From Flagellimonas ochracea (GTDB taxonomy: Bacteria > Bacteroidota > Bacteroidia > Flavobacteriales > Flavobacteriaceae), in assembly GCF_009903685.1 (NCBI RefSeq), contig NZ_JAAABI010000002.1:372001-436000 (forward strand): a DNA stretch of 64,000 bases. Reading direction: 5' to 3'. Both the position numbers and the translations under genes were made by a program. This document shows positions 1 to 64,000 of this stretch, in pieces. Positions within the stretch are counted from its first letter, which is position 1. Each line of letters begins with the position of its first letter. The notes beneath the pieces were generated by a model, which saw only the letters and a list, made by a program, of their open reading frames with translations, searched no databases and was not told the origin of the DNA.

Positions 1-76
1 CATCAACTTTGAAATCATCGTTTTCTTCCGACCGTATCTTTTGCAGTAAGCGCATGTTGTTTTCTAACTCGCCCAT
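1..76 (-). CDS. 5' end of a partial gene downstream of the DUF2157 gene
   Basis: An ATG at 76-74 on the minus strand opens a reading frame that runs off the window edge after 25 codons (MGELENNMRLLQKI...). It overlaps the 3' end of the DUF2157 gene by 13 bases, which suggests translational coupling. In Bacteroidota, DUF2157 genes are often followed by DUF4401 or GDYXXLXY-domain membrane proteins, so one of these is possible. The visible residues are hydrophilic and too few to identify the product. Confidence 0.5.
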   Translation of the reverse strand, partial: MGELENNMRLLQKIRSEENDDFKVD

Positions 77-1014
77 TTTTTCTGAATTTGATTGAGAAAA
101 CGTATTAAAAAGGTAACGGCCGTAACAATGAAAACTCCAATGGTTAAAAGCATGCCGGCATCATCCGATTCATTCAAAAGAAATGCACTTATAATAATTA
201 TGATGCTAAAAGGAACAATGGCGAGGTAAAAGCCCCTTTTCATGACCAAACCATACCAAATTCCTAGACCATAAACCACAGGTGTCATTATTAGTAGGAC
301 ATTAAAAAAAACATCTTGCCCCCTGCCTATTCCTTTTATAATTCCGATGGTACTAAATGCGATAGCCGTTAAAGCCAACACATTGGTGAACCAAACAGGA
401 GAAACTTTTAAAGGCAGAAATTTTGGAAGCCAGAGAAACAAAACCAAAAACAGCACATTAATAGTAAAAAGAAGTGCAAAAACATACATTTCCGACCAAT
501 CGTTGGCCACTTGCTCTGCATAGAGGACAACTGTAATGTTTACCAGCGCAATGTAGATTACCCATAATGGAGGAAAATTGGAAACGATTGCCCATACTGT
601 TACAAAAAGGGTCCAACCCAAGAAAAAGTCATACGCGTTTGCCCCTGTCTGATATACTTGACCAAAAACTGCATACAAAACCCCCACCAGCATAGTAGTT
701 GCTGTGAGAATTATCCTTTGTATCAGTGGTTTTCTTTGGGCAACAAGAACCCCGAGAACTCCAATAATTACCAGCCCTTCCAAAATTCCAATTTTGATGA
801 ATTTATGAAGCTTATCCCAATTATAGGCAAAAAAGAAAATTATGCCCAAAACAGTAAATGAAACGCCGAGAACCAACAGAAATAGGGAAATAAAACGATG
901 CCAGGCTTTTTTTCCAGTATAGACATGGTTCTTCAAAGCTTTTGCCACGGAATTTTCTGGCCAATTGCTGTGCTTGGTTATAATTTGGATGTCTTCCCTG
1001 GTTATTTTAGGCAT
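64..1014 (-). CDS. DUF2157 multi-pass membrane protein
   Basis: The 316-residue protein starts with a soluble stretch of about 40 residues carrying the pattern typical of DUF2157 (ITREDIQIITKHSNWPENSV), followed by around eight to ten hydrophobic segments up to the C terminus. The family is an inner-membrane protein of unknown function, common in Bacteroidota. The gene overlaps the next gene on the same strand (1-76), so the two are probably one transcript. The function cannot be read from the sequence; the family call rests on the N-terminal motif and the membrane topology. Confidence 0.75.
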   Translation of the reverse strand: MPKITREDIQIITKHSNWPENSVAKALKNHVYTGKKAWHRFISLFLLVLGVSFTVLGIIFFFAYNWDKLHKFIKIGILEGLVIIGVLGVLVAQRKPLIQRIILTATTMLVGVLYAVFGQVYQTGANAYDFFLGWTLFVTVWAIVSNFPPLWVIYIALVNITVVLYAEQVANDWSEMYVFALLFTINVLFLVLFLWLPKFLPLKVSPVWFTNVLALTAIAFSTIGIIKGIGRGQDVFFNVLLIMTPVVYGLGIWYGLVMKRGFYLAIVPFSIIIIISAFLLNESDDAGMLLTIGVFIVTAVTFLIRFLNQIQKKWAS

Positions 1015-1153
1015 AGGCTATAGTAGAACCAACGGAAATATACCAAAATAAGTGCTATTCTTAATATGGAATTGACGGTTTGCCCATTTCAGTTCATCAA
1101 TATCATATTAAAAAGTAAGAATAAAGAGTTCATTTTTGAAAGGGTAGAGAAAG

Positions 1154-2350
1154 TCATTTAAAATTGGGATAGACAAGTTGCAGTAATTGGTTCAATGAGG
1201 CTACCTGAGCTGTATTTGAAGATTGCATGATTCCATTTTTTCTTACAAAGGCCCTAGCGAAGAGGTCATATTTGACGCGGGCGGCCATTTTTTTAATTTC
1301 ATCACCTTCTTTTTCGGCCAATACTTCCAATTTTCCCAATTCCTTTTCCCACCAATTGTAATTAAACGTATTTGAGTTCTCGAATTCTTGTGAGAATCTA
1401 GATCTAAACTTGGAGCTAAATTTTTCTTCAATGTTTAATGCACGATTTAATGCCGCCACCGACTTTTTGTAATGTTTTGAATTTTTAAACAGATGATACT
1501 TGGTCTCAAGACTGTCAACCTGAATATGGTCCTTGTAATCCTTGATGATTCGTTCGTACTGTTCCGCAGCAAAAAGCCATTTCTTATTGTCTAAAAATTG
1601 TTGCAAAAGATTGTAGTCCGTTTTATAAAAAGACAAAACGGCATCAATCTGTACTGGAGGGCTATTCTTGGTTCGTTGCAAGTATAACCAATCAAATGCA
1701 CGAAGTATCTGCCCGGATGGGGGCCAACTATGATTGTCGTCATACGTTATCAGCGCGCTATTGAAGTTTATAAGATTTAAGTATGCTTTGTTTTCAAGCA
1801 TTTCCCTATAGTTCATATCTCTGTTTCCGCAAAGTCCTACGTAAGCATAGTTTTGGGTAGAGGGCATATGCTCCTGAAGCCCTGAAAATCCAGCCCCACA
1901 GCCAATAACACCGGAAAATTTGTTGGTTAAAGAGGCTATGGCACTGGCCAATCGGGATCCCCCAGAAAATCCAGCAGCAAACATTTCATCATCTTTAATA
2001 TTAAAATTGGAAAAAACATGATTAAATAGGTTGTTGGCAATGGCAAAGTTTTGGTCGTAAGGCCCGTTTTTGGAATTGTTTGAGCAAACCAAAATCAAAC
2101 CATATTTTTCCGAAGCGGCTATAAAGGGCTGAACCCCAATAGTACCCCTCCCCATTGGTTCATAAATATAGAGAATGGGCTGGGGCGTCTCGCTCATAAA
2201 AGATTCAGGAAGATAGAGCGAAAATGTTTCATTTTGAGCTTGTGAAACGGCAATGGAGTCGATTATTTTACCTTTCTCGTAATTGGATTGAGCATTAACA
2301 AGAGTTACGACAGCAAAACAGGCACACAACAACAAAAAGAAAGGCCGCAT
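1154..2350 (-). CDS. Secreted alpha/beta-hydrolase-like protein
   Basis: The 398-residue protein has a signal peptide (MRPFFLLLCACFAVVTLVNAQ) ending in a likely cleavage site after residue 20. Residues 40-230 look like an alpha/beta hydrolase: a strand motif around PILYIYEP, a nucleophile elbow GFSGGSR near residue 127-133, and a late His in DDNHSWPP near 205 that could be the catalytic His. The C-terminal ~170 residues are helical and unidentified. The start lies 3 bases after the stop of the S41 protease gene on the same strand, so they are probably co-transcribed. The substrate is unknown; an esterase or peptidase role is a guess from fold. Confidence 0.6.
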   Translation of the reverse strand: MRPFFLLLCACFAVVTLVNAQSNYEKGKIIDSIAVSQAQNETFSLYLPESFMSETPQPILYIYEPMGRGTIGVQPFIAASEKYGLILVCSNNSKNGPYDQNFAIANNLFNHVFSNFNIKDDEMFAAGFSGGSRLASAIASLTNKFSGVIGCGAGFSGLQEHMPSTQNYAYVGLCGNRDMNYREMLENKAYLNLINFNSALITYDDNHSWPPSGQILRAFDWLYLQRTKNSPPVQIDAVLSFYKTDYNLLQQFLDNKKWLFAAEQYERIIKDYKDHIQVDSLETKYHLFKNSKHYKKSVAALNRALNIEEKFSSKFRSRFSQEFENSNTFNYNWWEKELGKLEVLAEKEGDEIKKMAARVKYDLFARAFVRKNGIMQSSNTAQVASLNQLLQLVYPNFK

Positions 2351-2353
2351 AAT

Positions 2354-3979
2354 CTATTTCAAGATACTATGGTACTTGGAGGTGTCTTTCAACAAGGATT
2401 TTGCAGAAACAATAGCATCGTCGTGGGTTAGATAATGATCATAAAGACCCGCCCGATAAAAGTAGCGTTTGATAATTTCGTCCTCTAATTTCTTTTTGAT
2501 TTCTTTCTGATAGTTGTCCAAAGCAGAAATTTTGCCCCTGCTCACAGCCAAAAGAAGATCTTTATACTTTTCTTGAACCTCTGCCCCAAGCAAATGCTCA
2601 TCTGTGTTTATGGATTGTTCCAACAGCGTTTCGGTTTCGGTTTGAAAAGTAAAATTCTGAGCTTGGGCGTAACGCTTGAATGCCTCATAGTCCGAATCAG
2701 GGAACGAAAAATCGGCCACTGAATCAAAAGAATGATCGTAATAGTAATCGGTGGCAAAATCGAAAATAATGTTGTTTTGCTGCAACGCATCAATAAGGGT
2801 ATTGGATTGAAGGGATGCAATCTCAACGTCTGGCATTACACCTCCACCGTCCCGGACTTTGCGGCCATTTTTAGTGGTAAATTCCTTGAAATTGGTATTT
2901 CTTACCGCATTACCCTCTGTATCCCTATTCCAATAATCCAAAGACTGAATACAACGCCCAGAAGGCGTGTAATAACGAGAAATGGTGACCTTGAGCTGAG
3001 TTCCATAGGTGAGTTTTAGTGGTCGTTGCACTAACCCTTTTCCAAAACTTCGGGCTCCAATTATAATGGCACGATCTAAATCTTGCAATCCTCCAGAAAC
3101 AATTTCACTGGCAGATGCACTACGGCCATCTATTAAAACGGCCAATGGTATTTCCAGGTCTTCCGGTTTGTTTTTGGTTCTATATTCCTGATTGAATTTT
3201 TTTACCTTGGACTTTGTGGTTACAATCAGTTCGCCCTTAGGCACAAACAAATTGGTCACATTAATTGCCTCGGAAAGCAACCCCCCCGGGTTTCCCCTAA
3301 GGTCCAGCACCAATCTTTCAGCCCCTTTTCCTTTAAGGTCTTGCAAGGCAGATTTTGTTTGGCTCGATGCCTTTCGGTTAAAACGGGAAAGCACAATGTA
3401 ACCTGTTTTGTCATCAATCATGCTATAAAAAGGCACGGCATCGACCTCTACAGCTTCCCTTGTGATCGTGGCTGTTTTCGTTTCGCCCTGGCGAACAAAG
3501 GTTACGTTTACCTGGGTGTTGTTTGCCCCTTTGAGCAATTCACCGGCATCATCGTTAAAATCTGAAACCTTAGTATCGCCAATTTTAATGATTTCATCTC
3601 CTGCTTTTAATCCTGCCTTATCTGCTGCATATCCTTCATATGTTTCCACAATAAGCAACTTGCTTTCGTAGGAACGCACCAAGGCCCCAATACCGGAGTA
3701 CTCACCCGCATTGTTAATTCTGTAGGCCTCAACATCCTGTTCATTCAAAAACTGGGTGTACGGGTCAAGCTCACCGAGCATATTCTTTATGGCTGAATCC
3801 ATGAGCTCTGCAGGATTGGTCTCATCCACGTAGTTCATGTTCAGCTCTTTAAAAAGTGTTGTGAAGATTTCTATCTGCTTGGCAATCTCGAAAAAATCAC
3901 TTTTAAAACTGCTTGCCCCAATCAATATGCCAATGGCCAAGATGGGAATTAATATGTGCTTTCTACGCATTTTTCTCAT
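2354..3979 (-). CDS. S41 family C-terminal processing peptidase
   Basis: This 541-residue protein has an N-terminal membrane anchor or signal (HILIPILAIGILIGASSF), a PDZ domain at about 90-170 (GEYSGIGALV, DKAGLKAGDEI), and an S41 protease domain. The catalytic Ser is in DGRSASASEIV (around 286) and the catalytic Lys in FGKGLVQ (around 312). Such periplasmic Ctp/Prc proteases cleave or degrade envelope proteins from their C termini. The 5' end overlaps the end of the rnpA gene by 17 bases; Met4 (3970) is an alternative start that also overlaps. An rnpA-S41 order is usual in Flavobacteriia, so this is native core context. Confidence 0.9.
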   Translation of the reverse strand: MRKMRRKHILIPILAIGILIGASSFKSDFFEIAKQIEIFTTLFKELNMNYVDETNPAELMDSAIKNMLGELDPYTQFLNEQDVEAYRINNAGEYSGIGALVRSYESKLLIVETYEGYAADKAGLKAGDEIIKIGDTKVSDFNDDAGELLKGANNTQVNVTFVRQGETKTATITREAVEVDAVPFYSMIDDKTGYIVLSRFNRKASSQTKSALQDLKGKGAERLVLDLRGNPGGLLSEAINVTNLFVPKGELIVTTKSKVKKFNQEYRTKNKPEDLEIPLAVLIDGRSASASEIVSGGLQDLDRAIIIGARSFGKGLVQRPLKLTYGTQLKVTISRYYTPSGRCIQSLDYWNRDTEGNAVRNTNFKEFTTKNGRKVRDGGGVMPDVEIASLQSNTLIDALQQNNIIFDFATDYYYDHSFDSVADFSFPDSDYEAFKRYAQAQNFTFQTETETLLEQSINTDEHLLGAEVQEKYKDLLLAVSRGKISALDNYQKEIKKKLEDEIIKRYFYRAGLYDHYLTHDDAIVSAKSLLKDTSKYHSILK

Positions 3980-4772
3980 TGCATTCTTTGTTTATAAAAG
4001 AGGCCAAAATTTGCTTCATGCCTTTGTTAACGTCTTTAAAATTGGGCATCTGGTCTCCAATATATAAAAATAAGAACGCAAACTTTCCCTCCATGTTGTT
4101 AAAAACTAGCGGTTTGTTCAAACGATATGCTTCACGCATCAACCGCTTGATACGGTTTCTACTTACGGCACTTTTGAATTTTTTTTTGGGTGTTACAAAC
4201 CCAGCTTTGATTGGAACATCTTCTTCAAAATAGGTTTTTATGTACATCAGCTTCAAGGGATACTCACGAATATTTTTGCCCTCGTCGAACAGCCTCTTGA
4301 ACAAGGCCCTGCTTTTAAGCTTTTCTTTTTTAGGGAAAGAAGACTTGGCAGTGTCCCCTTGAGGGAACTTTGGGGATTTTAAAGAATGACTTAAGAGCTT
4401 GTCATTCTCTTTTCTAATCTGAGAAATAACATCCTTGAGAACATGTAATACATGGAACATATCGTCTTTTACTTCGTTGTCGGAAAACCTAACAACTTGT
4501 ACACCCACCTTGGCCAATTCACACTCCCGCTGCAAATCTTTTTCATATTTATAATCATGGGATATCCCGTCAATTTCAATAGCCAACTTTAGTTCATAAC
4601 AATAGAAGTCCACAATAAATTCCAATAAAGGAACTTGCCTGTGAAACTGAACCCCCAAGGCACGCTGTTTTAGTTTTTGCCAAAGCAAAACCTCAGAAAG
4701 CGTACTGTTTTTTCTTAGTTGCTTTGCAAATTCTTTGAGTTTGGGATTGTATGGAATGATTTTGTTCTTCAC
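3963..4772 (-). CDS. rnpA: DUF559 nuclease-like domain fused to ribonuclease P protein component
   Basis: One uninterrupted 269-codon frame holds two domains. Residues 1-120 are a DUF559 (Vsr/PD-(D/E)xK-like) domain with IIPYNPKLKEFAKQLRKN, FHRQVPLLEFIVDFYC and LAIEIDGISHD. Residues 137-269 are RnpA, with SFPKKEKLKSRALFKRLF, AGFVTPKKKFKSAVSRNRIK and LMREAYRL, the RNase P protein signature. RnpA is the basic protein cofactor of RNase P, which matures tRNA 5' ends. No in-frame ATG, GTG or TTG lies between the linker and the RnpA domain, so RnpA seems to be made as a fusion or after internal initiation at a non-standard codon. The start used is a GTG. The DUF559 part is bracketed by inverted repeats (see 4352-4803). 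A sequencing frameshift cannot explain it, since the frame is open throughout. Confidence 0.85.
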   Translation of the reverse strand: MKNKIIPYNPKLKEFAKQLRKNSTLSEVLLWQKLKQRALGVQFHRQVPLLEFIVDFYCYELKLAIEIDGISHDYKYEKDLQRECELAKVGVQVVRFSDNEVKDDMFHVLHVLKDVISQIRKENDKLLSHSLKSPKFPQGDTAKSSFPKKEKLKSRALFKRLFDEGKNIREYPLKLMYIKTYFEEDVPIKAGFVTPKKKFKSAVSRNRIKRLMREAYRLNKPLVFNNMEGKFAFLFLYIGDQMPNFKDVNKGMKQILASFINKECNEKNA

Positions 4773-4803
4773 TGGACACCCCTAAAGTCCCCTTAAGGGG
4801 ATA
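4352..4803. mobile_element. DUF559 cassette bounded by inverted repeats
   Basis: The DUF559-coding part of the rnpA fusion lies between two related sequences in inverted orientation. The left copy (4354-4378) reads TCCCCTTGAGGGAACTTTGG onward; the right copy, read on the minus strand from 4801, is TCCCCTTAAGGGGACTTTAG onward, differing at a few positions. Each copy contains a short palindrome (perfect at 4788-4801, TCCCCTTAAGGGGA). The unit is about 450 bp, carries no transposase, and ends right at the RnpA domain. It is read here as an inserted selfish or domesticated cassette; the mobility is inferred. Confidence 0.5.
4788..4801. repeat. Perfect palindrome in the right repeat of the DUF559 cassette
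   Basis: TCCCCTTAAGGGGA is a 14-bp perfect palindrome 16 bases upstream of the GTG start of the DUF559-RnpA frame. A near copy (TCCCCTTGAGGGA) is at 4354-4366, on the RnpA side of the DUF559 module. In the transcript the two could pair with each other or fold separately. Confidence 0.7.
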
Positions 4804-4963
4804 TTTGCTTATAATGCCAAGTTAGTCAAATTAAAACTTGAAACAGATTAATTCGGCGATTACACTATGATTTAGAATCCTTCGGAGAGTAAAAGAATTC
4901 AGGATAAAACTTTCGTAAGGAGACGAATTTTCGCCCCCTATGTTCTGTTTAAATAAGCCAATA

Positions 4964-6817
4964 TTAAGGATCGGACTGGTACACGTTATTTTCCTCGTTA
5001 ACATCTGCCATCAGTTGGGAAGGATCGAGCACGATAACCTTCACGTCATCAATGGGAACATTAAGCGTGAATTCGTAAGTGGGGTGGGTCCAAGACCAGT
5101 CTTTCAAAACAGTGCGCTTCAAGTTGGAATAGGGATTCTCCTTTTCACCCCGCATCATTCTTAAGGGAACATAACAAGTTTCCTGATTGCCCTCTGCATC
5201 TACTATCAGAATATCTAGGGGCATGGGCATTTCTCCTATCCGCTCAAGGACAACTTTGGTTTTGTCTTCACTTGCCTCCACGCTTTTAATGCCATAGTCT
5301 ATCGTGTTGGTGGTTTGGGTCCAATCAGTCAAATACCAGTCTAGCTCCATACCAGAAACTTTTTCTGCAGTTCTTTTGATATCATTAGGAACAGGATGCT
5401 TGAATTTGAAATCTTCATAATATTTCCTTATGGCCTCCATTAATTTATCCTGCCCAATAACATACCCTAGTTGGGACAGAAATATGGAGCCTTTGCTATA
5501 GGCTGCGATACCATACGCAAAATTCGTTGCATAGCGGTCCGCATGGGTGGTCTGTGGCTTTTCCAAACCGGAGTTGACCAATGCGTAATATCCTTTATAG
5601 GAGTTTTCGAAAGGATTTTCCTTGTTCTGTTCCATAATTTCGTTCATGCAAAGACTACTGATAAAGGACGTGAAACCTTCGTCCATCCATTCATGCTTGG
5701 ACTCATTGGTGGCCAACACATGTTGAAACCAGGAATGGGCCATTTCGTGCACCATGACCCCAACCAAACTGGAGAATGTCCTTTTGCCTGTAATAAGGGT
5801 GCTCATGGCATATTCCATGCCACCGTCCCCGCCTTGCACAACAGAATATTGATCATACGGATATTTACCAATGTTTTTGTTGAAGAACGCCATGGCGGCC
5901 TCGGTTTTTGGCTGTAATTTTTTCCAATTCTCAATAATTTCAGGGTCGTTCTTATAATAAAAATGCAATGTGGGACCATCAGCCATTTCAACGGTGTCAT
6001 GAATATAATCTGGGTCTGCTGCCCACATAAAATCGTGCACATTTGGAGCTTTAAAGTGCCAAGTAATCGTCTTTCCTCTGGTTTTTACTTTGCTCCCTGG
6101 CCTCTCATATCCATGGCCTACTTCATTGGGGTTTTGCAAATAACCGGTCCCTCCCACGGTGTAATCCTTATCTAAGGTGAGCTTTACATCAAAATCTCCC
6201 CACACCCCATGAAACTCTCGGGCAATGTAGGGATTGGGATGCCACCCCTCATAATCATATTCTGAAAGCTTTGGATACCATTGACTCATGGAAAGCGCAA
6301 TACCTTCTGCATTGTTTCTTCCAGACCTCCGGATTTGTAGTGGCACTTGTCCTTCAAATTTCATGTCTAAGGTGGTCTTTCCCCCAGAAGGAATGGGGCT
6401 GGCCAAATCGACCACCAAAATAGTACCTTCCTCATGGAAGGCAACCGGCTGTCCATCTTGTGTAAGGGAAGTAGCATGTATATAGCCCATTTCACTTTCT
6501 GAAAGGGAGGCAATCCTACTTTTCCCATCTTCCATCATCCTTTTATCGGGGTCTTTGACATTTTGAAGCCTCACATCCATATCACTACCTGGCTGAAAAG
6601 CATTGAAATAGAGGTGATAATACACACGTTTCAGTTCATCTGGAGAATTGTTGGTATAGACCAATTTTTGTGTTCCTGAATATTGAAAAGTCTTAACATC
6701 CATTACCACATCCATGGTATAATCTACATGCTGTTGCCAATAGCTGGAATTGTTTTGCGATGTTGCAAAAAATATCCCAGAACAAATTGTCATTAGAAAT
6801 ACTATTATTTTTTTCAT
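4964..6817 (-). CDS. M1 family zinc aminopeptidase
   Basis: The protein has a signal peptide (MKKIIVFLMTICSGIFFATSQ) and an M1 domain. The zinc site is HEMAH near residue 355 with the third ligand Glu 18 residues further on (HEWMDEG); GGDGGMEYAM precedes it as the M1 exopeptidase motif (GxMEN equivalent). It should remove N-terminal residues from peptides in the periplasm or outside the cell. I chose the ATG at 6817, whose codon follows the S8 gene stop after one base; an ATG at 6829 would add four residues and overlap that gene. It is a likely operon partner of the S8 protease upstream. Confidence 0.88.
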   Translation of the reverse strand: MKKIIVFLMTICSGIFFATSQNNSSYWQQHVDYTMDVVMDVKTFQYSGTQKLVYTNNSPDELKRVYYHLYFNAFQPGSDMDVRLQNVKDPDKRMMEDGKSRIASLSESEMGYIHATSLTQDGQPVAFHEEGTILVVDLASPIPSGGKTTLDMKFEGQVPLQIRRSGRNNAEGIALSMSQWYPKLSEYDYEGWHPNPYIAREFHGVWGDFDVKLTLDKDYTVGGTGYLQNPNEVGHGYERPGSKVKTRGKTITWHFKAPNVHDFMWAADPDYIHDTVEMADGPTLHFYYKNDPEIIENWKKLQPKTEAAMAFFNKNIGKYPYDQYSVVQGGDGGMEYAMSTLITGKRTFSSLVGVMVHEMAHSWFQHVLATNESKHEWMDEGFTSFISSLCMNEIMEQNKENPFENSYKGYYALVNSGLEKPQTTHADRYATNFAYGIAAYSKGSIFLSQLGYVIGQDKLMEAIRKYYEDFKFKHPVPNDIKRTAEKVSGMELDWYLTDWTQTTNTIDYGIKSVEASEDKTKVVLERIGEMPMPLDILIVDAEGNQETCYVPLRMMRGEKENPYSNLKRTVLKDWSWTHPTYEFTLNVPIDDVKVIVLDPSQLMADVNEENNVYQSDP

Positions 6818-6818
6818 A

Positions 6819-8468
6819 TTACTTTGCATTGCTGTTTAGGGTTAATTTGCCTTTGGAAATACTCTCGGCCAATAGCAACGCATTGTAGGCATTGACCATT
6901 TTCCCTGATTTTGATATTTGATTGAACGTGGTTGCTTGGGACGCATCTCCCGATACAATTACCGATGCTTTTGAGCGTAATCCTGATTGCATCAGAACCT
7001 GTTTGACTTGGGAAGCCTTAAGTTTTGGATAGTGTGATCGAATTAGAGCGGCGATGCCAGCAACGGCCGGAGCCGCCATTGAGGTGCCGCCCTGAAAATC
7101 GTATTCGTTGTTGGGCATGGTCGAGTAGATGTCGCTGCCTGGCGCGAAAACATCCACATTTTGATTTCCATAATTGGAAAAAGAAGCTACCATTTTAGAA
7201 CCATAGCTACTGGTTAATGCACCAACAGTGATGACATTATCCGAGAATTCCGAATCGGAGAACATGTGATCGTTGGGATAGTTGGGATTTTCGGGTTGGT
7301 CTAAATTACTGCCATCGTTGCCTGCAGCGTGAACAATCAGCACATCTTTTAAAGCGGCATATTTAATGGCATCATAGACCCATTTAGGATTTGGTGAAAA
7401 GGATTTCCCAAAACTGCAGTTTATAATTTTTGCACCATTGTCCACCGCATATCGGATGGCCAAAGCGATGTCTTTATCGTACTCATCACCATTGGGAACA
7501 GCGCGCAAACTCATCAATTTCACGTTGTTGGCCACACCATTGATGCCGACTCCATTGTTCCTTTCTGCCGCAATAATGCCCGCCACATGGGTTCCATGGC
7601 TTTCGGTATCTACCTGGTTTTTAGGGTTGCCGTTGCCATAATCTCGGTCCGAGAAATTATAAGGATCATCTCCAACGGGCTCCCTTCCATTAAAATCTTT
7701 GTTGAGATTGTAGTTTACCTGATCTGTAAAATAGTCGATTCCATCGGTCAATTCTTCCAAAACGGATGGGATGTCATCACCATAGGCAAACATCTGGGTC
7801 AGCACAGCAACATGTTGCTGCATTTGTTCCGTTTTAGCCTCAATGCCCACCAAATCCTTTTTGGTATAGGTGTCTTTTCCCAATTCTTTTTTAACGGCCT
7901 CATCTGCATTTTTCACAACCTGGAGAATTTGTTCGTACTGTTGTTTGTTTTGCAGCGCAGAAGGATATTCTTCATCCAACTTTAGACGTGCTTTTGCCCT
8001 TTCAGCGGAGTCGCCTATGCCCAAGCGCAGCATGCGGACATATTCCAGTTGTTCGTTATAGGATTCACCCAAAAAATTATAGCCGTGTATATCGTCCACA
8101 TATCCGTTGCCATCATCATCTTTCCCGTTGTTTGGCTGTTCATCTTTATTGGTCCAAAGTACCCCATCCAGGTCTTCGTGTTCCAAATCAATACCTGAAT
8201 CAACAACGGCCACCACAACGGTTTTTCCTTTTTTGTTTTTAATGATTTCGTTGTATGCTCTATTTAGGCTTATCCCAGGAACGGTGTCGGCAATAAGGTC
8301 GGCATGCGCCCAGTCTTTCTTCTGGTCCTCGGAAAGCTCTGAAATCTTTAAAGGAACTTTATCTATGTTTTCTACAGGAGTCGAAACCAATGTGGTTGCC
8401 CCACAGCCAACAAGCAACAAGGCCAAAAAGCATGTAACAAATGATGTTTGAATACGGATAAATGTCAT
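6819..8468 (-). CDS. S8 family subtilisin-like lipoprotein protease
   Basis: The 549-residue product has a lipoprotein signal (lipobox LLLVGC, Cys22). The subtilase triad is visible: Asp90 in VAVVDSGIDLEHEDLDG, His near 291 in ESHGTHVAGIIAA, and Ser near 461 in GGTSMAAPAVAG. An insertion of about 140 residues, predicted to be helical, lies between the Asp and His blocks, which makes it longer than the compact subtilisins. It probably acts at the outer membrane or periplasm on proteins, with the M1 peptidase encoded just downstream finishing the peptides. The latter is inference from gene order. Confidence 0.9.
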   Translation of the reverse strand: MTFIRIQTSFVTCFLALLLVGCGATTLVSTPVENIDKVPLKISELSEDQKKDWAHADLIADTVPGISLNRAYNEIIKNKKGKTVVVAVVDSGIDLEHEDLDGVLWTNKDEQPNNGKDDDGNGYVDDIHGYNFLGESYNEQLEYVRMLRLGIGDSAERAKARLKLDEEYPSALQNKQQYEQILQVVKNADEAVKKELGKDTYTKKDLVGIEAKTEQMQQHVAVLTQMFAYGDDIPSVLEELTDGIDYFTDQVNYNLNKDFNGREPVGDDPYNFSDRDYGNGNPKNQVDTESHGTHVAGIIAAERNNGVGINGVANNVKLMSLRAVPNGDEYDKDIALAIRYAVDNGAKIINCSFGKSFSPNPKWVYDAIKYAALKDVLIVHAAGNDGSNLDQPENPNYPNDHMFSDSEFSDNVITVGALTSSYGSKMVASFSNYGNQNVDVFAPGSDIYSTMPNNEYDFQGGTSMAAPAVAGIAALIRSHYPKLKASQVKQVLMQSGLRSKASVIVSGDASQATTFNQISKSGKMVNAYNALLLAESISKGKLTLNSNAK

Positions 8469-8495
8469 ATAGGAAATTGTATAGTAAGTAATTTA

Positions 8496-9359
8496 TTATG
8501 GTTTAAATATTTCGTTAAAAGTGTATAATTCATCAAGGCGAACCCCTTTTTCGGTCTTTTTCAAGCTGCAAATTTCGTTGTGGGCATCATGTTCAAATAA
8601 CAGTAGCCAATCATTCTCGGCAGCATCGTTCAAAAATTTGGCCTTCTCTTCCAAGGTTAACAAAGGTCGGGTGTCGTATCCCATAACATAAGACAAGGGT
8701 ATGTGTCCCACAGTTGGAACTAAATCGGCCACAAAAACTATGGTTTTGTCTTTATAGTGAATGTGTGGAAGCATTTGTTTTTCGGTATGACCATCAACAA
8801 AATGGATGCCGAATCCCAATTCTGATTTTTCTATAAAAGAAGTTTTATCCTGTTCAACAAAGTTGAGCTGACCACTTTCCTGCATGGGCAAAAGGTTTTC
8901 CTCTAAAAAAGAGGCTTTTTCACGGGCATTCGGAATAGTGGCCCATTCCCAATGATTTTTGTTGGTCCAAAAACGTGCATTTTTAAAGGCCGGCTCGTAT
9001 CCGGTTCGGTCTTTGTTCCATTGCACACTTCCCCCGCAATGATCAAAATGAAGATGGGTTAAAAAAACATCGGTGATATCATTCCTATGAAACCCTAATT
9101 TTTTTAGGGAGCCGTCCAAAGAATGGTCGCCCCACAAATAATAATAGCTGAAAAACTTCTCCGATTGTTTGTTTCCCAAACCATTGTCGATCAAAATAAG
9201 CTTTTCGCCATTTTCCACCAAAAGGCATCTTGCAGCAAGGTCGATCATGTTATTGGCGTCGGCGGGATTGGTCTTGTTCCAAAGCACTTTTGGGACCACC
9301 CCGAACATAGCACCGCCATCCAACTTAAAATTACCGGTCTCAACAGGATAAATAGTCAT
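8496..9359 (-). CDS. MBL-fold metallo-hydrolase
   Basis: This 287-residue cytosolic protein shows the metallo-beta-lactamase metal motif HLHFDHCGG near residue 103, ILIDNGLG before it, and later ligands VDGHTEKQM near 175 and FVADLVPT near 200. The family hydrolyses thioesters, lactones or related substrates; the sequence does not fix which. It lies 27 bases upstream of the S8 peptidase gene on the same strand and may share its transcript. Confidence 0.82.
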   Translation of the reverse strand: MTIYPVETGNFKLDGGAMFGVVPKVLWNKTNPADANNMIDLAARCLLVENGEKLILIDNGLGNKQSEKFFSYYYLWGDHSLDGSLKKLGFHRNDITDVFLTHLHFDHCGGSVQWNKDRTGYEPAFKNARFWTNKNHWEWATIPNAREKASFLEENLLPMQESGQLNFVEQDKTSFIEKSELGFGIHFVDGHTEKQMLPHIHYKDKTIVFVADLVPTVGHIPLSYVMGYDTRPLLTLEEKAKFLNDAAENDWLLLFEHDAHNEICSLKKTEKGVRLDELYTFNEIFKP

Positions 9360-9592
9360 TTAGAAAGTAAATGGCATGCAAAATAAGAAAAGCCCGACGC
9401 AAATGATTAAAAAATAGGCTTTTATTGATGCTATTTTAACAAAAAAGAATCACCAATAATCTTTGATGTCAATTTTTGCCCAGCACTAACTCAACACCAA
9501 AAATCATCGAATATGGAGTATACCAAACCTCAATGTGCTATATGTACCAAAATTCTAAAAGAAAAACTGTAAATTTCAAAAAAACTAAAAAG

Positions 9593-11431
9593 ATGCTGGA
9601 ACTTGCGGGAATTATAATTCTTGGAATAATTGCGCAATGGGTGGCTTGGCGATTTAAATTACCGGCCATCTTACCCCTTATTTTGATTGGGCTTTTGGTG
9701 GGACCTATAGCTACTTTGTATACCGAGGATGGCTCCAAACTAATAGAACCCATCTGGAACGGGGAAAAGGGACTGTTCCCAGGTGACGGGCTTTACTATT
9801 TTGTCTCTTTGGCCATCAGCATTATCCTTTTTGAAGGAGGACTGACTTTAAAAAGGGCGGAAATTGCCAACGTGGGGCCTGTAATCACAAAACTCATCAC
9901 TGTTGGGACCGTGGTTACCTTCTTTGGTGCAGGAATGGCCGCACATTATATATTTGACCTTAGCTGGCAAATGTCTTTCCTTTTTTCGGCACTTATTATC
10001 GTTACTGGACCTACGGTGATTACACCAATATTGAGAAACATTCCTTTAAAGAAAGATGTTTCTGCTGTACTGAAATGGGAGGGGATTTTAATAGACCCAA
10101 TTGGGGCACTGGTTGCGGTTTTGGTTTTTGAATTTATCAGCGTAGGAGAGGGACAGGCATTCACCAAAACGGCATTGATAGAGTTTGGAAAGATTTTACT
10201 TTTTGGAACCACTTTCGGATTCACTTTTGCCCATGCACTTGGTTTTGCGATTAAAAAAGGATTTATACCGCACTACCTGTTGAATGTGGTATCACTATCC
10301 GTGGTTTTGCTCGTTTTTGTGGAATCCGACATTTTTGCCCACGAATCTGGGCTTTTGGCCGTAGTGGTGATGGGAATGGTGATGGGGAACATGAACCTGC
10401 CCAACCTCAAAGAACTGTTATATTTTAAGGAATCTTTGAGTGTGTTGCTCATTTCCATACTCTTTATCCTTTTGGCGGCTAATATCAGCATAAGTGATAT
10501 GCAGTTGGTATATACTTGGAATTCCGCCGCTCTTTTTGCGGTGATTGTTTTCGTTATACGGCCTCTAGGTGTCTTCTTGAGCGCCCAGGGCTCCAACTTA
10601 AAGCTTAGGGAAAAGCTTTTTATCGGATGGGTGGGTCCCCGGGGTATAGTTGCCGCAGGTATTGCCTCCCTGTTTGGTTCCAAATTGTTGGCCAAGGGCG
10701 AGCCCGGTGCTGAGTATATCACACCACTGGTGTTCATGATTGTGTTGGGGACCGTTTTATTGAATGCGACCACGGCGCGGCTGTTTGCCAAGTTGGTGGG
10801 GGTATTCTTGAAGAAATCGGAAGGAATTTTGATTATAGGGGCGTCCAGACTTTCCCGATTGATTGCCAATTATCTTAAAAATAACAATCGGCACGTGGTG
10901 TTGATAGACAATAACCAAAGCAATGTGGACAAGGCCAAAAATTTGGGATTGGAGGCCATTACTGCAGATATTTTTTCCGATAACCTCACGGACAATATTG
11001 AGTTGAACGATATGGGCTATCTAATGGCGCTTACTGGGAATGCAGACATAAACAGCTATGCGATTGATAAGTTTCAAAAGCAATTTGGGGAAAACGGAGC
11101 GTTCCGATTGGTCAATACCGAGGAGGTAAGGGATCCCAAAAAGAATCCCAAGGAAGGTTTATTTTCGCATACCGATGACTTCATCAGGTTGATGGAAACT
11201 GTTAGAAGCTATCCAACCATTCGGGAAATTGACCTTGTTGACAAAGCTCACTATGATGGCTTGATAGACATCACCCAAAAAGAAAAGGATATCATTCCGG
11301 TGTTTACTAAATCTCCTGATGGCAGCATTGAAATAATTCCGGCAAACAGCAAGGATTTTGAACCTCAGGGGGAAGGGTACAAGCTCGTGTATTTGGGAAA
11401 ACAATTCGAAATAGAAAAAGAAAACTCTTAG
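9593..11431 (+). CDS. CPA1-type cation/proton antiporter with TrkA-N domain
   Basis: From the chosen start the protein has 612 residues. Residues 1-410 form about 12 hydrophobic segments (LELAGIIILGIIAQWVAWRF, ILFEGGLTL, VTGPTVITPILR, GPRGIVAAGIASL), matching Na+/H+ or K+/H+ exchangers. Around residues 418-560 is a Rossmann-type TrkA-N (RCK) domain (ILIIGASRLSRLIANYL), which in the family binds nucleotides and gates ion movement. The ATG at 9593 is preferred: 39 codons upstream from a TTG at 9476 are polar and unlike the family start. The gene is monocistronic, divergent from the MBL gene. Confidence 0.85.
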   Translation: MLELAGIIILGIIAQWVAWRFKLPAILPLILIGLLVGPIATLYTEDGSKLIEPIWNGEKGLFPGDGLYYFVSLAISIILFEGGLTLKRAEIANVGPVITKLITVGTVVTFFGAGMAAHYIFDLSWQMSFLFSALIIVTGPTVITPILRNIPLKKDVSAVLKWEGILIDPIGALVAVLVFEFISVGEGQAFTKTALIEFGKILLFGTTFGFTFAHALGFAIKKGFIPHYLLNVVSLSVVLLVFVESDIFAHESGLLAVVVMGMVMGNMNLPNLKELLYFKESLSVLLISILFILLAANISISDMQLVYTWNSAALFAVIVFVIRPLGVFLSAQGSNLKLREKLFIGWVGPRGIVAAGIASLFGSKLLAKGEPGAEYITPLVFMIVLGTVLLNATTARLFAKLVGVFLKKSEGILIIGASRLSRLIANYLKNNNRHVVLIDNNQSNVDKAKNLGLEAITADIFSDNLTDNIELNDMGYLMALTGNADINSYAIDKFQKQFGENGAFRLVNTEEVRDPKKNPKEGLFSHTDDFIRLMETVRSYPTIREIDLVDKAHYDGLIDITQKEKDIIPVFTKSPDGSIEIIPANSKDFEPQGEGYKLVYLGKQFEIEKENS

Positions 11432-11564
11432 TTGTGGTCGGTCTCACATCTCATCGAGACACCCCAAATATCCTATAATCCATCAACTCAATTGGTGCAT
11501 ACGTCAATTGTGGCAGCTACTGGCCTTGTCACAAACTTACTTTTGCTTTAAATGAATTGGCAAA

Positions 11565-11828
11565 ATGAGAAATTTAATGGTATTGGCAACAGTATTGTTG
11601 TCAATGCTGTGCAAAGGATGTTCAAAAGAGGAAAACAATTCTTGTGATTCATGTAGGATTCAAGATCAAAGAGTTAGCTTTTGTGATAACGGAGATGGAA
11701 CAATTGATTTGTCATCTGGTGGGGAGTCCATAAGGTATTCATTAGAGGAATTGGATTCCATGGGATTAACGTTTGACGAAATGAAAGAGGAAATGTGTTC
11801 AAGCGGCCAAATCATTCACAAGAAGTAA
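11565..11828 (+). CDS. Small Cys-rich putative lipoprotein, paralogue 1
   Basis: The 87-residue product has an N-terminal hydrophobic signal (MVLATVLLSMLCKGC) with a poor lipobox; Cys19 is the likely lipidated residue. The mature part carries CDSC, then FCDNGDGTIDL, and a late Cys. The gene 115 bases downstream (11943-12194) has the same layout with CDSC and ICDNGDGTY, so the two look like a local duplication. The function is unknown; the four spaced cysteines suggest disulfides outside the cytoplasm. Confidence 0.65.
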   Translation: MRNLMVLATVLLSMLCKGCSKEENNSCDSCRIQDQRVSFCDNGDGTIDLSSGGESIRYSLEELDSMGLTFDEMKEEMCSSGQIIHKK

Positions 11829-11942
11829 ACCAAACCAAACCTTTTTATGAGCGGTCAATTCATTTGCGCCATAGATCAATCGGCCTCAATTTATTTGTAG
11901 GACACTATATATTTTTCCCAATAAACACTAAAACTTTTTATT

Positions 11943-12194
11943 ATGAAAAAACTGATTTATTGCACTCTAGCTGCGTCGCTATTTGTAATGGCGTGCTCCA
12001 AAGATGATAAGAAGTGTGATTCATGTACAGGTGCTTCTGGAACAAAATACGAAATTTGCGATAACGGAGATGGGACATATTCTTCTCGAGTTGGTGATGA
12101 AACAACAACCATTACCGAAGGGGAACTAGAGGGATTTACGCCTAAACAAGTGGTAGAACTAGCTTGTGAAATAGACGGGGAGTTGACATTTTAA
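11943..12194 (+). CDS. Small Cys-rich lipoprotein, paralogue 2
   Basis: The 83-residue product has a good lipoprotein signal (AASLFVMACSK, lipid Cys18), then KKCDSCTGASGTKYEICDNG and a Cys in VVELACEIDG. It shares the order CDSC - CDNGDGT - acidic helix - Cys with the preceding gene, supporting a tandem pair. No known family was recognised. The gene lies tail-to-tail with lepA, whose stop is 40 bases away. Confidence 0.7.
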   Translation: MKKLIYCTLAASLFVMACSKDDKKCDSCTGASGTKYEICDNGDGTYSSRVGDETTTITEGELEGFTPKQVVELACEIDGELTF

Positions 12195-12234
12195 GAGAAA
12201 AAAGGTCGGCTAAAAAATGGAAGGGTCACACTTC

Positions 12235-14031
12235 CTAGTCATTCAGCTTTAAAACGGCCATAAAGGCCTGTTGTGGAATTTCCACATTACCGACCTGTCT
12301 CATGCGCTTTTTACCCTTTTTCTGTTTTTCCAAAAGCTTCCGTTTTCGGGAAATATCACCACCGTAACATTTGGCAGTAACATCCTTGCGCAACGCTTTG
12401 ATGGTTTCCCTTGAGATAATTTTAGAACCAATGGCCGCTTGTATCGGGATATCAAATTGTTGTCTTGGAATAAGCTCTTTAAGTTTTTCACACATTTTTT
12501 TGCCCAGAGTTTGGGCATTATCAAAATGAACCAATGCAGATAAAGCGTCAACAGGCTGGGCATTTAAGAGGATATCCACGCGTACCAATTTGGACACGCG
12601 CATTCCTATGGGGGTATAGTCGAAAGAGGCGTAACCTTTGGACACGGTTTTCAATCGGTCGTAGAAATCAAAAACGATTTCAGCTAAGGGCATATCAAAA
12701 ATAAGCTCTACGCGCTCTGTGGTCAAATACGTTTGGTTTACAATTTGCCCTCTTTTTTCAATACAAAGGGACATTACATTCCCGACAAAATCGGATTTGG
12801 TAATAATGGTGGCCTTTATATAGGGTTCTTCAACCCTGGATAGAGTGGAAGGGTCTGGCAGGTCGGAGGGGTTATTCACAATAATTGGGGTTTCCTCGTC
12901 CTTTGTGGAGTAAGCGTGATAGCTAACATTGGGAACCGTAGTAATTACGGTCATATCAAACTCCCGCTCCAAACGTTCCTGTATAATTTCCATGTGGAGC
13001 ATTCCCAAGAACCCACACCTAAAACCAAATCCTAAAGCAGCACTGCTTTCGGGAGTAAAAACCAACGATGCGTCATTGAGTTGTAGTTTCTCCATGGACG
13101 AGCGCAATTCTTCAAAATCCTCCGTGTCCACAGGGTAAATTCCCGCAAAAACCATCGGCTTTACATCTTCAAAGCCTGCAATGGCATTTTGTGTAGGTTT
13201 TGCCGCATCGGTAATAGTATCACCTACCTTAACTTCGCGTGCATCCTTTATTCCCGTTATCAGATAACCTACATCCCCTGCTGAAATCTTGTTTTTAGGA
13301 ACCTGGACCAATTTCAAAGTGCCCACTTCATCAGCATCATATGATTTGCCTGTGGCCACAAACTTGATTTTTTGTCCTTTTTTGATTTCTCCATTGATTA
13401 CCCTAAAATAGGTCTCCACACCTCTAAATGGGTTATACACAGAGTCGAACACCAATGCCTGTAGTGGTTCGTTGGGGTTTCCCTTAGGAGCTGGAATGCG
13501 TTCTATAATTGCCGTCAGAATGTCTTCAACACCGAGACCTGTTTTGGCACTTGCTGGTATAACCTCTTCGGATCTGCATCCCAAAAGGTCCACGATGTCA
13601 TCGGTAACTTCTTCTGGATTGGCACTGGGTAAATCTACTTTGTTCAGCACAGGAATAATTTCCAGATCATTTTCGAGTGCCAGATATAAGTTGGAAATGG
13701 TCTGGGCCTGAATGCTTTGTGCGGCGTCCACAACCAAAAGGGCTCCTTCGCAAGCCGCGATCGAGCGGGAGACCTCATAGGAGAAATCCACATGACCTGG
13801 AGTATCAATTAAATTAAGAACGTAGTGTTCGCCATCGTGAACATATTCCATTTGTATGGCGTGGCTTTTAATGGTAATACCACGCTCACGTTCCAAATCC
13901 ATATTGTCCAACAGTTGGTCCTGTTTCTCCCTTTCGGTCACAGAACCAGTAAAGTCCAACAAACGATCTGCCAAGGTGCTCTTACCATGGTCTATATGGG
14001 CTATTATGCAAAAATTTCGGATGTTCTTCAT
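12235..14031 (-). CDS. lepA: Elongation factor 4 (LepA), back-translocating GTPase
   Basis: This 598-residue protein has the full LepA length. The G1 motif [14 protein letters not shown] is at about 10-23, G3 DTPGHVDF near 77-84, and G4 NKVDLP near 131. The C-terminal LepA-specific region includes [20 protein letters not shown] and [21 protein letters not shown]. LepA binds the ribosome and affects elongation and 30S assembly. A -7-like box TATATTTG lies upstream (14072-14079). The flanking genes are unrelated. Confidence 0.97.
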
Positions 14032-14071
14032 ATAAAATATTGCTAAGCAATAGTTGGTTTATAAACCACTG

Positions 14072-14079
14072 CAAATATA
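14072..14079 (-). promoter_or_regulatory. -7 box of the lepA promoter
   Basis: On the minus strand TATATTTG matches the Bacteroidota -7 consensus TAnnTTTG, about 40 bases upstream of the lepA ATG. No convincing -33 TTG was seen at the usual distance, so the call rests on the -7 box and its position. Confidence 0.45.
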
Positions 14080-14183
14080 GATGTTTTAGGCACCTGAAAA
14101 ATGCGTTTTATCCAATAATGAGAAGGGGCATTCCTACCGCTCTAAAATATTTTCTTAGATTTGGGTGCTAACCCCATCTATAA

Positions 14184-16604
14184 ATGAAGCGCAGCACCTA
14201 TGTACTGTTAATGGCATTGCTATGTTCCAGTTATTTTGTTGGGCAGACCCACCAAATTAAGGGAAAGGTGGTCGATGAGAAGAACGAGGTTATACCTTTT
14301 GCCAACATATTGTTATTACGGGCATCGGACACTACGTTCGTACAAGGAACTTCGGCAGATGACAATGGCCTGTTTTTATTGCGGGGGGTGCAAACGGGTC
14401 TTTATCTTTTACAAGCAAGTTATGTGGGTCGTGGCTCTAAGCCATTGGCACTGGACATTTCTGAGGATATTGCCTTGGGCGCATTGATTATCCCAGTGCA
14501 ACATAATGAATTGGATGAGGTAGTGGTCACTGCACAGCGTCCTAAGTTGCAAAAATTAGCGGACAGACTGGTCTTTTCAGTTGAAAATACTGTGGTATCC
14601 CAAGGAACTTCGTGGGATATACTCAAAAACACTCCAGGGGTCATTGTTAATCAAGACGAACTATTGATTCGCGGAGAAAATGCCACAGTATATCTAAACG
14701 ACCGAAAAATCCAATTGTCGGGACAGGAAGTGCAGGATTTGCTCCAAGGCCTTTCCGGAACCAACATCAAATCTGTTGAAGTCATTGCGAACCCTCCTGC
14801 CCGCTATGATGCCGAAGGAGGCCCGATTCTCAATATTGTTACCAGCAAAAACATTGTTCCCGGATATAAGGGAAGTGTAAATGGTGCTTATACACAGGCC
14901 GTCTTTCCGAAATACAATATAGGTACCAGCCACTACTACAAAACAGAAAAGCTTAATCTGTTTGCCAATTACAACATCAACCCAAAAAAGGAATTGCAAA
15001 AAACCGATAAGGGAATCAACTTTCAAGAGGATAATGGTCAAGTATTTTCCATATGGGACACAGAGTATAACCGAACAAACAGATCCCAATCGCAAAACGT
15101 CAATTTTATATTGGATTATGACTTTGATGATCACAATAGCCTAAACTTTACTTCGAACCTAATCTTCAATTTGGACCAAGAGCAGCAAACCAGATTGAAC
15201 AATGCAATCAACAACGGTCAAAATCAGTTGGACTCAACTTTTACCACGCTGAACAATACGGACATGGACAATACCAATCTGGCTTTTGACTTATCTTATG
15301 TGCACAAGCTCAAAAAACCTGGGGCGAGCATAGCGGTCAATGGACATTACACCTACTATAATGGTGAATCCTTTCAAGATTTGAACTCGAATTATTTTGC
15401 TGCTAATGGCGATTTTCTTCGCAGCTTTGGTTTTAATTCGGATTCACAACAGGATATAGAAATTTTTACTGGGCAGGTAGATTATTCCACCCCAATTGGC
15501 AATGCATCTCTTGAAACAGGCGCAAAAGTATCCTCTATAAACTCGGATAGTCGAGTGGATTTTTTCAATTTTGCCGGCTCGAGCAACACGGTGGATGCCT
15601 CGCTATCTGATAGATTCAATTATACGGAAAACGTGTTTGCAGCCTATTTCAGCATTGTAAAGAATTGGGAAAAGTGGTCTGTTAAATTAGGACTAAGGGG
15701 CGAGTTGACGGATGCCGATGGAACTTCATTGACCCTTAATCAAACGAATACCCAAGATTTTTTCGAACCGTTTCCGTCCCTGTACTTGCTTTATTCGCCT
15801 TCCGACAAGCACAGCTTTTCTTTTGATTATGGAAGAAATGTGGACCGACCGAAATACAACGACCTGAATCCGTTTCGGTTCTTTTTCAACGAAAATGATT
15901 TTGAAGAAGGAAATCCAAGACTTTTTCCTAGCTTCAGTCATAACTTCAATTTGAACTATACACTGAACAGCGAGTATTTTTTTGATGTGTATTATCGGGA
16001 CAATGGCCGCAACATTGCTGATTTAGTATTTCAAGACAATGACAACCAAACCCTGGTAGAGTTGAAACAAAATGTGCTGGAAAGCAAATCCTATGGCTTG
16101 GATTTCACCATTAGCAAAGCTATTTCACCATCTTGGTTTTTATATGCCTACACCTCATTTTTTCATGAAGAAGAGACTTTTCTGGCGGTTCAAAGCAACA
16201 ATCAGGAATTTACCAATGAAGTCAACGGGGTGTACGGTTATTTGGCCAATTACCTTACGCTTTCCAAAGATGGCACTTTTACGGGCGAACTTGCACTGAC
16301 CTATATTTCGCAATTTCTGTTCGGCTCCTATGTTTCGGATGAACAACTAAACCTTACCCTTGGCCTTAGAAAGTCACTCTTTAACAATCGAATGGTAGTT
16401 TCCTTGGCGGCAGAGGATATTTTGGAGCAATATGTCCCCACCTATACCTCTAAGTATCTAAATCAGGATAATTTTTATAGAAGACGGCCCGAAACCCAGT
16501 TTATCCGATTTGGCTTTACTTATAACTTCGGGAACTTTAGGCTCGAAGACAATCAACGGGCCATTGATAAAAATGAACGTGATAGACTCAATAAAGAGGA
16601 ATAA
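14184..16604 (+). CDS. TonB-dependent receptor-like outer membrane beta-barrel protein
   Basis: The 806-residue protein has a signal peptide (YVLLMALLCSSYFVGQT), a CarboxypepD_reg-like domain at about 22-100 (HQIKGKVVDEKNEVIPFANI), a plug-like region at 105-210 (LDEVVVTAQRPKLQKLADR, GENATVYLNDRKIQLSG), and a long beta-barrel region to near the C terminus, which is followed by a charged tail. The layout matches the OMP_b-brl_3 group of TonB-linked proteins. It should sit in the outer membrane; its substrate is not apparent, and no SusD-like partner is adjacent. A TAGATTTG box at 14156-14163 may be its -7 element. Confidence 0.85.
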   Translation: MKRSTYVLLMALLCSSYFVGQTHQIKGKVVDEKNEVIPFANILLLRASDTTFVQGTSADDNGLFLLRGVQTGLYLLQASYVGRGSKPLALDISEDIALGALIIPVQHNELDEVVVTAQRPKLQKLADRLVFSVENTVVSQGTSWDILKNTPGVIVNQDELLIRGENATVYLNDRKIQLSGQEVQDLLQGLSGTNIKSVEVIANPPARYDAEGGPILNIVTSKNIVPGYKGSVNGAYTQAVFPKYNIGTSHYYKTEKLNLFANYNINPKKELQKTDKGINFQEDNGQVFSIWDTEYNRTNRSQSQNVNFILDYDFDDHNSLNFTSNLIFNLDQEQQTRLNNAINNGQNQLDSTFTTLNNTDMDNTNLAFDLSYVHKLKKPGASIAVNGHYTYYNGESFQDLNSNYFAANGDFLRSFGFNSDSQQDIEIFTGQVDYSTPIGNASLETGAKVSSINSDSRVDFFNFAGSSNTVDASLSDRFNYTENVFAAYFSIVKNWEKWSVKLGLRGELTDADGTSLTLNQTNTQDFFEPFPSLYLLYSPSDKHSFSFDYGRNVDRPKYNDLNPFRFFFNENDFEEGNPRLFPSFSHNFNLNYTLNSEYFFDVYYRDNGRNIADLVFQDNDNQTLVELKQNVLESKSYGLDFTISKAISPSWFLYAYTSFFHEEETFLAVQSNNQEFTNEVNGVYGYLANYLTLSKDGTFTGELALTYISQFLFGSYVSDEQLNLTLGLRKSLFNNRMVVSLAAEDILEQYVPTYTSKYLNQDNFYRRRPETQFIRFGFTYNFGNFRLEDNQRAIDKNERDRLNKEE

Positions 16605-16608
16605 AAAA

Positions 16609-16635
16609 TTGTTTTACGCCTATTTTGTATTTTTG
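16609..16635 (+). promoter_or_regulatory. Promoter of the dihydrouridine synthase gene
   Basis: TTG at 16609-16611 and TATTTTTG at 16628-16635 fit the Bacteroidota -33/-7 pattern with a 16-base spacer, slightly short. Transcription would then start near 16642, only about 13 bases before the proposed TTG start codon. This position argues against the longer frame that begins at 16625. Confidence 0.5.
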
Positions 16636-16654
16636 CAATCCAAAAAAAATAGGA

Positions 16655-17647
16655 TTGACCAAGATTGCCGACATAGAACTTCCTGATTTTCCATTGCTTT
16701 TGGCTCCCATGGAAGATGTAAGCGACCCACCGTTTCGTGCCCTGTGCAAGGAACAAGGTGCCGATGTGGTGTACACAGAGTTCATTTCTTCGGAAGGATT
16801 GATCAGGGATGCTGCCAAAAGCGTTATTAAACTGGATATTTATGAAAAAGAACGTCCTGTAGGGATTCAAATATTTGGTGCTGAATTGGATTCCATGCTA
16901 CAAGCTGTGGACATTGTTGAAAAATCTAAACCCGACATCATTGACATTAATTTTGGATGCCCGGTAAAAAAAGTGGTTTGCAAAAATGCCGGTGCTGGAA
17001 TTTTGCGGGATATTCCATTAATGGTAAAACTAACAGAGGCTTTGGTGAAGCGGACCAATTTACCTGTAACCGTGAAGACTAGATTGGGGTGGGACCAGAA
17101 TTCCATTAAAATTGTAGAGGTTGCCGAACGTCTTCAGGATGTAGGGATAAAAGCCATTTCGATACATGGGCGTACCCGAGTGCAGATGTACAAGGGCGAG
17201 GCCGATTGGAAGCCCATTTGCGCGGTGAAGAACAATCCGAGAATGCATATCCCCGTTTTTGGCAATGGCGATGTGGATTCTCCCGAAGCTGCCGTTAAAA
17301 TGAGAGATGAATATGGATTGGACGGCGCCATGATTGGTCGTGCCAGTATAGGATATCCATGGTTCTTCAAAGAGGTGAAACACTATTTTGAAACAGGAAA
17401 ACACTTACCCCCACCGACAATGGAGGAGCGTGTGGAAGCAGCACGAAGGCATTTGCAGATGGCCATTGATTGGAAGGGAGAGAAACTGGGCGTATTCGAA
17501 ACAAGAAGACATTATACCAATTACTTCAAGGGAATCCCACACTTTAAGGAATATCGCATGAAAATGGTCACCAATGATGATTCAGCCGATGTTTTTGCCG
17601 TGTTTGATGAGGTACTTGAAAAATTCGGGGACCATCAATTTGCTTAG
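16655..17647 (+). CDS. dusB: tRNA-dihydrouridine synthase (DusB-like)
   Basis: From the TTG at 16655 the protein has 330 residues. It shows the Dus pattern: FPLLLAPMEDVSDPPFRALC at 11-30, the NFGCPVKKVVCKNAGAG block with the conserved Cys, KTRLGWD, SIHGRTR and GDGAMIGR-like GLDGAMIGRASIGYPW. It reduces uridine to dihydrouridine in tRNA with FMN and NADPH. The TTG start is preferred because homologues start near KIxxIELPDFPLLLAPMEDVS and because the promoter at 16609-16635 overlaps the longer frame. The 3' end overlaps the convergent permease gene by 4 bases. Confidence 0.9.
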   Translation: MTKIADIELPDFPLLLAPMEDVSDPPFRALCKEQGADVVYTEFISSEGLIRDAAKSVIKLDIYEKERPVGIQIFGAELDSMLQAVDIVEKSKPDIIDINFGCPVKKVVCKNAGAGILRDIPLMVKLTEALVKRTNLPVTVKTRLGWDQNSIKIVEVAERLQDVGIKAISIHGRTRVQMYKGEADWKPICAVKNNPRMHIPVFGNGDVDSPEAAVKMRDEYGLDGAMIGRASIGYPWFFKEVKHYFETGKHLPPPTMEERVEAARRHLQMAIDWKGEKLGVFETRRHYTNYFKGIPHFKEYRMKMVTNDDSADVFAVFDEVLEKFGDHQFA

Positions 17648-18852
17648 GCAGCAATCAGTTTACGGGTAATTCTATTGCTGGCAATTTTTGATGAAATGAC
17701 ACCCAGGACCACGATGGTGGCTAGCACCAACAAAACGTTAATCACGTTATATTCCACAGGATAGGCTAAGGACGGGGTGATTTTTAGCCATTCAAACATT
17801 AATTGGGAAGCAATCAACAGCGAACCAATCAGAACTCCGATGAAACCACCAAAAGAAGTCACTAAAACCCCTTGAATAAAATAAACCCTTCGAAGCTCTT
17901 TGATGGTGGCGCCCAAACTGAAAAGAGTCTTTGAATTTTGTTGTTTGTCCAGAATCATCATAATAATGGCCCCTACAACATTGAAAAGTGCAATGATAAG
18001 CACCAAGGTGAAAATAAGATAGGTTGCCAGATTTTCGGTATTCAGCATACGGTAAAGTGTGCTGTTCAGCTCCCGGCGGGAAAGCACCAGAACCTTGTCG
18101 CCCAGCGTATTTTTAAGTTGGCTTTGCACTTCATTTAAGCTGGCCCCATCATTCAATTTAAAATTGATTCCTGAGATTTGGGCACTATCTTTTTCCAGCA
18201 GGGCCTGAACCAACGGAAGTTGGACAAAAACATACTTTTTATCGAGATTTTCTTCGACCGAATATACCCCGCTAATGGAAACGTTCAATTGATTATAGGG
18301 CTTGGCATTGAAGCCTTGATTGGTCAGAGAGCCTTTGCCCGGTTTGGGGACCAGAATGGTCAAAGGACTTCTGAAGTTGTTCAGCGGCACGGCAAGTTGA
18401 TTGTATATTCCAATTCCAGTGACCGCATTGAGTTCCGACACACCCCAATTGCCAAAATACAGGGTGCTGTCAATCCCAGTGATGTTCCTAAAATTGTCAT
18501 CCACACCTTTTATATAGGCAATACAGCTTTTTTCCCTGAAGGTGAGATAGGCCCGTTCTTCAATTTCTTTGGAATAACCTATTAAACCCTCAATAGTTTC
18601 CAGAGCTATCTCGTCTTCTGGTGAAAGCGAAAAATACTTTCCAGTGGCCGGAATAGCCTTGAGGTCAGGATCAAAAGTATTGGTAAATGAAAGACTAAAA
18701 GTTTTGAGCCCAGCAAAAGCCGAAAGCACAATAAAGAGGGCCGCCGAACCGATTACAATCACCAAGAACGTGATAAAATTGATAATGTTCACCGCATTTT
18801 GGTTGCTTTTGGAGACCAAATACCGCTTGGCGATGTAGAACGGAAAGTTCAA
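17644..18852 (-). CDS. FtsX-like permease of the LolC/LolE type
   Basis: The 402-residue protein has an N-terminal transmembrane segment (INFITFLVIVIGSAALFIVLS), a large periplasmic domain at about 45-265, and three C-terminal transmembrane segments (LATYLIFTLVLIIALFNVVG, LIGSLLIASQ, VLLVLATIVVLGVIS). This matches the permease of the lipoprotein-releasing ABC transporter, which passes lipoproteins to the periplasmic carrier. No ATPase gene is adjacent. It starts 2 bases after the rbfA stop on the same strand, so the two are co-transcribed. Confidence 0.85.
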   Translation of the reverse strand: MNFPFYIAKRYLVSKSNQNAVNIINFITFLVIVIGSAALFIVLSAFAGLKTFSLSFTNTFDPDLKAIPATGKYFSLSPEDEIALETIEGLIGYSKEIEERAYLTFREKSCIAYIKGVDDNFRNITGIDSTLYFGNWGVSELNAVTGIGIYNQLAVPLNNFRSPLTILVPKPGKGSLTNQGFNAKPYNQLNVSISGVYSVEENLDKKYVFVQLPLVQALLEKDSAQISGINFKLNDGASLNEVQSQLKNTLGDKVLVLSRRELNSTLYRMLNTENLATYLIFTLVLIIALFNVVGAIIMMILDKQQNSKTLFSLGATIKELRRVYFIQGVLVTSFGGFIGVLIGSLLIASQLMFEWLKITPSLAYPVEYNVINVLLVLATIVVLGVISSKIASNRITRKLIAA

Positions 18853-18854
18853 AA

Positions 18855-19250
18855 TCAGGATTTCTTTCGTTTATCGAGTAAATCCCTATTTTCAATGGGG
18901 TTTTCATCCCCTTTCAGGGATTGCTCTATCTTATCGATGTAGTCTAGGGAATCATCAAGATAAAAAATGAGCTCCGGGACACGTCGTAATTGGTTTTTGG
19001 TTCGTTGGGCCAATTCATAACGAATGGCTACTTGATTGGCCTTGATGCCGTCCAATAATTCTTGTGCTTCCTTATTGGGAAAAATGCTCACATACACCTT
19101 GGCCAGCGATAAGTCAACAGTTACAAATACCTTGGAAATTGAAATCAAAGTCCCCTGAAGCCCCCCATCGGTGGCTGCGCGCTGCAATATGTCCGCTAAA
19201 TCCCTTTGGATTATTCCAGCTATCTTTTTTTGCCTTTGAGTTTCTTCCAT
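18855..19250 (-). CDS. rbfA: 30S ribosome-binding factor RbfA
   Basis: The 131-residue product carries RQKKIAGIIQRDLADILQRA at the N terminus, ISKVFVTVDLSLAKVYVSIF in the KH-like core, and RRVPELIFYLDDSLDYIDKIE near the C terminus, all typical of RbfA. The protein binds the 30S subunit and helps 16S rRNA 5'-end maturation, important in the cold. Length is normal. It is the first gene of a two-gene unit with the permease. Confidence 0.95.
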   Translation of the reverse strand: MEETQRQKKIAGIIQRDLADILQRAATDGGLQGTLISISKVFVTVDLSLAKVYVSIFPNKEAQELLDGIKANQVAIRYELAQRTKNQLRRVPELIFYLDDSLDYIDKIEQSLKGDENPIENRDLLDKRKKS

Positions 19251-19352
19251 AATGCAAAAATAAGCGATTTAATGACTAACCTCATGATATGGTACTCAAA
19301 CAGTCTGTAATTTTGCACTATTGTATGGAAAAGGGACCCTTAAAAACATATC

Positions 19353-19760
19353 ATGGATAAAATTGAACATATTGGCATTGCGGTCAAAAATTTGGAAGCC
19401 TCGAACGAGTTGTTCGCCAAAATTTTTGGATCCCCTCATTATAAGGTAGAAGAAGTGGCTTCCGAAGGAGTAAGGACTTCGTTCTTTAAATCAGGACCAA
19501 ACAAGGTGGAATTGTTGGAAGCTACAAACCCTAGCAGCCCCATAGCCAAATTCTTGGAGAAAAAAGGAGAGGGCATTCACCATATAGCCTTCGCCGTTGA
19601 GGATTTGGAAGCAGAGATGAAACGTTTAGAAGGGGAAGGGCTTGTTATTTTGCCTGGATTTCCTAAAAAAGGAGCTGACAACAAGCAAGTTGCCTTTTTA
19701 CATCCCAAGGGTACTAACGGTGTTCTTGTGGAGCTTTGCCAAGAGATAAATAAGGGTTAG
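19353..19760 (+). CDS. mce: Methylmalonyl-CoA epimerase
   Basis: The 135-residue VOC-fold protein shows both halves of the metal site: HIGIAVKNLE (His at residue 6), VELLEATN, then HHIAFAVEDLE and a late Glu in GVLVELCQE. It interconverts (R)- and (S)-methylmalonyl-CoA in the propionate/odd-chain and branched-chain degradation route. A TAATTTTG -7-like box is at 19307-19314. Length and motifs are those of the family. The downstream tRNA gene has its own promoter. Confidence 0.92.
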   Translation: MDKIEHIGIAVKNLEASNELFAKIFGSPHYKVEEVASEGVRTSFFKSGPNKVELLEATNPSSPIAKFLEKKGEGIHHIAFAVEDLEAEMKRLEGEGLVILPGFPKKGADNKQVAFLHPKGTNGVLVELCQEINKG

Positions 19761-19773
19761 GGACGTTAAAACC

Positions 19774-19804
19774 TTGCGGTAAAGCAAAATAAACATTAAT
19801 ATTG
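19774..19804 (+). promoter_or_regulatory. Promoter of the tRNA gene
   Basis: TTG at 19774-19776 and TAATATTG at 19797-19804 are separated by 20 bases, one base off the TAnnTTTG consensus in the -7 box. Transcription would start near 19811, about 10 bases before the mature tRNA 5' end at 19821. Confidence 0.6.
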
Positions 19805-19820
19805 CATCCGCAAAAATGCG

Positions 19821-19897
19821 GGTCCTATAGCTCAGTTGGTTAGAGCACCTGACTCATAATCAGGGGGTCCCTGGTTCGAGCCCAGGTGGGACCACCA
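19821..19897 (+). tRNA. tRNA with CAT anticodon (elongator Met or lysidine-type Ile2)
   Basis: A full cloverleaf is readable: acceptor GGTCCTA/TGGGACC, D stem GCTC/GAGC, anticodon stem CCTGA/TCAGG with loop CTCATAA (anticodon CAT), T stem CCTGG/CCAGG with TTCGAGC loop, discriminator A and encoded CCA. The C4-G69 and C5-G68 pairs in the acceptor stem are features used by TilS in tRNA-Ile2 of E. coli, so an Ile2 identity is possible; Met is the default call. The 3' end is the integration site of island A, which has supplied the terminal bases. Confidence 0.9.
19882..19895 (+). repeat. att core, copy 1 (attL, inside the tRNA 3' end)
   Basis: CCAGGTGGGACCAC is the last part of the T stem and the acceptor 3' strand of the tRNA. 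It recurs exactly at 31520-31533 and at 44692-44705. Integration of the recombinase-bearing island leaves the tRNA whole on this side. Confidence 0.8.
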
Positions 19898-19949
19898 AAA
19901 GAATCCGTAACACATTGATAAAAAGATGGTTGCGGATTTTTAATTTAAT

Positions 19950-19975
19950 ATTTGTACGGTATTTGTACTGTTAAT
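19950..19975 (+). repeat. Left arm-type tandem repeat of island A
   Basis: TTTGTACGGT followed by TTTGTACTGT, one base apart, lies 55 bases inside the left att core. The same tandem motif, in the same orientation, is at 31359-31383 near the right end. Paired direct repeats flanking an att core are typical of integrase arm-binding sites; that role is inferred. Confidence 0.6.
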
Positions 19976-20324
19976 ACACCTTGCCAGATACAGTTTTAAT
20001 AAGTAGTTTGAAAATTGCTATGTTTGGGTGACTACAGTAAAGTTAAGATTTCTTCGAGTTTTCAACTTTACTTTCCCATCTAATGATATCAAAGGTGAAG
20101 TGGAATATTTCCATCTTCCGATCAGGTAAGTCTCCTGAAAAACTTTGATTCCATGGGATTTCATAAGAAGGCAATGAAGTGGGTTAAGCTACTCATGAAA
20201 ATTGTCCAGATTATTAAAGAAATCGCTTGGATAATTGGAACTTTGTGGTAAGACACGTTAAAATTTGTATTCCAATTAAATTAAATTAAATTAAATCAAA
20301 GTTTCAGTTAGACAGGCTGATTGA

Positions 20325-20358
20325 AGGGGTGGTGCTAAGGCGCCGCCCCTATTTTTTT
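20325..20358 (+). terminator. Hairpin followed by a T run in the left end of island A
   Basis: AGGGGTGG at 20325-20332 pairs with CCGCCCCT at 20343-20350 (one G-T wobble), followed by seven T residues. It looks like an intrinsic terminator, although no gene ends just upstream; it might end a small untranslated RNA or read-through from the tRNA promoter. Confidence 0.5.
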
Positions 20359-20902
20359 GCCACAACTTATAGGAAGGCATAACCTAAGCAACAAAAATCA
20401 AAGGCGTTGATTTTGTTAATTAATCAAATTAGGGCAATTGACATATCGACTAAACCCAAAAAAGTTAAAAGATTACATACTCATTTGAGGCCTAAAACCC
20501 CGCCCCCCCTTGAAAAATTGGTTTTCTTTTTACAAGAACCACCCCCTAATTATAGTATCACCTTACTCCAAAAATGAAAGACTCCAAAAAAATTAAGGAT
20601 AAGACAAGCGAATAGAACCCTAATCCACAGAATATCTGTGTCTTATGTGATCACTTTTGTTAATTTTAGGATTATTCACCATCAGAGTAAGTCAATTGTT
20701 ATATCCTTGTGGGGGATGGAGATATGACAGGTTTTTTACCTAAATGAAATGATATTTCGCGAATAAAAATATGAGGGTAACGAAAAGGAATAAGTATTCA
20801 TTTATGTCCTTGGGAAGTATTTAGGTGAACTTAATTGTCTTATGGAAATGACTATATTCGTAAGACAGAAGAAAAGCAGATTTTTCTAACCGTTGTCAAT
20901 TT

Positions 20903-21631
20903 ATGAGGTATAATAATGCTCCCATCAAGGAAGCGATTTTTGATATTAGAATCGATAAACTCGAGAATGGTTCATTGGAAAATCTCGAAAAGTTTCACGA
21001 AAGAATTATCAAAGACTATCCCGAGAAAAAGAAGCAAATTTCATTTGTTGGGAAGATTCAGCTGAAAGATGGTGTAAAAGTTAAGGATGAAACAGACTCC
21101 CATATGAAGGGATATGTATTTTCGTCGAAAGATTCAAAAACGCAAGTTCAAGTAAAAATTGATGGATTTACGCTTAACCGTATAAGTTCATATGAAAGCT
21201 GGGATAAGTTCTCCTCTGAAGCAATGAGAATTTGGAAGATGTACCAGCGAAGTTTTGGACCCCTAAACATAACAAGGATTGCGGTAAGATATATCAATAG
21301 AATTGAGATCCCTTTGCCTTTAGACAAGTTTCAAGATTATATTATTAACATGCCTCCAATTCCAAGAAATTTGCCTCAGTCTTTTGAAGGTTTTTTCATG
21401 CAAATACAAGTCCCTGGATCAGGAAACGGCACAAGTGTTATTCTAAATGAAACTATTGAAAAACCTACAAAATCTCATTTGCCATTTATCTTGGATATTG
21501 ATGTATTCCGAATAGGGGAGTTAAGTATGGAAACAAAAGACTTGAAAGAAGCATTTGAACAATTACGTGTAATAAAGAACAACACATTCGAAAGTTGTAT
21601 TACTGACAAAACAAGAGAATTATTCAACTAA
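20903..21631 (+). CDS. TIGR04255 family protein
   Basis: The 242-residue protein fits TIGR04255: an N-terminal NNAPIKEAIFDIRID block, the GFTLNRISSYESWDKF centre, ITRIAVRYINRIEIP, and a C-terminal FEQLRVIKNNTFESCITDKTRELF. The biochemical role of this family is not known to me; it is often seen in accessory regions. It is the first gene of a three-gene run: its stop is 1 base before the next ATG. The start ATG is used because the family motif begins at residue 4. The run precedes a restriction-modification gene, which suggests a defence or toxin-type role, by context only. Confidence 0.75.
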   Translation: MRYNNAPIKEAIFDIRIDKLENGSLENLEKFHERIIKDYPEKKKQISFVGKIQLKDGVKVKDETDSHMKGYVFSSKDSKTQVQVKIDGFTLNRISSYESWDKFSSEAMRIWKMYQRSFGPLNITRIAVRYINRIEIPLPLDKFQDYIINMPPIPRNLPQSFEGFFMQIQVPGSGNGTSVILNETIEKPTKSHLPFILDIDVFRIGELSMETKDLKEAFEQLRVIKNNTFESCITDKTRELFN

Positions 21632-21632
21632 C

Positions 21633-22058
21633 ATGAGTTCAATAATCAAAACAGAAACCGTACAACCTGCTGGCCTTACTGATACTGCTCAAACTTTGGA
21701 CATAAATTTCTCCAATGCCTTCAACATGTATTTAGGAGAGAGTGTTTTGATGACCCAAAAATTTGAGAAAAAGGGGTATAAAAAATTCCTTAAGCTTAAG
21801 GATCAATGGTTAGAAGAGACCATGTTTGCCTCCAATAGCTCTGATATATTTTCTAATTCTGCTTACGAACAAATTATTTCTATGGGAGAGCTGGCTATCC
21901 CTTGGATTATCCGTGACCTAAAAAGGTCTAACAATCACTGGTTTTATGCCCTACGAAATATCACAGGAGAAAATCCCATACCTCAGGAGCACGCTGGTGC
22001 TATTGATCAAATGAAGGAGGATTGGGTTGATTGGGCTGAAATCAATGATTACTTATGA
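21633..22058 (+). CDS. Unknown protein, middle gene of the TIGR04255 cassette
   Basis: I do not assign a function to this 141-residue protein. Residues 1-45 are low in conserved features. Residues 46-141 are helical, with a C-terminal block ELAIPWIIRDLKRSNNHWFY, ALRNITGENPIP and MKEDWVDWAE that looks conserved in kind, and no membrane segment. The first gene ends 1 base upstream and the next start overlaps its stop (ATGA at 22055-22058), so translation is probably coupled. A role as partner or regulator of the flanking genes is a guess. Confidence 0.7.
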   Translation: MSSIIKTETVQPAGLTDTAQTLDINFSNAFNMYLGESVLMTQKFEKKGYKKFLKLKDQWLEETMFASNSSDIFSNSAYEQIISMGELAIPWIIRDLKRSNNHWFYALRNITGENPIPQEHAGAIDQMKEDWVDWAEINDYL

Positions 22059-22486
22059 CACGAATAAGTTTTCCAAATTTTCCAAATAGCCATAGAGACC
22101 CTTTTCTTATAACAAGCACCTTTACCACTAATTATAACTGCATAGCCTGGGCATATGGCGATGATACAAAATGGTACTGGCCTGATCCGGACTATATTTT
22201 CTATTGGCCGCCGGGAATACCAAGGGAGATTACTATCGAGGCATTCATCGAGCTATTTAGGTCAATAGGATATGATATATGCCCAAATGGCGATAAAGAG
22301 GAAAATATAGAAAAAATTGCAATTTTTACGGATAATAACGGAGAGCCTAAACATGCAGCGAGGCAATTGCCGGAGGGTATTTGGACAAGCAAACTGGGCC
22401 CTAATATAGATGTAAGCCATTCGATCACCTCTATGGAGGGGGGTGAATATGGAAATGTACGAGTATACATGTTCAGAAATTTATAA
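22055..22486 (+). CDS. DUF7689-like protein with a candidate Cys/His active site
   Basis: The 143-residue soluble protein has an early YNCIAWAYGDD motif (Cys29), an aromatic stretch KWYWPDPDYIFYWPPG, and a later HAARQLPEGIWTSKLG block (His100) with a second His at 122. The order Cys...His with NCxAWA resembles papain-like or NlpC/P60-type folds, and the pattern recalls DUF7689 proteins; catalysis is not shown. It overlaps the preceding gene by 4 bases. The restriction-enzyme start lies 24 bases downstream, so all four genes may share one transcript. Confidence 0.65.
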   Translation: MTRISFPNFPNSHRDPFLITSTFTTNYNCIAWAYGDDTKWYWPDPDYIFYWPPGIPREITIEAFIELFRSIGYDICPNGDKEENIEKIAIFTDNNGEPKHAARQLPEGIWTSKLGPNIDVSHSITSMEGGEYGNVRVYMFRNL

Positions 22487-22510
22487 TCTTCATTACAAAT
22501 ACCAGTTGCA

Positions 22511-25500
22511 TTGAGCTTCCAAAAAATATTAGATAAATACAGAAAAATATCATTCTCAGAACGAGACAAAGGCGAGCGCTTCGAAAGGCTGATGCAAGCC
22601 TATTTACAAACCGACCCTAAATATGCCTTCAAACTAAAGAATGTTTGGTTATGGAATGAGTTCCCAGGTAAACTCGAATTAGGCGGCGGGGACACCGGAA
22701 TAGATTTAGTGGCACTGACCCACGAAGGGGATTATTGGGCGATTCAATGTAAATGTTACCAAGAAAATTCGTTGATAGACAAGCCAGCGGTAGATAGCTT
22801 TCTCTCCACTTCCAGCCGGACCTTCTTGAACGAACAAATGCAAACCACACGGTTCGCTCAACGTATTTGGATTTCCACTACTAATCGCTGGGGCTCCAAT
22901 GCTTCTGAGGCAATCAGAAACCAGGACCCACCTGTAACCCGGATTAACCTCTTTGATCTCATTGAAGCACCTGTTGATTGGGTCAAACTTGAGGAAGGTA
23001 TCCACGGCGAACAGGCAAGGACCCCGAAAAAATCTCTCTACAAACACCAGAAAGAGGCTTTAGAAAAAGCTCACGAGCATTTCAAAGAAGATGATCGTGG
23101 GAAACTTATTATGGCTTGTGGTACGGGAAAAACGTTTACAGCGCTTCGTATAGCAGAGCACGAGACTGATGGAAGGGGGCTGATTCTCTTCCTGGTTCCA
23201 TCTATTGCTTTGCTCGGTCAAACACTCAGAGAATGGAGCGCGGATGCAAATGAGCCAATAAATGCTATCGCGATCTGCTCAGATCCAGCCATTACAAAAC
23301 AAAAATCAAAGAATCCAGATACAGATTCTTTTAGTGTTGTTGACTTGGCTTTTCCTGCATCGACGGATTCGGATTTTATCCTACACCAATTCGAGCAGAT
23401 CAAACAAACTGGAAGCCAGGGGATGACTGTAGTCTTCTCCACATATCAGTCTATTGAAGTGATTGCAGAAGCCCAAAATGTATTGCTGAAGAACGGCTTC
23501 TCTGAATTTGATTTGATCATTTGCGATGAAGCTCACCGTACGACGGGTGTTTCATTAGCCGGGGATGATGAATCAGCCTTTACCAAAGTTCATGATTCAG
23601 GTTTCTTGAAGGCTAAAAAGCGCCTGTATATGACTGCAACTCCCCGGCTGTATAGCGACGAATCTAAAAGCAAAGCAGCTCAGGCAGAGGCAATCCTTTG
23701 CTCAATGGATGATCCGGCCTTATATGGAAATGAAATCTATCGCATTGGTTTTGGTGAAGCCGTGGAGCGGGATTTACTTACCGACTATAAGGTTCTCATA
23801 CTTACGTTAAACGACAAAGATGTACCTCCCGCAGTACAGCGCATGATCTCAGATGGTGAGTTTGAAATTAACACGGATGATGTTTCCAAGATTATTGGAA
23901 CCATCAATGCTCTGTCCAAACAATTTTTAGGTGATGGGGGGGAAACAAAGGAATCTGATCCGGCACCTATGAAACGTGCGGTGGCATTTTGTTCCAACAT
24001 TGCTACCTCAAAGAAGATAGCAGCTACGTATAACACTGCAAACGAGACCTACCTCAGCCAATTACCGTCTGAGAAGAAAACTCAGATGGTTACAACCGAT
24101 GCCAAACACATGGACGGAACAATGGCTGCTCCGGAACGGGACGAAATGTTGACCTGGCTCAAAGAAGAAACACCTGATAACGAATGCCGAATTATAAGCA
24201 ATGTACGGGTGCTAAGTGAAGGGGTTGATGTGCCAACCTTGGATTCTGTTCTCTTTCTCTCAGCCCGAAACTCCCAAGTAGATGTGGTCCAATCCGTAGG
24301 ACGGGTTATGCGGAAGGCCCCTGGTAAGAAATACGGCTACATTGTTATTCCAGTCGTAGTCCCTTTTGATGTAGAAGCAGATAAGGCGCTGGACGACAAT
24401 GAGCGCTACAAGGTTGTATGGACTGTTCTGAACGCTCTTCGTGCGCATGACGACCGCTTCAATGCTACTGTAAATAAAATTGAACTCAACAAGAGAAAAC
24501 CTAACAATATCCTGGTTGGCCGCCCCGAATATTCATTCGATGAGAATGGAAACCCTCAAGCCTGGAATGAAGATCAGGCTGGGTACGGAACACCTAAAGA
24601 CATAGCACAACAGCTTGCATTGCAATTTGAAGAATTACAATCTGTGGTTTTTGCCAGGATGGTTGAAAAAGTGGGCGATCGAAGATATTGGGAGCAATGG
24701 GCAAAAGATGTGGCCCAAATTGCCGACCGTCAAATAGAGCGTATAACTTATCTAATCCAGAATAAAACAGATCAACGAAAGGCCTTTGACAACTTCTTAG
24801 AAGGACTTCAAAAAAATATCAATCCAAGTATTGCTGAGAGCCAGGCTGTTGAGATGTTAGCGCAGCACATAATAACTAAACCAATATTTGAAGCATTATT
24901 TGAGGGTTACTCTTTTGAGAATAATAATGCAGTCTCAGTAGCCATGCAGGGAATGCTGGACGCTTTGGAAGATGGGAGTAACCTGGCAGAGCAGGAAGAC
25001 ACTCTGCAAAAATTTTACGATTCAGTAAGGAAGCGGGCAGAGGGTATTGATAACGCAGAAGGTAAGCAGCGCATAATCATTGAGCTTTACGATAAGTTTT
25101 TCAAAACTGCTTTTCCAAAAATGGTGGAACAGTTGGGGATCGTATATACACCGGTTGAAGTCGTAGACTTTATTATTCACTCGGTAAACGATGTTTTGAA
25201 AAAGGAATTTGGTCGTAGCATTTCAGACGAAAATATCCATGTTCTTGATCCATTTACGGGCACAGGAACTTTTATCACCAGGTTATTGCAAAGCGGATTG
25301 ATTGATTCCAGAGATTTAGATAGAAAGTATAGAAATGAGCTACATGCAAATGAAATAGTCTTGTTAGCATACTATATCGCTGCTGTGAATATTGAAAACG
25401 CTTATCATGATCAAATTGGAGAAGATAACGAATATGAGCCGTTTGAGGGAATCGTATTGACTGACACATTCCAATTAGGAGAAATAGAAACAGGAGAACA

Positions 25501-27385
25501 GCTATTCTCTGAAATGTTTCCTCAAAACTCGGCACGTGTAGAGCGCCAGAAAGATGCTCCACTAAGGGTGATTCTTGGAAATCCACCATATTCAGTTGGA
25601 CAGCAAAGTGCAAACGACAACGCTGCAAATCAAAAGTATGACCATCTCGAAGATAGAATAGCAGAAACCTATGCCTCACTTTCAACAGCAACAAATCGAG
25701 GGGCGCTCTATGATGCTTATATTAAGGCCTTTCGCTGGAGTACAGATCGATTAGATTCTGAGAATGGTGGGGTAATTGGATTTGTTACAAATGGTGCCTG
25801 GTTAGACAGTAATAGTACGGATGGCTTTCGAAAATCCATTGAAAAAGAGTTTTCAAGCATTTGGGTTTTCAATACCAGGGGAAATGCCAGGACTCAAGGT
25901 GAGCTTAGGAGAAAGGAAGCAGGAAATGTATTTGGCCATGGGTCAAGAACTCCCATTTCGATAACATTACTTGTAAAGAAACCCGGGGATAACAGGAACA
26001 AGGCAGAAATCAATTATTACGACATTGGCGACTATCTCAGCAAAGAAGAGAAGTTGGATATCATCGGAAATCATAAATCGGTATTTAGTGATCAAATAAA
26101 ATGGAGGAAATTAAGTCCAAATATTCATGGTGATTGGCTTAATAAGCGTAATGAGTTATTTGAAACTTTTATTCCTCTTGGCGACAAAAAGGGAGATGAA
26201 GAGTATAAATCCTTTTTTACTCCATTCTATAGCAATGGTGTGAAAACAAATCGCGATGCCTGGGTTTACAATTTTGACAAACAAACATTAACCAAAAATA
26301 TGCACGAGACGATTCGTCTCTATAATGAAGGGTTAAAGGTTTTTATTGAAAAAAGCGCTGGGAAGAAAAAGCCAAAGGCAGACGATTACATAGACTTTTC
26401 TCAAAGAATGATTTCTTGGACACGTGAAATTAAGTGGGATATAGAAAAAGGAAAGGAATATACTTTCGAGCCAGATTGTTTGACATATGGATTATACCGT
26501 CCTTTTGTAAAGCAGCATTTGTATTTCAATAGCGGGTGGAATAATATGCAATACTTAATGCCTAAGTTATTTCCCACTGGAAATTCTGAGAATCAGGTAA
26601 TATGTTTACCAGCTCCAGGAGGCAAGAAAGACTTTACGGTTATTATTTCAAATTTAATCCCAGACATTCATCTTAATGGCGACAATCAATGTTTCCCTTT
26701 GTATTACTACGAAAAACGGGAGAAAAATACTCTTAGTTTATTTGACGAAGCAGGAGATAATGAATTTGTACGTAAGGAGGGGGTTTCTGACTTTATTCTA
26801 AACAGATCCAAAAAAGTTTATGGAAAAAATGTAGAAAGAAAGGACATCTTCTACTACGTCTACGGCATTTTACATAGCCCAGACTATCGTATGTCTTTTG
26901 CGAACGACCTAAAAAAAATGCTCCCCAGGATTCCATTAGTGGAAGATGTTAGAGACTTCTGGAAATTAAGTAAAGCAGGCCGAAAATTAGCCGATCTTCA
27001 TCTAAACTATGAAAATGTTGAAGGGTATCGAGAAGTTGAGGTTATCGGAGAAGAATCAAATTATTTCAGGGTTGAGAAGATGCGCTTCCCAAAAAAGGGA
27101 AAGACGGACACCATTATTTACAATAGTAAGATCACTATTACTAACATCCCTGCAAAGGCATACGAGTATGTTGTAAATGGTAAATCTGCCATCGAATGGA
27201 TCATGGAGCGCTACCAGCTAAAAACCGATAATAAAAGTGGCATTACCAATGATCCCAATGATTGGGCTAAGGAGGTTGACAACCCTCGGTATATTCTGGA
27301 TTTACTACTGAGTATTATCAACGTTAGTATGCAAACTGTTGAGATTGTGGAAGGGTTGCCGGAACTTGAATTTGAAACCGATTAA
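22511..27385 (+). CDS. Type ISP-like single-chain restriction-modification enzyme
   Basis: The 1624-residue protein joins all functions of a Type ISP (LlaGI/LlaBIII-like) enzyme. An Mrr-type nuclease is at about 20-100 (GDTGIDLVAL with Asp65, then AIQCK with Lys81). A superfamily 2 helicase follows, with Walker A ACGTGKT near 202, ICDEAHR near 340 and VVQSVGRVMRK near 595. The adenine methyltransferase has VLDPFTGTGTFI near 911 and GNPPY near 1023. The C-terminal ~450 residues should hold target recognition. It cuts unmodified foreign DNA after translocation and protects host DNA by N6-adenine methylation. The start is a TTG, since family members begin just before DKYRKxSFSERDKGxRFE and no ATG is available there. 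Confidence 0.88.
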   Translation: MSFQKILDKYRKISFSERDKGERFERLMQAYLQTDPKYAFKLKNVWLWNEFPGKLELGGGDTGIDLVALTHEGDYWAIQCKCYQENSLIDKPAVDSFLSTSSRTFLNEQMQTTRFAQRIWISTTNRWGSNASEAIRNQDPPVTRINLFDLIEAPVDWVKLEEGIHGEQARTPKKSLYKHQKEALEKAHEHFKEDDRGKLIMACGTGKTFTALRIAEHETDGRGLILFLVPSIALLGQTLREWSADANEPINAIAICSDPAITKQKSKNPDTDSFSVVDLAFPASTDSDFILHQFEQIKQTGSQGMTVVFSTYQSIEVIAEAQNVLLKNGFSEFDLIICDEAHRTTGVSLAGDDESAFTKVHDSGFLKAKKRLYMTATPRLYSDESKSKAAQAEAILCSMDDPALYGNEIYRIGFGEAVERDLLTDYKVLILTLNDKDVPPAVQRMISDGEFEINTDDVSKIIGTINALSKQFLGDGGETKESDPAPMKRAVAFCSNIATSKKIAATYNTANETYLSQLPSEKKTQMVTTDAKHMDGTMAAPERDEMLTWLKEETPDNECRIISNVRVLSEGVDVPTLDSVLFLSARNSQVDVVQSVGRVMRKAPGKKYGYIVIPVVVPFDVEADKALDDNERYKVVWTVLNALRAHDDRFNATVNKIELNKRKPNNILVGRPEYSFDENGNPQAWNEDQAGYGTPKDIAQQLALQFEELQSVVFARMVEKVGDRRYWEQWAKDVAQIADRQIERITYLIQNKTDQRKAFDNFLEGLQKNINPSIAESQAVEMLAQHIITKPIFEALFEGYSFENNNAVSVAMQGMLDALEDGSNLAEQEDTLQKFYDSVRKRAEGIDNAEGKQRIIIELYDKFFKTAFPKMVEQLGIVYTPVEVVDFIIHSVNDVLKKEFGRSISDENIHVLDPFTGTGTFITRLLQSGLIDSRDLDRKYRNELHANEIVLLAYYIAAVNIENAYHDQIGEDNEYEPFEGIVLTDTFQLGEIETGEQLFSEMFPQNSARVERQKDAPLRVILGNPPYSVGQQSANDNAANQKYDHLEDRIAETYASLSTATNRGALYDAYIKAFRWSTDRLDSENGGVIGFVTNGAWLDSNSTDGFRKSIEKEFSSIWVFNTRGNARTQGELRRKEAGNVFGHGSRTPISITLLVKKPGDNRNKAEINYYDIGDYLSKEEKLDIIGNHKSVFSDQIKWRKLSPNIHGDWLNKRNELFETFIPLGDKKGDEEYKSFFTPFYSNGVKTNRDAWVYNFDKQTLTKNMHETIRLYNEGLKVFIEKSAGKKKPKADDYIDFSQRMISWTREIKWDIEKGKEYTFEPDCLTYGLYRPFVKQHLYFNSGWNNMQYLMPKLFPTGNSENQVICLPAPGGKKDFTVIISNLIPDIHLNGDNQCFPLYYYEKREKNTLSLFDEAGDNEFVRKEGVSDFILNRSKKVYGKNVERKDIFYYVYGILHSPDYRMSFANDLKKMLPRIPLVEDVRDFWKLSKAGRKLADLHLNYENVEGYREVEVIGEESNYFRVEKMRFPKKGKTDTIIYNSKITITNIPAKAYEYVVNGKSAIEWIMERYQLKTDNKSGITNDPNDWAKEVDNPRYILDLLLSIINVSMQTVEIVEGLPELEFETD

Positions 27386-27525
27386 CCTGGACTAAGCTAT
27401 TTTATTTTAACACTATTTTAGGAGTGTACTCATAAAGCCTGAAGAAGTTGAAAATCAGCATATTATAAGCTAATAATTTCTACAATTAACAGAATCACCA
27501 ACATTAGGGGTAAAGGAAGGGGATT

Positions 27526-28953
27526 CTATTCTAAGTATCTCCTACTATAATTAGAATATTGTCTTAGCATATTCCTTTTGTTTAGATTTTGTAGAGTCCT
27601 CCCCCAATACTCCAATTCCAATTTTGGCTCGAGACCAGTAAGTTCATATAAGGATTCGGCCGCCTGCTTCTGAAGTTTGCGCGCAAAAGGCCTTGATGTG
27701 ATCAACGCATCGTGAAGACTAAATATAGGCATGTCTACGTTTCTTCTATGAAGAGTGCGTGCAACTTCATCAAGCAGACAATGCGCTTCCACATAGCTAA
27801 CTAACCTACTAACTTTCAAGCCTTCATCGATTATAAACGAAAAGAGCCTGGAGATTTCGGGAAATTCCTTTCGCAAGGCAACGATTGCAGTTTCCTTGTA
27901 TTGCTGTCCCGCGTTGAAGAATACCAGTAGGACCTCCTTAACCAAATCTCGCTTAGAATTGAAGTGCTTTTTTACTTTGGGGCGACCATATACATCTTTA
28001 GGCCAGACCATTCTGAAGTATCCTTCATGATCCTTTTCCGTCGGAATTACTGATGCCAAATTCTGGTATATATCCCCCTGGAGTACAAAATTTACAAAAT
28101 GACGTAAGTTAGATACGTCAAGGTCCAACCTGAGCAATTTTCTTGTCAGTTTTATCCCAAGTACTTTGGTTACGCCGATTTTGGAAAGGTATTTCAGGTC
28201 CTTCTTCATTACTCCCTTCAAAATGGCGCACAAAAAATAGGGCTGTGAAGTTTTGATGTCCAAAGCCGCAAGCACCTCTCCATCATACCGGATATGCTTT
28301 CTTAACTCCCTATTTGTTCTTGTAAGTAGAGTGTGAAGCCTATAGTCTGTTTCGGAGCTAACAGAATAATGCCAGGCTTTTTCACCCCATTCTAAAATTA
28401 ACTGGGAGGCACTTATGTATTTTATTTGATTTCTCCTTAGATGGGCTGTAATTGCCTCTGATGCGGATTCAGTGTCCATTTCCAGGAGGTCATTGAAATA
28501 GCGAATCAAATGAGCTCGTTTGCTCAAGGCGAATTGCACCTTCTTTTTTCGCCGATGATCACGCTCCTGGGAAGTAATTTTCAGAAGAAGGCCCTTGTCG
28601 GTGAATCTGTGTTGTATTGTTTCATCATAAAAATATGAGTCATTGAGCTTATAGGCAATACACTTTTTACTGTGAGTCCCATAATTCTTGATTCTTATGA
28701 TAAATTTCTCCTTCGTAAGAAAGCGAACATAGTTATTATATCGATTATGAATCTTTTGGAGCTTACGGGAGCATAAGTTAGCCGAATAATCCTTGAAATC
28801 ATCATCCCTGTTTAGGGTAGGCAGTCTTATTATCAGGCCAATGAAATAGACGCAGTAATCTAATTTCAAAGGATATGAGCCTTTGGTATTATGCAGCTCA
28901 AGTTTGTGCTTTAGGTCTATGAGCAGGTTAACTGGAATTATCGCCGTTTTCAT
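27526..28953 (-). CDS. Mobile-element protein with A-family DNA polymerase-like motifs
   Basis: The 475-residue protein shows three spaced motifs like those of A-family polymerases. Motif A-like is LDIKTSQPYFL with Asp232. A GDIYQNLA block (293-300) resembles the DIHxxTA segment. Motif B-like is RDLVKEVLLVFFN (Arg335, Lys339). Motif C-like is FSLHDALITS (His414, Asp415). There is no clear 3'-5' exonuclease domain; the N-terminal 220 residues are basic and unassigned. It could be a replication or repair polymerase of the element, but activity is an inference from motifs. It starts 3 bases after the excisionase-like gene ends, the last gene of the integrase operon. Confidence 0.6.
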   Translation of the reverse strand: MKTAIIPVNLLIDLKHKLELHNTKGSYPLKLDYCVYFIGLIIRLPTLNRDDDFKDYSANLCSRKLQKIHNRYNNYVRFLTKEKFIIRIKNYGTHSKKCIAYKLNDSYFYDETIQHRFTDKGLLLKITSQERDHRRKKKVQFALSKRAHLIRYFNDLLEMDTESASEAITAHLRRNQIKYISASQLILEWGEKAWHYSVSSETDYRLHTLLTRTNRELRKHIRYDGEVLAALDIKTSQPYFLCAILKGVMKKDLKYLSKIGVTKVLGIKLTRKLLRLDLDVSNLRHFVNFVLQGDIYQNLASVIPTEKDHEGYFRMVWPKDVYGRPKVKKHFNSKRDLVKEVLLVFFNAGQQYKETAIVALRKEFPEISRLFSFIIDEGLKVSRLVSYVEAHCLLDEVARTLHRRNVDMPIFSLHDALITSRPFARKLQKQAAESLYELTGLEPKLELEYWGRTLQNLNKRNMLRQYSNYSRRYLE

Positions 28954-28956
28954 TCT

Positions 28957-29256
28957 TCAAGAGTTTATCTGAATGAGTGCCTCCTGAATATCATGATGCT
29001 TGTAATAGACTCGGTTACCCAGCCCATAACAAGGTATCCGGCCTTCCTTGGTCCACCTGTAAATGGTAATTGGAGAGACTTTCAGAGCCTTTGCGGCTTC
29101 TTCTCTGGTTAAAAGCTGGGTGCCTTCAGCTTGGGGGATTCCATCCTTGAATGCCTCAAGAATCTCTTTTATCTCTTCGATCAGGGCCTCCTTGAAGCTC
29201 TGTTGATCTAATAATGAAATTGATAAGTTTTGCATTGAAATATGATTTAGTTTCAA
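28957..29256 (-). CDS. Excisionase-like helix-turn-helix protein
   Basis: The 99-residue protein has a C-terminal MerR/Xis-type DNA-binding domain: LLTREEAAKALKVSPITIYR for the helix-turn-helix, followed by WTKEGRIPCYGLGNRVYY as the wing. Proteins of this type next to a tyrosine recombinase act as recombination directionality factors or element repressors. Met8 is an alternative start. It lies between the 248-residue unknown gene and the polymerase-like gene, all on the minus strand. Confidence 0.8.
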   Translation of the reverse strand: MKLNHISMQNLSISLLDQQSFKEALIEEIKEILEAFKDGIPQAEGTQLLTREEAAKALKVSPITIYRWTKEGRIPCYGLGNRVYYKHHDIQEALIQINS

Positions 29257-29316
29257 TGCGAAGCACGGAAGTACGAGGTACGAACTCCAGAACCAATAAA
29301 TTCTATTTTGAGAACC

Positions 29317-30063
29317 TTAATTGGTCCGACTCAAGAAGAGGTCTTTGAGTTGGGAGTAAAGAGAGTTTCTTTTTTGTGAAGAGATTTGGTGTAGAGATTT
29401 TACCTTTTCAATTTCCACTTCATCAGTTTCCAATACAAAATCGATATAAATACTCTGCTTAACATCTTGATATATGAAACCATCCTGGGTCATCTTCCGG
29501 AATACGTAAGCATAGTCATCTTTATTACTAATGAATTTCTCTTTCAATAGGAGGTAAAACTTATATCCATGATTTGTAAATAACCGAGGGAATGGATTTT
29601 CATGTTCGTCCGAGCTTGGCGGCAGCAAATCATTTGATGCAGAGGCCCCGTGTAATTTGAAGAAGTCAGCGAGCACCTCTTGTTGGATGGATAGGAACTC
29701 CTGAAGATTAACACTTTGTAGAATAATCGTTTTGAGAAGCTCAGGGGTAAGTTTGCCTTGGAGGTTAATTTGATCTTCTTCAAGTGAAATGAGAATGCTT
29801 TCTTGAACTTCTTCGCGGTATATTTCACTGCCAGGTGCGTCGTGATATCCTGGCAAGGGCATTCCCATCAATTCTTCAGACTGCCCAAAATCTGCTTTAG
29901 GAGGATCGAATCCAAGTTTTTGATTTGGTAAAAATGGGGTTATTTCATTTCGGTTAATCTTCGCCCAAAACTCATCAATACTGGATAGTCCGCTTCTTTT
30001 GAAGTCCGAGAATATTTTGATTCTTTCAAGAAGAGCTACAATATTTTTTTTGTTTGCCTCCAA
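29317..30063 (-). CDS. Unknown protein of the integrase operon
   Basis: I do not recognise this 248-residue protein. It is soluble and acidic, with helical ends and a Pro-rich middle (EITPFLPNQKLGFDPPKADF, MPLPGYHDAPGSE). It has no visible catalytic motif or membrane segment. It lies 9 bases downstream of the tyrosine recombinase and 60 bases upstream of the excisionase-like gene, so it probably belongs to the recombination or maintenance module of the island. Confidence 0.65.
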   Translation of the reverse strand: MEANKKNIVALLERIKIFSDFKRSGLSSIDEFWAKINRNEITPFLPNQKLGFDPPKADFGQSEELMGMPLPGYHDAPGSEIYREEVQESILISLEEDQINLQGKLTPELLKTIILQSVNLQEFLSIQQEVLADFFKLHGASASNDLLPPSSDEHENPFPRLFTNHGYKFYLLLKEKFISNKDDYAYVFRKMTQDGFIYQDVKQSIYIDFVLETDEVEIEKVKSLHQISSQKRNSLYSQLKDLFLSRTN

Positions 30064-30072
30064 ATAATTGTG

Positions 30073-31329
30073 TTAAAGCTGGAAATAGTCTACCAACTCT
30101 AACGCAATATCTTTCTTATTCTTGCCCATATATTTGAGGAACATCTCTTCTGTTTTGTGTCCAGTTATATGAGTTAGAAAGGAGGTAGGCACCTTTCCGT
30201 AGTGCATAGTCGCGAAAGATCGCCTTCCTATATGTGAGGTTACCAGCTCCCACTTTTCAAATTCTCCGACCTCCTTACGCCATCGTTTAGGGCTTTTTGA
30301 AACAAGAATTTTCTTGCTGCCCCGAATCTTGTATGTCAAACCTGCACTGAGGCAGACATCTTTAATAAACCGATTGTAGACCTGGTCAGCGATGGGCCTG
30401 GGAAAATTGCCATTTCTTTTATTCAGGATATCCAATACAACCTTGTCCAAAGGGAGAGCTATAGGACTTTTTGTTTTACTCTGGACAAATTCGAGGAGTT
30501 GCACTTTTTTGCCTTTCCTATCTGTAGCCTGGGTAATCATGCTGGTGTTAAACCTCATGAAATCTGATACGCGTTGACCAGTGTAGCAGCTGATTAGGAG
30601 CCAATCCCTGGCGTTTTCGAGATATTCTGGGACCTTATCCAAAGAAGCGATTTTAGCAAGGTCTTCAGGCGTTAAAAAGACTTTTTCAGCCGAAACTTCT
30701 CTAAGTCTTACTTCGTCTATCTCTGGGTTAAGCTGGATGCCCCTTTTCTTTGCGTGTCTGCAAATGGTTTTGACAATCTTGAAGGCCTTCGCAATCGTAT
30801 TCTGGGAATATTGCTGTTCAAAACAAGAGGCTTCAAATTCCTTTTTGAAATCCAGGTTAATGTCTGTGATTAGTAACTTCTTTCCTTTCTCTTTTTCAAA
30901 TCTCAGTAGCATTTGTTTCACCACGCGATATTTTTTCTTGGTACTAAGCTGCAGGTCATGCCTCTTTAATTCCAAATAAGAGTCCAAGTTCTTTATTAGT
31001 TCATGGCTAACGACACTATTCTGTTGTTGAGGGTTATAATACTCATATATCGTCCTTTTCAACCACTCTTTGTCGACTTGTTCCTGGGGATATTTGTGAA
31101 ATTCATTCAGTACATAGTTTTCCAACTTGTGCAACTCATTTCTTGTCCTGGCCTGAAATCTTTTCAACTCGGCATCCTTTAACCTTTTTGCATCGTGATA
31201 CTTTTCCCAATACTCTTTAGAAACTAAATGCTTGGTGCGAGCACCGATTTGCTTGTTTCCGAATAGCAATCTTAGGGTAAGCGTCGAGCTGTCCTTTGTA
31301 GATCGGTAGAGGAAGTTTATTGAAGCCAT
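30073..31329 (-). CDS. Tyrosine recombinase (integrase) of island A
   Basis: From the ATG at 31329 the protein has 418 residues. An arm-binding-like N terminus (SINFLYRSTKDSSTLTLRLL), a SAM-like core-binding region at about 110-200 and a catalytic domain at 215-418 are present. Catalytic residues are visible: Arg in SCYTGQRVSDF, Lys in SKTKSPIALPL, HIGRR (HxxR), GHKTEEM and Tyr in FLKYMGK. The upstream 68 codons of the longer frame run through the att repeat and AT-rich DNA, so they are excluded. It should catalyse integration at the tRNA 3' end 190 bases away. Confidence 0.92.
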   Translation of the reverse strand: MASINFLYRSTKDSSTLTLRLLFGNKQIGARTKHLVSKEYWEKYHDAKRLKDAELKRFQARTRNELHKLENYVLNEFHKYPQEQVDKEWLKRTIYEYYNPQQQNSVVSHELIKNLDSYLELKRHDLQLSTKKKYRVVKQMLLRFEKEKGKKLLITDINLDFKKEFEASCFEQQYSQNTIAKAFKIVKTICRHAKKRGIQLNPEIDEVRLREVSAEKVFLTPEDLAKIASLDKVPEYLENARDWLLISCYTGQRVSDFMRFNTSMITQATDRKGKKVQLLEFVQSKTKSPIALPLDKVVLDILNKRNGNFPRPIADQVYNRFIKDVCLSAGLTYKIRGSKKILVSKSPKRWRKEVGEFEKWELVTSHIGRRSFATMHYGKVPTSFLTHITGHKTEEMFLKYMGKNKKDIALELVDYFQL

Positions 31330-31358
31330 ACTACTAATTGTCTTCAACAAATATATAT

Positions 31359-31383
31359 ATTTGTACGGTATTTGTACGGTAAT
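31359..31383 (+). repeat. Right arm-type tandem repeat of island A
   Basis: ATTTGTACGGT is present twice in tandem upstream of the integrase start codon. The sequence matches the copy at 19950-19975 with a single change in the second unit and has the same orientation. It overlaps the likely integrase promoter region, so binding could also autoregulate the gene. Confidence 0.6.
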
Positions 31384-31519
31384 ATGAATATTAGTGAATA
31401 CAGATGAAACAATAGATGAAATCAAAATATAGTCATATATATCATATATACAGTATATTATGGTATATTTTGAATGCTGATGGCACGTTGAAGTTTCAAT
31501 AGTATACATAATATGTAGT

Positions 31520-31533
31520 CCAGGTGGGACCAC
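31520..31533 (+). repeat. att core, copy 2 (right end of island A / left end of region B)
   Basis: CCAGGTGGGACCAC repeats the tRNA 3' end without the rest of the tRNA. Unlike copy 1 it is followed by TGGGAAACTTCAAAA and a terminator, that is, by a flank of the kind expected downstream of an unoccupied tRNA site. Confidence 0.8.
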
Positions 31534-31558
31534 TGGGAAACTTCAAAAATTCCCTAAA

Positions 31559-31590
31559 AGCCTGAAAATGAAATGTTTTCAGGCTTTTTC
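31559..31590 (+). terminator. Intrinsic terminator in the copy-2 att flank
   Basis: AGCCTGAAAA (31559-31568) pairs with TTTTCAGGCT (31576-31585), followed by TTTT. It is probably the original terminator of the tRNA transcript, now separated from the tRNA by island A. Confidence 0.7.
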
Positions 31591-31601
31591 ATTTTCATTG
31601 G

Positions 31602-31624
31602 TTTCATATAAAACCATATGAAAT
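31602..31624. repeat. Palindrome in the copy-2 att flank
   Basis: TTTCATAT and ATATGAAA are arranged as an inverted repeat around AAAACC. The same sequence recurs at 44773-44796 in the copy-3 flank. Confidence 0.6.
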
Positions 31625-31725
31625 CAACCATTCTGGTGAGTAAATCAGAGAGTAATTAATCTCGTAGATTTACAAAATACTTACAACAAACTCTAGCCCT
31701 AACAATAGTATGATGGACTTTTATC

Positions 31726-31896
31726 TCATAAAGAAATTCCAAGAATGGCATCTTTCTTAAAATCCTCGTTGACCGAGAAACCATTCCATGTTTGCAAATC
31801 TATTAAATGGTTTCTGGCGTAAGCATTTGTCTTTCACTCTTCTTTTGGGGCATTAGCATTGTTTACAAAGAAGTTAGTGTCTTTATATTTGGCCTT
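31726..31896 (-). pseudogene. Possible decayed coding remnant
   Basis: On the minus strand a frame reads KAKYKDTNFFVNNANAPKEE, a TGA, then KTNAYARNHLIDLQTWNGFS and 15 further codons to a TGA. The composition is protein-like on both sides of the internal stop, but no family was recognised and no intact start exists. This is the only coding-like signal in the 690 bases between the att block and the first Crp/Fnr gene (31534-32226). Confidence 0.25.
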
Positions 31897-32226
31897 GATT
31901 AAATGAGGGAAAACGTGGCCAACTCAAAAATTGTGGTAAATGCAAAATCATCAAGTCTTTTACATTTTAAAGTAAGTATTCTTCAGCAAATTGTTTACCA
32001 CATAAAACCCGTATGAATCCCGGATTCCAGATTCAAAAGAAGTGTAAACCTTGAAGGCAAGAAATTGGATGCCCAAGCAATTGGTTTTATGGCATGGCCC
32101 ATTTTAGTATTCTGAGAGAAATTTGACTTCTTAATTAGATATTGCTAATGTTGTGCTAATTACAAAAACCGCTGCGTTTGGCAACTTGAAATTTGGTTAA
32201 TTGCAAATAGTATAAAAAATGTCTTG

Positions 32227-32802
32227 ATGGGCTCAGCAAATTTGAAAGAGTTTATAAATAATATTCACCATATCAATCAGGATGTTTTGGATGAATATAT
32301 AAATCAATGGGTCTATAAAAAGGTCAGTAAAAAGACCCTTTTGACCTCTGCTGGGCAAACAGAACGCTTCATCTACTTCATTGTTAAGGGTGCCTGTAAA
32401 TCATACTATCTGAACAACGGTAAAGAGCATGTGATGTTTTTTGGGTACGAACCCTCCTTTTGTGGGGTTATAGAATCCTTTCTAACCCAAACGCCTTCCA
32501 AATACTATCTAGAAACTATTTCGGACTGTGTATTTTACAGGTTGCCCTACTCTGTGCATGAAGAGTATTTGAAGAAGCACAGGGAGATAGAACGGCTTTT
32601 TAGAATAAGTACTGAACAATTTCTGGTGGGTATCATAGAAAGGCATCATGAATTGATGGCCTTGAGTGCCAAAGCGCGATTCCTAAATTTTATGGACAGA
32701 AGCCCTCATTTACTGCGGATAGCCTCCCAAAAGGATATTGCATCATATTTGCGTATTGACCCGACCAATTTTAGCAAGTTCATGAATTCGGAACAGGGTT
32801 AA
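32227..32802 (+). CDS. Crp/Fnr family transcriptional regulator
   Basis: The 191-residue protein has a cyclic-nucleotide-binding-like beta-roll at about 25-120 (KKVSKKTLLTSAGQTERFIY, FIVKGACKSYYLN) and a C-terminal winged helix with KDIASYLRIDPTNFSKFM. The Cys cluster of true Fnr proteins is absent. The ligand and targets are unknown. The ATG at 32227 is chosen over a TTG one codon upstream. The gene precedes the NTF2-like gene on the same strand. Confidence 0.8.
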   Translation: MGSANLKEFINNIHHINQDVLDEYINQWVYKKVSKKTLLTSAGQTERFIYFIVKGACKSYYLNNGKEHVMFFGYEPSFCGVIESFLTQTPSKYYLETISDCVFYRLPYSVHEEYLKKHREIERLFRISTEQFLVGIIERHHELMALSAKARFLNFMDRSPHLLRIASQKDIASYLRIDPTNFSKFMNSEQG

Positions 32803-32881
32803 AAATCTTGGTATTTACCATTTCGGATGGCCTTTGCATGGAAGAACTTTGCTACACAAATTAATCTCAAAACGTATGCAA

Positions 32882-33340
32882 ATGTCAAAATTAATTGGGG
32901 TCATGGTCATTGCCATATCCTTCGCAGTATCCAGTAACATGCATTCACAAATGAAAAATAATTCCACCATGACAAACAAACAAACCGTATTGACCTTCTT
33001 AAATGGTTTTAATGATCCTGCCCAAATAGGGGCTTCGTTAGAATTGCTCATAGATGAATATGAATTTACAAACCCTATGGTTGAACTACATTCTAAAGCT
33101 GAATTCATCGCATTGGCTCAAGGTATTGGTGAGGTTTTGACAGGTTTGGAAATCTTAAATGTAGCAGAAAGTGGTGATTGGGTTACCGTAATGTACAATT
33201 TCAAGTCTAATATTCCTGGGCTTGAAACGACTATTGCGACAGAATGGTTTAGGTTGAAGGGGGGTAAGATTATAGAATCAGTATTAATTTACGATGCCTC
33301 AGAATGGCGTAAGGTCTACGCCAGTATGGAAAAGGAATGA
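32882..33340 (+). CDS. Secreted SnoaL/NTF2-like protein
   Basis: From this ATG the protein has 152 residues: a signal sequence (SKLIGVMVIAISFAVSSNMHSQ) and an NTF2-like cone domain (KQTVLTFLNGFNDPAQIGAS, IDEYEFTNPMVELHSKAEF, TEWFRLKGGKIIESVLIYD). The fold binds small molecules or acts as an enzyme; no function is indicated. Upstream in-frame ATGs at 32834 and 32876 exist, but the hydrophobic signal begins right after the chosen Met. Confidence 0.65.
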   Translation: MSKLIGVMVIAISFAVSSNMHSQMKNNSTMTNKQTVLTFLNGFNDPAQIGASLELLIDEYEFTNPMVELHSKAEFIALAQGIGEVLTGLEILNVAESGDWVTVMYNFKSNIPGLETTIATEWFRLKGGKIIESVLIYDASEWRKVYASMEKE

Positions 33341-33437
33341 AGATTTTTCTTGAGATTACGATGAGACTAGGTTTAGAGATGCAAACAAGGAAGTTCTGAA
33401 ATACTCAAAAAAAATAGGGCTGCTTTTTTTAATTTCC

Positions 33438-34064
33438 ATGGCCTTATCGGTTTTTGGTAATCTTACTATATCTGGTATCATTGCCGGCAAAGATTATTTG
33501 CCCGATGTACATGCCCAGCAATTCAGTTACAGCATAGCGACTTTAGCGCTTCTGTTTAATTCGTTCGGTGTTTTGGGGATTGGTCTACTGAGCTATTCGT
33601 TGTTGAAAACTACGAATCGGACAATTGCACGGACCTATTTGGTAACCCGCATTTTTGAGGGCACTGTCTTGGCCGTAGGAATCATCTTTTTATTGTCTGT
33701 AGTGTTTTTCGCCAACCAGACCAATGAGGCCATCAATGAACCAGACCCTAATTATTACATGATGGCCAATTATGCCATAAGACTTAATTGTTACAGTTAT
33801 CATATTGCCATGGCAACCCTTGGCCTGGGAAGCATCCCTTTTTGTGCAATACTCTTGAAGCATAAGATAGTTCCCGGGTTTTTATCAATACTGGGGTTGA
33901 TCGGGTATATGGTATTGGCCATCTCATCCCTAGTGGGTCTTGCAGGTACCGATCTGGGATTGCTTGTTGCAATTCCTGTTTTCTTTTTTGAAGTGATTTT
34001 AGGAATTTGGTTAATCATTAAAGGTATCAGACCTGCAATGGTTGAAAGAACCGTTCACTCTTAA
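33438..34064 (+). CDS. DUF4386 membrane protein, start possibly disturbed
   Basis: The 208-residue frame has about six hydrophobic segments and the DUF4386 pattern (ATLALLFNSFGVLGIGLLSY, RIFEGTVLAVGIIFLLSVVF, AILLKHKIVPGFLSILGLIG). The family is of unknown function. In-frame codons upstream (KYSKKIGLLFLIS) complete the expected first membrane helix but have no ATG, GTG or TTG after the stop at 33351-33353. The gene may thus use a non-standard start or have lost its 5' end through a small indel. Confidence 0.7.
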   Translation: MALSVFGNLTISGIIAGKDYLPDVHAQQFSYSIATLALLFNSFGVLGIGLLSYSLLKTTNRTIARTYLVTRIFEGTVLAVGIIFLLSVVFFANQTNEAINEPDPNYYMMANYAIRLNCYSYHIAMATLGLGSIPFCAILLKHKIVPGFLSILGLIGYMVLAISSLVGLAGTDLGLLVAIPVFFFEVILGIWLIIKGIRPAMVERTVHS

Positions 34065-34213
34065 TTAAATAATATTTCATTTGCCAATACACTTTTGAAC
34101 ACTTAATGAAATGCCCAAAGATTGAGTATTATTAAATAGAAGTAAATTGCAAATTGCCTAAAAAGGGCTTTGTCTTGTGATATAACCAAGTTGGCCCCCT
34201 TTAAACAAACTGA

Positions 34214-34819
34214 ATGAAAAAATATTTACTAATTGGGTTTTTCTTTATTGGAGCAATTACAATGTTGATAATGTCTCTACATTTTTTTCAGCATGAAATA
34301 TCTGGAATATTGAAATATAAAGATATATCATCAAGTGCGTTATATAGATTATGTTTTAAATCCCACATTCTTTTTGGAATTATTGCAATTTTTACTGGAC
34401 CAACACAATTCTTGACTAGATTGAGAATAGAGCGGTTGAATTTACACAAGAGACTAGGATACGTTTATTTTTTCTCGGTTCTGTTTAGTTCTGTAATGGG
34501 ATTAATAGCTGCGCAATTTGCAATGGGCGGAATAGTTTCCACAATAGGATTTTCAGTTCTATCGGTATTTTGGTTTACCTCTGCTATACTTGCTATCCAT
34601 ACTATAAGAAAAAAAGACATTAGAACACATAAAAAATGGATGTATGTTAACTATGGTTTGACCTTCGCGGCCATAACGCAAAGAACTCTTTTGCTCATAC
34701 CGTTGTTTCTGGATATAAAATTTATATCCATATACAGACTCTCGGCTTGGGCACCTTGGATATTGAATACCATGGTCGCATTGTATCTGTTCAAAAAATC
34801 TGAACCAAAAGTGTCATAA
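34214..34819 (+). CDS. DUF2306 membrane protein
   Basis: The 201-residue protein has about five membrane helices. The DUF2306 signature is visible as RLNLHKRLGYVYFFSVLFSS and IRKKDIRTHKKWMYVNYGLT, with the conserved His residues (HKRLGY, HKKWM) placed at membrane edges, as in heme- or metal-binding bundle proteins. The role is unknown. The gene stands alone with 150 bases of spacer on either side. Confidence 0.75.
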   Translation: MKKYLLIGFFFIGAITMLIMSLHFFQHEISGILKYKDISSSALYRLCFKSHILFGIIAIFTGPTQFLTRLRIERLNLHKRLGYVYFFSVLFSSVMGLIAAQFAMGGIVSTIGFSVLSVFWFTSAILAIHTIRKKDIRTHKKWMYVNYGLTFAAITQRTLLLIPLFLDIKFISIYRLSAWAPWILNTMVALYLFKKSEPKVS

Positions 34820-34933
34820 AGCCTTCATTTATTGTCATAATCCTCCTTGAACCGGGATGGAACAACATCTAATGCAATAATATCCTATCGGGCGCAAATT
34901 TAGCTCGATGCTGAGATATAATCATAAAGCAAT

Positions 34934-35737
34934 ATGAAAATAAAAATAACGGCATTAACATCTTTCTGCGTGGATTTCTTTCCAGAATTGGATAAAACTT
35001 ACGTCGGCGGCAATTCATTGAACTTTGCCACGAAATGCAAACTTTTAGGCTATGAAAACACCTCGGTAATTGGTGCCATTGGAGAAGACAGATTCGGAAA
35101 ACTAATTGAAAACCACTTAGATAAAACAAAAATAGATCGTTCTCGTCTATACCGGATTAACGCACCAACAGCTTCTAATAAAATTTTCATCGATGAAAAT
35201 GGAGACAGATACTTTAAAGGCGATAGCTGGAACGGGGGTGCATTTGATAAATTCAGGTTATCAGAAAATGATTGGAGTTCATTAGGTGATAGCAACATTG
35301 TCGCAATGCCAGCTGGAGACCCCAATTTGAAGGATCTATTAAAGAGACGAAATGAAAATCAATTAATAGTTATCGACTTTTTGGACTATTTGGGAATTGA
35401 TTTCATCAAAGAACATATTGATAATATCGACATTGTTTTTCTGAGTGGTAAAGAAGAAATGCTGGATGAACTGCAAGAACTTTCTGCTCAAAAGGGAAAA
35501 TTGATTGTGCCCACTTTAGGCGAAAAAGGCAGTGTGGCTTTTTTTGAAAATAAGCGATACTACCATAAAGCGATTGAAATTGATAGAATTGTGGATACAA
35601 CAGGTTGTGGAGACGCTTTTCAAGCAGCTTTTAGCCTCGAATGGATAAAGACCAAAGACATAAAAAAATCACTAAATGCGGGTTCAATTGCTGCAAGTAA
35701 GGTGTTGAGTTTTACTGGTGGAGTTGAACAAGAATAA
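34934..35737 (+). CDS. PfkB family sugar kinase
   Basis: The 267-residue protein has the ribokinase-type pattern: an N-terminal GGNSLNFATKCKLLGYENTS with AIGEDRFG, and the C-terminal DTTGCGDAFQAAFSLEW motif with the catalytic Asp and anion hole. It should phosphorylate a sugar or sugar-amine with ATP; the sequence is fairly short, as in fructoselysine-kinase-like members, but no lyase or deglycase gene is next to it. It is followed by the GNAT gene 19 bases downstream. Confidence 0.82.
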   Translation: MKIKITALTSFCVDFFPELDKTYVGGNSLNFATKCKLLGYENTSVIGAIGEDRFGKLIENHLDKTKIDRSRLYRINAPTASNKIFIDENGDRYFKGDSWNGGAFDKFRLSENDWSSLGDSNIVAMPAGDPNLKDLLKRRNENQLIVIDFLDYLGIDFIKEHIDNIDIVFLSGKEEMLDELQELSAQKGKLIVPTLGEKGSVAFFENKRYYHKAIEIDRIVDTTGCGDAFQAAFSLEWIKTKDIKKSLNAGSIAASKVLSFTGGVEQE

Positions 35738-35756
35738 CCATTAAACCTTAAAAAGG

Positions 35757-36653
35757 ATGGAACATTTAGAACTAAGAAATATAACATACGGGTTTGCAAA
35801 AGATTTTAAACACGACCCACAACTTAGAGCGAGTTTCAATAAACTTACCCAAGCCACATATGGCTTTGATATGGAGTATTCTTATTTAAGTGGTTACTGG
35901 AGCGATAATTATATTCCGTACTCTTTATTGCTCGATAATGAGATTATATCAAATGTTTCCATAAATAAAATGGAGTTTCTCATAGGAAAAGAGAAGAAGC
36001 TGGGTCTTCAAATAGGTACAGTTATGACAGACACTGCGCACCGTAACCAAGGGCTCAACAGATACCTGATGGAACGAGTGCTCAAAGAATGGAAACAGCA
36101 GTCCGATTTTATTTATCTTTTTGCCAATGACAGTGTTCTTGATTTCTATCCGAAGTTTAATTTCGAGCTTGTAGAGCAGTACCAATGCTCAAAAGCATTA
36201 GATATTTCTACTAAGTCATCATCGTTAAAAAAACTCAACATGGCAGATGATCAGGACAAGAAATTATTGGAACAAACCATAGACGATTCAATTCCTATGG
36301 CAAAGTTATCGATGCGAAATAATGCTGCTTTAATCATGTTTTCTTGCATGACGTTTAAACAAAATAGCATTTACTACCTTGAAAATCTCCTAACGATTAT
36401 TTTAGCAGATATTGAAGGTGAAACGCTGTACTTGCACGATGTATTTTCTAAAGGACCCGTTGACTTGAACAACGTAATTAAGTTGATTGCCGATAATACT
36501 GTAAAACGAGTAGTGCTGGGGTTTACTCCGTTGGATGAGACTGGCTATGAAAGAAGTTTATTAAAGCCAGATGACACGCTATTTGTGCTAAAAGACCAAG
36601 TTGATTTTTTCAAAAACAAAAAATGGATGTTCCCGGTTTTATCACATGCTTGA
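35757..36653 (+). CDS. GNAT family N-acetyltransferase
   Basis: The 298-residue protein has a GNAT domain at about 20-140, with the acetyl-CoA-binding block LQIGTVMTDTAHRNQGLNRY and strand FIYLFANDSVLDFYPKFNFE. A C-terminal half of about 150 residues (ALIMFSCMTFKQNSIYYLEN onward) looks like a second, degenerate GNAT lobe. The substrate is unknown. It is probably co-transcribed with the PfkB kinase. Confidence 0.75.
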   Translation: MEHLELRNITYGFAKDFKHDPQLRASFNKLTQATYGFDMEYSYLSGYWSDNYIPYSLLLDNEIISNVSINKMEFLIGKEKKLGLQIGTVMTDTAHRNQGLNRYLMERVLKEWKQQSDFIYLFANDSVLDFYPKFNFELVEQYQCSKALDISTKSSSLKKLNMADDQDKKLLEQTIDDSIPMAKLSMRNNAALIMFSCMTFKQNSIYYLENLLTIILADIEGETLYLHDVFSKGPVDLNNVIKLIADNTVKRVVLGFTPLDETGYERSLLKPDDTLFVLKDQVDFFKNKKWMFPVLSHA

Positions 36654-36854
36654 AAAATTTTATCCCAAACCTTGTAAAAACAGCTATCCGCAAAATAAAT
36701 GTGGGGTATGGGTTGATAATGCTGAATTTTTGTGGCCATAACAGTTCGCGGAACATATACTGGGCAGGGCATTCTTTAGCTTTGAACTGCCACCTGAGTA
36801 TTATAAAAAAACTATACCAATAAGTTGCCCCCAACCCTTAAAAGGATCCGTTTG

Positions 36855-37406
36855 ATGAAAATTTTACTTTTTGGCGCTTCGGGAACGGGAACAACGACCC
36901 TGGGCATGGAAATTGCGAAGAGGACTGATTTCAAGCACTTAGACATTGACGACTATTACTGGAAAAAAACAGACCCGCCCTTCCAAGAAAAAATACTGTT
37001 AACCGAACGTAACGCAAATCTCAAAGCTGACTTCAAAAAATACGGGAATGTCGTTGTTAGTGGTTCGCTGGTAAGTTGGGGGAAAGAATGGGAATCCGCG
37101 TTCGATATGGCTGTTTTTATGCGATTAGAAAACACCGAGAGAATGCAGCGCTTGAAAAAAAGGGAAAAGGAACGCTATGGGGAAAAGCTATTGACCGACG
37201 AAAAAACCCGTCAGATCTCAAAGAACTTTTTGGAGTGGGCAAACCAATACGAAAATCCGAAATTTACTGGCAGGTCTTTGAAAGTCCACATGAAGTGGAT
37301 GGAATCACTCGGTTGTGAGGTGCTCAAGATGGACGGTCAAATGGAAATCGGGGAGAAAACAAACATTTTGCTACAGAGAATCAAAGCTAAAGGCTATGAT
37401 TTTTAG
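36855..37406 (+). CDS. Small P-loop kinase-like protein
   Basis: The 183-residue protein opens with MKILLFGASGTGTTTLGMEI (Walker A GASGTGTT) and then HLDIDDYYWKKTDPPFQ, as in adenylate-kinase-like and topology-modulation-type P-loop proteins. It also has a lid-like basic stretch (RMQRLKKREKERYGEKLL). It probably phosphorylates a small molecule. The longer frame from 36825 adds ten residues before the P-loop, against family length, so ATG 36855 is preferred. Confidence 0.75.
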   Translation: MKILLFGASGTGTTTLGMEIAKRTDFKHLDIDDYYWKKTDPPFQEKILLTERNANLKADFKKYGNVVVSGSLVSWGKEWESAFDMAVFMRLENTERMQRLKKREKERYGEKLLTDEKTRQISKNFLEWANQYENPKFTGRSLKVHMKWMESLGCEVLKMDGQMEIGEKTNILLQRIKAKGYDF

Positions 37407-37529
37407 TATCGATTGGACCGGTGACCCGTGGATGGATATGTTCAAAAATACCCGAGGCCTTCCACGGTCCAAATCAATATGCAGCGCATAAACTTAGTTA
37501 CAATTAGAAAAAACAAATAAGGCACATAC

Positions 37530-38006
37530 GTGAATCCAAGAATTGAACATTTAAAAAAGAAAAAATTAATCGGTCTCAATGTAAAAATGAGTTTGACGGA
37601 CAATAGAACAGGACAGCTTTGGAGGCAATTTTCACCTAGGGTAAAAGAAGTACAAAACAGGGTCGCCGACGATAAGATCTCCCTACAGATCTACCCGCCA
37701 TCCTATTTCGAACAGTTCAAGCCAACTACTGAGTTTGAAAAGTGGGCAACGGTAGAGGTGACGGATTTCCAAGAAATTCCAAATGGGATGAAGACCTTAA
37801 TTGTCAATGGAGGGCTTTATGCGGTATTTGATTACAAAGGCCCGAGTTCCGACATGTCCATATTCCAATACATCTTTTCGAAATGGCTACCCAGTTCAAA
37901 TTATGCTATTGACGACAGGCCCCATTTTGAGGTCTTGGGTTCACAATACAAAAATGACGACCTGGAATCAGAGGAAGAGATTTGGATTCCGATAAGGCAA
38001 AAATGA
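37530..38006 (+). CDS. GyrI-like effector-binding domain protein
   Basis: The 158-residue protein is a stand-alone GyrI-like/AraC effector-binding domain: RIEHLKKKKLIGLNVKMSLT, a central WATVEVTDFQEIPNGM, VNGGLYAVFDYKGPSSDM and the C-terminal DDRPHFEVLG...EEEIWIPIRQK. Such domains bind hydrophobic small molecules. The start is a GTG; no ATG is suitably placed. A Crp/Fnr gene follows 95 bases downstream. Confidence 0.82.
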   Translation: MNPRIEHLKKKKLIGLNVKMSLTDNRTGQLWRQFSPRVKEVQNRVADDKISLQIYPPSYFEQFKPTTEFEKWATVEVTDFQEIPNGMKTLIVNGGLYAVFDYKGPSSDMSIFQYIFSKWLPSSNYAIDDRPHFEVLGSQYKNDDLESEEEIWIPIRQK

Positions 38007-38101
38007 ATCCGGCTCATACTATTCTATGCGAAAATCATGTCTGGCAAAAGCTGCTTTTGCGGCATATCCAATCTGTTGGGCAAAAACAAAAAATCTAAGA
38101 A

Positions 38102-38665
38102 ATGGAAAGGCTATATCAACATTTTGAAAGTTACATAAGACTTTCCAAACCATTAAAATCAGAATTGAACAATCGCTTAAAATCAAAAACCTTTGCCAAA
38201 GGGGAGTTGATTTTAGACGCAAGCCAGGTCTGTAAGGAAAGCTATTTTATCCAACAGGGGATTTTAAGAGCCTATTTTTTGAAGGATGGCAAAGAAGTAA
38301 GTGAGTTTTTCTGTGGCACAAATGAATGGATGAATTCGCCCAAAAGCTATATGCAACAAACCACAGATATTTACTATATAGATGCCATTGAGGAAACAAG
38401 CACTCTTTCATTAAATGTAAATGATCTGGTTTTTCTTTTTGATAATTTTCCTGAAATGGAACGTTATGCGCGATTGTCCATGGGAAGTGTTTTTGGTCAT
38501 TTAATGGAGCGAATCGCATCCATGCGCTTTACGTCTGCCAAAGAGCGCTATCTTAATTTCAAACAGATATATGCCGACATTTATCCAAGAATACCTCTTG
38601 GCATGGTGGCATCCTATCTGGGAATCACACAAGAGACCTTAAGTAGAATACGTGCCGAAAAATGA
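38102..38665 (+). CDS. Crp/Fnr family transcriptional regulator
   Basis: The 187-residue protein has a cNMP-binding-like roll (KTFAKGELILDASQVCKESY, FIQQGILRAYFLKDGKEVSE) and a winged helix (LGMVASYLGITQETLSRIRA). It is the second of three members of this family in region B. The ending ITQETLSRIRAEK is typical for the compact Bacteroidota members. The thioester-hydrolase-like gene follows 68 bases downstream and may be a target. Confidence 0.85.
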   Translation: MERLYQHFESYIRLSKPLKSELNNRLKSKTFAKGELILDASQVCKESYFIQQGILRAYFLKDGKEVSEFFCGTNEWMNSPKSYMQQTTDIYYIDAIEETSTLSLNVNDLVFLFDNFPEMERYARLSMGSVFGHLMERIASMRFTSAKERYLNFKQIYADIYPRIPLGMVASYLGITQETLSRIRAEK

Positions 38666-38733
38666 TTTTTTGACATAGGTCAAAAATTATCATGCCGGGA
38701 TTTTGGAATTTTGATGTTCAAATCTCCACCTAA

Positions 38734-39597
38734 ATGAGGAAAAAAATTACAATATCCACAATCATTACTCTATCAATCATAATTGCGGGTTTGCTATATA
38801 TTTTTACCTATGTCCCAGATCTTTCTGACCAATATGGAATTGTTGAATCAAAATTGTATTTGGGAAATGCCGTAAAACAACCATTGGTCGTTGCCTTCGG
38901 TGGCGGTGATGGCGGCAATGATTGGACTAGAAATTACCTAAAAGGAAAACGTGATAGTCTAAATCAAAAAGGTTATGCTTTGTTAGCCATTGGTTATTTC
39001 AAATCAAGTGGAACCTCTAGGCATTTAGACCGCATTTCACTCAATGCCATACGAGACACCATTTTAGCTGTTGCACAACACCCTAAGATTGATAGTTCAA
39101 AAATAGTACTCATGGGAGGTTCACGGGGTGGTGAACTTGTGCTAAATCTAGCTTGCAGATATCCAGAGTTCAGTGGTGTCATAGCGATGTCGGCACCCCA
39201 TGTTAGCTTCCCCGCCATAACTTGGACAGCAAACACTTCTTCTTGGATGTACAATGACAAGGAAGTCCCCTATGTGCCTGCGCCATTTGAAACGATCTCG
39301 CCAGCTTTAAAAGGAGATTTATATACTGCACATGCTATGATGCTCGAGGATAAAGAAGCTGCAAAAAAAGCGGAAATACAAGTGGAGAACATCAATGGGG
39401 CCATTTTGATTTTATCCGGTAAAAACGATGAACTATGGCCAGCATCCGAAATGTCATCGCAAATCATCAATCGATTAAGGGAAAATGATTTTAAGCATTA
39501 TTATCAACATATTCAACTTGATGGTGGACATATAGCGCCATTGGAACATTTTGATCTTGTCTATGATTTTCTTGAACGTCATTTCAAAATTGAATAG
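38734..39597 (+). CDS. Acyl-CoA thioester hydrolase/BAAT-like alpha/beta hydrolase
   Basis: The 287-residue protein has an N-terminal membrane anchor (ISTIITLSIIIAGLLYIFTY) and an alpha/beta hydrolase fold: PLVVAFGGGDGGNDW as the oxyanion-strand motif, nucleophile elbow MGGSRGGEL, ILSGKNDELWPASEMS with the acidic residue, and GGHIAPLEH for the catalytic His. This matches BAAT/acyl-CoA thioester hydrolase C-terminal domain proteins. The true substrate is unknown. Confidence 0.75.
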   Translation: MRKKITISTIITLSIIIAGLLYIFTYVPDLSDQYGIVESKLYLGNAVKQPLVVAFGGGDGGNDWTRNYLKGKRDSLNQKGYALLAIGYFKSSGTSRHLDRISLNAIRDTILAVAQHPKIDSSKIVLMGGSRGGELVLNLACRYPEFSGVIAMSAPHVSFPAITWTANTSSWMYNDKEVPYVPAPFETISPALKGDLYTAHAMMLEDKEAAKKAEIQVENINGAILILSGKNDELWPASEMSSQIINRLRENDFKHYYQHIQLDGGHIAPLEHFDLVYDFLERHFKIE

Positions 39598-39605
39598 GGG
39601 CCGAA

Positions 39606-40187
39606 CTATTGCAACCCCTCACCCAGTAAATAGACTTTGGTAAGCCACTTTTCTCTAAATTCTTCTTTGGACTTGATGATCGGAGCTATGTAAGTCACCT
39701 TAACAGGTTTTATGCCGCAGAACTCAAGTGTTCCTTTCTTTAACTGATTGATAGCCGGGCTTCTCATGAACAATTTGTCATACCAACGTGGTGTGTCTGC
39801 TGTTATAATCAATCTAGCGGATTTGCCTTTGAATAGCTTTTTAGGAAAGACTTTACCCTCTTCAAATTTAAAAGCAATTTTTGGCAGAAATGTTCGGTCT
39901 ATAAAACCTTTCATCAGTGCTGGAGAACCATACCACCACATGGGGAAAACCCAAACCAGGTGGTCTGCCTTTTTTATTTTTGCTATTGCATTCTGTAAAT
40001 CAGGCTCCAGTTCTGAGTTGTACTGGTCTCCGGATTCTATGACAGGGTTAAAATCTAATTCATTCAGGTTGATTTGACTTATTTCAACATCATCTCTTTT
40101 TCGGGCTCCTTTTAAATAAGCCTCAGATAAGGCATAATTATAACTCTCTTTGTTTGGATGTCCGTTAATTATCAAAACGTGTTTCAT
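39606..40187 (-). CDS. NAD(P)H-dependent flavodoxin-fold oxidoreductase
   Basis: The 193-residue protein resembles MdaB/quinone reductase-type flavoproteins: VLIINGHPNKESYNYALSEA, then VFPMWWYGSPALMKGFIDRT for FMN/FAD binding and ITADTPRWYDKLFMRSP. It should reduce quinones or similar compounds by two electrons. It is convergent with the thioester-hydrolase-like gene (8-base gap) and downstream of a Crp/Fnr gene on its own strand, a possible regulator. Confidence 0.85.
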   Translation of the reverse strand: MKHVLIINGHPNKESYNYALSEAYLKGARKRDDVEISQINLNELDFNPVIESGDQYNSELEPDLQNAIAKIKKADHLVWVFPMWWYGSPALMKGFIDRTFLPKIAFKFEEGKVFPKKLFKGKSARLIITADTPRWYDKLFMRSPAINQLKKGTLEFCGIKPVKVTYIAPIIKSKEEFREKWLTKVYLLGEGLQ

Positions 40188-40243
40188 CTAATTATTTTTC
40201 TGCAAAGAACAGTACTACAAAACGCGTCTGAAAGGACATTTGT

Positions 40244-40876
40244 CTAATTCGTTACCGTGCGCCTTATACGGCTTAAATGGCGCTGCGTTATACCGAGATA
40301 AGAGGCTAGATAATTCAGAGGGATCAATTGCAGAAATTCGGGGTGATTGGCTTGCAGATTAAGGTACCGTATTTGAGCAGTTTCTTTCTGCAAAAGAAAA
40401 ATTCGCTTTTCTGTTTGCACAAATTCTTGCTCTGCAATCACTTTAAAAAGCTTGAGCCAGTTATAACTTGACTTCTCTAATGCCAAAACATCTTCTCTTG
40501 AGATGCTAAGTAAGACCGAATCCGTTAAGGCTTGTACATTCAGCACGGTTTTTCTTTGTGAGAGAAAAGAAGTGTATGCGCCTGTAAATTCATTGGCAAA
40601 TGAAAAGCAGTAGGTCACTTCCTCTGCGGAAGCAGTATGATAATAGGACCTGAGCAAACCAGAAAATACAAAGGCTATCTCCTTGCTCGTTTGGCCTTCC
40701 TGAATAAAAAGGTCGCCTTTTTTTAACCGCTTTTTGACCAATTTGCTTTCAAACAGATTGATTTCATCATCAGAGAGTATCTGGAATGATTTTAAGTATT
40801 CGTTCACGGAAGAATTCCGAGTAGCGACCGGTTCTAAATTGTCGCTTGCGCTAACAGTTTCCATGTTTTCTTTCAT
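40244..40876 (-). CDS. Crp/Fnr family transcriptional regulator
   Basis: The 210-residue protein has a longer N terminus than the other two region B members, a cNMP-like roll (KKGDLFIQEGQTSKEIAFVF, EVTYCFSFANEFTGAY) and a winged helix (LNYLASYLGITQRHLSRIRR). Met5 is a plausible alternative start. It is encoded 56 bases upstream of the oxidoreductase gene on the same strand, so it may control that gene. Confidence 0.85.
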   Translation of the reverse strand: MKENMETVSASDNLEPVATRNSSVNEYLKSFQILSDDEINLFESKLVKKRLKKGDLFIQEGQTSKEIAFVFSGLLRSYYHTASAEEVTYCFSFANEFTGAYTSFLSQRKTVLNVQALTDSVLLSISREDVLALEKSSYNWLKLFKVIAEQEFVQTEKRIFLLQKETAQIRYLNLQANHPEFLQLIPLNYLASYLGITQRHLSRIRRTVTN

Positions 40877-41001
40877 TTGCTGTAAGGCTATTGATCTTTA
40901 AAACTCTCAATTACAGGCCACATTAAAACTGGTAAAAACCAAGATTGGTGATCTGAGTTCTTTTTTTAGGTTTTTTGTTCTTGCATTTTTGCTGAGCCAA
41001 T

Positions 41002-41865
41002 TTATGTCATTTGATGCTCTTTATACCATTTTCTAAACCACTGACTGGCCTCCAACCAAGCATCTTCCTGCCAAAAATGACCGGCTTGCAAAGGATGGGT
41101 TTGGTGGTTGACAAACAATTTTTGAAACCTTTTTAAGGCCCCAGTTTTAAAGGCAAAATCTTTAGTGCCCCACAAGAACAGAACGGGAATATGCTCGATG
41201 GTCTTGAAATTATTTATGATTCTATTCTCAAAATCATATGCCTTTATCAATTCCCTGGGAAAAACAGAGGTTTGTTTACGCCTAGACCTTTTTTTGAACG
41301 GGGCAGCATACATGTTCAAAACTTCCTTCGGTACTTTATGGTAAAAACCAGCACGCATAAACAAACGCCAAACACCGTTAAAAGCATAGGCCATGGAACG
41401 TCCAATGAACCCGCCATTTAGCCTGCTAAAAAGTTCAAATCGCAATGAACCTTTCAAAGGCCAACCCCAGGTGTTGCCCAAGACCATACCTTTGATATTG
41501 GCAGGATTGCTGATTGCCAAATTCAACCCAATAGGCCCGCCCCAATCCTGGCAAATTAAAATGACATCCTTCAACTGTAGGTGATTAACAAACTCAATGA
41601 TCAGTTCGGCGTGTGAAGCTGCCCTAAAATCAAAACCCTTTGCTGGTTCTGATTTTCCGAATCCGCTTAAATCTGGTGCCACACATCTAAAATCGGAACT
41701 CAGTTCTTTGATCATATTTCTGTATAGAAAAGACCAGGTTGGATTTCCATGAAGCATTAAAATTACAGGTCCTTCGCCTTCATCAACATAGTGAAGTTTG
41801 GTCTCATCGCCTAAGAGCAAGTACTTACTTTCGAAAGGATATAGTTTTCGATTTATGTCGAACAT
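41002..41865 (-). CDS. Haloalkane dehalogenase-like alpha/beta hydrolase
   Basis: The 287-residue protein has HGNPTWSFLYRNMIKEL near the oxyanion hole and a nucleophile elbow CQDWGGPIGL, where Asp replaces the usual Ser. That is the hallmark of haloalkane dehalogenases. LFLWGTKDFAF may give the acid and QAGHFWQEDAW the catalytic His. It would hydrolyse carbon-halogen bonds, though some family members act on other substrates. Length fits the family. It lies 67 bases downstream of the NmrA gene on the same strand. Confidence 0.82.
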   Translation of the reverse strand: MFDINRKLYPFESKYLLLGDETKLHYVDEGEGPVILMLHGNPTWSFLYRNMIKELSSDFRCVAPDLSGFGKSEPAKGFDFRAASHAELIIEFVNHLQLKDVILICQDWGGPIGLNLAISNPANIKGMVLGNTWGWPLKGSLRFELFSRLNGGFIGRSMAYAFNGVWRLFMRAGFYHKVPKEVLNMYAAPFKKRSRRKQTSVFPRELIKAYDFENRIINNFKTIEHIPVLFLWGTKDFAFKTGALKRFQKLFVNHQTHPLQAGHFWQEDAWLEASQWFRKWYKEHQMT

Positions 41866-41932
41866 TTCTCATATTTTAATAGTTCTCCTGTGGTAATAAA
41901 AACATCTTCCATATATCTAAAAAAAAGAGATG

Positions 41933-43069
41933 TTACAATGCCGCAGATGGGAGTAGATCAATTTGCCCTTTAATGGAGGTATTTTTGACATTATAAGAGG
42001 TTTGCGTTCTTAGTTTTATCCAAGATTCGTTTTCAATTACCTGATTCATTCCATGTATAAAATTGGGAAAGTGTTGTTGCCTCTCAAAACTTGTTAAATC
42101 CGGGGTTTTTGTAAATGCAATTTTCATGAAGTTAAACAGAGCCTTCATTTTATTCGGGAAATTTTGATTGGCCTGCGGCATTTTCGAAACAGCTCTTCTT
42201 GCAATGGTCTCAAAGTCTTCAGGTTCTCTTCCGGTAAGTTCTTTGACAACATCGGTCACTCCACCATAGGCCATTACATTTTGTTCTACGTCTTTTAAAT
42301 AATAGATGATATTCGCATATTCATATATAGGGTATCCCATCGATTTTAATGATTTGAGTAGCATCTTCTCAGATATTTCCAGGATTTTGACCTTTCTTTT
42401 GAAAATTTTTGAAAAGGTATCCGCTACATCTTGTTGTGAGATGATCTTAGGGCCTGTGGGGCGATATGTTTTACCGTGATGCCCTGCCGGATCCTTCAAT
42501 ATATGGGCAACCACTCTTCCTTGATCTTCTTCAGACGGTGGAGGATTTAATCCCTTACCCTTTATACTGGTAGGCATAATTCCTAACTGAGCGATCATTT
42601 CGACCGTAAAGAAATAGGTAAAGGCAAACATTCCCGGGTTCACAAAGGTGTATTGAACTTTGCGATGCATTTTTACAATCTGATCCCCAAGCCATTGTTC
42701 TTTGGTGTTAATTGAGGGGTGGTCCTGACTCAAAAGCCATTGCGACATATACACTACATGTTCCACTGCAGATTCTTCGGCTGCAATTATGAATGCGATT
42801 GTTTTAAATAAAGTGTTCTTCGCAAAGGGTGGGCAGAAGTAAGCCCGATCAATTCCTTCCAGGGCTTTCTTGTTGTCTCGATAATCTTCGAGGTCTCCCA
42901 CAAAAATTTCTGCTCCCATTCGTTTCAATGCTAGGGCGTTCGGGTTTTGTGGGTTCCTTACCATGGCTCGAACTTGAAACCCTAATCGCAACAATTCTTT
43001 GGCAGCCGGTAATCCAGTATGACCATTTGCTGCGGTTATCAATATTTTTTTATCGGCTTGGGAATTCAT
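41933..43069 (-). CDS. NmrA-like NAD(P)-binding protein
   Basis: The 378-residue protein starts with a Rossmann motif ILITAANGHTGLPAAKELLR and RAMVRNPQNPNALALKRMGA, then VFVGDLED-like EIFVGDLEDYRDNKKAL. This is an atypical short-chain dehydrogenase of the NmrA group. The C-terminal ~90 residues beyond the fold are less conserved. It lies 30 bases after the carbonic anhydrase gene on the same strand, so the pair, and perhaps the dehalogenase, form an operon under the MarR site at 43700. Confidence 0.8.
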   Translation of the reverse strand: MNSQADKKILITAANGHTGLPAAKELLRLGFQVRAMVRNPQNPNALALKRMGAEIFVGDLEDYRDNKKALEGIDRAYFCPPFAKNTLFKTIAFIIAAEESAVEHVVYMSQWLLSQDHPSINTKEQWLGDQIVKMHRKVQYTFVNPGMFAFTYFFTVEMIAQLGIMPTSIKGKGLNPPPSEEDQGRVVAHILKDPAGHHGKTYRPTGPKIISQQDVADTFSKIFKRKVKILEISEKMLLKSLKSMGYPIYEYANIIYYLKDVEQNVMAYGGVTDVVKELTGREPEDFETIARRAVSKMPQANQNFPNKMKALFNFMKIAFTKTPDLTSFERQQHFPNFIHGMNQVIENESWIKLRTQTSYNVKNTSIKGQIDLLPSAAL

Positions 43070-43099
43070 TATTGTTCAATTTTAAATGTAGTTGTCAAA

Positions 43100-43663
43100 T
43101 TATTCATTTGGGGTTGCACGTCTTAAATCTTCCAATGTTGATGGGTTGATTGTCGTTTCAACACCTCCTGTTTTTACATCATAAATGCTTCCAGAAACAA
43201 TTATGTGATCCGGGAGTTCTTTTTTAGCATCTATTAATCGATTTAAATCTTCGGCCATGCTTTCTTCATGGTCATGAATGGCTATAGAAGCGACATCGAC
43301 CCCGGTCTTGTTTTTTAGTGCTTTTTGAAGCTCTGGGTTTGCAAATCTTTCGGCACCGCATTGGGTATGGTGTAGTATGACAACTTCAAAAGGTTCCTGC
43401 ACTCCTTTGGATTTATCCATCATAGCCGACATAAAGGCATATGAGGCGATTTCATCTATTGTTTCTTGAGTTACCCTTCCACCGGTATTTCTGATAACTA
43501 CAGAATCACCTAGACCAAGGTCAAAAATATGGGCGGGGTCCACACGAGAATCAGCACAGGTAAGAATCACCGTGCGGAGTTTAGGTAATATGGGCAGATC
43601 GGAATGGCCAAATTGATTTTTGAAATCTTGATTGCGATTAATTAACGTTTGTAAGTTTGACAT
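43100..43663 (-). CDS. Beta-type carbonic anhydrase
   Basis: The 187-residue protein has the zinc-site residues of beta carbonic anhydrases: TCADSRVDPAHIFDLGLGD (Cys and the Asp-Arg dyad), then VILHHTQCGAERF (His and Cys). It interconverts CO2 and bicarbonate. Length is at the short end for the family. The operator-like palindrome at 43700-43713 lies just upstream, between this gene and the MarR gene. Confidence 0.88.
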   Translation of the reverse strand: MSNLQTLINRNQDFKNQFGHSDLPILPKLRTVILTCADSRVDPAHIFDLGLGDSVVIRNTGGRVTQETIDEIASYAFMSAMMDKSKGVQEPFEVVILHHTQCGAERFANPELQKALKNKTGVDVASIAIHDHEESMAEDLNRLIDAKKELPDHIIVSGSIYDVKTGGVETTINPSTLEDLRRATPNE

Positions 43664-43699
43664 GAAATTTGTTCAGAGTTAATTGTACTAATCCAATAA

Positions 43700-43713
43700 G
43701 TTGTATATACAAC
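43700..43713. promoter_or_regulatory. MarR operator-like palindrome 1
   Basis: GTTGTATATACAAC is a perfect 14-bp palindrome 37 bases upstream of the carbonic anhydrase start. A near-identical site is upstream of the MarR gene at 44151-44164. Size and placement match MarR-type operators. Confidence 0.65.
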
Positions 43714-43727
43714 ATATATGGAAATTT

Positions 43728-44132
43728 TTATATCATTTTTTGTTCTAGTTTCGATAACCACTCAACTCCTTGGTTTGAGAATTGTTCGGTAAGTTGGTCC
43801 ATGGCTTCTTCCCATACAGGAATGAGCACTTTGACAAATTCTTGTCCTGTCTTGGTTAATTCCAATAAGGGCCTATAGTCACTTGATCTTTTTACCCAAT
43901 CATTTTTAACCATTAGACGAATACTTCTGCTTATCGAAGAACGTTCTAACCCCAACATTTCTCCTAACTTTCCTTGTTCAAGTAGACCATTTTGGTGTAA
44001 AGCAAAGAGGATAGTCAACTGATTTTCGGAAATCCCAAATGCTTTAAGCTTTGATCGGTATACATTATCAATGATGCGCGATAATTTGCGCACCCTAAAG
44101 CCCAAACATTGATGTAATTGATACTTCACCAT
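43728..44132 (-). CDS. MarR family transcriptional regulator
   Basis: The 134-residue protein has a MarR winged helix: FGISENQLTILFALHQNGLL, GKLGEMLGLERSSISRSIRL and the wing KNDWVKRSSDYRPLLELT. It should bind the two palindromes that flank the gene (43700-43713 and 44151-44164), repressing itself and the carbonic anhydrase/NmrA genes downstream on the same strand. The inducer is unknown. Confidence 0.85.
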   Translation of the reverse strand: MVKYQLHQCLGFRVRKLSRIIDNVYRSKLKAFGISENQLTILFALHQNGLLEQGKLGEMLGLERSSISRSIRLMVKNDWVKRSSDYRPLLELTKTGQEFVKVLIPVWEEAMDQLTEQFSNQGVEWLSKLEQKMI

Positions 44133-44150
44133 TCAAATGTAAACCTAAAA

Positions 44151-44164
44151 GTTGTGTATACAAC
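44151..44164. promoter_or_regulatory. MarR operator-like palindrome 2
   Basis: GTTGTGTATACAAC lies 18 bases upstream of the MarR start and differs from site 1 at one base. It would give autoregulation. Confidence 0.65.
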
Positions 44165-44608
44165 ATAATTAACATTTTTTTATACCTCTCCTAATATCAA
44201 ATCAATACGTAGTATGTCTTTATTATTGTATTTACAAATACTTTGATGCATAGAGGTTTGTGCTATTGCTCTTCTCAACAGTTTTTAGTGAACTATTTGT
44301 GGTTGGCGATTTCTATCCAATTTCATAGGTTTTAGACTCCAAAAAATTTTCTGCAAAGGTTTTGAACGTCTTGGAAAATGCCCTTGTGATGTTCAAGATT
44401 CCTTAGATAAAGGTCATGAATTGTGAAATCATTTAAGGTCGAATTTAGGCTATCTATAATTTTGGGCCAATCCTTTTGTTGATCGAATATCAAAGAATTA
44501 AATACTGGGGATAAATAATTGTAGTTCCAACAATTATTTCAAGTTCTATCACTGGATAAATTATAGTTATATTTAATAACAAATAAGTTCATTTAAAATC
44601 CAACATAG

Positions 44609-44630
44609 TTTCGGTGAGTTTTTCGGTGAG
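44609..44630 (+). repeat. Tandem TTTCGGTGAG repeat near the right att copy
   Basis: TTTCGGTGAG occurs at 44609-44618 and again at 44621-44630, 62 bases before att core copy 3. Its layout (two 10-mers with 12-base periodicity) resembles the arm repeats of island A but the sequence differs, as expected if region B was inserted by another integrase. Confidence 0.5.
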
Positions 44631-44691
44631 CAATCCAGCTTGACGACTTACAAAACACTGAAAATGATTTAAATATGAGAATAGTTAAGTC

Positions 44692-44705
44692 CCAGGTGGG
44701 ACCAC
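44692..44705 (+). repeat. att core, copy 3 (right end of region B)
   Basis: CCAGGTGGGACCAC again repeats the tRNA 3' end and is followed, as at copy 2, by TGGGAAA, a terminator and the TTTCATAT palindrome. The block from here to about 44800 is similar to 31518-31628. Confidence 0.8.
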
Positions 44706-44730
44706 TGGGAAATTTCAAAATTTCTCTAAT

Positions 44731-44760
44731 AGCCTGAAAACAGTTGATTTTCAGGTTTTT
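44731..44760 (+). terminator. Intrinsic terminator in the copy-3 att flank
   Basis: CCTGAAAA (44733-44740) pairs with TTTTCAGG (44748-44755), followed by a T run. It corresponds to the terminator at 31559-31590. Confidence 0.65.
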
Positions 44761-44772
44761 TTATTTTTATTG

Positions 44773-44796
44773 ATTTCATATAAAACCATATGAAAT
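44773..44796. repeat. Palindrome in the copy-3 att flank
   Basis: ATTTCATAT and ATATGAAAT flank AAAACC; the same element is at 31602-31624. Confidence 0.6.
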
Positions 44797-44981
44797 GAAC
44801 TTCTTTGATTCGTAATTGAGCCGGTGTTTCTTTTTCGACAAAGGCTCTTTTCAAACAATGTTAATGGATGGCTGCTAGGTTATAGATTGCATTTGTCATT
44901 GAAAACACCAACGTAATAATATTTATGCCATCCGAGTTAAGGAAAAAATCTTTTGAGTAAATGTAGCGTGATGTTAGGCAA

Positions 44982-44989
44982 TATTTTTG
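44982..44989 (+). promoter_or_regulatory. -7 box upstream of the GH3-like gene
   Basis: TATTTTTG matches TAnnTTTG and would place transcription start near 44996. This excludes the TTG at 44953 as start codon and supports the ATG at 45016. No good -33 TTG is at the usual distance. Confidence 0.45.
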
Positions 44990-45015
44990 CTCTTACTGAT
45001 AATCAACAAGTAAGA

Positions 45016-46539
45016 ATGGCAATAATTGGCAATATAATCAAAGGGTTTATTGACCTTACAGAAACTGTTTTAAGTGACCCAAACCCTATAGAAGAACAAA
45101 AAGAGGTGCTGAAGGAACTCTTATCGAAAGCTGCCAAGACCACTTTCGGGGAAACATACGATTTTAATGAAATATCGAAATCCGATGATATAAGGAAAAA
45201 ATTTGCACAGATAGTACCTTACCATGACTATAACAAAATCTATGATGAATGGTGGAACCGGGTGGTGGATGGCCAAGAAAATGTTACGTGGCCAGGAAAC
45301 CCGGATTACTTTGCCCTCAGCTCTGGTACTACCGGAAAAAAGAGCAAAAGAATACCTGTAACTTCAGATATGCTGGCTGCTATAAGAAATGCCGGAATAA
45401 AACAGGTGTTGGCTTTGAGCAACTTTGACTTCCCCGCAGATTTTTTTGAAAAAGAAATCATGATGTTGGGCAGCTCCACAGATTTGAGACAAAGAGATGG
45501 TCGGCTTGAAGGCGAAATAAGTGGGATAAGTGCAAGCAATATTCCATTTTGGTTTAGGGGTTACTACAAACCTGGCGAAGAGATTGCACAAACAGATGAT
45601 TGGGACGATAGGGTCCTGAAAATAGCAAAGCAGGCCAAAGAATGGGATATTGGAGCACTGAGCGGAATTCCATCATGGATGGAGCTAATGCTTAAAAAGG
45701 TAATCGATTACAATGGGCTAGAACATATTCATGAAATCTGGCCAAACCTCCAAGTGTACACCTCAGGTGGAGTAGCCTTTGAACCCTATCAAAAAAGTTT
45801 CAACGCGCTATTGGGGAAACCCATCCAGATTATAGACACCTATTTGGCATCGGAAGGCTTTATTGCCTTTCAGACCAGACCGGAAACTACAGCAATGCGT
45901 TTGGTTACCAACAACGGAATTTATTTCGAATTTGTTCCCTTCAAGGCCGAATACATTAATCAAGATGGTTCCTTAACAGACAATGCACCCTCCCTAACCT
46001 TGGATGAAGTGGAGAAAGACCAAGATTATGTATTGATAATTTCCACGGTTTCTGGAGCGTGGCGATACATTATTGGGGATACTATAGCTTTTACGGATAT
46101 CGAAAAGGCCGAAATAAAAATCACAGGAAGAACAAAATTCTTTTTAAATACTGTAGGCTCACAACTTTCCGTGAACAAACTTAATGATGCGGTAAAGTAT
46201 TTGGAAAAGGAAATGGATATGAAAATTCCTGAATATACATTGTGTGCCAAACGATACGAAGATGGTTTTTATCATAGCTGGTATTTGGGTTGTGATAGTA
46301 AATTGGAAGAGGAAAAAACGGCAAACCTATTGGACAATTACTTAAAACAAGCCAATAAAAATTATAAAGTGGCCCGTAGCAAAGCGTTGGAGGGGGTGAA
46401 GGCACATGTGGTTCCTGTTAAAACGTTCACAGATTGGAGTGGTGCCAATAAGAAAAAAGGGGGGCAGGTAAAAATGGAAAGGGTGATGGATGAGGAAAGA
46501 TTTTCTGAATGGGAGGCATTTGTGGCCAATAATTCATAA
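45016..46539 (+). CDS. GH3-like acyl-adenylating family protein
   Basis: From the ATG at 45016 the protein has 507 residues. It carries the GH3 pattern: FALSSGTTGKKSKRIPVTSD (AMP/P-loop-like), VYTSGGVAFEPYQKSF, DTYLASEGFIAFQ, WRYIIGDTIAFTD and KITGRTKFFLNTVGSQLSVN. GH3 proteins join an acid to an amino acid by adenylation in plants; bacterial members are common in Bacteroidota and their substrates are largely unknown. It is the first gene right of the att region, on the chromosome side. Confidence 0.85.
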   Translation: MAIIGNIIKGFIDLTETVLSDPNPIEEQKEVLKELLSKAAKTTFGETYDFNEISKSDDIRKKFAQIVPYHDYNKIYDEWWNRVVDGQENVTWPGNPDYFALSSGTTGKKSKRIPVTSDMLAAIRNAGIKQVLALSNFDFPADFFEKEIMMLGSSTDLRQRDGRLEGEISGISASNIPFWFRGYYKPGEEIAQTDDWDDRVLKIAKQAKEWDIGALSGIPSWMELMLKKVIDYNGLEHIHEIWPNLQVYTSGGVAFEPYQKSFNALLGKPIQIIDTYLASEGFIAFQTRPETTAMRLVTNNGIYFEFVPFKAEYINQDGSLTDNAPSLTLDEVEKDQDYVLIISTVSGAWRYIIGDTIAFTDIEKAEIKITGRTKFFLNTVGSQLSVNKLNDAVKYLEKEMDMKIPEYTLCAKRYEDGFYHSWYLGCDSKLEEEKTANLLDNYLKQANKNYKVARSKALEGVKAHVVPVKTFTDWSGANKKKGGQVKMERVMDEERFSEWEAFVANNS

Positions 46540-46558
46540 AAGTATTATTTCGGGCTCA

Positions 46559-47170
46559 TCAATCTTTTTCTTCTACGATATCCCGAATCTCTTCTGGAGA
46601 CAAGTAATAGGTTCTAATGCGTTCTTTGTAACTCTCGTCAATTTCAGCATTGTCCAGGATGAATTTTTTTGTTTTAATGATATACTCTGCCATGCCATGA
46701 CGCACAGCTTCCAAATCTGCGGTTCGCTCTGCTTTTCTAACGTGTTCTTTTAACAAAATGTAACGTACTCCGAAACCTATCAACTCCAAATTGCCTTTTT
46801 GCTGATAGTCCATTACATGTCCAAGTTCGTGCCCTATCCAGCCGATTAGAACATCTTTGGGCACATTGACTGTTTTAAATTTCTTCCCTGTTATTTTGAA
46901 GCTTTTACTGATCAACACCACGTAGCCCCGATTTTTACGGGAACGGAACAAGCTGCCAAATGACGGCTGAGCCATCATTACGGATTTTTTAATTTTTTTC
47001 TTGAACTTGAATTCAATGGGAATGTTCTCGAGCTCTGGAAAGTAATCCAAGGCGGCGGCCACTTCATCTTTAATGCTTTCTGGTACAGAATTTTCAGGTT
47101 CGGATAGGGCCATATATAGTATCAATGAAATTAGGGAGATGCTTAGGAATGTGATTAGTTTTCTTTTCAA
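46559..47170 (-). CDS. Membrane-anchored HExxH zinc peptidase-like protein
   Basis: The protein (203 residues from the TTG at 47170) has an N-terminal membrane segment (ITFLSISLISLILYMAL) and an IGHELGHVMDYQQKGN zinc motif, followed by a Glu-rich helix ERTADLEAVRHGMAEY that could give the third ligand, as in gluzincins. The peptidase call is from this motif only. The start is uncertain: a TATTTTTG box lies directly upstream of the TTG, so the longer frame from 47248 would overlap the promoter. Confidence 0.6.
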   Translation of the reverse strand: MKRKLITFLSISLISLILYMALSEPENSVPESIKDEVAAALDYFPELENIPIEFKFKKKIKKSVMMAQPSFGSLFRSRKNRGYVVLISKSFKITGKKFKTVNVPKDVLIGWIGHELGHVMDYQQKGNLELIGFGVRYILLKEHVRKAERTADLEAVRHGMAEYIIKTKKFILDNAEIDESYKERIRTYYLSPEEIRDIVEEKD

Positions 47171-47357
47171 AACAATCAAAAATAGAAAGGGACATGTATT
47201 GACTTGCCTTGGATTTGGATTAAAACAAATATGGTATGCCAAGGACAATTTTCAAACTGTACGCAACTTCCAAAGTTATGATAAAAGTAAAGCTCCTTTT
47301 AGCAAGAAATTGACCCATACCAAGGAATGTTTGATACAATCCCGAAATCGGGCATAG

Positions 47358-48779
47358 TTATAATAGGGGCTTGAAAAATTTGGAAAAACCTTCAAGAAAT
47401 TTTTTCCACCGGGGCCGCTTTTTAAACGACTCATAATCCAGTTCGTTGGACCTTTTCCGTATTTTGAGAAATTCTTCGGATATCATGGCATTACATGATT
47501 CATCATAGATGAGGATATTGGTTTCGTAGTTATGCTCAAAACTACGGTTGTCAAAATTGCCTGAACCGATACTTACCAAGTCTTCATCAACAATCAAGAT
47601 TTTACTATGCGAAAAATCGTCCCGTAAATAAATTTTGGCCCCTATCTTGAGCAATTCTTCAAACTGTGAGAACATAGCATACATAGCCGCTTTTGAATCT
47701 GATTTATTCGGCACCAGTAGATGAACGTCCACACCCTGTTGGACAACTATTTTAAGAGCTTGTAGAAATGCTTGACCGGGCATAAAATATGGATTGGCAA
47801 TGTAAATCTTGCTCTTGGCTTGGTTGACCATTCCGATATACTGTTGCATAATTACAGGTTGGTTGGAATCTGGCCCGCCCGCCACAACCTGTGCTACAGT
47901 TTCTCCTTGGCTGGTTTGTTCGGAGAGGTAGTCCGATGCATCAAAATCATCTTTGTTGGAGGCATAAAAATAATCCTTTAAAAAAATTAGGTGAAGGTCG
48001 TTCACCAGAGGCCCCTTGATTTGTAGATGGGTATCTTTCCACTTTCCCAATTCGCCTTCAGCTTTTATGTACTTGTCGGAAATGTTCACCCCTCCCGTAA
48101 AGGCAATTTTATTATCTACCACAACAATTTTTCTGTGGTTTCGATAATTCAGCGAAAACAATAGGTTGCCCAGTCTTAAAGGCATCATAGCCCGCATTTC
48201 TACACCTATTTCCCTAAACTTTTTTTTGGGCTTCCCCTTTAGATAGTAACTTCCAAAGGAATCATAGATAATACGTACGGTAACCCCTTCATTAATTTTC
48301 TTTTCAAACAATTTGAGCATTTTGTCCAAGAGCATCCCTTTTTCCAAAATATAATATTGCACATGGATGAACTTTTCAGCTTTTTCCATGGCTTTGAACA
48401 AGGCATCAAAGGTTTCTTCCCCATCATTCAGAATGCTGATGGCATTTCCTTTTTTGGGTGTTGCATTGGAATTGGACGAGATAAGATTGGATAACCTCTT
48501 TTTCCGCAAATCATCAGGGAAATCTGCCAAAAATTCATCCCCGCTAATGGGGCTATGCCTGGAAATTTTTTTCCGACGTTCAAATTCCCGAATATTAAAA
48601 AACCTAAACTTTCTCCTGTTTACCCCAAAAAGATAGTAGAGTATGGGGCCTGCGAAGGGAAGCACTATTACAGCAAGCACCCAACTAATGGATTTGGTGG
48701 GCCTGCGACCATAATAGATTATGACGAATATAACGCCTAGGGTCAGCACGAAGTATAAGATTAAAAAAAAGGTATTCAT
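47358..48779 (-). CDS. cls: Cardiolipin synthase (phospholipase D family)
   Basis: The 473-residue protein has two N-terminal membrane helices (FFLILYFVLTLGVIFVIIYY, ISWVLAVIVLPFAGPILYYL) and two HKD motifs: NHRKIVVVDNKIAFTGG near 220 and SHSKILIVDEDLVSIGSGNF near 400. It joins two phosphatidylglycerols, or related lipids, to make cardiolipin in the inner membrane. Length is typical. It is monocistronic; the terminator at 48921-48945 separates it from the small lipoprotein gene upstream. Confidence 0.92.
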   Translation of the reverse strand: MNTFFLILYFVLTLGVIFVIIYYGRRPTKSISWVLAVIVLPFAGPILYYLFGVNRRKFRFFNIREFERRKKISRHSPISGDEFLADFPDDLRKKRLSNLISSNSNATPKKGNAISILNDGEETFDALFKAMEKAEKFIHVQYYILEKGMLLDKMLKLFEKKINEGVTVRIIYDSFGSYYLKGKPKKKFREIGVEMRAMMPLRLGNLLFSLNYRNHRKIVVVDNKIAFTGGVNISDKYIKAEGELGKWKDTHLQIKGPLVNDLHLIFLKDYFYASNKDDFDASDYLSEQTSQGETVAQVVAGGPDSNQPVIMQQYIGMVNQAKSKIYIANPYFMPGQAFLQALKIVVQQGVDVHLLVPNKSDSKAAMYAMFSQFEELLKIGAKIYLRDDFSHSKILIVDEDLVSIGSGNFDNRSFEHNYETNILIYDESCNAMISEEFLKIRKRSNELDYESFKKRPRWKKFLEGFSKFFKPLL

Positions 48780-48916
48780 ACTACTATGTAATCGGACTGA
48801 TTGGAAGCACTATTGGTGGAGAAACAGCAACACCTAAAATGGACTTGTAATATAACATGATTTTAGAGTAACACACAGGAAAACTTTTCAATTTCAAAGG
48901 GTTGTTGATAATGAAC

Positions 48917-48949
48917 AAAAAACTCCGGCTATTCTTGCCGGAGTTTTTA
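48917..48949 (-). terminator. Intrinsic terminator downstream of the acidic lipoprotein gene
   Basis: AACTCCGGC (48921-48929) pairs with GCCGGAGTT (48937-48945), flanked by A and T runs on both sides, so it can work in either direction. It ends the minus-strand gene at 48970-49173. Confidence 0.8.
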
Positions 48950-48969
48950 TCATTGCTTTTGGAGTGTGT

Positions 48970-49173
48970 CTAATTGTCATCTATTGCACCATCAATTTCT
49001 TCTTCTACATCTTTGGCGGCATCTTCGACCTCTTCTCCAGCCTCTTCAATCCCGTCTTCAACCTCTTCGATGGCATCTTCAGCTTTTTCCTCTTTTGTTT
49101 CTCTGCAATTAGTGAGGCTAAAAGCAAGTGCAATGAATAAAATAAACAAGCTTATAGATTTTTTCATTTTCAA
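48970..49173 (-). CDS. Small acidic lipoprotein
   Basis: The 67-residue product has a lipoprotein signal (SLFILFIALAFSLTNC, Cys23), then almost only Glu, Asp, Ala and Val in heptad-like order (AEDAIEEVEDGIEEAGEEVE). It is probably a short surface or periplasmic coiled coil anchored by lipid, resembling small stress lipoproteins in Bacteroidota. Met3 is an alternative start. A DUF1328 gene follows upstream on the same strand with a 22-base gap. Confidence 0.7.
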   Translation of the reverse strand: MKMKKSISLFILFIALAFSLTNCRETKEEKAEDAIEEVEDGIEEAGEEVEDAAKDVEEEIDGAIDDN

Positions 49174-49195
49174 GATTTTTTAAGTTAATGGATGT

Positions 49196-49357
49196 TTATA
49201 TTTTTCTTCTACCTCTAATTAGGGAAATTACAAATAGAACGATAAAGATGAAGAATAGCACTTTGGCAATACTGGCCGCTCCAGCGGCTATTCCTCCAAA
49301 ACCAAAAATTCCGGCCACAATAGCCAAAATAACAAAGGTGATTGTCCAGCGTAACAT
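49196..49357 (-). CDS. DUF1328 small membrane protein
   Basis: A 53-residue frame reads [20 protein letters not shown], then a [15 protein letters not shown] helix and [15 protein letters not shown]. Two membrane helices with the basic tail match DUF1328 (YtjA-like) proteins, inner-membrane proteins of unknown function often linked to stress. The gene lies just upstream of the acidic lipoprotein gene on the same strand and probably shares its transcript. Confidence 0.85.
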
Positions 49358-49534
49358 GTTTTCTGGGTTTTTAGTTAAGTGTTTGATTATCTCTTAATCA
49401 ATACGATACAAAAATTATTTTTTTTGTTTGGAATGTTTGCCGCTAACGATTCACATGTTGACCCATTAGGAATATTAACCATGAAAAGGCACCTTAGCAA
49501 TCTTAAATAAAGAATTATCTTTAAATGCATTAAG

Positions 49535-50581
49535 ATGAGCGTGGAGCACAACATTCAAATAAAGAACCAAGGCGCAAAAGCGTTTGTCGAGACCGTCGGT
49601 AATGGTCTAGATTTGGAATATACCGAGGACGACAAAGAGTTTTCGCTTAATCTTTCCGCTGAGCTGGGCCATGGCTATATTAAAACCTACGATTTTGACC
49701 ATGGATTGACCGTTTATGAGTTTGATTGTACCCTGTCCACAGAAATACGCATTATTTTTTCGAGAACAACAGTGCAACCCCTGCTTATACTTTTTAATAG
49801 AGAGGATGAGATTGGTATAGAGCACGGCGAAACGGGCCTCAATGAAGTAAAGCACTTGGAAAGCGTAATGAGTTCCGGCGGAACCGAAAAAGATCAGGCC
49901 ATTATTATCCATTCTAATAGATCAACATGTTTTTTTGCCTTGGTGCTGGATAGAAAGGTATTCGAGAATAAGATTGATACTTTTTTACCAAACATGAACA
50001 CCAATCTGGAAAAGATTTTTAGGGACGTGAACGGAATAAACTCTTTTTACACCCAAGGATACTATAGTCTCGACATCGCAAAATTCATGGAAGAGTTTAC
50101 AACCACTGACTTGACCGGTTTTATGCGCTATGTTTTTCTTGAAGGCAAAACGTATGAGATTTTTACCCATTTCCTGAAACAATATTTGGATGACGCCAAG
50201 AATCCAAATCAGCGCAGAATATTGCGCCAGCACACCGTTGAGAAAATCGAGGAAGCCAGTACCATCATTCAAGACGAAATGGAAAACCTAGGGAGTATAG
50301 TGTCACTGGCAAAAAAGGTCGGCCTTAACCAAAATACGCTTCAGGAGGGATTTCAACAACTGTATAAAAAATCGGTGAACCATTACATTACGGAGGTTCG
50401 TATGGCTGAGGCCAAACGACTTATGGAAGAATCTGACCTCAACATTACCGAGATTACCTACCAGGTAGGAATCAATTCCCGGAGTTATTTTTCAAAACTC
50501 TTTAAACAACAATTTGGTATCTCACCCAAGGACTACGTGATTAAGAACAGAAACAAAAAAGGAGCCAATCGTTCTGCTTAA
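49535..50581 (+). CDS. AraC family regulator, array member 1
   Basis: The 348-residue protein has an unassigned N-terminal domain of about 220 residues with the pattern GYIKTYDFDHGLTVYEFD and a C-terminal AraC domain (LAKKVGLNQNTLQEGFQQLY, ITEITYQVGINSRSYFSKLF). It is one of four related regulators at 49535, 50727, 52697 and 56387. It is the most divergent in the N-terminal domain. The targets are unknown. Confidence 0.88.
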   Translation: MSVEHNIQIKNQGAKAFVETVGNGLDLEYTEDDKEFSLNLSAELGHGYIKTYDFDHGLTVYEFDCTLSTEIRIIFSRTTVQPLLILFNREDEIGIEHGETGLNEVKHLESVMSSGGTEKDQAIIIHSNRSTCFFALVLDRKVFENKIDTFLPNMNTNLEKIFRDVNGINSFYTQGYYSLDIAKFMEEFTTTDLTGFMRYVFLEGKTYEIFTHFLKQYLDDAKNPNQRRILRQHTVEKIEEASTIIQDEMENLGSIVSLAKKVGLNQNTLQEGFQQLYKKSVNHYITEVRMAEAKRLMEESDLNITEITYQVGINSRSYFSKLFKQQFGISPKDYVIKNRNKKGANRSA

Positions 50582-50726
50582 AAATTGTTTAAACCCCTTT
50601 AAATATTCGGACTTTTTAACAATTTAACCAAGACAACTGCCCAATTCTGTTATTTATAATTTCAAAATTGTTAAACACTTTTGGTCCTGTCCAATTTCTT
50701 TGCACCGCAATGTTTGAGCGGATGTT

Positions 50727-51755
50727 ATGCATGAAATTGTTATTGCTAACCATAATATAGACAGTTCATTAGACCAACTTCACGAGTTTTTTGGTGGAAC
50801 ACTTGAGGAAAAATGGGGTGAGCGTATTTTGGTATTCAACAACCAATATGGTCAAGGAACCATAAAAAGCATATCCTTTGATTGGGGCGTTTCGTTAGTC
50901 GACTATGATGTAAACTTTACGGAAGAACTCAAACTTGTTCATCAAACAGGAGATGAGACCCCGGTGGAATTCATTTTTATATCTGAGGGCAATCTAAAAT
51001 ATAAAGAAGGAGATGACGATGAAGCATTACTGCTGGAACGCTATCAAAACATCATAATTGCACCGAGGACCAAGTCCAGAAAAACGTTTGTTTTTCCAAA
51101 ATGGGTAAACGTCAAGGTGAATTTTATACAGATTCTTAAAAAGCAGTATCTAAGAAAGAAGAACAACAACCTTAGCTATCTTAACGATTTATTATCGTCC
51201 GTTTTTAAGGAAGAAACCTTGAACCTCCCTTACATGCATCTGGGTAATTTTAACCTAGAAATCGAAAATCATGTAAAGGAGATGCGGACACAAGAAACGA
51301 AGGGGATAATAAAAACCTTGGGGATAGAAGGCCGATTGAACATTATTTTGGCCATGCAGCTTTTGGAACACCACAAATTTGAGAATCGCGAGACCCTGCC
51401 ATCTTCCTTGACTACATCTGACATCAAGAAAATACATGAACTGTCAGGTTTTATTGTTGATAATATTTCTGAACCACTTACAATAGCCAAATTGTCCAAA
51501 GAAGTTGGACTAAGCGCAAAAAAGTTACAAACAGGGTTTAAAATGCTGTACTCGAAGACGGTGAACGAGTACATCAAATTATTGAAATTGGAAATTGCAA
51601 GGGATTATCTTAAGAAAACGGATTTAACCGTTTCTGAAATTGTTTATCTGGTTGGCATAAGGAGTAGAAGCTATTTTTCAAAAATATTTTCGGAGCACTA
51701 TGGTATTTTGCCCACGGAGTACCGGGCCAGAATTAAAAGGAAAACTAAAAGTTAG
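50727..51755 (+). CDS. AraC family regulator, array member 2
   Basis: The 342-residue protein has the shared N-terminal domain (GTIKSISFDWGVSLVDYDV) and an AraC domain (LSKEVGLSAKKLQTGFKMLY, VSEIVYLVGIRSRSYFSKIF). The 3' end overlaps the convergent SRAP gene by 11 bases. The closest relative in the window is member 4, with which it shares TFDWGVSL/SFDWGVSL. Confidence 0.88.
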   Translation: MHEIVIANHNIDSSLDQLHEFFGGTLEEKWGERILVFNNQYGQGTIKSISFDWGVSLVDYDVNFTEELKLVHQTGDETPVEFIFISEGNLKYKEGDDDEALLLERYQNIIIAPRTKSRKTFVFPKWVNVKVNFIQILKKQYLRKKNNNLSYLNDLLSSVFKEETLNLPYMHLGNFNLEIENHVKEMRTQETKGIIKTLGIEGRLNIILAMQLLEHHKFENRETLPSSLTTSDIKKIHELSGFIVDNISEPLTIAKLSKEVGLSAKKLQTGFKMLYSKTVNEYIKLLKLEIARDYLKKTDLTVSEIVYLVGIRSRSYFSKIFSEHYGILPTEYRARIKRKTKS

Positions 51756-52461
51756 AATCGCCTCCATTCGGCACATCTTCATAGAAAACAGGCTGTAGTA
51801 TGGAATCGTAAAGAATGTTTTTTTTAAAAAACTCTTGGGCTATTGGATTGGCCCGAAGCTTGGCCTTGGGCGGGTTTTCAATTATCCCTTGTAAAACGTT
51901 TGTTTCCGTTTGAGGGGACAACCATACGTCCTTTGCACTTTCAGGAATAATCAAGGGCACTTGATCTCCAATGTTGTGAAAACTTTTTAGGAAGTCATCG
52001 GTCGCCGTGGTGATAAGGCCGCAACTAAGAAATCCGTCATCCAGTCTGTGATATACACCGGCCACGTAAAAGGGGGATTCTGAAATCAATTGAACATAAT
52101 AGGGATAGGTTTTCCCATTTTTCAATAAATAAGTGAAAAACCCGGAAATTATGGCAAGACACCGCCCTTGTTGCAAGGAATTGCCCATCCAGGTAGTGGT
52201 TTGTAAATCATGGAGGGTCACATTCAGGGTATTGGTCATTTGCTGAAAAACGTACCAATCCTCTTTATAGCCTTCTGGTAACAATCCCCAAATGGCAAAT
52301 GTTACTTGGTTCGTATTTTCCATGGTCAAAACAGAAAGACTTGCCTCTTGCAAGCCATTGATCACTATGTCGGGGGTATAAAGATCGGGATACTTAAAAG
52401 TTAGACCAAACTCTTTCTCAATCTGCTCTCTTTCTACCGCATTGGAAAGCTTGTAAACCAT
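51745..52461 (-). CDS. SRAP (YedK/HMCES) family protein lacking the catalytic Cys
   Basis: The 238-residue protein fits the SOS-response-associated peptidase fold: FAIWGLLPEGY, QGRCLAIISGFFTYLLKNGK, PYYVQLISE, and SFHNIGDQVPLIIPES. In the family, Cys2 bonds covalently to abasic sites in single-stranded DNA, helped by a Glu in the DGFFEW motif and a His. Here the residue after the chosen Met is Val (MVYKLSN), a Cys sits one codon before that Met, and DGFFEW reads SGFFTY, so the Cys and Glu are not in place while His is kept. A start at 52482 would add MYPYFRC and still not give Met-Cys. It may be a non-catalytic paralogue. Confidence 0.7.
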   Translation of the reverse strand: MVYKLSNAVEREQIEKEFGLTFKYPDLYTPDIVINGLQEASLSVLTMENTNQVTFAIWGLLPEGYKEDWYVFQQMTNTLNVTLHDLQTTTWMGNSLQQGRCLAIISGFFTYLLKNGKTYPYYVQLISESPFYVAGVYHRLDDGFLSCGLITTATDDFLKSFHNIGDQVPLIIPESAKDVWLSPQTETNVLQGIIENPPKAKLRANPIAQEFFKKNILYDSILQPVFYEDVPNGGDSNF

Positions 52462-52696
52462 ACATCTAAAATATGGATACAATTAAACACCAAATTTTAA
52501 TTTCTGTTGACCCAAAAAAATGGAATTGTAACACGTTTAAAATTAATTGTTTAATGTTTTCTCCTTTTAGAGGAAACATCCCTCTATATAGTTAAACATT
52601 TACCCGAAACTGTTAAAGACCACCTTTCGAATGGCCTAACTTTGATAGGCTTACAGGCAGAATGATTCTGCAAGCTAAAATGGAAACAAAAGGATT

Positions 52697-53749
52697 ATGG
52701 AAGAAAGAAAACAGCGGGCCCAACATGAATTAAACCGACTTAACATCAACATAAAGGGCGATGTGGCAGAATATAAGGAAACGTACATGCTGAAGGTGGA
52801 TAGGGCAGAAGGGAATGGCGCAGTCAAGTGCATTAATTTTGATGAAGGACTTTTTGTATTGGAGTTCGATTTAAAGCTCAACAGGGATACATATTTGTCC
52901 TTGTTGTCCGAAACTGACCAATCCATCTATTTTATCTACTGCTTTCAGGGAAATTGTTTTTACGCAACGCAGCATAACAACCATCATGTAAAATTGAACG
53001 AGCTACAGACCGCAATAGTAAAGACGAATAAAAATTTTGCTGGAGGCTTGGTGATTGGAAAAGACTCTGATGTTAGTCTTAACATTCTCCGGATTGACAT
53101 AGACACCTATTTTAAAAAACATCCTGATGGGCAAACAGTGATAGCACAAAAACTGAAAGCCTTTTTAGGGGAATTGAATAAGAGACATAATTTGGTGCAT
53201 TTCGGAAAACTTAATCTGGAAATTGCCGAATATGTAAGAAAATTGACGGAAGCCAAGTATGCCGATACCTTGTCCGAACTTCTATATTTTGAGGGCATAT
53301 GCATTCTTATCTTGGCCAGCCATATTGAGCAGTATAAAAGAGAAACCACTGGTAAAATCAACTCCACCAGACTCATAAAAAGGGAAATACAAAAGCTGAT
53401 GGAGATAGCGAGGTTTATTCAAGAAACCCCAGAACAGCAGTTTACAATACCGGCACTAAGTAAAAAATCAGGCCTTTCCGCTGGCAAGCTTCAAGAGGGG
53501 TTCAAGTTTTTGTACCAACGTACTGTTTCTGATTTTATCAGAAACGCCCGTTTGGAAAAAGCGGAAAAACTGATCAGGGAAACTGACATGAACGTTTCTG
53601 AGGTAGTTTATGCCATTGGATTGACGAGCAGAAGTTATTTCTGCAAAATCTTCAAGGAAAAGTATCATTGCAATCCAAAAAGGTATAAGACCAAGCAGAA
53701 CATTCATGAAACTGTCAGTATGGGCTATCTTGAGAACAACCCAGTTTAA
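52697..53749 (+). CDS. AraC family regulator, array member 3
   Basis: The 350-residue protein has the shared N-terminal domain (GAVKCINFDEGLFVLEFD) and an AraC domain (LSKKSGLSAGKLQEGFKFLY, VSEVVYAIGLTSRSYFCKIF). A TAACTTTG -7-like box lies about 55 bases upstream. The 3' end overlaps the convergent MscS gene by 4 bases. Confidence 0.88.
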   Translation: MEERKQRAQHELNRLNINIKGDVAEYKETYMLKVDRAEGNGAVKCINFDEGLFVLEFDLKLNRDTYLSLLSETDQSIYFIYCFQGNCFYATQHNNHHVKLNELQTAIVKTNKNFAGGLVIGKDSDVSLNILRIDIDTYFKKHPDGQTVIAQKLKAFLGELNKRHNLVHFGKLNLEIAEYVRKLTEAKYADTLSELLYFEGICILILASHIEQYKRETTGKINSTRLIKREIQKLMEIARFIQETPEQQFTIPALSKKSGLSAGKLQEGFKFLYQRTVSDFIRNARLEKAEKLIRETDMNVSEVVYAIGLTSRSYFCKIFKEKYHCNPKRYKTKQNIHETVSMGYLENNPV

Positions 53750-54636
53750 TCACTATTGCGCAAGGCTCTCATAAATTTTTGCGGAAAGTCCAACGTACGA
53801 ATGGGGAACGGGATTTGAATATCGTTCTCATCAAATACGGCCTTTATCAAGATCATGGCTTCTGTTTTTGCCTTGGCCACCTCTAAGGCTGAGGTGGAAT
53901 TTATCCAAAACCTGGTTTCAAAATTGATGGAGCTATCACCAAAATCACGGTAAAGGAAAAGGATGTCCTCTTTGTTTTCCACAGCCTCAAAATGGTTTAC
54001 AATGGTCTTTTTCACTAAATCCCTCACTTGCTGCAAATCCGAATTGTACGCTACTCCACATTCTAAAATTACTCGAGATTGTGCCGTGGTGGAATAGTTT
54101 TTTATCGGATTTTCAACGACCATCTTGTTCGGAACATACACAAGATTGTTGTCCACTTGTTTTATGGTGACCACCCTTAAATCTATATCAATGACTTCAC
54201 CTTCGTAGTTATTGGTCTCTATCCAATCACCAAATTTAATTTGCTTTACATAGGAAAGAATAATGCCAGAATAAGTATTGGCCAATGCACCTTGCAGAGC
54301 CAAACCTACGGCCAGACCAGCAACACCTGCTCCGGCAAGTATGGTGTTTAGGGCTTTACCCAAATTTAAAATGCTCAGCACAAAAAAAAGTCCCATAAGA
54401 ATTACAACGATGGATACAATCTGTGAAAGCAACTGTTTCATGCTTTCCTGCAAACTGCTCCTGCCGGTAATCTTATAGACAAGCTTTCTAATATACCTTG
54501 AAATCAGTACGGCCGTAATAAAAACGAGAATGGCCAATATAATATTTGGCAAATTGGAAACAAAGCTATTGAACCAGGAATCCAATTTGTCCCACATGCC
54601 GTTTAAGGCTTTTTTAAATTTTTCTTGCATCGTCAA
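53746..54636 (-). CDS. MscS-like small-conductance mechanosensitive channel
   Basis: The 296-residue protein has about three N-terminal membrane helices (FVSNLPNIILAILVFITAVL, LLSQIVSIVVILMGLFFVLS) and then the pore helix-type GAGVAGLAVGLALQGALANTYSG with the Gly/Ala repeat. The MscS beta domain follows (VKQIKFGDWIETNNYEGEVI). It opens under membrane tension and releases solutes in osmotic downshock. Length is normal. Confidence 0.9.
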   Translation of the reverse strand: MTMQEKFKKALNGMWDKLDSWFNSFVSNLPNIILAILVFITAVLISRYIRKLVYKITGRSSLQESMKQLLSQIVSIVVILMGLFFVLSILNLGKALNTILAGAGVAGLAVGLALQGALANTYSGIILSYVKQIKFGDWIETNNYEGEVIDIDLRVVTIKQVDNNLVYVPNKMVVENPIKNYSTTAQSRVILECGVAYNSDLQQVRDLVKKTIVNHFEAVENKEDILFLYRDFGDSSINFETRFWINSTSALEVAKAKTEAMILIKAVFDENDIQIPFPIRTLDFPQKFMRALRNSD

Positions 54637-54844
54637 ATTGTATTGAAAATTTTTAGAGTATTGAGCCCCTTTTTCACGGGCACCCTAAAACTATACGAAA
54701 CTATTTTTCTAAGGATGCTTAAACCGTTTGATCTTTAACGCTTTTGATATTTTGATTATCTTATGCATTACGCTTTATAGCATTAGCATCAAGAATTGTA
54801 AAAAATTCGCCTCAATTTTGAGGTGCAACGCCAAAAGCAAAAAC

Positions 54845-55546
54845 ATGGATTTTACAAACCTTAAAGCGATATACATTAATTGCACTTTAAAGAGCTCTCC
54901 CGAGCAAAGCCACACAGAAGGCTTAATGAACGTTTCTATGGAGATAATGAAAAAGGAGAGGGTAGAGGTCGAATACATAAGGCTGGCCGATTACAAGGTT
55001 GCTGTAGGATTGTTGCCGGACATGACTGAAAAAGGAGCCGAAAAGGACGATTGGCCTATGCTCTATGAAAAAATTATGGCAGCAGACATACTTGTTATAG
55101 GTACGCCCATATGGTTGGGCGAAAAATCCTCAGAGGCCACAAAGCTCATCGAAAGATTGTATGGAATGAGTGCAAAGACCAATTCCAAAGGACAGTACAT
55201 TTACTATGGCAAAGTTGGCGGCTGCGTAATTACCGGTAATGAAGACGGAATAAAGCACTGTGCTATGGGCATTCTTTATGCCTTACAACATCTTGGTTTT
55301 AGCATACCGCCCCAAGCCGATTGCGGTTGGATAGGCGAGGCCGGACCAGGGCCGAGTTATATGGATGAGGACTCAGGTGGAAAAGAAAACGAATTTACCA
55401 ATCGAAACACCACCTTTATGACGTACAACCTACTACATATGGCCAAAATGCTAAAACAAAATGGTGGATATCCCTCCTACGGTAATTCGCGCGAATCGTG
55501 GGATGATGGAACACGATGGAATTTTGATAACCCTGAATACCGATAA
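54845..55546 (+). CDS. Flavodoxin-like NAD(P)H-dependent reductase
   Basis: From the ATG at 54845 the protein has 233 residues. It has a flavodoxin fold: KAIYINCTLKSSPEQSHTEG at the FMN phosphate site and ADILVIGTPIWLGEKSS for the ring-binding loop. The longer frame from 54728 adds 39 mostly hydrophobic codons that are not part of the fold. The DUF2652 gene starts 2 bases after the stop, so the two form an operon. Confidence 0.8.
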   Translation: MDFTNLKAIYINCTLKSSPEQSHTEGLMNVSMEIMKKERVEVEYIRLADYKVAVGLLPDMTEKGAEKDDWPMLYEKIMAADILVIGTPIWLGEKSSEATKLIERLYGMSAKTNSKGQYIYYGKVGGCVITGNEDGIKHCAMGILYALQHLGFSIPPQADCGWIGEAGPGPSYMDEDSGGKENEFTNRNTTFMTYNLLHMAKMLKQNGGYPSYGNSRESWDDGTRWNFDNPEYR

Positions 55547-55548
55547 TC

Positions 55549-56151
55549 ATGGCGTCAGAACCCACATTGCTCTGTATACCCGACATTAGTGGATTTACGA
55601 AATTTATGAGCGACGTTAACTTTGAACTGACCTCAAAGGTAATCCCATCCTTATTGAACAAGGTAATTTATTCCAATACCTTAAACCTAAAGGTTTCTGA
55701 GATTGAAGGGGATGCTGTCCTGTTCTTCTCAAAAGGAAGTTTACCGTCCTTTTCAGAGTTGGTGGACCAATGCAATACTTTTTACACCGGCTTTTACAAA
55801 CAATTGCACCTCTTGCAAAAAGCATATGCGTCCAATCACCAAGCATTTGAAATTCCGAGAATTTTGGGATTGAAAATTATACTGCACTATGGAGATGAAA
55901 TCGTGATGACCCAAGTGGGAAACAGAATAAAATTATTGGGAGAGGATGTAATCATTGCACATAGGTTGCTAAAAAACAACGTTGAGGAAGATGAATACTT
56001 GCTTATATCCGATCAATTGCTGCAGTGTTATGATGAAAAAAGCGCCGAAGAAGAATTTGATTGGGGCACACTTCGCAAAGGTAGTATGGCCTACGAGCAT
56101 ATTGGCGAACTGAAATATCATTACATACCGTTATCCCCTTTAGTGGAATAA
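55549..56151 (+). CDS. DUF2652 protein
   Basis: The 200-residue protein matches DUF2652: LLCIPDISGFTKFMSDVNFE and LKVSEIEGDAVLFFSKGSLP. The pattern (DISGFT, EIEGDAVLFF) recalls the class III adenylyl cyclase core, to which the family is distantly similar; no evidence of cyclase activity is visible. It is co-transcribed with the flavodoxin-like gene and ends before the terminator at 56281-56305. Confidence 0.82.
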   Translation: MASEPTLLCIPDISGFTKFMSDVNFELTSKVIPSLLNKVIYSNTLNLKVSEIEGDAVLFFSKGSLPSFSELVDQCNTFYTGFYKQLHLLQKAYASNHQAFEIPRILGLKIILHYGDEIVMTQVGNRIKLLGEDVIIAHRLLKNNVEEDEYLLISDQLLQCYDEKSAEEEFDWGTLRKGSMAYEHIGELKYHYIPLSPLVE

Positions 56152-56280
56152 TAAATTTCCGCACTTCCGCAGATTTTCTCAAAACATGCCAATGGTTAAA
56201 TCACATTGAACTCAACAAGAACTATTTTTTATTACTGAAGCATTTTGGAGTAATCAAAAGATATATAAGATATAAAAAAG

Positions 56281-56305
56281 CGCTTCTTATAAGAGCGTTT
56301 TTTTT
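56281..56305 (+). terminator. Intrinsic terminator after the DUF2652 operon
   Basis: CGCTTCTTATAAGAGCG (56281-56297) folds into a short hairpin with one mismatch, followed by eight T residues and preceded by an A run. Confidence 0.65.
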
Positions 56306-56386
56306 GTTCAATACAGCAACAGAGTTGTAAAACAAAGACTACATTTGAGATAAACGTACCATCGTTATTAAAAACATTCTTTTGGT

Positions 56387-57424
56387 ATGATTAAAATCAA
56401 TATTGACGCCAAAGACACTGCTGGAACAGTTAGGCAGATAAGAGACGCCATAGGAGGAGCCATAACAGAGCGTTGGGGAGAATATATCTTGGAAATTTCG
56501 AACAAGAAAGCAAGGGGCAAAATCCGTTTTATAACCTTTGATTGGGGAGTCAGCCTATTGGAATACGACATCATTTTTTTTGAAGATGTGACACTGATCA
56601 TGGACGCGTCCAATTACAATCCGATACACTTTGCTTACTGTTTGGAAGGATATTGTGGGCATAAATTCGGTTATCAAAGCGACAAGGAAATACGAATATT
56701 GGAACAGTTTCAATCTGTGATCATCACAAGCAGGGATGGCGGCTATAATTATGGATACTTTCCAAAGGATGTAAAACTTTCCATAAATGTAATCCAAATT
56801 ACTAGAAAGCCTTTTTTGAGAAAACGCTTAAATCAAGGAGAGGAGCTTAACAAACAATTATATAAGGTGTTTTTGGACACGGATCATGAAAAGGTGTTTG
56901 CTTACTATGGATCATATAACTTAAAACTGGCGGATAATATTGGAGCGTTGCGCAATATAAAATCGAAGGGTATGATACGCATTATGCAGATTGAGGGTCT
57001 GGTTTATCAAATCCTGTCGTTGCATATGATACAGCATAACAACGAGGTAATGAACAAACGCCCACACACAAACTTGTTGAAAAGAGAATTGAGAATCATT
57101 CGGAATTATGCCAAAAAAATAGAGAGGAACGTTTCTTTTAATTTCTCTCTTGAGTCTATTTCTATGGAGACAGGGCTTACCCAAGCCAAGCTTCAAGAGG
57201 GTTTTAAACTGCTCTACAACAAAACGGTCACAGAATATATAAGGCACGTACGGTTAGAAGTGGCAAGAGATTTTATGGTAACCACGGAGTTGAGTATCTC
57301 CGAAATAGTATATAGTATTGGTTTTACAAGTAGGAGCTATTTTTCCAAAATTTTTAAACGTAAATATGGCATTAGCCCTAGCGAATTCAAAAATAGTAGA
57401 AAAGATATTGCCCAAGTGGCCTAA
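56387..57424 (+). CDS. AraC family regulator, array member 4
   Basis: The 345-residue protein has the shared N-terminal domain (GKIRFITFDWGVSLLEYDI) and an AraC domain (ISMETGLTQAKLQEGFKLLY, ISEIVYSIGFTSRSYFSKIF). It is convergent with the DUF6327/holin/YtxH operon, with an 11-base gap. Its N-terminal motif is closest to member 2. Confidence 0.88.
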   Translation: MIKINIDAKDTAGTVRQIRDAIGGAITERWGEYILEISNKKARGKIRFITFDWGVSLLEYDIIFFEDVTLIMDASNYNPIHFAYCLEGYCGHKFGYQSDKEIRILEQFQSVIITSRDGGYNYGYFPKDVKLSINVIQITRKPFLRKRLNQGEELNKQLYKVFLDTDHEKVFAYYGSYNLKLADNIGALRNIKSKGMIRIMQIEGLVYQILSLHMIQHNNEVMNKRPHTNLLKRELRIIRNYAKKIERNVSFNFSLESISMETGLTQAKLQEGFKLLYNKTVTEYIRHVRLEVARDFMVTTELSISEIVYSIGFTSRSYFSKIFKRKYGISPSEFKNSRKDIAQVA

Positions 57425-57435
57425 AAGACAAAAGA

Positions 57436-57642
57436 TTATTTAAAAAGCTTTTTCAGGAGATAGCCCAGCACCATTTTTTTAAGAGGCCCGAGCAGTTTAT
57501 TGACCAAACTTAAGGGTTGCATGTAATTTTCCATTTCATACTTATTGCTTTCCAACAATTCAAGGCTGATGTCCTTTTTCAAACGCAGGATTTTCAGTTC
57601 CTGTTTTATATCCGATATGGATTCAAAATCAACTTTAGTCAT
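57436..57642 (-). CDS. DUF6327-like small protein
   Basis: From ATG 57642 the protein has 68 residues, reading MTKVDFESISDIKQELKILR, a charged helix and a C-terminal amphipathic stretch (LLGPLKKMVLGYLLKKLFK). It fits the small third member of the flavobacterial YtxH-holin clusters (DUF6327). The start overlaps the holin-like gene stop by 8 bases. An upstream Met at 57663 would overlap more. Function unknown. Confidence 0.7.
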   Translation of the reverse strand: MTKVDFESISDIKQELKILRLKKDISLELLESNKYEMENYMQPLSLVNKLLGPLKKMVLGYLLKKLFK

Positions 57643-57988
57643 CGTGAAGAATTGATTTAGCAAGTTTTTTTACAATGTAGCGTTCCAGCTTTTTACGAAT
57701 TGAGAAGACTACCAAAATGAGCAGCACAAATAATGATGCGGTCAGTAAAAATCCCAAGGAAGAACTACTTAACAATTGACCCAAAAAAATGGCCAATGAA
57801 ACTGAAAGCAAAACCACAGCTATGAATGCGAATATTCCCAATATCGCATATTTTACCAAGGCTGTGCTCAGCTCAGCCGTATGCAAAAAAAGCTTGAGCT
57901 TATAGTACTCCCAAGAGTTTTTAAAGTATTCTTGGGAGTTTTCAAGGGATTCGCTGGTAATAGCGCTTATTTTCTTTGAAGAACTCAT
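57635..57988 (-). CDS. Holin-like (DUF1469/Holin-X type) membrane protein
   Basis: The 117-residue protein has an N-terminal charged helix and two membrane helices (YAILGIFAFIAVVLLSVSLA, LGFLLTASLFVLLILVVFSI). It matches the 'phage holin family' annotation used for Bacteroidota stress-envelope proteins; there is no phage context here. It starts on the last base of the YtxH stop codon (TAATG), so translation is coupled. Confidence 0.8.
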   Translation of the reverse strand: MSSSKKISAITSESLENSQEYFKNSWEYYKLKLFLHTAELSTALVKYAILGIFAFIAVVLLSVSLAIFLGQLLSSSSLGFLLTASLFVLLILVVFSIRKKLERYIVKKLAKSILHDD

Positions 57989-58317
57989 TAAGAGCGCTGT
58001 AATTTTCTGTTTTTGGCTTTAAGCTCTTTCAGCTTTGATTCCAAGGCAGTAATTACGTCTTCAGTTTTGTAACTGGCTGAAGAAACCAAAGATTCCATTT
58101 TATCCTCCAAGTTATCCTTGCTGGAAGAAAAAGTATCTACCACCTGCTCCTTAAGTTGTGCTGTGCTATTTGCAACATCTTCTGCTAAAGCATTGGATTG
58201 TTCAACCAACTTTCTACGTGTAGAAGATCCTTTGTCCGGGGCAAATAGAATGCCTAACGTTGCTCCCAGGGCAGTACCTGCCAAAATTCCCAATATTGTG
58301 TTGCTACTATCGCTCAT
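57988..58317 (-). CDS. YtxH domain protein
   Basis: The 109-residue protein has an N-terminal Gly-rich membrane segment (ILGILAGTALGATLGILFAP) followed by DKGSSTRRKL and a long coiled-coil-like region, the YtxH pattern. These proteins are tied to general and envelope stress. It is the first gene of a three-gene operon with the holin-like and DUF6327-like genes. Confidence 0.88.
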   Translation of the reverse strand: MSDSSNTILGILAGTALGATLGILFAPDKGSSTRRKLVEQSNALAEDVANSTAQLKEQVVDTFSSSKDNLEDKMESLVSSASYKTEDVITALESKLKELKAKNRKLQRS

Positions 58318-58343
58318 ATAATTATGTTTTTAAAGATTTTCTC

Positions 58344-58371
58344 TAAAATTACTTTGGTTTTCCCTATTCAA
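58344..58371 (-). promoter_or_regulatory. Promoter of the ytxH operon
   Basis: On the minus strand TTG (58371-58369), a 17-base spacer and TAATTTTA (58351-58344, one base off the -7 consensus) lie about 25 bases upstream of the YtxH start. The rest of the 380-base gap to the next gene (58318-58700) shows no other feature. Confidence 0.45.
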
Positions 58372-58700
58372 TTAGTCCAAATAATAGAATCATTGACGTA
58401 TTTAAAAAATATGGATTGCGTTAATGTTAAATTCTTTTAAAGCATAGATTTTGATGCCCTAAGTTTACATTGCAGCGTCACTGTGAGCAACTTTATGGGT
58501 GAGGTCAAGCTAAGTTGAAATTCATTGTGCAAAAAAGCACAGGAAAGCTAAAATCAATTTTGAGGATAAATTTAAAAATCAAATTTCATGTAGTTTATCG
58601 CTAATCCTGTTCATATTTATGAAACTTCCTGTTTCAGCTGTAAAATTCTCTTTTGACTTAATGTACCTATTAAAAATTGACTTGCCATTAAATAATTCTT

Positions 58701-61700
58701 ATGAGCAAAAAGCCAAGTAGTTTAATTTCAAAACCAACATTTGTTCTTTCAGCATTTCTATTGATTGTTAGTTGTGCGACCTATAAACCACAAAAAGGAA
58801 ATTTGACTGCGTTCAAAAATAAAGGACAACCTACCCATACGTTCTTTATTGCTGGCGGCCTGGGAAACGCCAAAGCTGATACGGACACTGCCATTTTGTA
58901 TAAATTGAAATCAGAACTAACATTATCCAATGAAAACAGTACGCTCATCTTTACCGGTGACATTATTTCGGAGATTGAAAACAATTGGGCACAAGACAAG
59001 AAGATTTTGGATAAACATTTGGAACTCACCCAAAACTTCAAGGGGAACACCCTATTTATTCCAGGAAATAATGAATGGAAGGGGAACAACACTGAAAAAG
59101 TTGAGCAAGTAGAAGATTATATCAAGGACAAGGAGGCCAAAAACTTGTCATTCTTTCCAGAAAATGCATGCCCAATTGAACACAGGGTCATCAACGACGA
59201 CTTGGACGTGATTCTGATAGACTCCAAATGGTTTGTATCAAATTGGTCCCGTGTAGTGAACATGAACCAGAAGTGTACAGATATAGTTACTCGAAGAAGA
59301 TTTATGGAAGAGCTGGAAGGCTACATCAATGATGGGCAGGGAAAAAATATAGTAATAGCCATGCACCATCCTATTTTTAGCAACGGAACATATGCTGGGA
59401 ACCAAACCTTCGCCGACCACATGAAACCGCTTCCTATTCTGGGAACAGTTAAGGAAGCCGTTATGGACTTGGGCGCTTTTGACCCAGAACACGTGAACTC
59501 CAGACGCTATAACTACCTTCGGGTTTTGGTGAGTGCATTGGCCCAATCCTCCGATAGAATAACCATTGTTTCTGGTCATGAGGAGAGTCTACAATACTTG
59601 ACCGGTGGCGGAATCCATCAAATAATCAGTGGATCTTTGGGAAGCAAAAGTGCAACACATAGGTCCAATGGCCACATAACGGCCATTGGTGGATCGCTCC
59701 CATTTGAAGGTAAATACACGCACGGAGCCAATGGTTTTGTCAAGTTGGAATATTTTCAGGATGGAAGTTCCAAAGCAACATTTTACAGCGAACAAGATTT
59801 GAATAATGACGTCCAGATAAATGTTTTATCGCCACTGGAAGAACCGGGTGCCCCCCAAAGCTTTCCAAATGTAAAACAGAAAAACGTTGAAGATGTTGTA
59901 CTACGGGATTCTAACACCTATAAAAAAGGGGGTTTTTATAAGTTTTTGTGGGGCGAGCGTTATCGAAAATATTTTGGAGAATTGGTCACCGCTCCGGTTG
60001 CATATTTGGACACCCTGTATGGGGGTTTAAGCGTTGTAAAAGAAGGAGGAGGACATCAATCTTTTTCTTTGAGGTTACAGGATGAAAATGGGAAGCAGTA
60101 CGCCATGCGGTCGCTAAAAAAGAATGCTCTGAAATTTCTCAAATTCCAACTGCCGGGCATTGCGTATAATCAGGAAGATTATCGAGATACATGGGCGGAA
60201 GAAGTAATATCCGACTTTTTTACCACGGCACATCCCTACATGCAATTGGTCATTAATCCAATGGCAAAAGCAGTGGGAATCAATCATTCGGATTCAGAAC
60301 TGTATTATATTCCCAAACAAGAAGCCTTGGGCGAGCATAACGATGCCTTTGGCGACGAACTGTACTTTGTGGAACGCAGACCTTCGGATGAGCAGCTCAA
60401 TTACAAAGGGTATATACGTACCATTGACGCATCTGGAAAGATCACCGATTTTGAAAGCACAACTGATATGCTTGAAAAGATAAAAAGTGACGAATCCTAT
60501 ACGATTGACCAAAAGAACTTCATCCGGGCCAGGATTTTTGACATGTTAATAGGAGATTGGGACAGGCATCAGGACCAATGGCGATGGATCCAGTATGAAC
60601 GCCCAAGTGGGGATAAGGAATTTATGCCTGTTCCAAGGGACAGGGACAATGCCTTTCCAAGGTTTGATGGACACGCTTTAAAGCTGATTAAATTATTTGT
60701 CCCGACCAGTAGACGATGGCAAACTTTTGACAAAGATATTGACAATGTAAAATGGCAGAACATGGCCGGAAACAAGTTGGATAGGGCCTTGTTGAACAAA
60801 TACGGGGTCGATACATGGAGGACAGAAGCTGAAATTATTCAAAAACAACTAACGCCTGAGGTTATCGAAAGTGCTTTTGAAAGACTGCCAATTGAAGTTC
60901 AGGATGAAACGGCAACATTCATCAAAGAAAGCCTAAAAGCACGTCTTAAAAGTATAGATGCAGATGCCGTGACCTACGCCAACTACTTAAATAGAATTGT
61001 AACCATAACTGGCACTGAAAAAGATGATTTATTTGAGATTGGTCGTATGCCAAAGGGACGTACCAAGATTACGGTTAAACGTATTTTTTCCGAAGAGAAA
61101 AATGAGGTAATCTATGAGCGGGTTTTTAATAGATCGGAAACCAAGGAAATTTGGCTGTATGGATTGGGTGATGATGACAAGTTCGAAGTGAGCGGCAATG
61201 GAGAGAATGCAATTAAGATAAGAATTGTGGGGGGATACGGAGAAGATGGATATGACATCACTAATAAAAAAAGAATAAAAGTTTATGAGTGGGAACACGA
61301 GGATAGTGAGTTTGATGGTGAAATGCCTTCGACCCAGATGAGCGACATATATAAGACCAACTCCTACCATTGGCGTTATTTTAAGCCAAACACCAATATA
61401 TTGGTTCCTAATTTAGGCTTTAGGACCGATGATGGCATTTTTACAGGACTAGGCGACACCTATACGGTAAATGGGTTAAATGGAAACCCATTTAGACAGA
61501 AACACCAATTGGCGGCCAACTATTATTTTGGTTTTGGAGCCGTTGAGCTTAAATACAGGGGAATTTTCGGGAATGTGTTCCCTAAATGGAACCTGGAGGT
61601 TGAGGGATACTATACCAGTGACAGATATGCCAAAAACTTTTTTGGGCTAGGTAATGAGAGCGTGAATGCGGAGGACAATCTTGGACGTGATTTTTACAGG

Positions 61701-62417
61701 GCCAGAACAAGACAATTGAAGGCAAGCGTTGGAATAGCCTATTACAGTCTCAGATTTAAAGGCCTGATAGAATCGTTCAGGGTAAATGAAAATAGCCAAA
61801 GGTTCTTTAACCCGCCGAACTTCAATCCAGAGATTTTTGTGAATCAAACCTATGTGGGTGGAGAAGTTACAGGCGACTATGACCGCACGGATGCCGATGA
61901 TTTCCCTACTAAGGCCATATACATTGGTTTATCTGCGGGGTATAAGTATAATCTAAGCCTCGAGGACAACAAATTCGGTTATGCATCCTTGAAAGTTGGA
62001 TTTGACCATAAACTTATTCCCTCAGGAGATTTAGTACTGGGAACCGTGGCCGAGGTGAAGACAAATATTGGCAATAATAACTTCTTCTTCTACCATGCAC
62101 CTTCGTTGGGTGGAGACAATGGCCTACGCGGTTTCCGTGACGAACGCTTCTCGGGCAGGGCCTATTTTTACCAAAGCACTGACCTTAAACTCCGCCTAAA
62201 ACAATATCTGACAGCTGTTTCACCAGTAACCGTTGGCATCTACGGTGGATTTGACTACGGAAGGGTTTGGGTGGAAGACGACACCTCAAACATGTGGCAC
62301 ACTTCACAAGGTGGCGGTTTTTGGATTAGCAGCTTAAAAGCACTTACATTTAATATAGGCTACTTTAATTCAAGAGAGAGCAATTTGGTCCAAGTTGGTT
62401 TTGGACTATCTTTTTAA
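58701..62417 (+). CDS. Phosphoesterase-like lipoprotein fused to an outer-membrane beta-barrel
   Basis: The 1238-residue protein has a lipoprotein signal (LLIVSC, Cys25). A calcineurin-like phosphoesterase region at about 45-320 is readable (IFTGDIIS, IPGNNEW, IAMHHPIFSNG, VSGHEESLQY). A middle region of about 500 residues is unassigned (QWRWIQYER, PVPRDRDNAF). A C-terminal Omp85/D15-like barrel includes HAPSLGGDNGLRGFRDERFS and ends in LVQVGFGLSF. Several phosphoesterase residues are changed: the first motif GD is GG (Gly53), GNHD is GNNE, and GHxH is GHEE. So the enzyme part may be inactive. It may act in outer-membrane assembly or transport. Confidence 0.78.
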   Translation: MSKKPSSLISKPTFVLSAFLLIVSCATYKPQKGNLTAFKNKGQPTHTFFIAGGLGNAKADTDTAILYKLKSELTLSNENSTLIFTGDIISEIENNWAQDKKILDKHLELTQNFKGNTLFIPGNNEWKGNNTEKVEQVEDYIKDKEAKNLSFFPENACPIEHRVINDDLDVILIDSKWFVSNWSRVVNMNQKCTDIVTRRRFMEELEGYINDGQGKNIVIAMHHPIFSNGTYAGNQTFADHMKPLPILGTVKEAVMDLGAFDPEHVNSRRYNYLRVLVSALAQSSDRITIVSGHEESLQYLTGGGIHQIISGSLGSKSATHRSNGHITAIGGSLPFEGKYTHGANGFVKLEYFQDGSSKATFYSEQDLNNDVQINVLSPLEEPGAPQSFPNVKQKNVEDVVLRDSNTYKKGGFYKFLWGERYRKYFGELVTAPVAYLDTLYGGLSVVKEGGGHQSFSLRLQDENGKQYAMRSLKKNALKFLKFQLPGIAYNQEDYRDTWAEEVISDFFTTAHPYMQLVINPMAKAVGINHSDSELYYIPKQEALGEHNDAFGDELYFVERRPSDEQLNYKGYIRTIDASGKITDFESTTDMLEKIKSDESYTIDQKNFIRARIFDMLIGDWDRHQDQWRWIQYERPSGDKEFMPVPRDRDNAFPRFDGHALKLIKLFVPTSRRWQTFDKDIDNVKWQNMAGNKLDRALLNKYGVDTWRTEAEIIQKQLTPEVIESAFERLPIEVQDETATFIKESLKARLKSIDADAVTYANYLNRIVTITGTEKDDLFEIGRMPKGRTKITVKRIFSEEKNEVIYERVFNRSETKEIWLYGLGDDDKFEVSGNGENAIKIRIVGGYGEDGYDITNKKRIKVYEWEHEDSEFDGEMPSTQMSDIYKTNSYHWRYFKPNTNILVPNLGFRTDDGIFTGLGDTYTVNGLNGNPFRQKHQLAANYYFGFGAVELKYRGIFGNVFPKWNLEVEGYYTSDRYAKNFFGLGNESVNAEDNLGRDFYRARTRQLKASVGIAYYSLRFKGLIESFRVNENSQRFFNPPNFNPEIFVNQTYVGGEVTGDYDRTDADDFPTKAIYIGLSAGYKYNLSLEDNKFGYASLKVGFDHKLIPSGDLVLGTVAEVKTNIGNNNFFFYHAPSLGGDNGLRGFRDERFSGRAYFYQSTDLKLRLKQYLTAVSPVTVGIYGGFDYGRVWVEDDTSNMWHTSQGGGFWISSLKALTFNIGYFNSRESNLVQVGFGLSF

Positions 62418-62502
62418 GATTTGATGGCTCAAGGGAATCCGTGTCATCCTTGATATTATTATGCAAAACCGCAAATTTTGCAGTAATTACACAAAATCTT
62501 TG

Positions 62503-62883
62503 TCAATCTCTAATTCTCCAAGGAGGATTCAATCTATGTTCTCCACCGTGGAACAAAATTAACTGATTGCCATCCATATCCTTAAGCCGTGCTTCTCGCC
62601 ACAACCAGGGCTTATCATAGGGGAGCTCTTCGAACTGAACACCCTTTTCAATCAATTCATCTACTTTGCCGTCCAAATCTTCACACTCAAAATAAACATA
62701 AATGCCATTTCCGTGAGCGACTTGATCAACTTTATGGATAGAAAATGTTGAATCCCCATCAGGACATTCAAATCGAGCATAATTCGGCAAAGCGTCAACA
62801 ATCATTACAAGACCCAATTTTTGATAAAAGGGGACAGCCAAATTTAAATCTGTTGAGGGTACGGTTATTTGATTTAGATTCAT
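62503..62883 (-). CDS. VOC family (glyoxalase-like) protein
   Basis: The 126-residue protein has a single VOC module: NLNQITVPSTDLNLAVPFYQ, STFSIHKVDQ and ALKLKDMDGNQLILFHGGEH-like ARLKDMDGNQLILFH. Family members bind divalent metal or act as small-molecule-binding or resistance proteins. The usual first metal His is replaced (QITV), so activity is doubtful. It lies downstream of the SRPBCC gene on the same strand. Confidence 0.82.
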   Translation of the reverse strand: MNLNQITVPSTDLNLAVPFYQKLGLVMIVDALPNYARFECPDGDSTFSIHKVDQVAHGNGIYVYFECEDLDGKVDELIEKGVQFEELPYDKPWLWREARLKDMDGNQLILFHGGEHRLNPPWRIRD

Positions 62884-62976
62884 TTTTATCGAAGACTAAA
62901 AAGTGTATTTGATTCAAAAATAAAAGTAATTGTGCGGAACACAAGAAGATTGTTTCTATTCTGCAAAACCTTTGGG

Positions 62977-63468
62977 TTATTTAAGGAACTTTTCCATTTT
63001 TTGGACCTTTCTTGGGTGGGGCCTGTCATATTCCACGTAGTAGGCAAAATCATCTAAAATATCGTCCCACATCTTGGACATTTTGTACTTCATAAGCGGC
63101 ACCATTAAGAAGCCCATTAGTCCTTTAGGAATCATTTCCAGTTCAATATGCACATCGGTTTGCTCTCCGGATGACGCTATAAGATTAAATCGATTGGTGA
63201 TGGTTTTCATAAAAAAAGGCAGCCCTTCGGTAACCTCAAGTTTAAGGGAGTGGTCGTCGTCGGAATATGCAATAAGCCTTTCTCGTATATTGCCCATTTC
63301 AGTTGTGCAAGAACGCTCATTACACCGCATTTGATTCTCTTCGAATCCCTCAGGTTGGGAATGATTGACAGGTGACGCCCATTTGTGTGGATTGGCAAAG
63401 TCATGGCCCAGAATGGACCAAGCTTTTTGAATGGGCGCATCAATCCTCTTTGATTTTTCTATTCGCAT
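62977..63468 (-). CDS. SRPBCC family protein
   Basis: The 163-residue protein shows the START-like pattern of SRPBCC proteins: IEKSKRIDAPIQKAWSILG at the N terminus, HSLKLEVTEGLPFFMKTITN in the central sheet, and TDVHIELEMIPKGLMGFLMV before the last helix. Such proteins bind lipids or aromatic ligands. The upstream AraC gene is on the same strand with a 75-base gap and may control it. Confidence 0.8.
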   Translation of the reverse strand: MRIEKSKRIDAPIQKAWSILGHDFANPHKWASPVNHSQPEGFEENQMRCNERSCTTEMGNIRERLIAYSDDDHSLKLEVTEGLPFFMKTITNRFNLIASSGEQTDVHIELEMIPKGLMGFLMVPLMKYKMSKMWDDILDDFAYYVEYDRPHPRKVQKMEKFLK

Positions 63469-63543
63469 GGATATTGTTTTTGATTACGACTCCAATATCT
63501 ATGAAAAAGCCCCATAAACAATTGTCTATCGGGTCAACATTCT

Positions 63544-64000
63544 TCACTTTTGGTTCAATCTTTCTTGGCTTGGAGATACCCCATAAGCTTTGTTGTAGGC
63601 ACGGATGAAGCCAGAGGTAGATGTAAAACCACAAGCCAAGGCGATTTTGGCAATGGGTTGATCATGCATTTGGACAAGTTCTTTGGCAGTTTGTAGCTTT
63701 TTTTGCAAGAGGTATGTTCTCGGAGGCACATCAAAATACTCCGAAAACCTTCTTTTAAAGGTGGACAAGCTCATATGGCACATGGATGCCAGTTCCTCCA
63801 AGGTCAGGTCGCTCAATATATTGGCCTCTATAATTTCTTTGAACTGATATTCAAAAGGATGGAACAAGGATTTTAAAAACGAACCCAGTGAAGGAAAAAC
63901 GCCAGTCTTGTATAATAAAAGCATTATCTCTTTTAGTTTGATTCTTACCAAATCATCATCTGCCAAATGGGGATTTTCAAAAAGATGGGCTAAGCTATCC
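63544..64000 (-). CDS. AraC family regulator, C-terminal part
   Basis: The frame is open to the window edge, so the gene starts beyond 64000. The visible 151 codons hold an AraC DNA-binding domain (LEELASMCHMSLSTFKRRFS, IAKIALACGFTSTSGFIRAY) preceded by about 50 helical residues. It is unrelated in its visible part to the four-member array at 49.5-57.4 kb. A role over the SRPBCC and VOC genes is inferred from order. Confidence 0.85.
   Translation of the reverse strand, partial: DSLAHLFENPHLADDDLVRIKLKEIMLLLYKTGVFPSLGSFLKSLFHPFEYQFKEIIEANILSDLTLEELASMCHMSLSTFKRRFSEYFDVPPRTYLLQKKLQTAKELVQMHDQPIAKIALACGFTSTSGFIRAYNKAYGVSPSQERLNQK

Follow-up and report, generated by a model that had tools for sequence, protein, structure and literature searches.

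The rnpA gene of Flagellimonas ochracea carries an in-frame DUF559 domain that looks like the footprint of a mobile nuclease element

In the stretch of Flagellimonas ochracea DNA analyzed here (64,000 nucleotides, referred to as the window), rnpA, the gene of the RNase P protein, is joined to a DUF559 nuclease-like domain. How did an essential gene come to carry this domain, and how is RnpA made from it? The fused reading frame (3963..4772, minus strand) starts with GTG at 4770-4772 and comprises 269 amino acids; its translation reveals no internal stop. Residues 11-112 form the DUF559 nuclease domain (4437..4742, minus strand; Pfam E 1.5e-28), which scores 99.3 bits against a curated cut-off of 20.6 for PF04480, and residues 146-256 form the RnpA domain (Ribonuclease_P; 4005..4337, minus strand; Pfam E 3.2e-19). 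The original prediction had named both domains and their in-frame junction, and the profiles and the uninterrupted frame confirm it. Its statement that no usable start codon lies between the two holds as well: from residue 106 to the RnpA core, no ATG, GTG, TTG or CTG occurs in frame. The nearest in-frame ATG upstream of RnpA, M105 (4458..4460, minus strand), sits inside the last DUF559 helix, and a start there would yield a protein of 165 amino acids. ATT codons are present at residues 116 and 119. Matched by eye in the alignment, the ATT of I119 (4416..4418, minus strand) corresponds to an ATG in six fused relatives and to the likely rnpA start of species that retain a scar of the insertion.

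A separate intact rnpA elsewhere in the genome was sought and is absent: PF00825 has one match in the whole genome (3,568,956 bp, completeness 100), so that the fusion is the sole rnpA and a second copy is ruled out. RnpA was identified by its PF00825 match, by its single copy per genome, and by its conserved neighborhood. The gene upstream of the fusion (4964..6829, minus strand), which by its sequence we take to be aminopeptidase-like, and the gene downstream (2354..3979, minus strand), by its sequence presumably a ctpA-like protease, have homologs upstream and downstream of rnpA in relatives, respectively. The RNR motif of RnpA is usually invariant; altered forms were seen in the sole rnpA of several genus members (RNGIKR, RNHIKR, RIHVKR, and RSKVKR among G002, G033, G012, G026, G070, and G039), and in G064 (RNRVER) RNR is kept and the following K is changed.

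The oddity of the fusion is real but not unique. Nine of the 71 genus genomes have it, as do, among the best 120 of 472 matches of a protein search, at least 50 protein clusters, including that of the window; Flagellimonas marina and Croceitalea marina are among the fused species named there. Going by the source names of the same best 120 matches, it spans several genera, and the nearest named fusions come from Muricauda, Flagellimonas, and Allomuricauda, all marine Flavobacteriaceae. Outside the genus the fusion is rare: in a family sample with one genome per genus (140, of which 138 have rnpA), a frame longer than 230 amino acids was found in two, the window genome and G205.

Comparison with empty and scarred relatives delimits the inserted element, which extends over 452 bp (4352..4803, minus strand) from one terminal inverted repeat (TIR) to the other. 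The left TIR (4776..4803, minus strand), TATCCCCTTAAGGGGACTTTAGGGGTGT, has three mismatches to the 28-bp TIR of G044; the right TIR (4352..4379, minus strand) has five mismatches to the TIR and is part of the in-frame linker (..LKSPKFPQGD..). At this locus the TIRs were missed by a repeat search and detected by a pattern search. The pattern CCCCTTNAGGGNACTTTNGGG has exactly two mismatch-free occurrences in the window, in opposite orientation, one at each end of the DUF559 gene; its chance expectation in the window is 0.05 with up to three mismatches allowed. Because the pattern is confined to both DUF559 ends and the fusion recurs in the genus and in the protein clusters, the fusion is not a matter of chance. 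In G044 the element ends form a perfect 28-bp inverted pair, TGTCCCCTTGAGGGGACCTTAGGGGTGT, and its near kin G034, aligned by eye, reveals an ordinary rnpA start, AATGTCC, at the same place. The element measures 488 bp in G012 and G026. It encodes a full DUF559 domain and hence is not a short non-autonomous element without an enzyme gene.

The right end is translated as (T)PL(K/R)SPQGD in most fusions and scar genomes. Since DUF559 has no stop before the right TIR, the frame flows into rnpA. Palindromic DNA is thereby inserted in frame in a coding sequence, as is also seen in recG and leuS. No target-site duplication could be defined by eye in the empty and filled pairs of rnpA, recG, and metH. 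A purpose-built bifunctional protein seems a poorer description of the rnpA fusion than the trace of a TIR-bounded nuclease element that was inserted at the rnpA start and kept in frame.

Palindromes also occur without the nuclease gene. G008, G024, and G005 carry an 18-bp solo palindrome upstream of rnpA (one end differs in G005), which may represent either an unoccupied target or what an excision left behind. Dispersed single arms reach up to 14 per genome among the matches listed for 70 genus genomes (G040 left out). In the window genome, lone TIR-related palindromic arms stand between genes (L083 570-590 and L082 595-615; C48 and C22), one of them upstream of what we take to be a carA-like gene. 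A frame of 509 amino acids in G010 (L350) has as its in-frame C-terminal tail, TPLKSPQGDNVSA, a solitary arm.

A comparison of the rnpA 5' end in sister species, proposed as a check in the original prediction, was made. In a scan of the 71 rnpA regions, both element ends were present at all nine fusions (0-3 mismatches on the left, 0-5 on the right), and 17 of the 62 unfused genomes retain the right end with at most eight mismatches and were counted as scars. The best right-end match in single-base shuffles has nine mismatches; G025, also with nine, was left out of the scar count. On a FastTree phylogeny of the flanking genes and RnpA (1076 columns, 71 genomes, midpoint root), the fusions map to G000, G053, and G044 and to a scar-rich clade with G012, G019, G026, G040, G041, and G069, and unfused neighbors stand beside every fusion. 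Within this clade, unfused RnpA frames begin with a leader M-x-E-E-N or M-Q-x-E, followed by ..SPQGD, and this leader looks like the DUF559 tail plus the right end. The presumed sensitivity of RnpA to N-terminal additions appears doubtful, as the RnpA frames of the scar species have extra N-terminal residues. Broken DUF559 pieces are kept in G056, G015, G068, and G032; in G056 and G015, the DUF559 and RnpA frames differ. In G032 (L132) about 1.5 kb separate rnpA from the left end and a DUF559 piece upstream of it, which gives the impression that the element was itself interrupted by other DNA. Over much of the scar clade, the element has the appearance of an old resident that was passed on vertically and lost in places.

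A comparison of G012 with G026 reveals 2 differences in the 488 positions of the element versus 210 in the remaining 1612 of the 2100-bp alignment (p 7e-23). The identity continues for 54 bp to the left and 31 bp to the right of the element, and dS amounts to 0.01 in DUF559 versus 0.69 in rnpA. G001 and G010, the tree neighbors nearest G012, carry the scar only. Because the element is near identical and its surroundings have diverged, this looks like a recent, sharply bounded horizontal exchange limited to the element between two species; so short a tract could alternatively stem from ordinary homologous recombination. DUF559 is under strong purifying selection.

The domain is not restricted to rnpA. 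Within the genus it resides in frame in leuS (five genomes: G035, G037, G042, G047, G056), recG (six: G019, G030, G041, G042, G046, G062), and metH (two: G020, G047), and, among the matches listed, in hemD (three: G020, G028, G029) and hsdR (three: G002, G041, G049). The leuS, recG, and metH surveys covered 70 of the 71 genomes, with G040 left out; by motif, 2 of 60 loci (L125 and L133) had no DUF559 frame. These host genes were named by sequence recognition; Pfam also backs the leuS and recG examples, and the domain lists of near relatives back hemD and metH. G/C-run palindromes lie at the junctions viewed and are translated as PPPPKGE, TPPSGGGG, and similar. The recG and leuS inserts consist of approximately DUF559 plus short linkers. 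Unfilled recG frames comprise 471-764 amino acids, some ended by contig ends. In-frame scars of 9-12 amino acids were observed at the DUF559 insertion point of recG in G025, G034, G035, and G058 (L210, L211, L212, and L216), and the remaining aligned unfilled recG genes are plain empty sites. One leuS loop (e.g., L177-L206, L122-L126) also gathers, besides DUF559, several distinct in-frame insertions of repeat-like character (LDAERSRSD, SSAVEKS, DEMLKQVQHD, and STPLNHPYQ), and most leuS frames of the genus range from 936 to 1200 amino acids. A SAM riboswitch was noted at L121:6614-6736 (minus strand), the locus of a DUF559-bearing metH.

Between G046 and G041, the recG inserts share 94.2% identity versus 82-84% for the flanks, and G041 has an insert nearer to that of G046 than to the one in its sister G019. 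In leuS, the identity of insert pairs (64-91%) is mostly not above that of the flanks (80-89%). Support for exchange thus consists of one clean rnpA event and the recG comparison, the leuS pairs revealing no excess in the insert.

Beyond the genus, three protein searches (best 120 of 472, best 120 of 364, and all 69 matches) list DUF559 with ilvA, cutC, leuS, metH, metG, rnr, hemD, rimM, recO, hisF, and others. The domain is N-terminal in rnpA, ilvA, hemD, rimM, and hisF and internal in leuS, recG, recO, and metH. Fusions resembling ilvA share the PLKSPQGD linker at three Winogradskyella loci and in one further Flavobacteriaceae bacterium. In one methionyl-tRNA synthetase record (P0139), the DUF559 match falls in two stretches. 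According to its source, a RimM with an N-terminal DUF559 (P0278) comes from an alphaproteobacterial MAG, and therefore in-frame DUF559 may extend beyond Bacteroidota. DUF559 was found at E 1e-20 or better in 48 of 118 Bacteroidota genomes; 19 of 100 listed Bacteroidota matches lie in frames longer than 230 amino acids, not all of which are necessarily insertions. Weak matches covering profile positions 67-108 or so in nearly every genus genome belong to a separate gene, in the window genome L003, which by eye resembles Vsr, and they were excluded from the counts. After removal of 21 identical sequences out of 313, DUF559 sequences cluster by host gene (38 changes versus 175 when shuffled), which suggests site-specific lineages; the set was gathered by similarity to the rnpA, leuS, and hemD copies, which favors such clustering.

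Residues E27, D55, E66, D68, and H72 of DUF559 are conserved in 33-35 of 35 aligned fusions, as compared among the fusions themselves. The predicted DUF559 fold matches the catalytic domain of I-Bth0305I and thus that of an EDxHD homing endonuclease; the same model predicts the RnpA part with low confidence (pLDDT blocks 34-75). An intein or intron was considered and rejected: Rfam models revealed no intron in the filled loci L175, L207, L122, and L121, and a profile search revealed no intein splicing domain in eight fusion proteins, although such models could miss strongly diverged splicing elements. The intein reading is also opposed by recG and leuS, where the whole insert is about as long as DUF559. 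DUF559 does not reside in a known self-splicing intron or intein in these examples. A defence gene was likewise rejected, as a search of the defence library (PADLOC) returned two weak matches only.

The original prediction left the making of RnpA to a functional fusion, to cleavage, or to unusual initiation. Judging by sequence, a tolerated fusion fits best and we think it likely, whereas proteolytic trimming of the fusion seems improbable and internal initiation holds a minor, though appreciable, chance; these weights are judgements, not measurements. Fusion translation is the simplest reading because a linker Met is often missing yet the frame is kept open. Counting Met only, 21 of the 35 aligned fusions have none in the linker and six have none in residues 102-109 either, and the linkers, 17-64 amino acids long, are open throughout. 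Internal initiation, at the ATG of M105 or at the ATT of I119 that matches the relatives' ATG, would yield a separate RnpA from a frame shared incidentally, the element still being a mobile insertion. It draws on the linker ATG in six of the nine genus fusions at the likely rnpA start of the scar species, on GTG or TTG codons near or in the linker of G044 and G053 (codons checked among the genus fusions), and on the differing frames of G056 and G015; the window fusion lacks that ATG, and the Met counts and open linkers speak against it too. In the window species, RnpA would accordingly be translated as part of the fusion.

Other explanations concern the domain itself. A domesticated domain that serves RNase P or the host in some selected role (in the processing of RNA or DNA or in defence, for instance) would accord with the strong purifying selection, the conserved active-site-like residues, and the presence of the fusion in several genera (best 120 of 472 matches). 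We nevertheless consider this unlikely in view of the repeated absence with scars inside one genus, the in-frame copies in the unrelated leuS, metH, hemD, and recG, and the mere two weak defence-library matches. The ends can form hairpins and single arms are scattered over the genomes (as many as 14 in one, among the matches listed), which recalls REP/MITE elements, so that a REP-type Y1 transposase (RAYT/IS200-like) might mobilize the palindromic ends with DUF559 as a passenger. Its domain, PF01797, occurs in 13 of 70 genus genomes, among them the palindrome-bearing G069 (7 palindromes), but is missing in the window genome and in all of G007, G068, G044, G056, G026, G034, and G015, each with 5-14 palindromes; this mobilization is not supported, and we rate it as quite improbable. 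An assembly, sequencing, or annotation artefact has a negligible chance: no support for it was found, and it is refuted by the recurrence of the fusion, with differing sequences from several sources, in the nine genus genomes and the protein clusters.

We therefore return to a mobile element as the explanation of the locus and hold it probable that the rnpA DUF559 is a non-splicing, homing-like mobile nuclease element retained in the host protein. An element of about 450-490 bp, consisting of two 28-bp palindrome-bearing TIRs around one DUF559 gene with a Vsr/EDxHD homing-endonuclease fold, would invade rnpA at its start codon. The nuclease frame, having no stop, would cross the right repeat in the phase spelling LKSPQGD and enter the host gene; owing to this read-through, the essential rnpA would survive as the working C-terminal part of the fusion. 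DUF559 would presumably cleave DNA: in relatives, the same site, whether empty or scarred, would be cut and repaired from the filled copy, i.e., by homing, a step to which the bounded interspecies exchange and the recG inserts point indirectly. New sites would be founded now and then, and loss by deletion would leave in-frame scars. As no removal from RNA or protein was detected, the nuclease domain would stay on the host protein. Because the TIRs differ between host genes, we extrapolate when we assume that every site shares one mobilization mechanism.

On a broader scale, we see an even chance that these insertions represent a further class of protein-embedded mobile element beside inteins. 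Such an element would be a homing-type nuclease whose palindromic ends can be read through in the proper phase; it would enter essential genes in frame, never be spliced, and be translated by the host as a permanent appendage or internal domain. It would be widespread in Bacteroidota (rnpA, leuS, recG, metH, hemD, ilvA), reach other phyla (rimM), and reshape core proteins by in-frame scars. If true, a selfish nuclease lives in indispensable genes without self-splicing, by means of translatable ends, which is another answer to the problem solved by inteins and introns. Numerous puzzling database entries for 'DUF559 domain-containing' tRNA ligases, helicases, and cofactor enzymes would be explained, and candidate source elements for in-frame palindromic insertions would be at hand. 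The insertions would also form a natural catalogue of the positions at which core enzymes tolerate an insert, and would yield numerous compact nucleases that are candidates for site-specific cutting and whose host sites are known.

In the open-licence literature searched, no published account of DUF559 inserted in frame in host genes was found. With inteins the element shares a nuclease domain in frame within conserved host proteins and a patchy distribution; unlike inteins, the eight fusions contain no splicing domain, and the recG and leuS inserts contain little beyond DUF559. Free-standing homing endonuclease genes of phages are one-gene nucleases exchanged between relatives with short co-converted flanks. 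The exchange seen here is similar in both respects, but DUF559, unlike these genes, is fused in frame to essential genes and bounded by TIRs. Rickettsia palindromic elements are palindromic repeat DNA of about 150 bp, inserted in frame in unrelated protein genes and tolerated by the host protein, and the available portions of their descriptions name no nuclease for them (PMC10969869, PMC3733652). On these partial accounts, the likeness lies in tolerated in-frame palindromic insertions; the difference would be that the rnpA palindromes flank a conserved nuclease gene and that homing-like exchange is seen. EDxHD enzymes such as I-Bth0305I are described, in the portions available, with group I introns and inteins (PMC3943268, PMC9403480); unlike these EDxHD/Vsr-type enzymes, as far as those portions describe them, DUF559 comes with no detected splicing element and stays in the host frame. 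By this analogy, Rickettsia palindromic elements and EDxHD homing endonucleases appear to be the closest known kinds: the palindromes and the nuclease each resemble one of them, and their combination is unreported in the literature searched.
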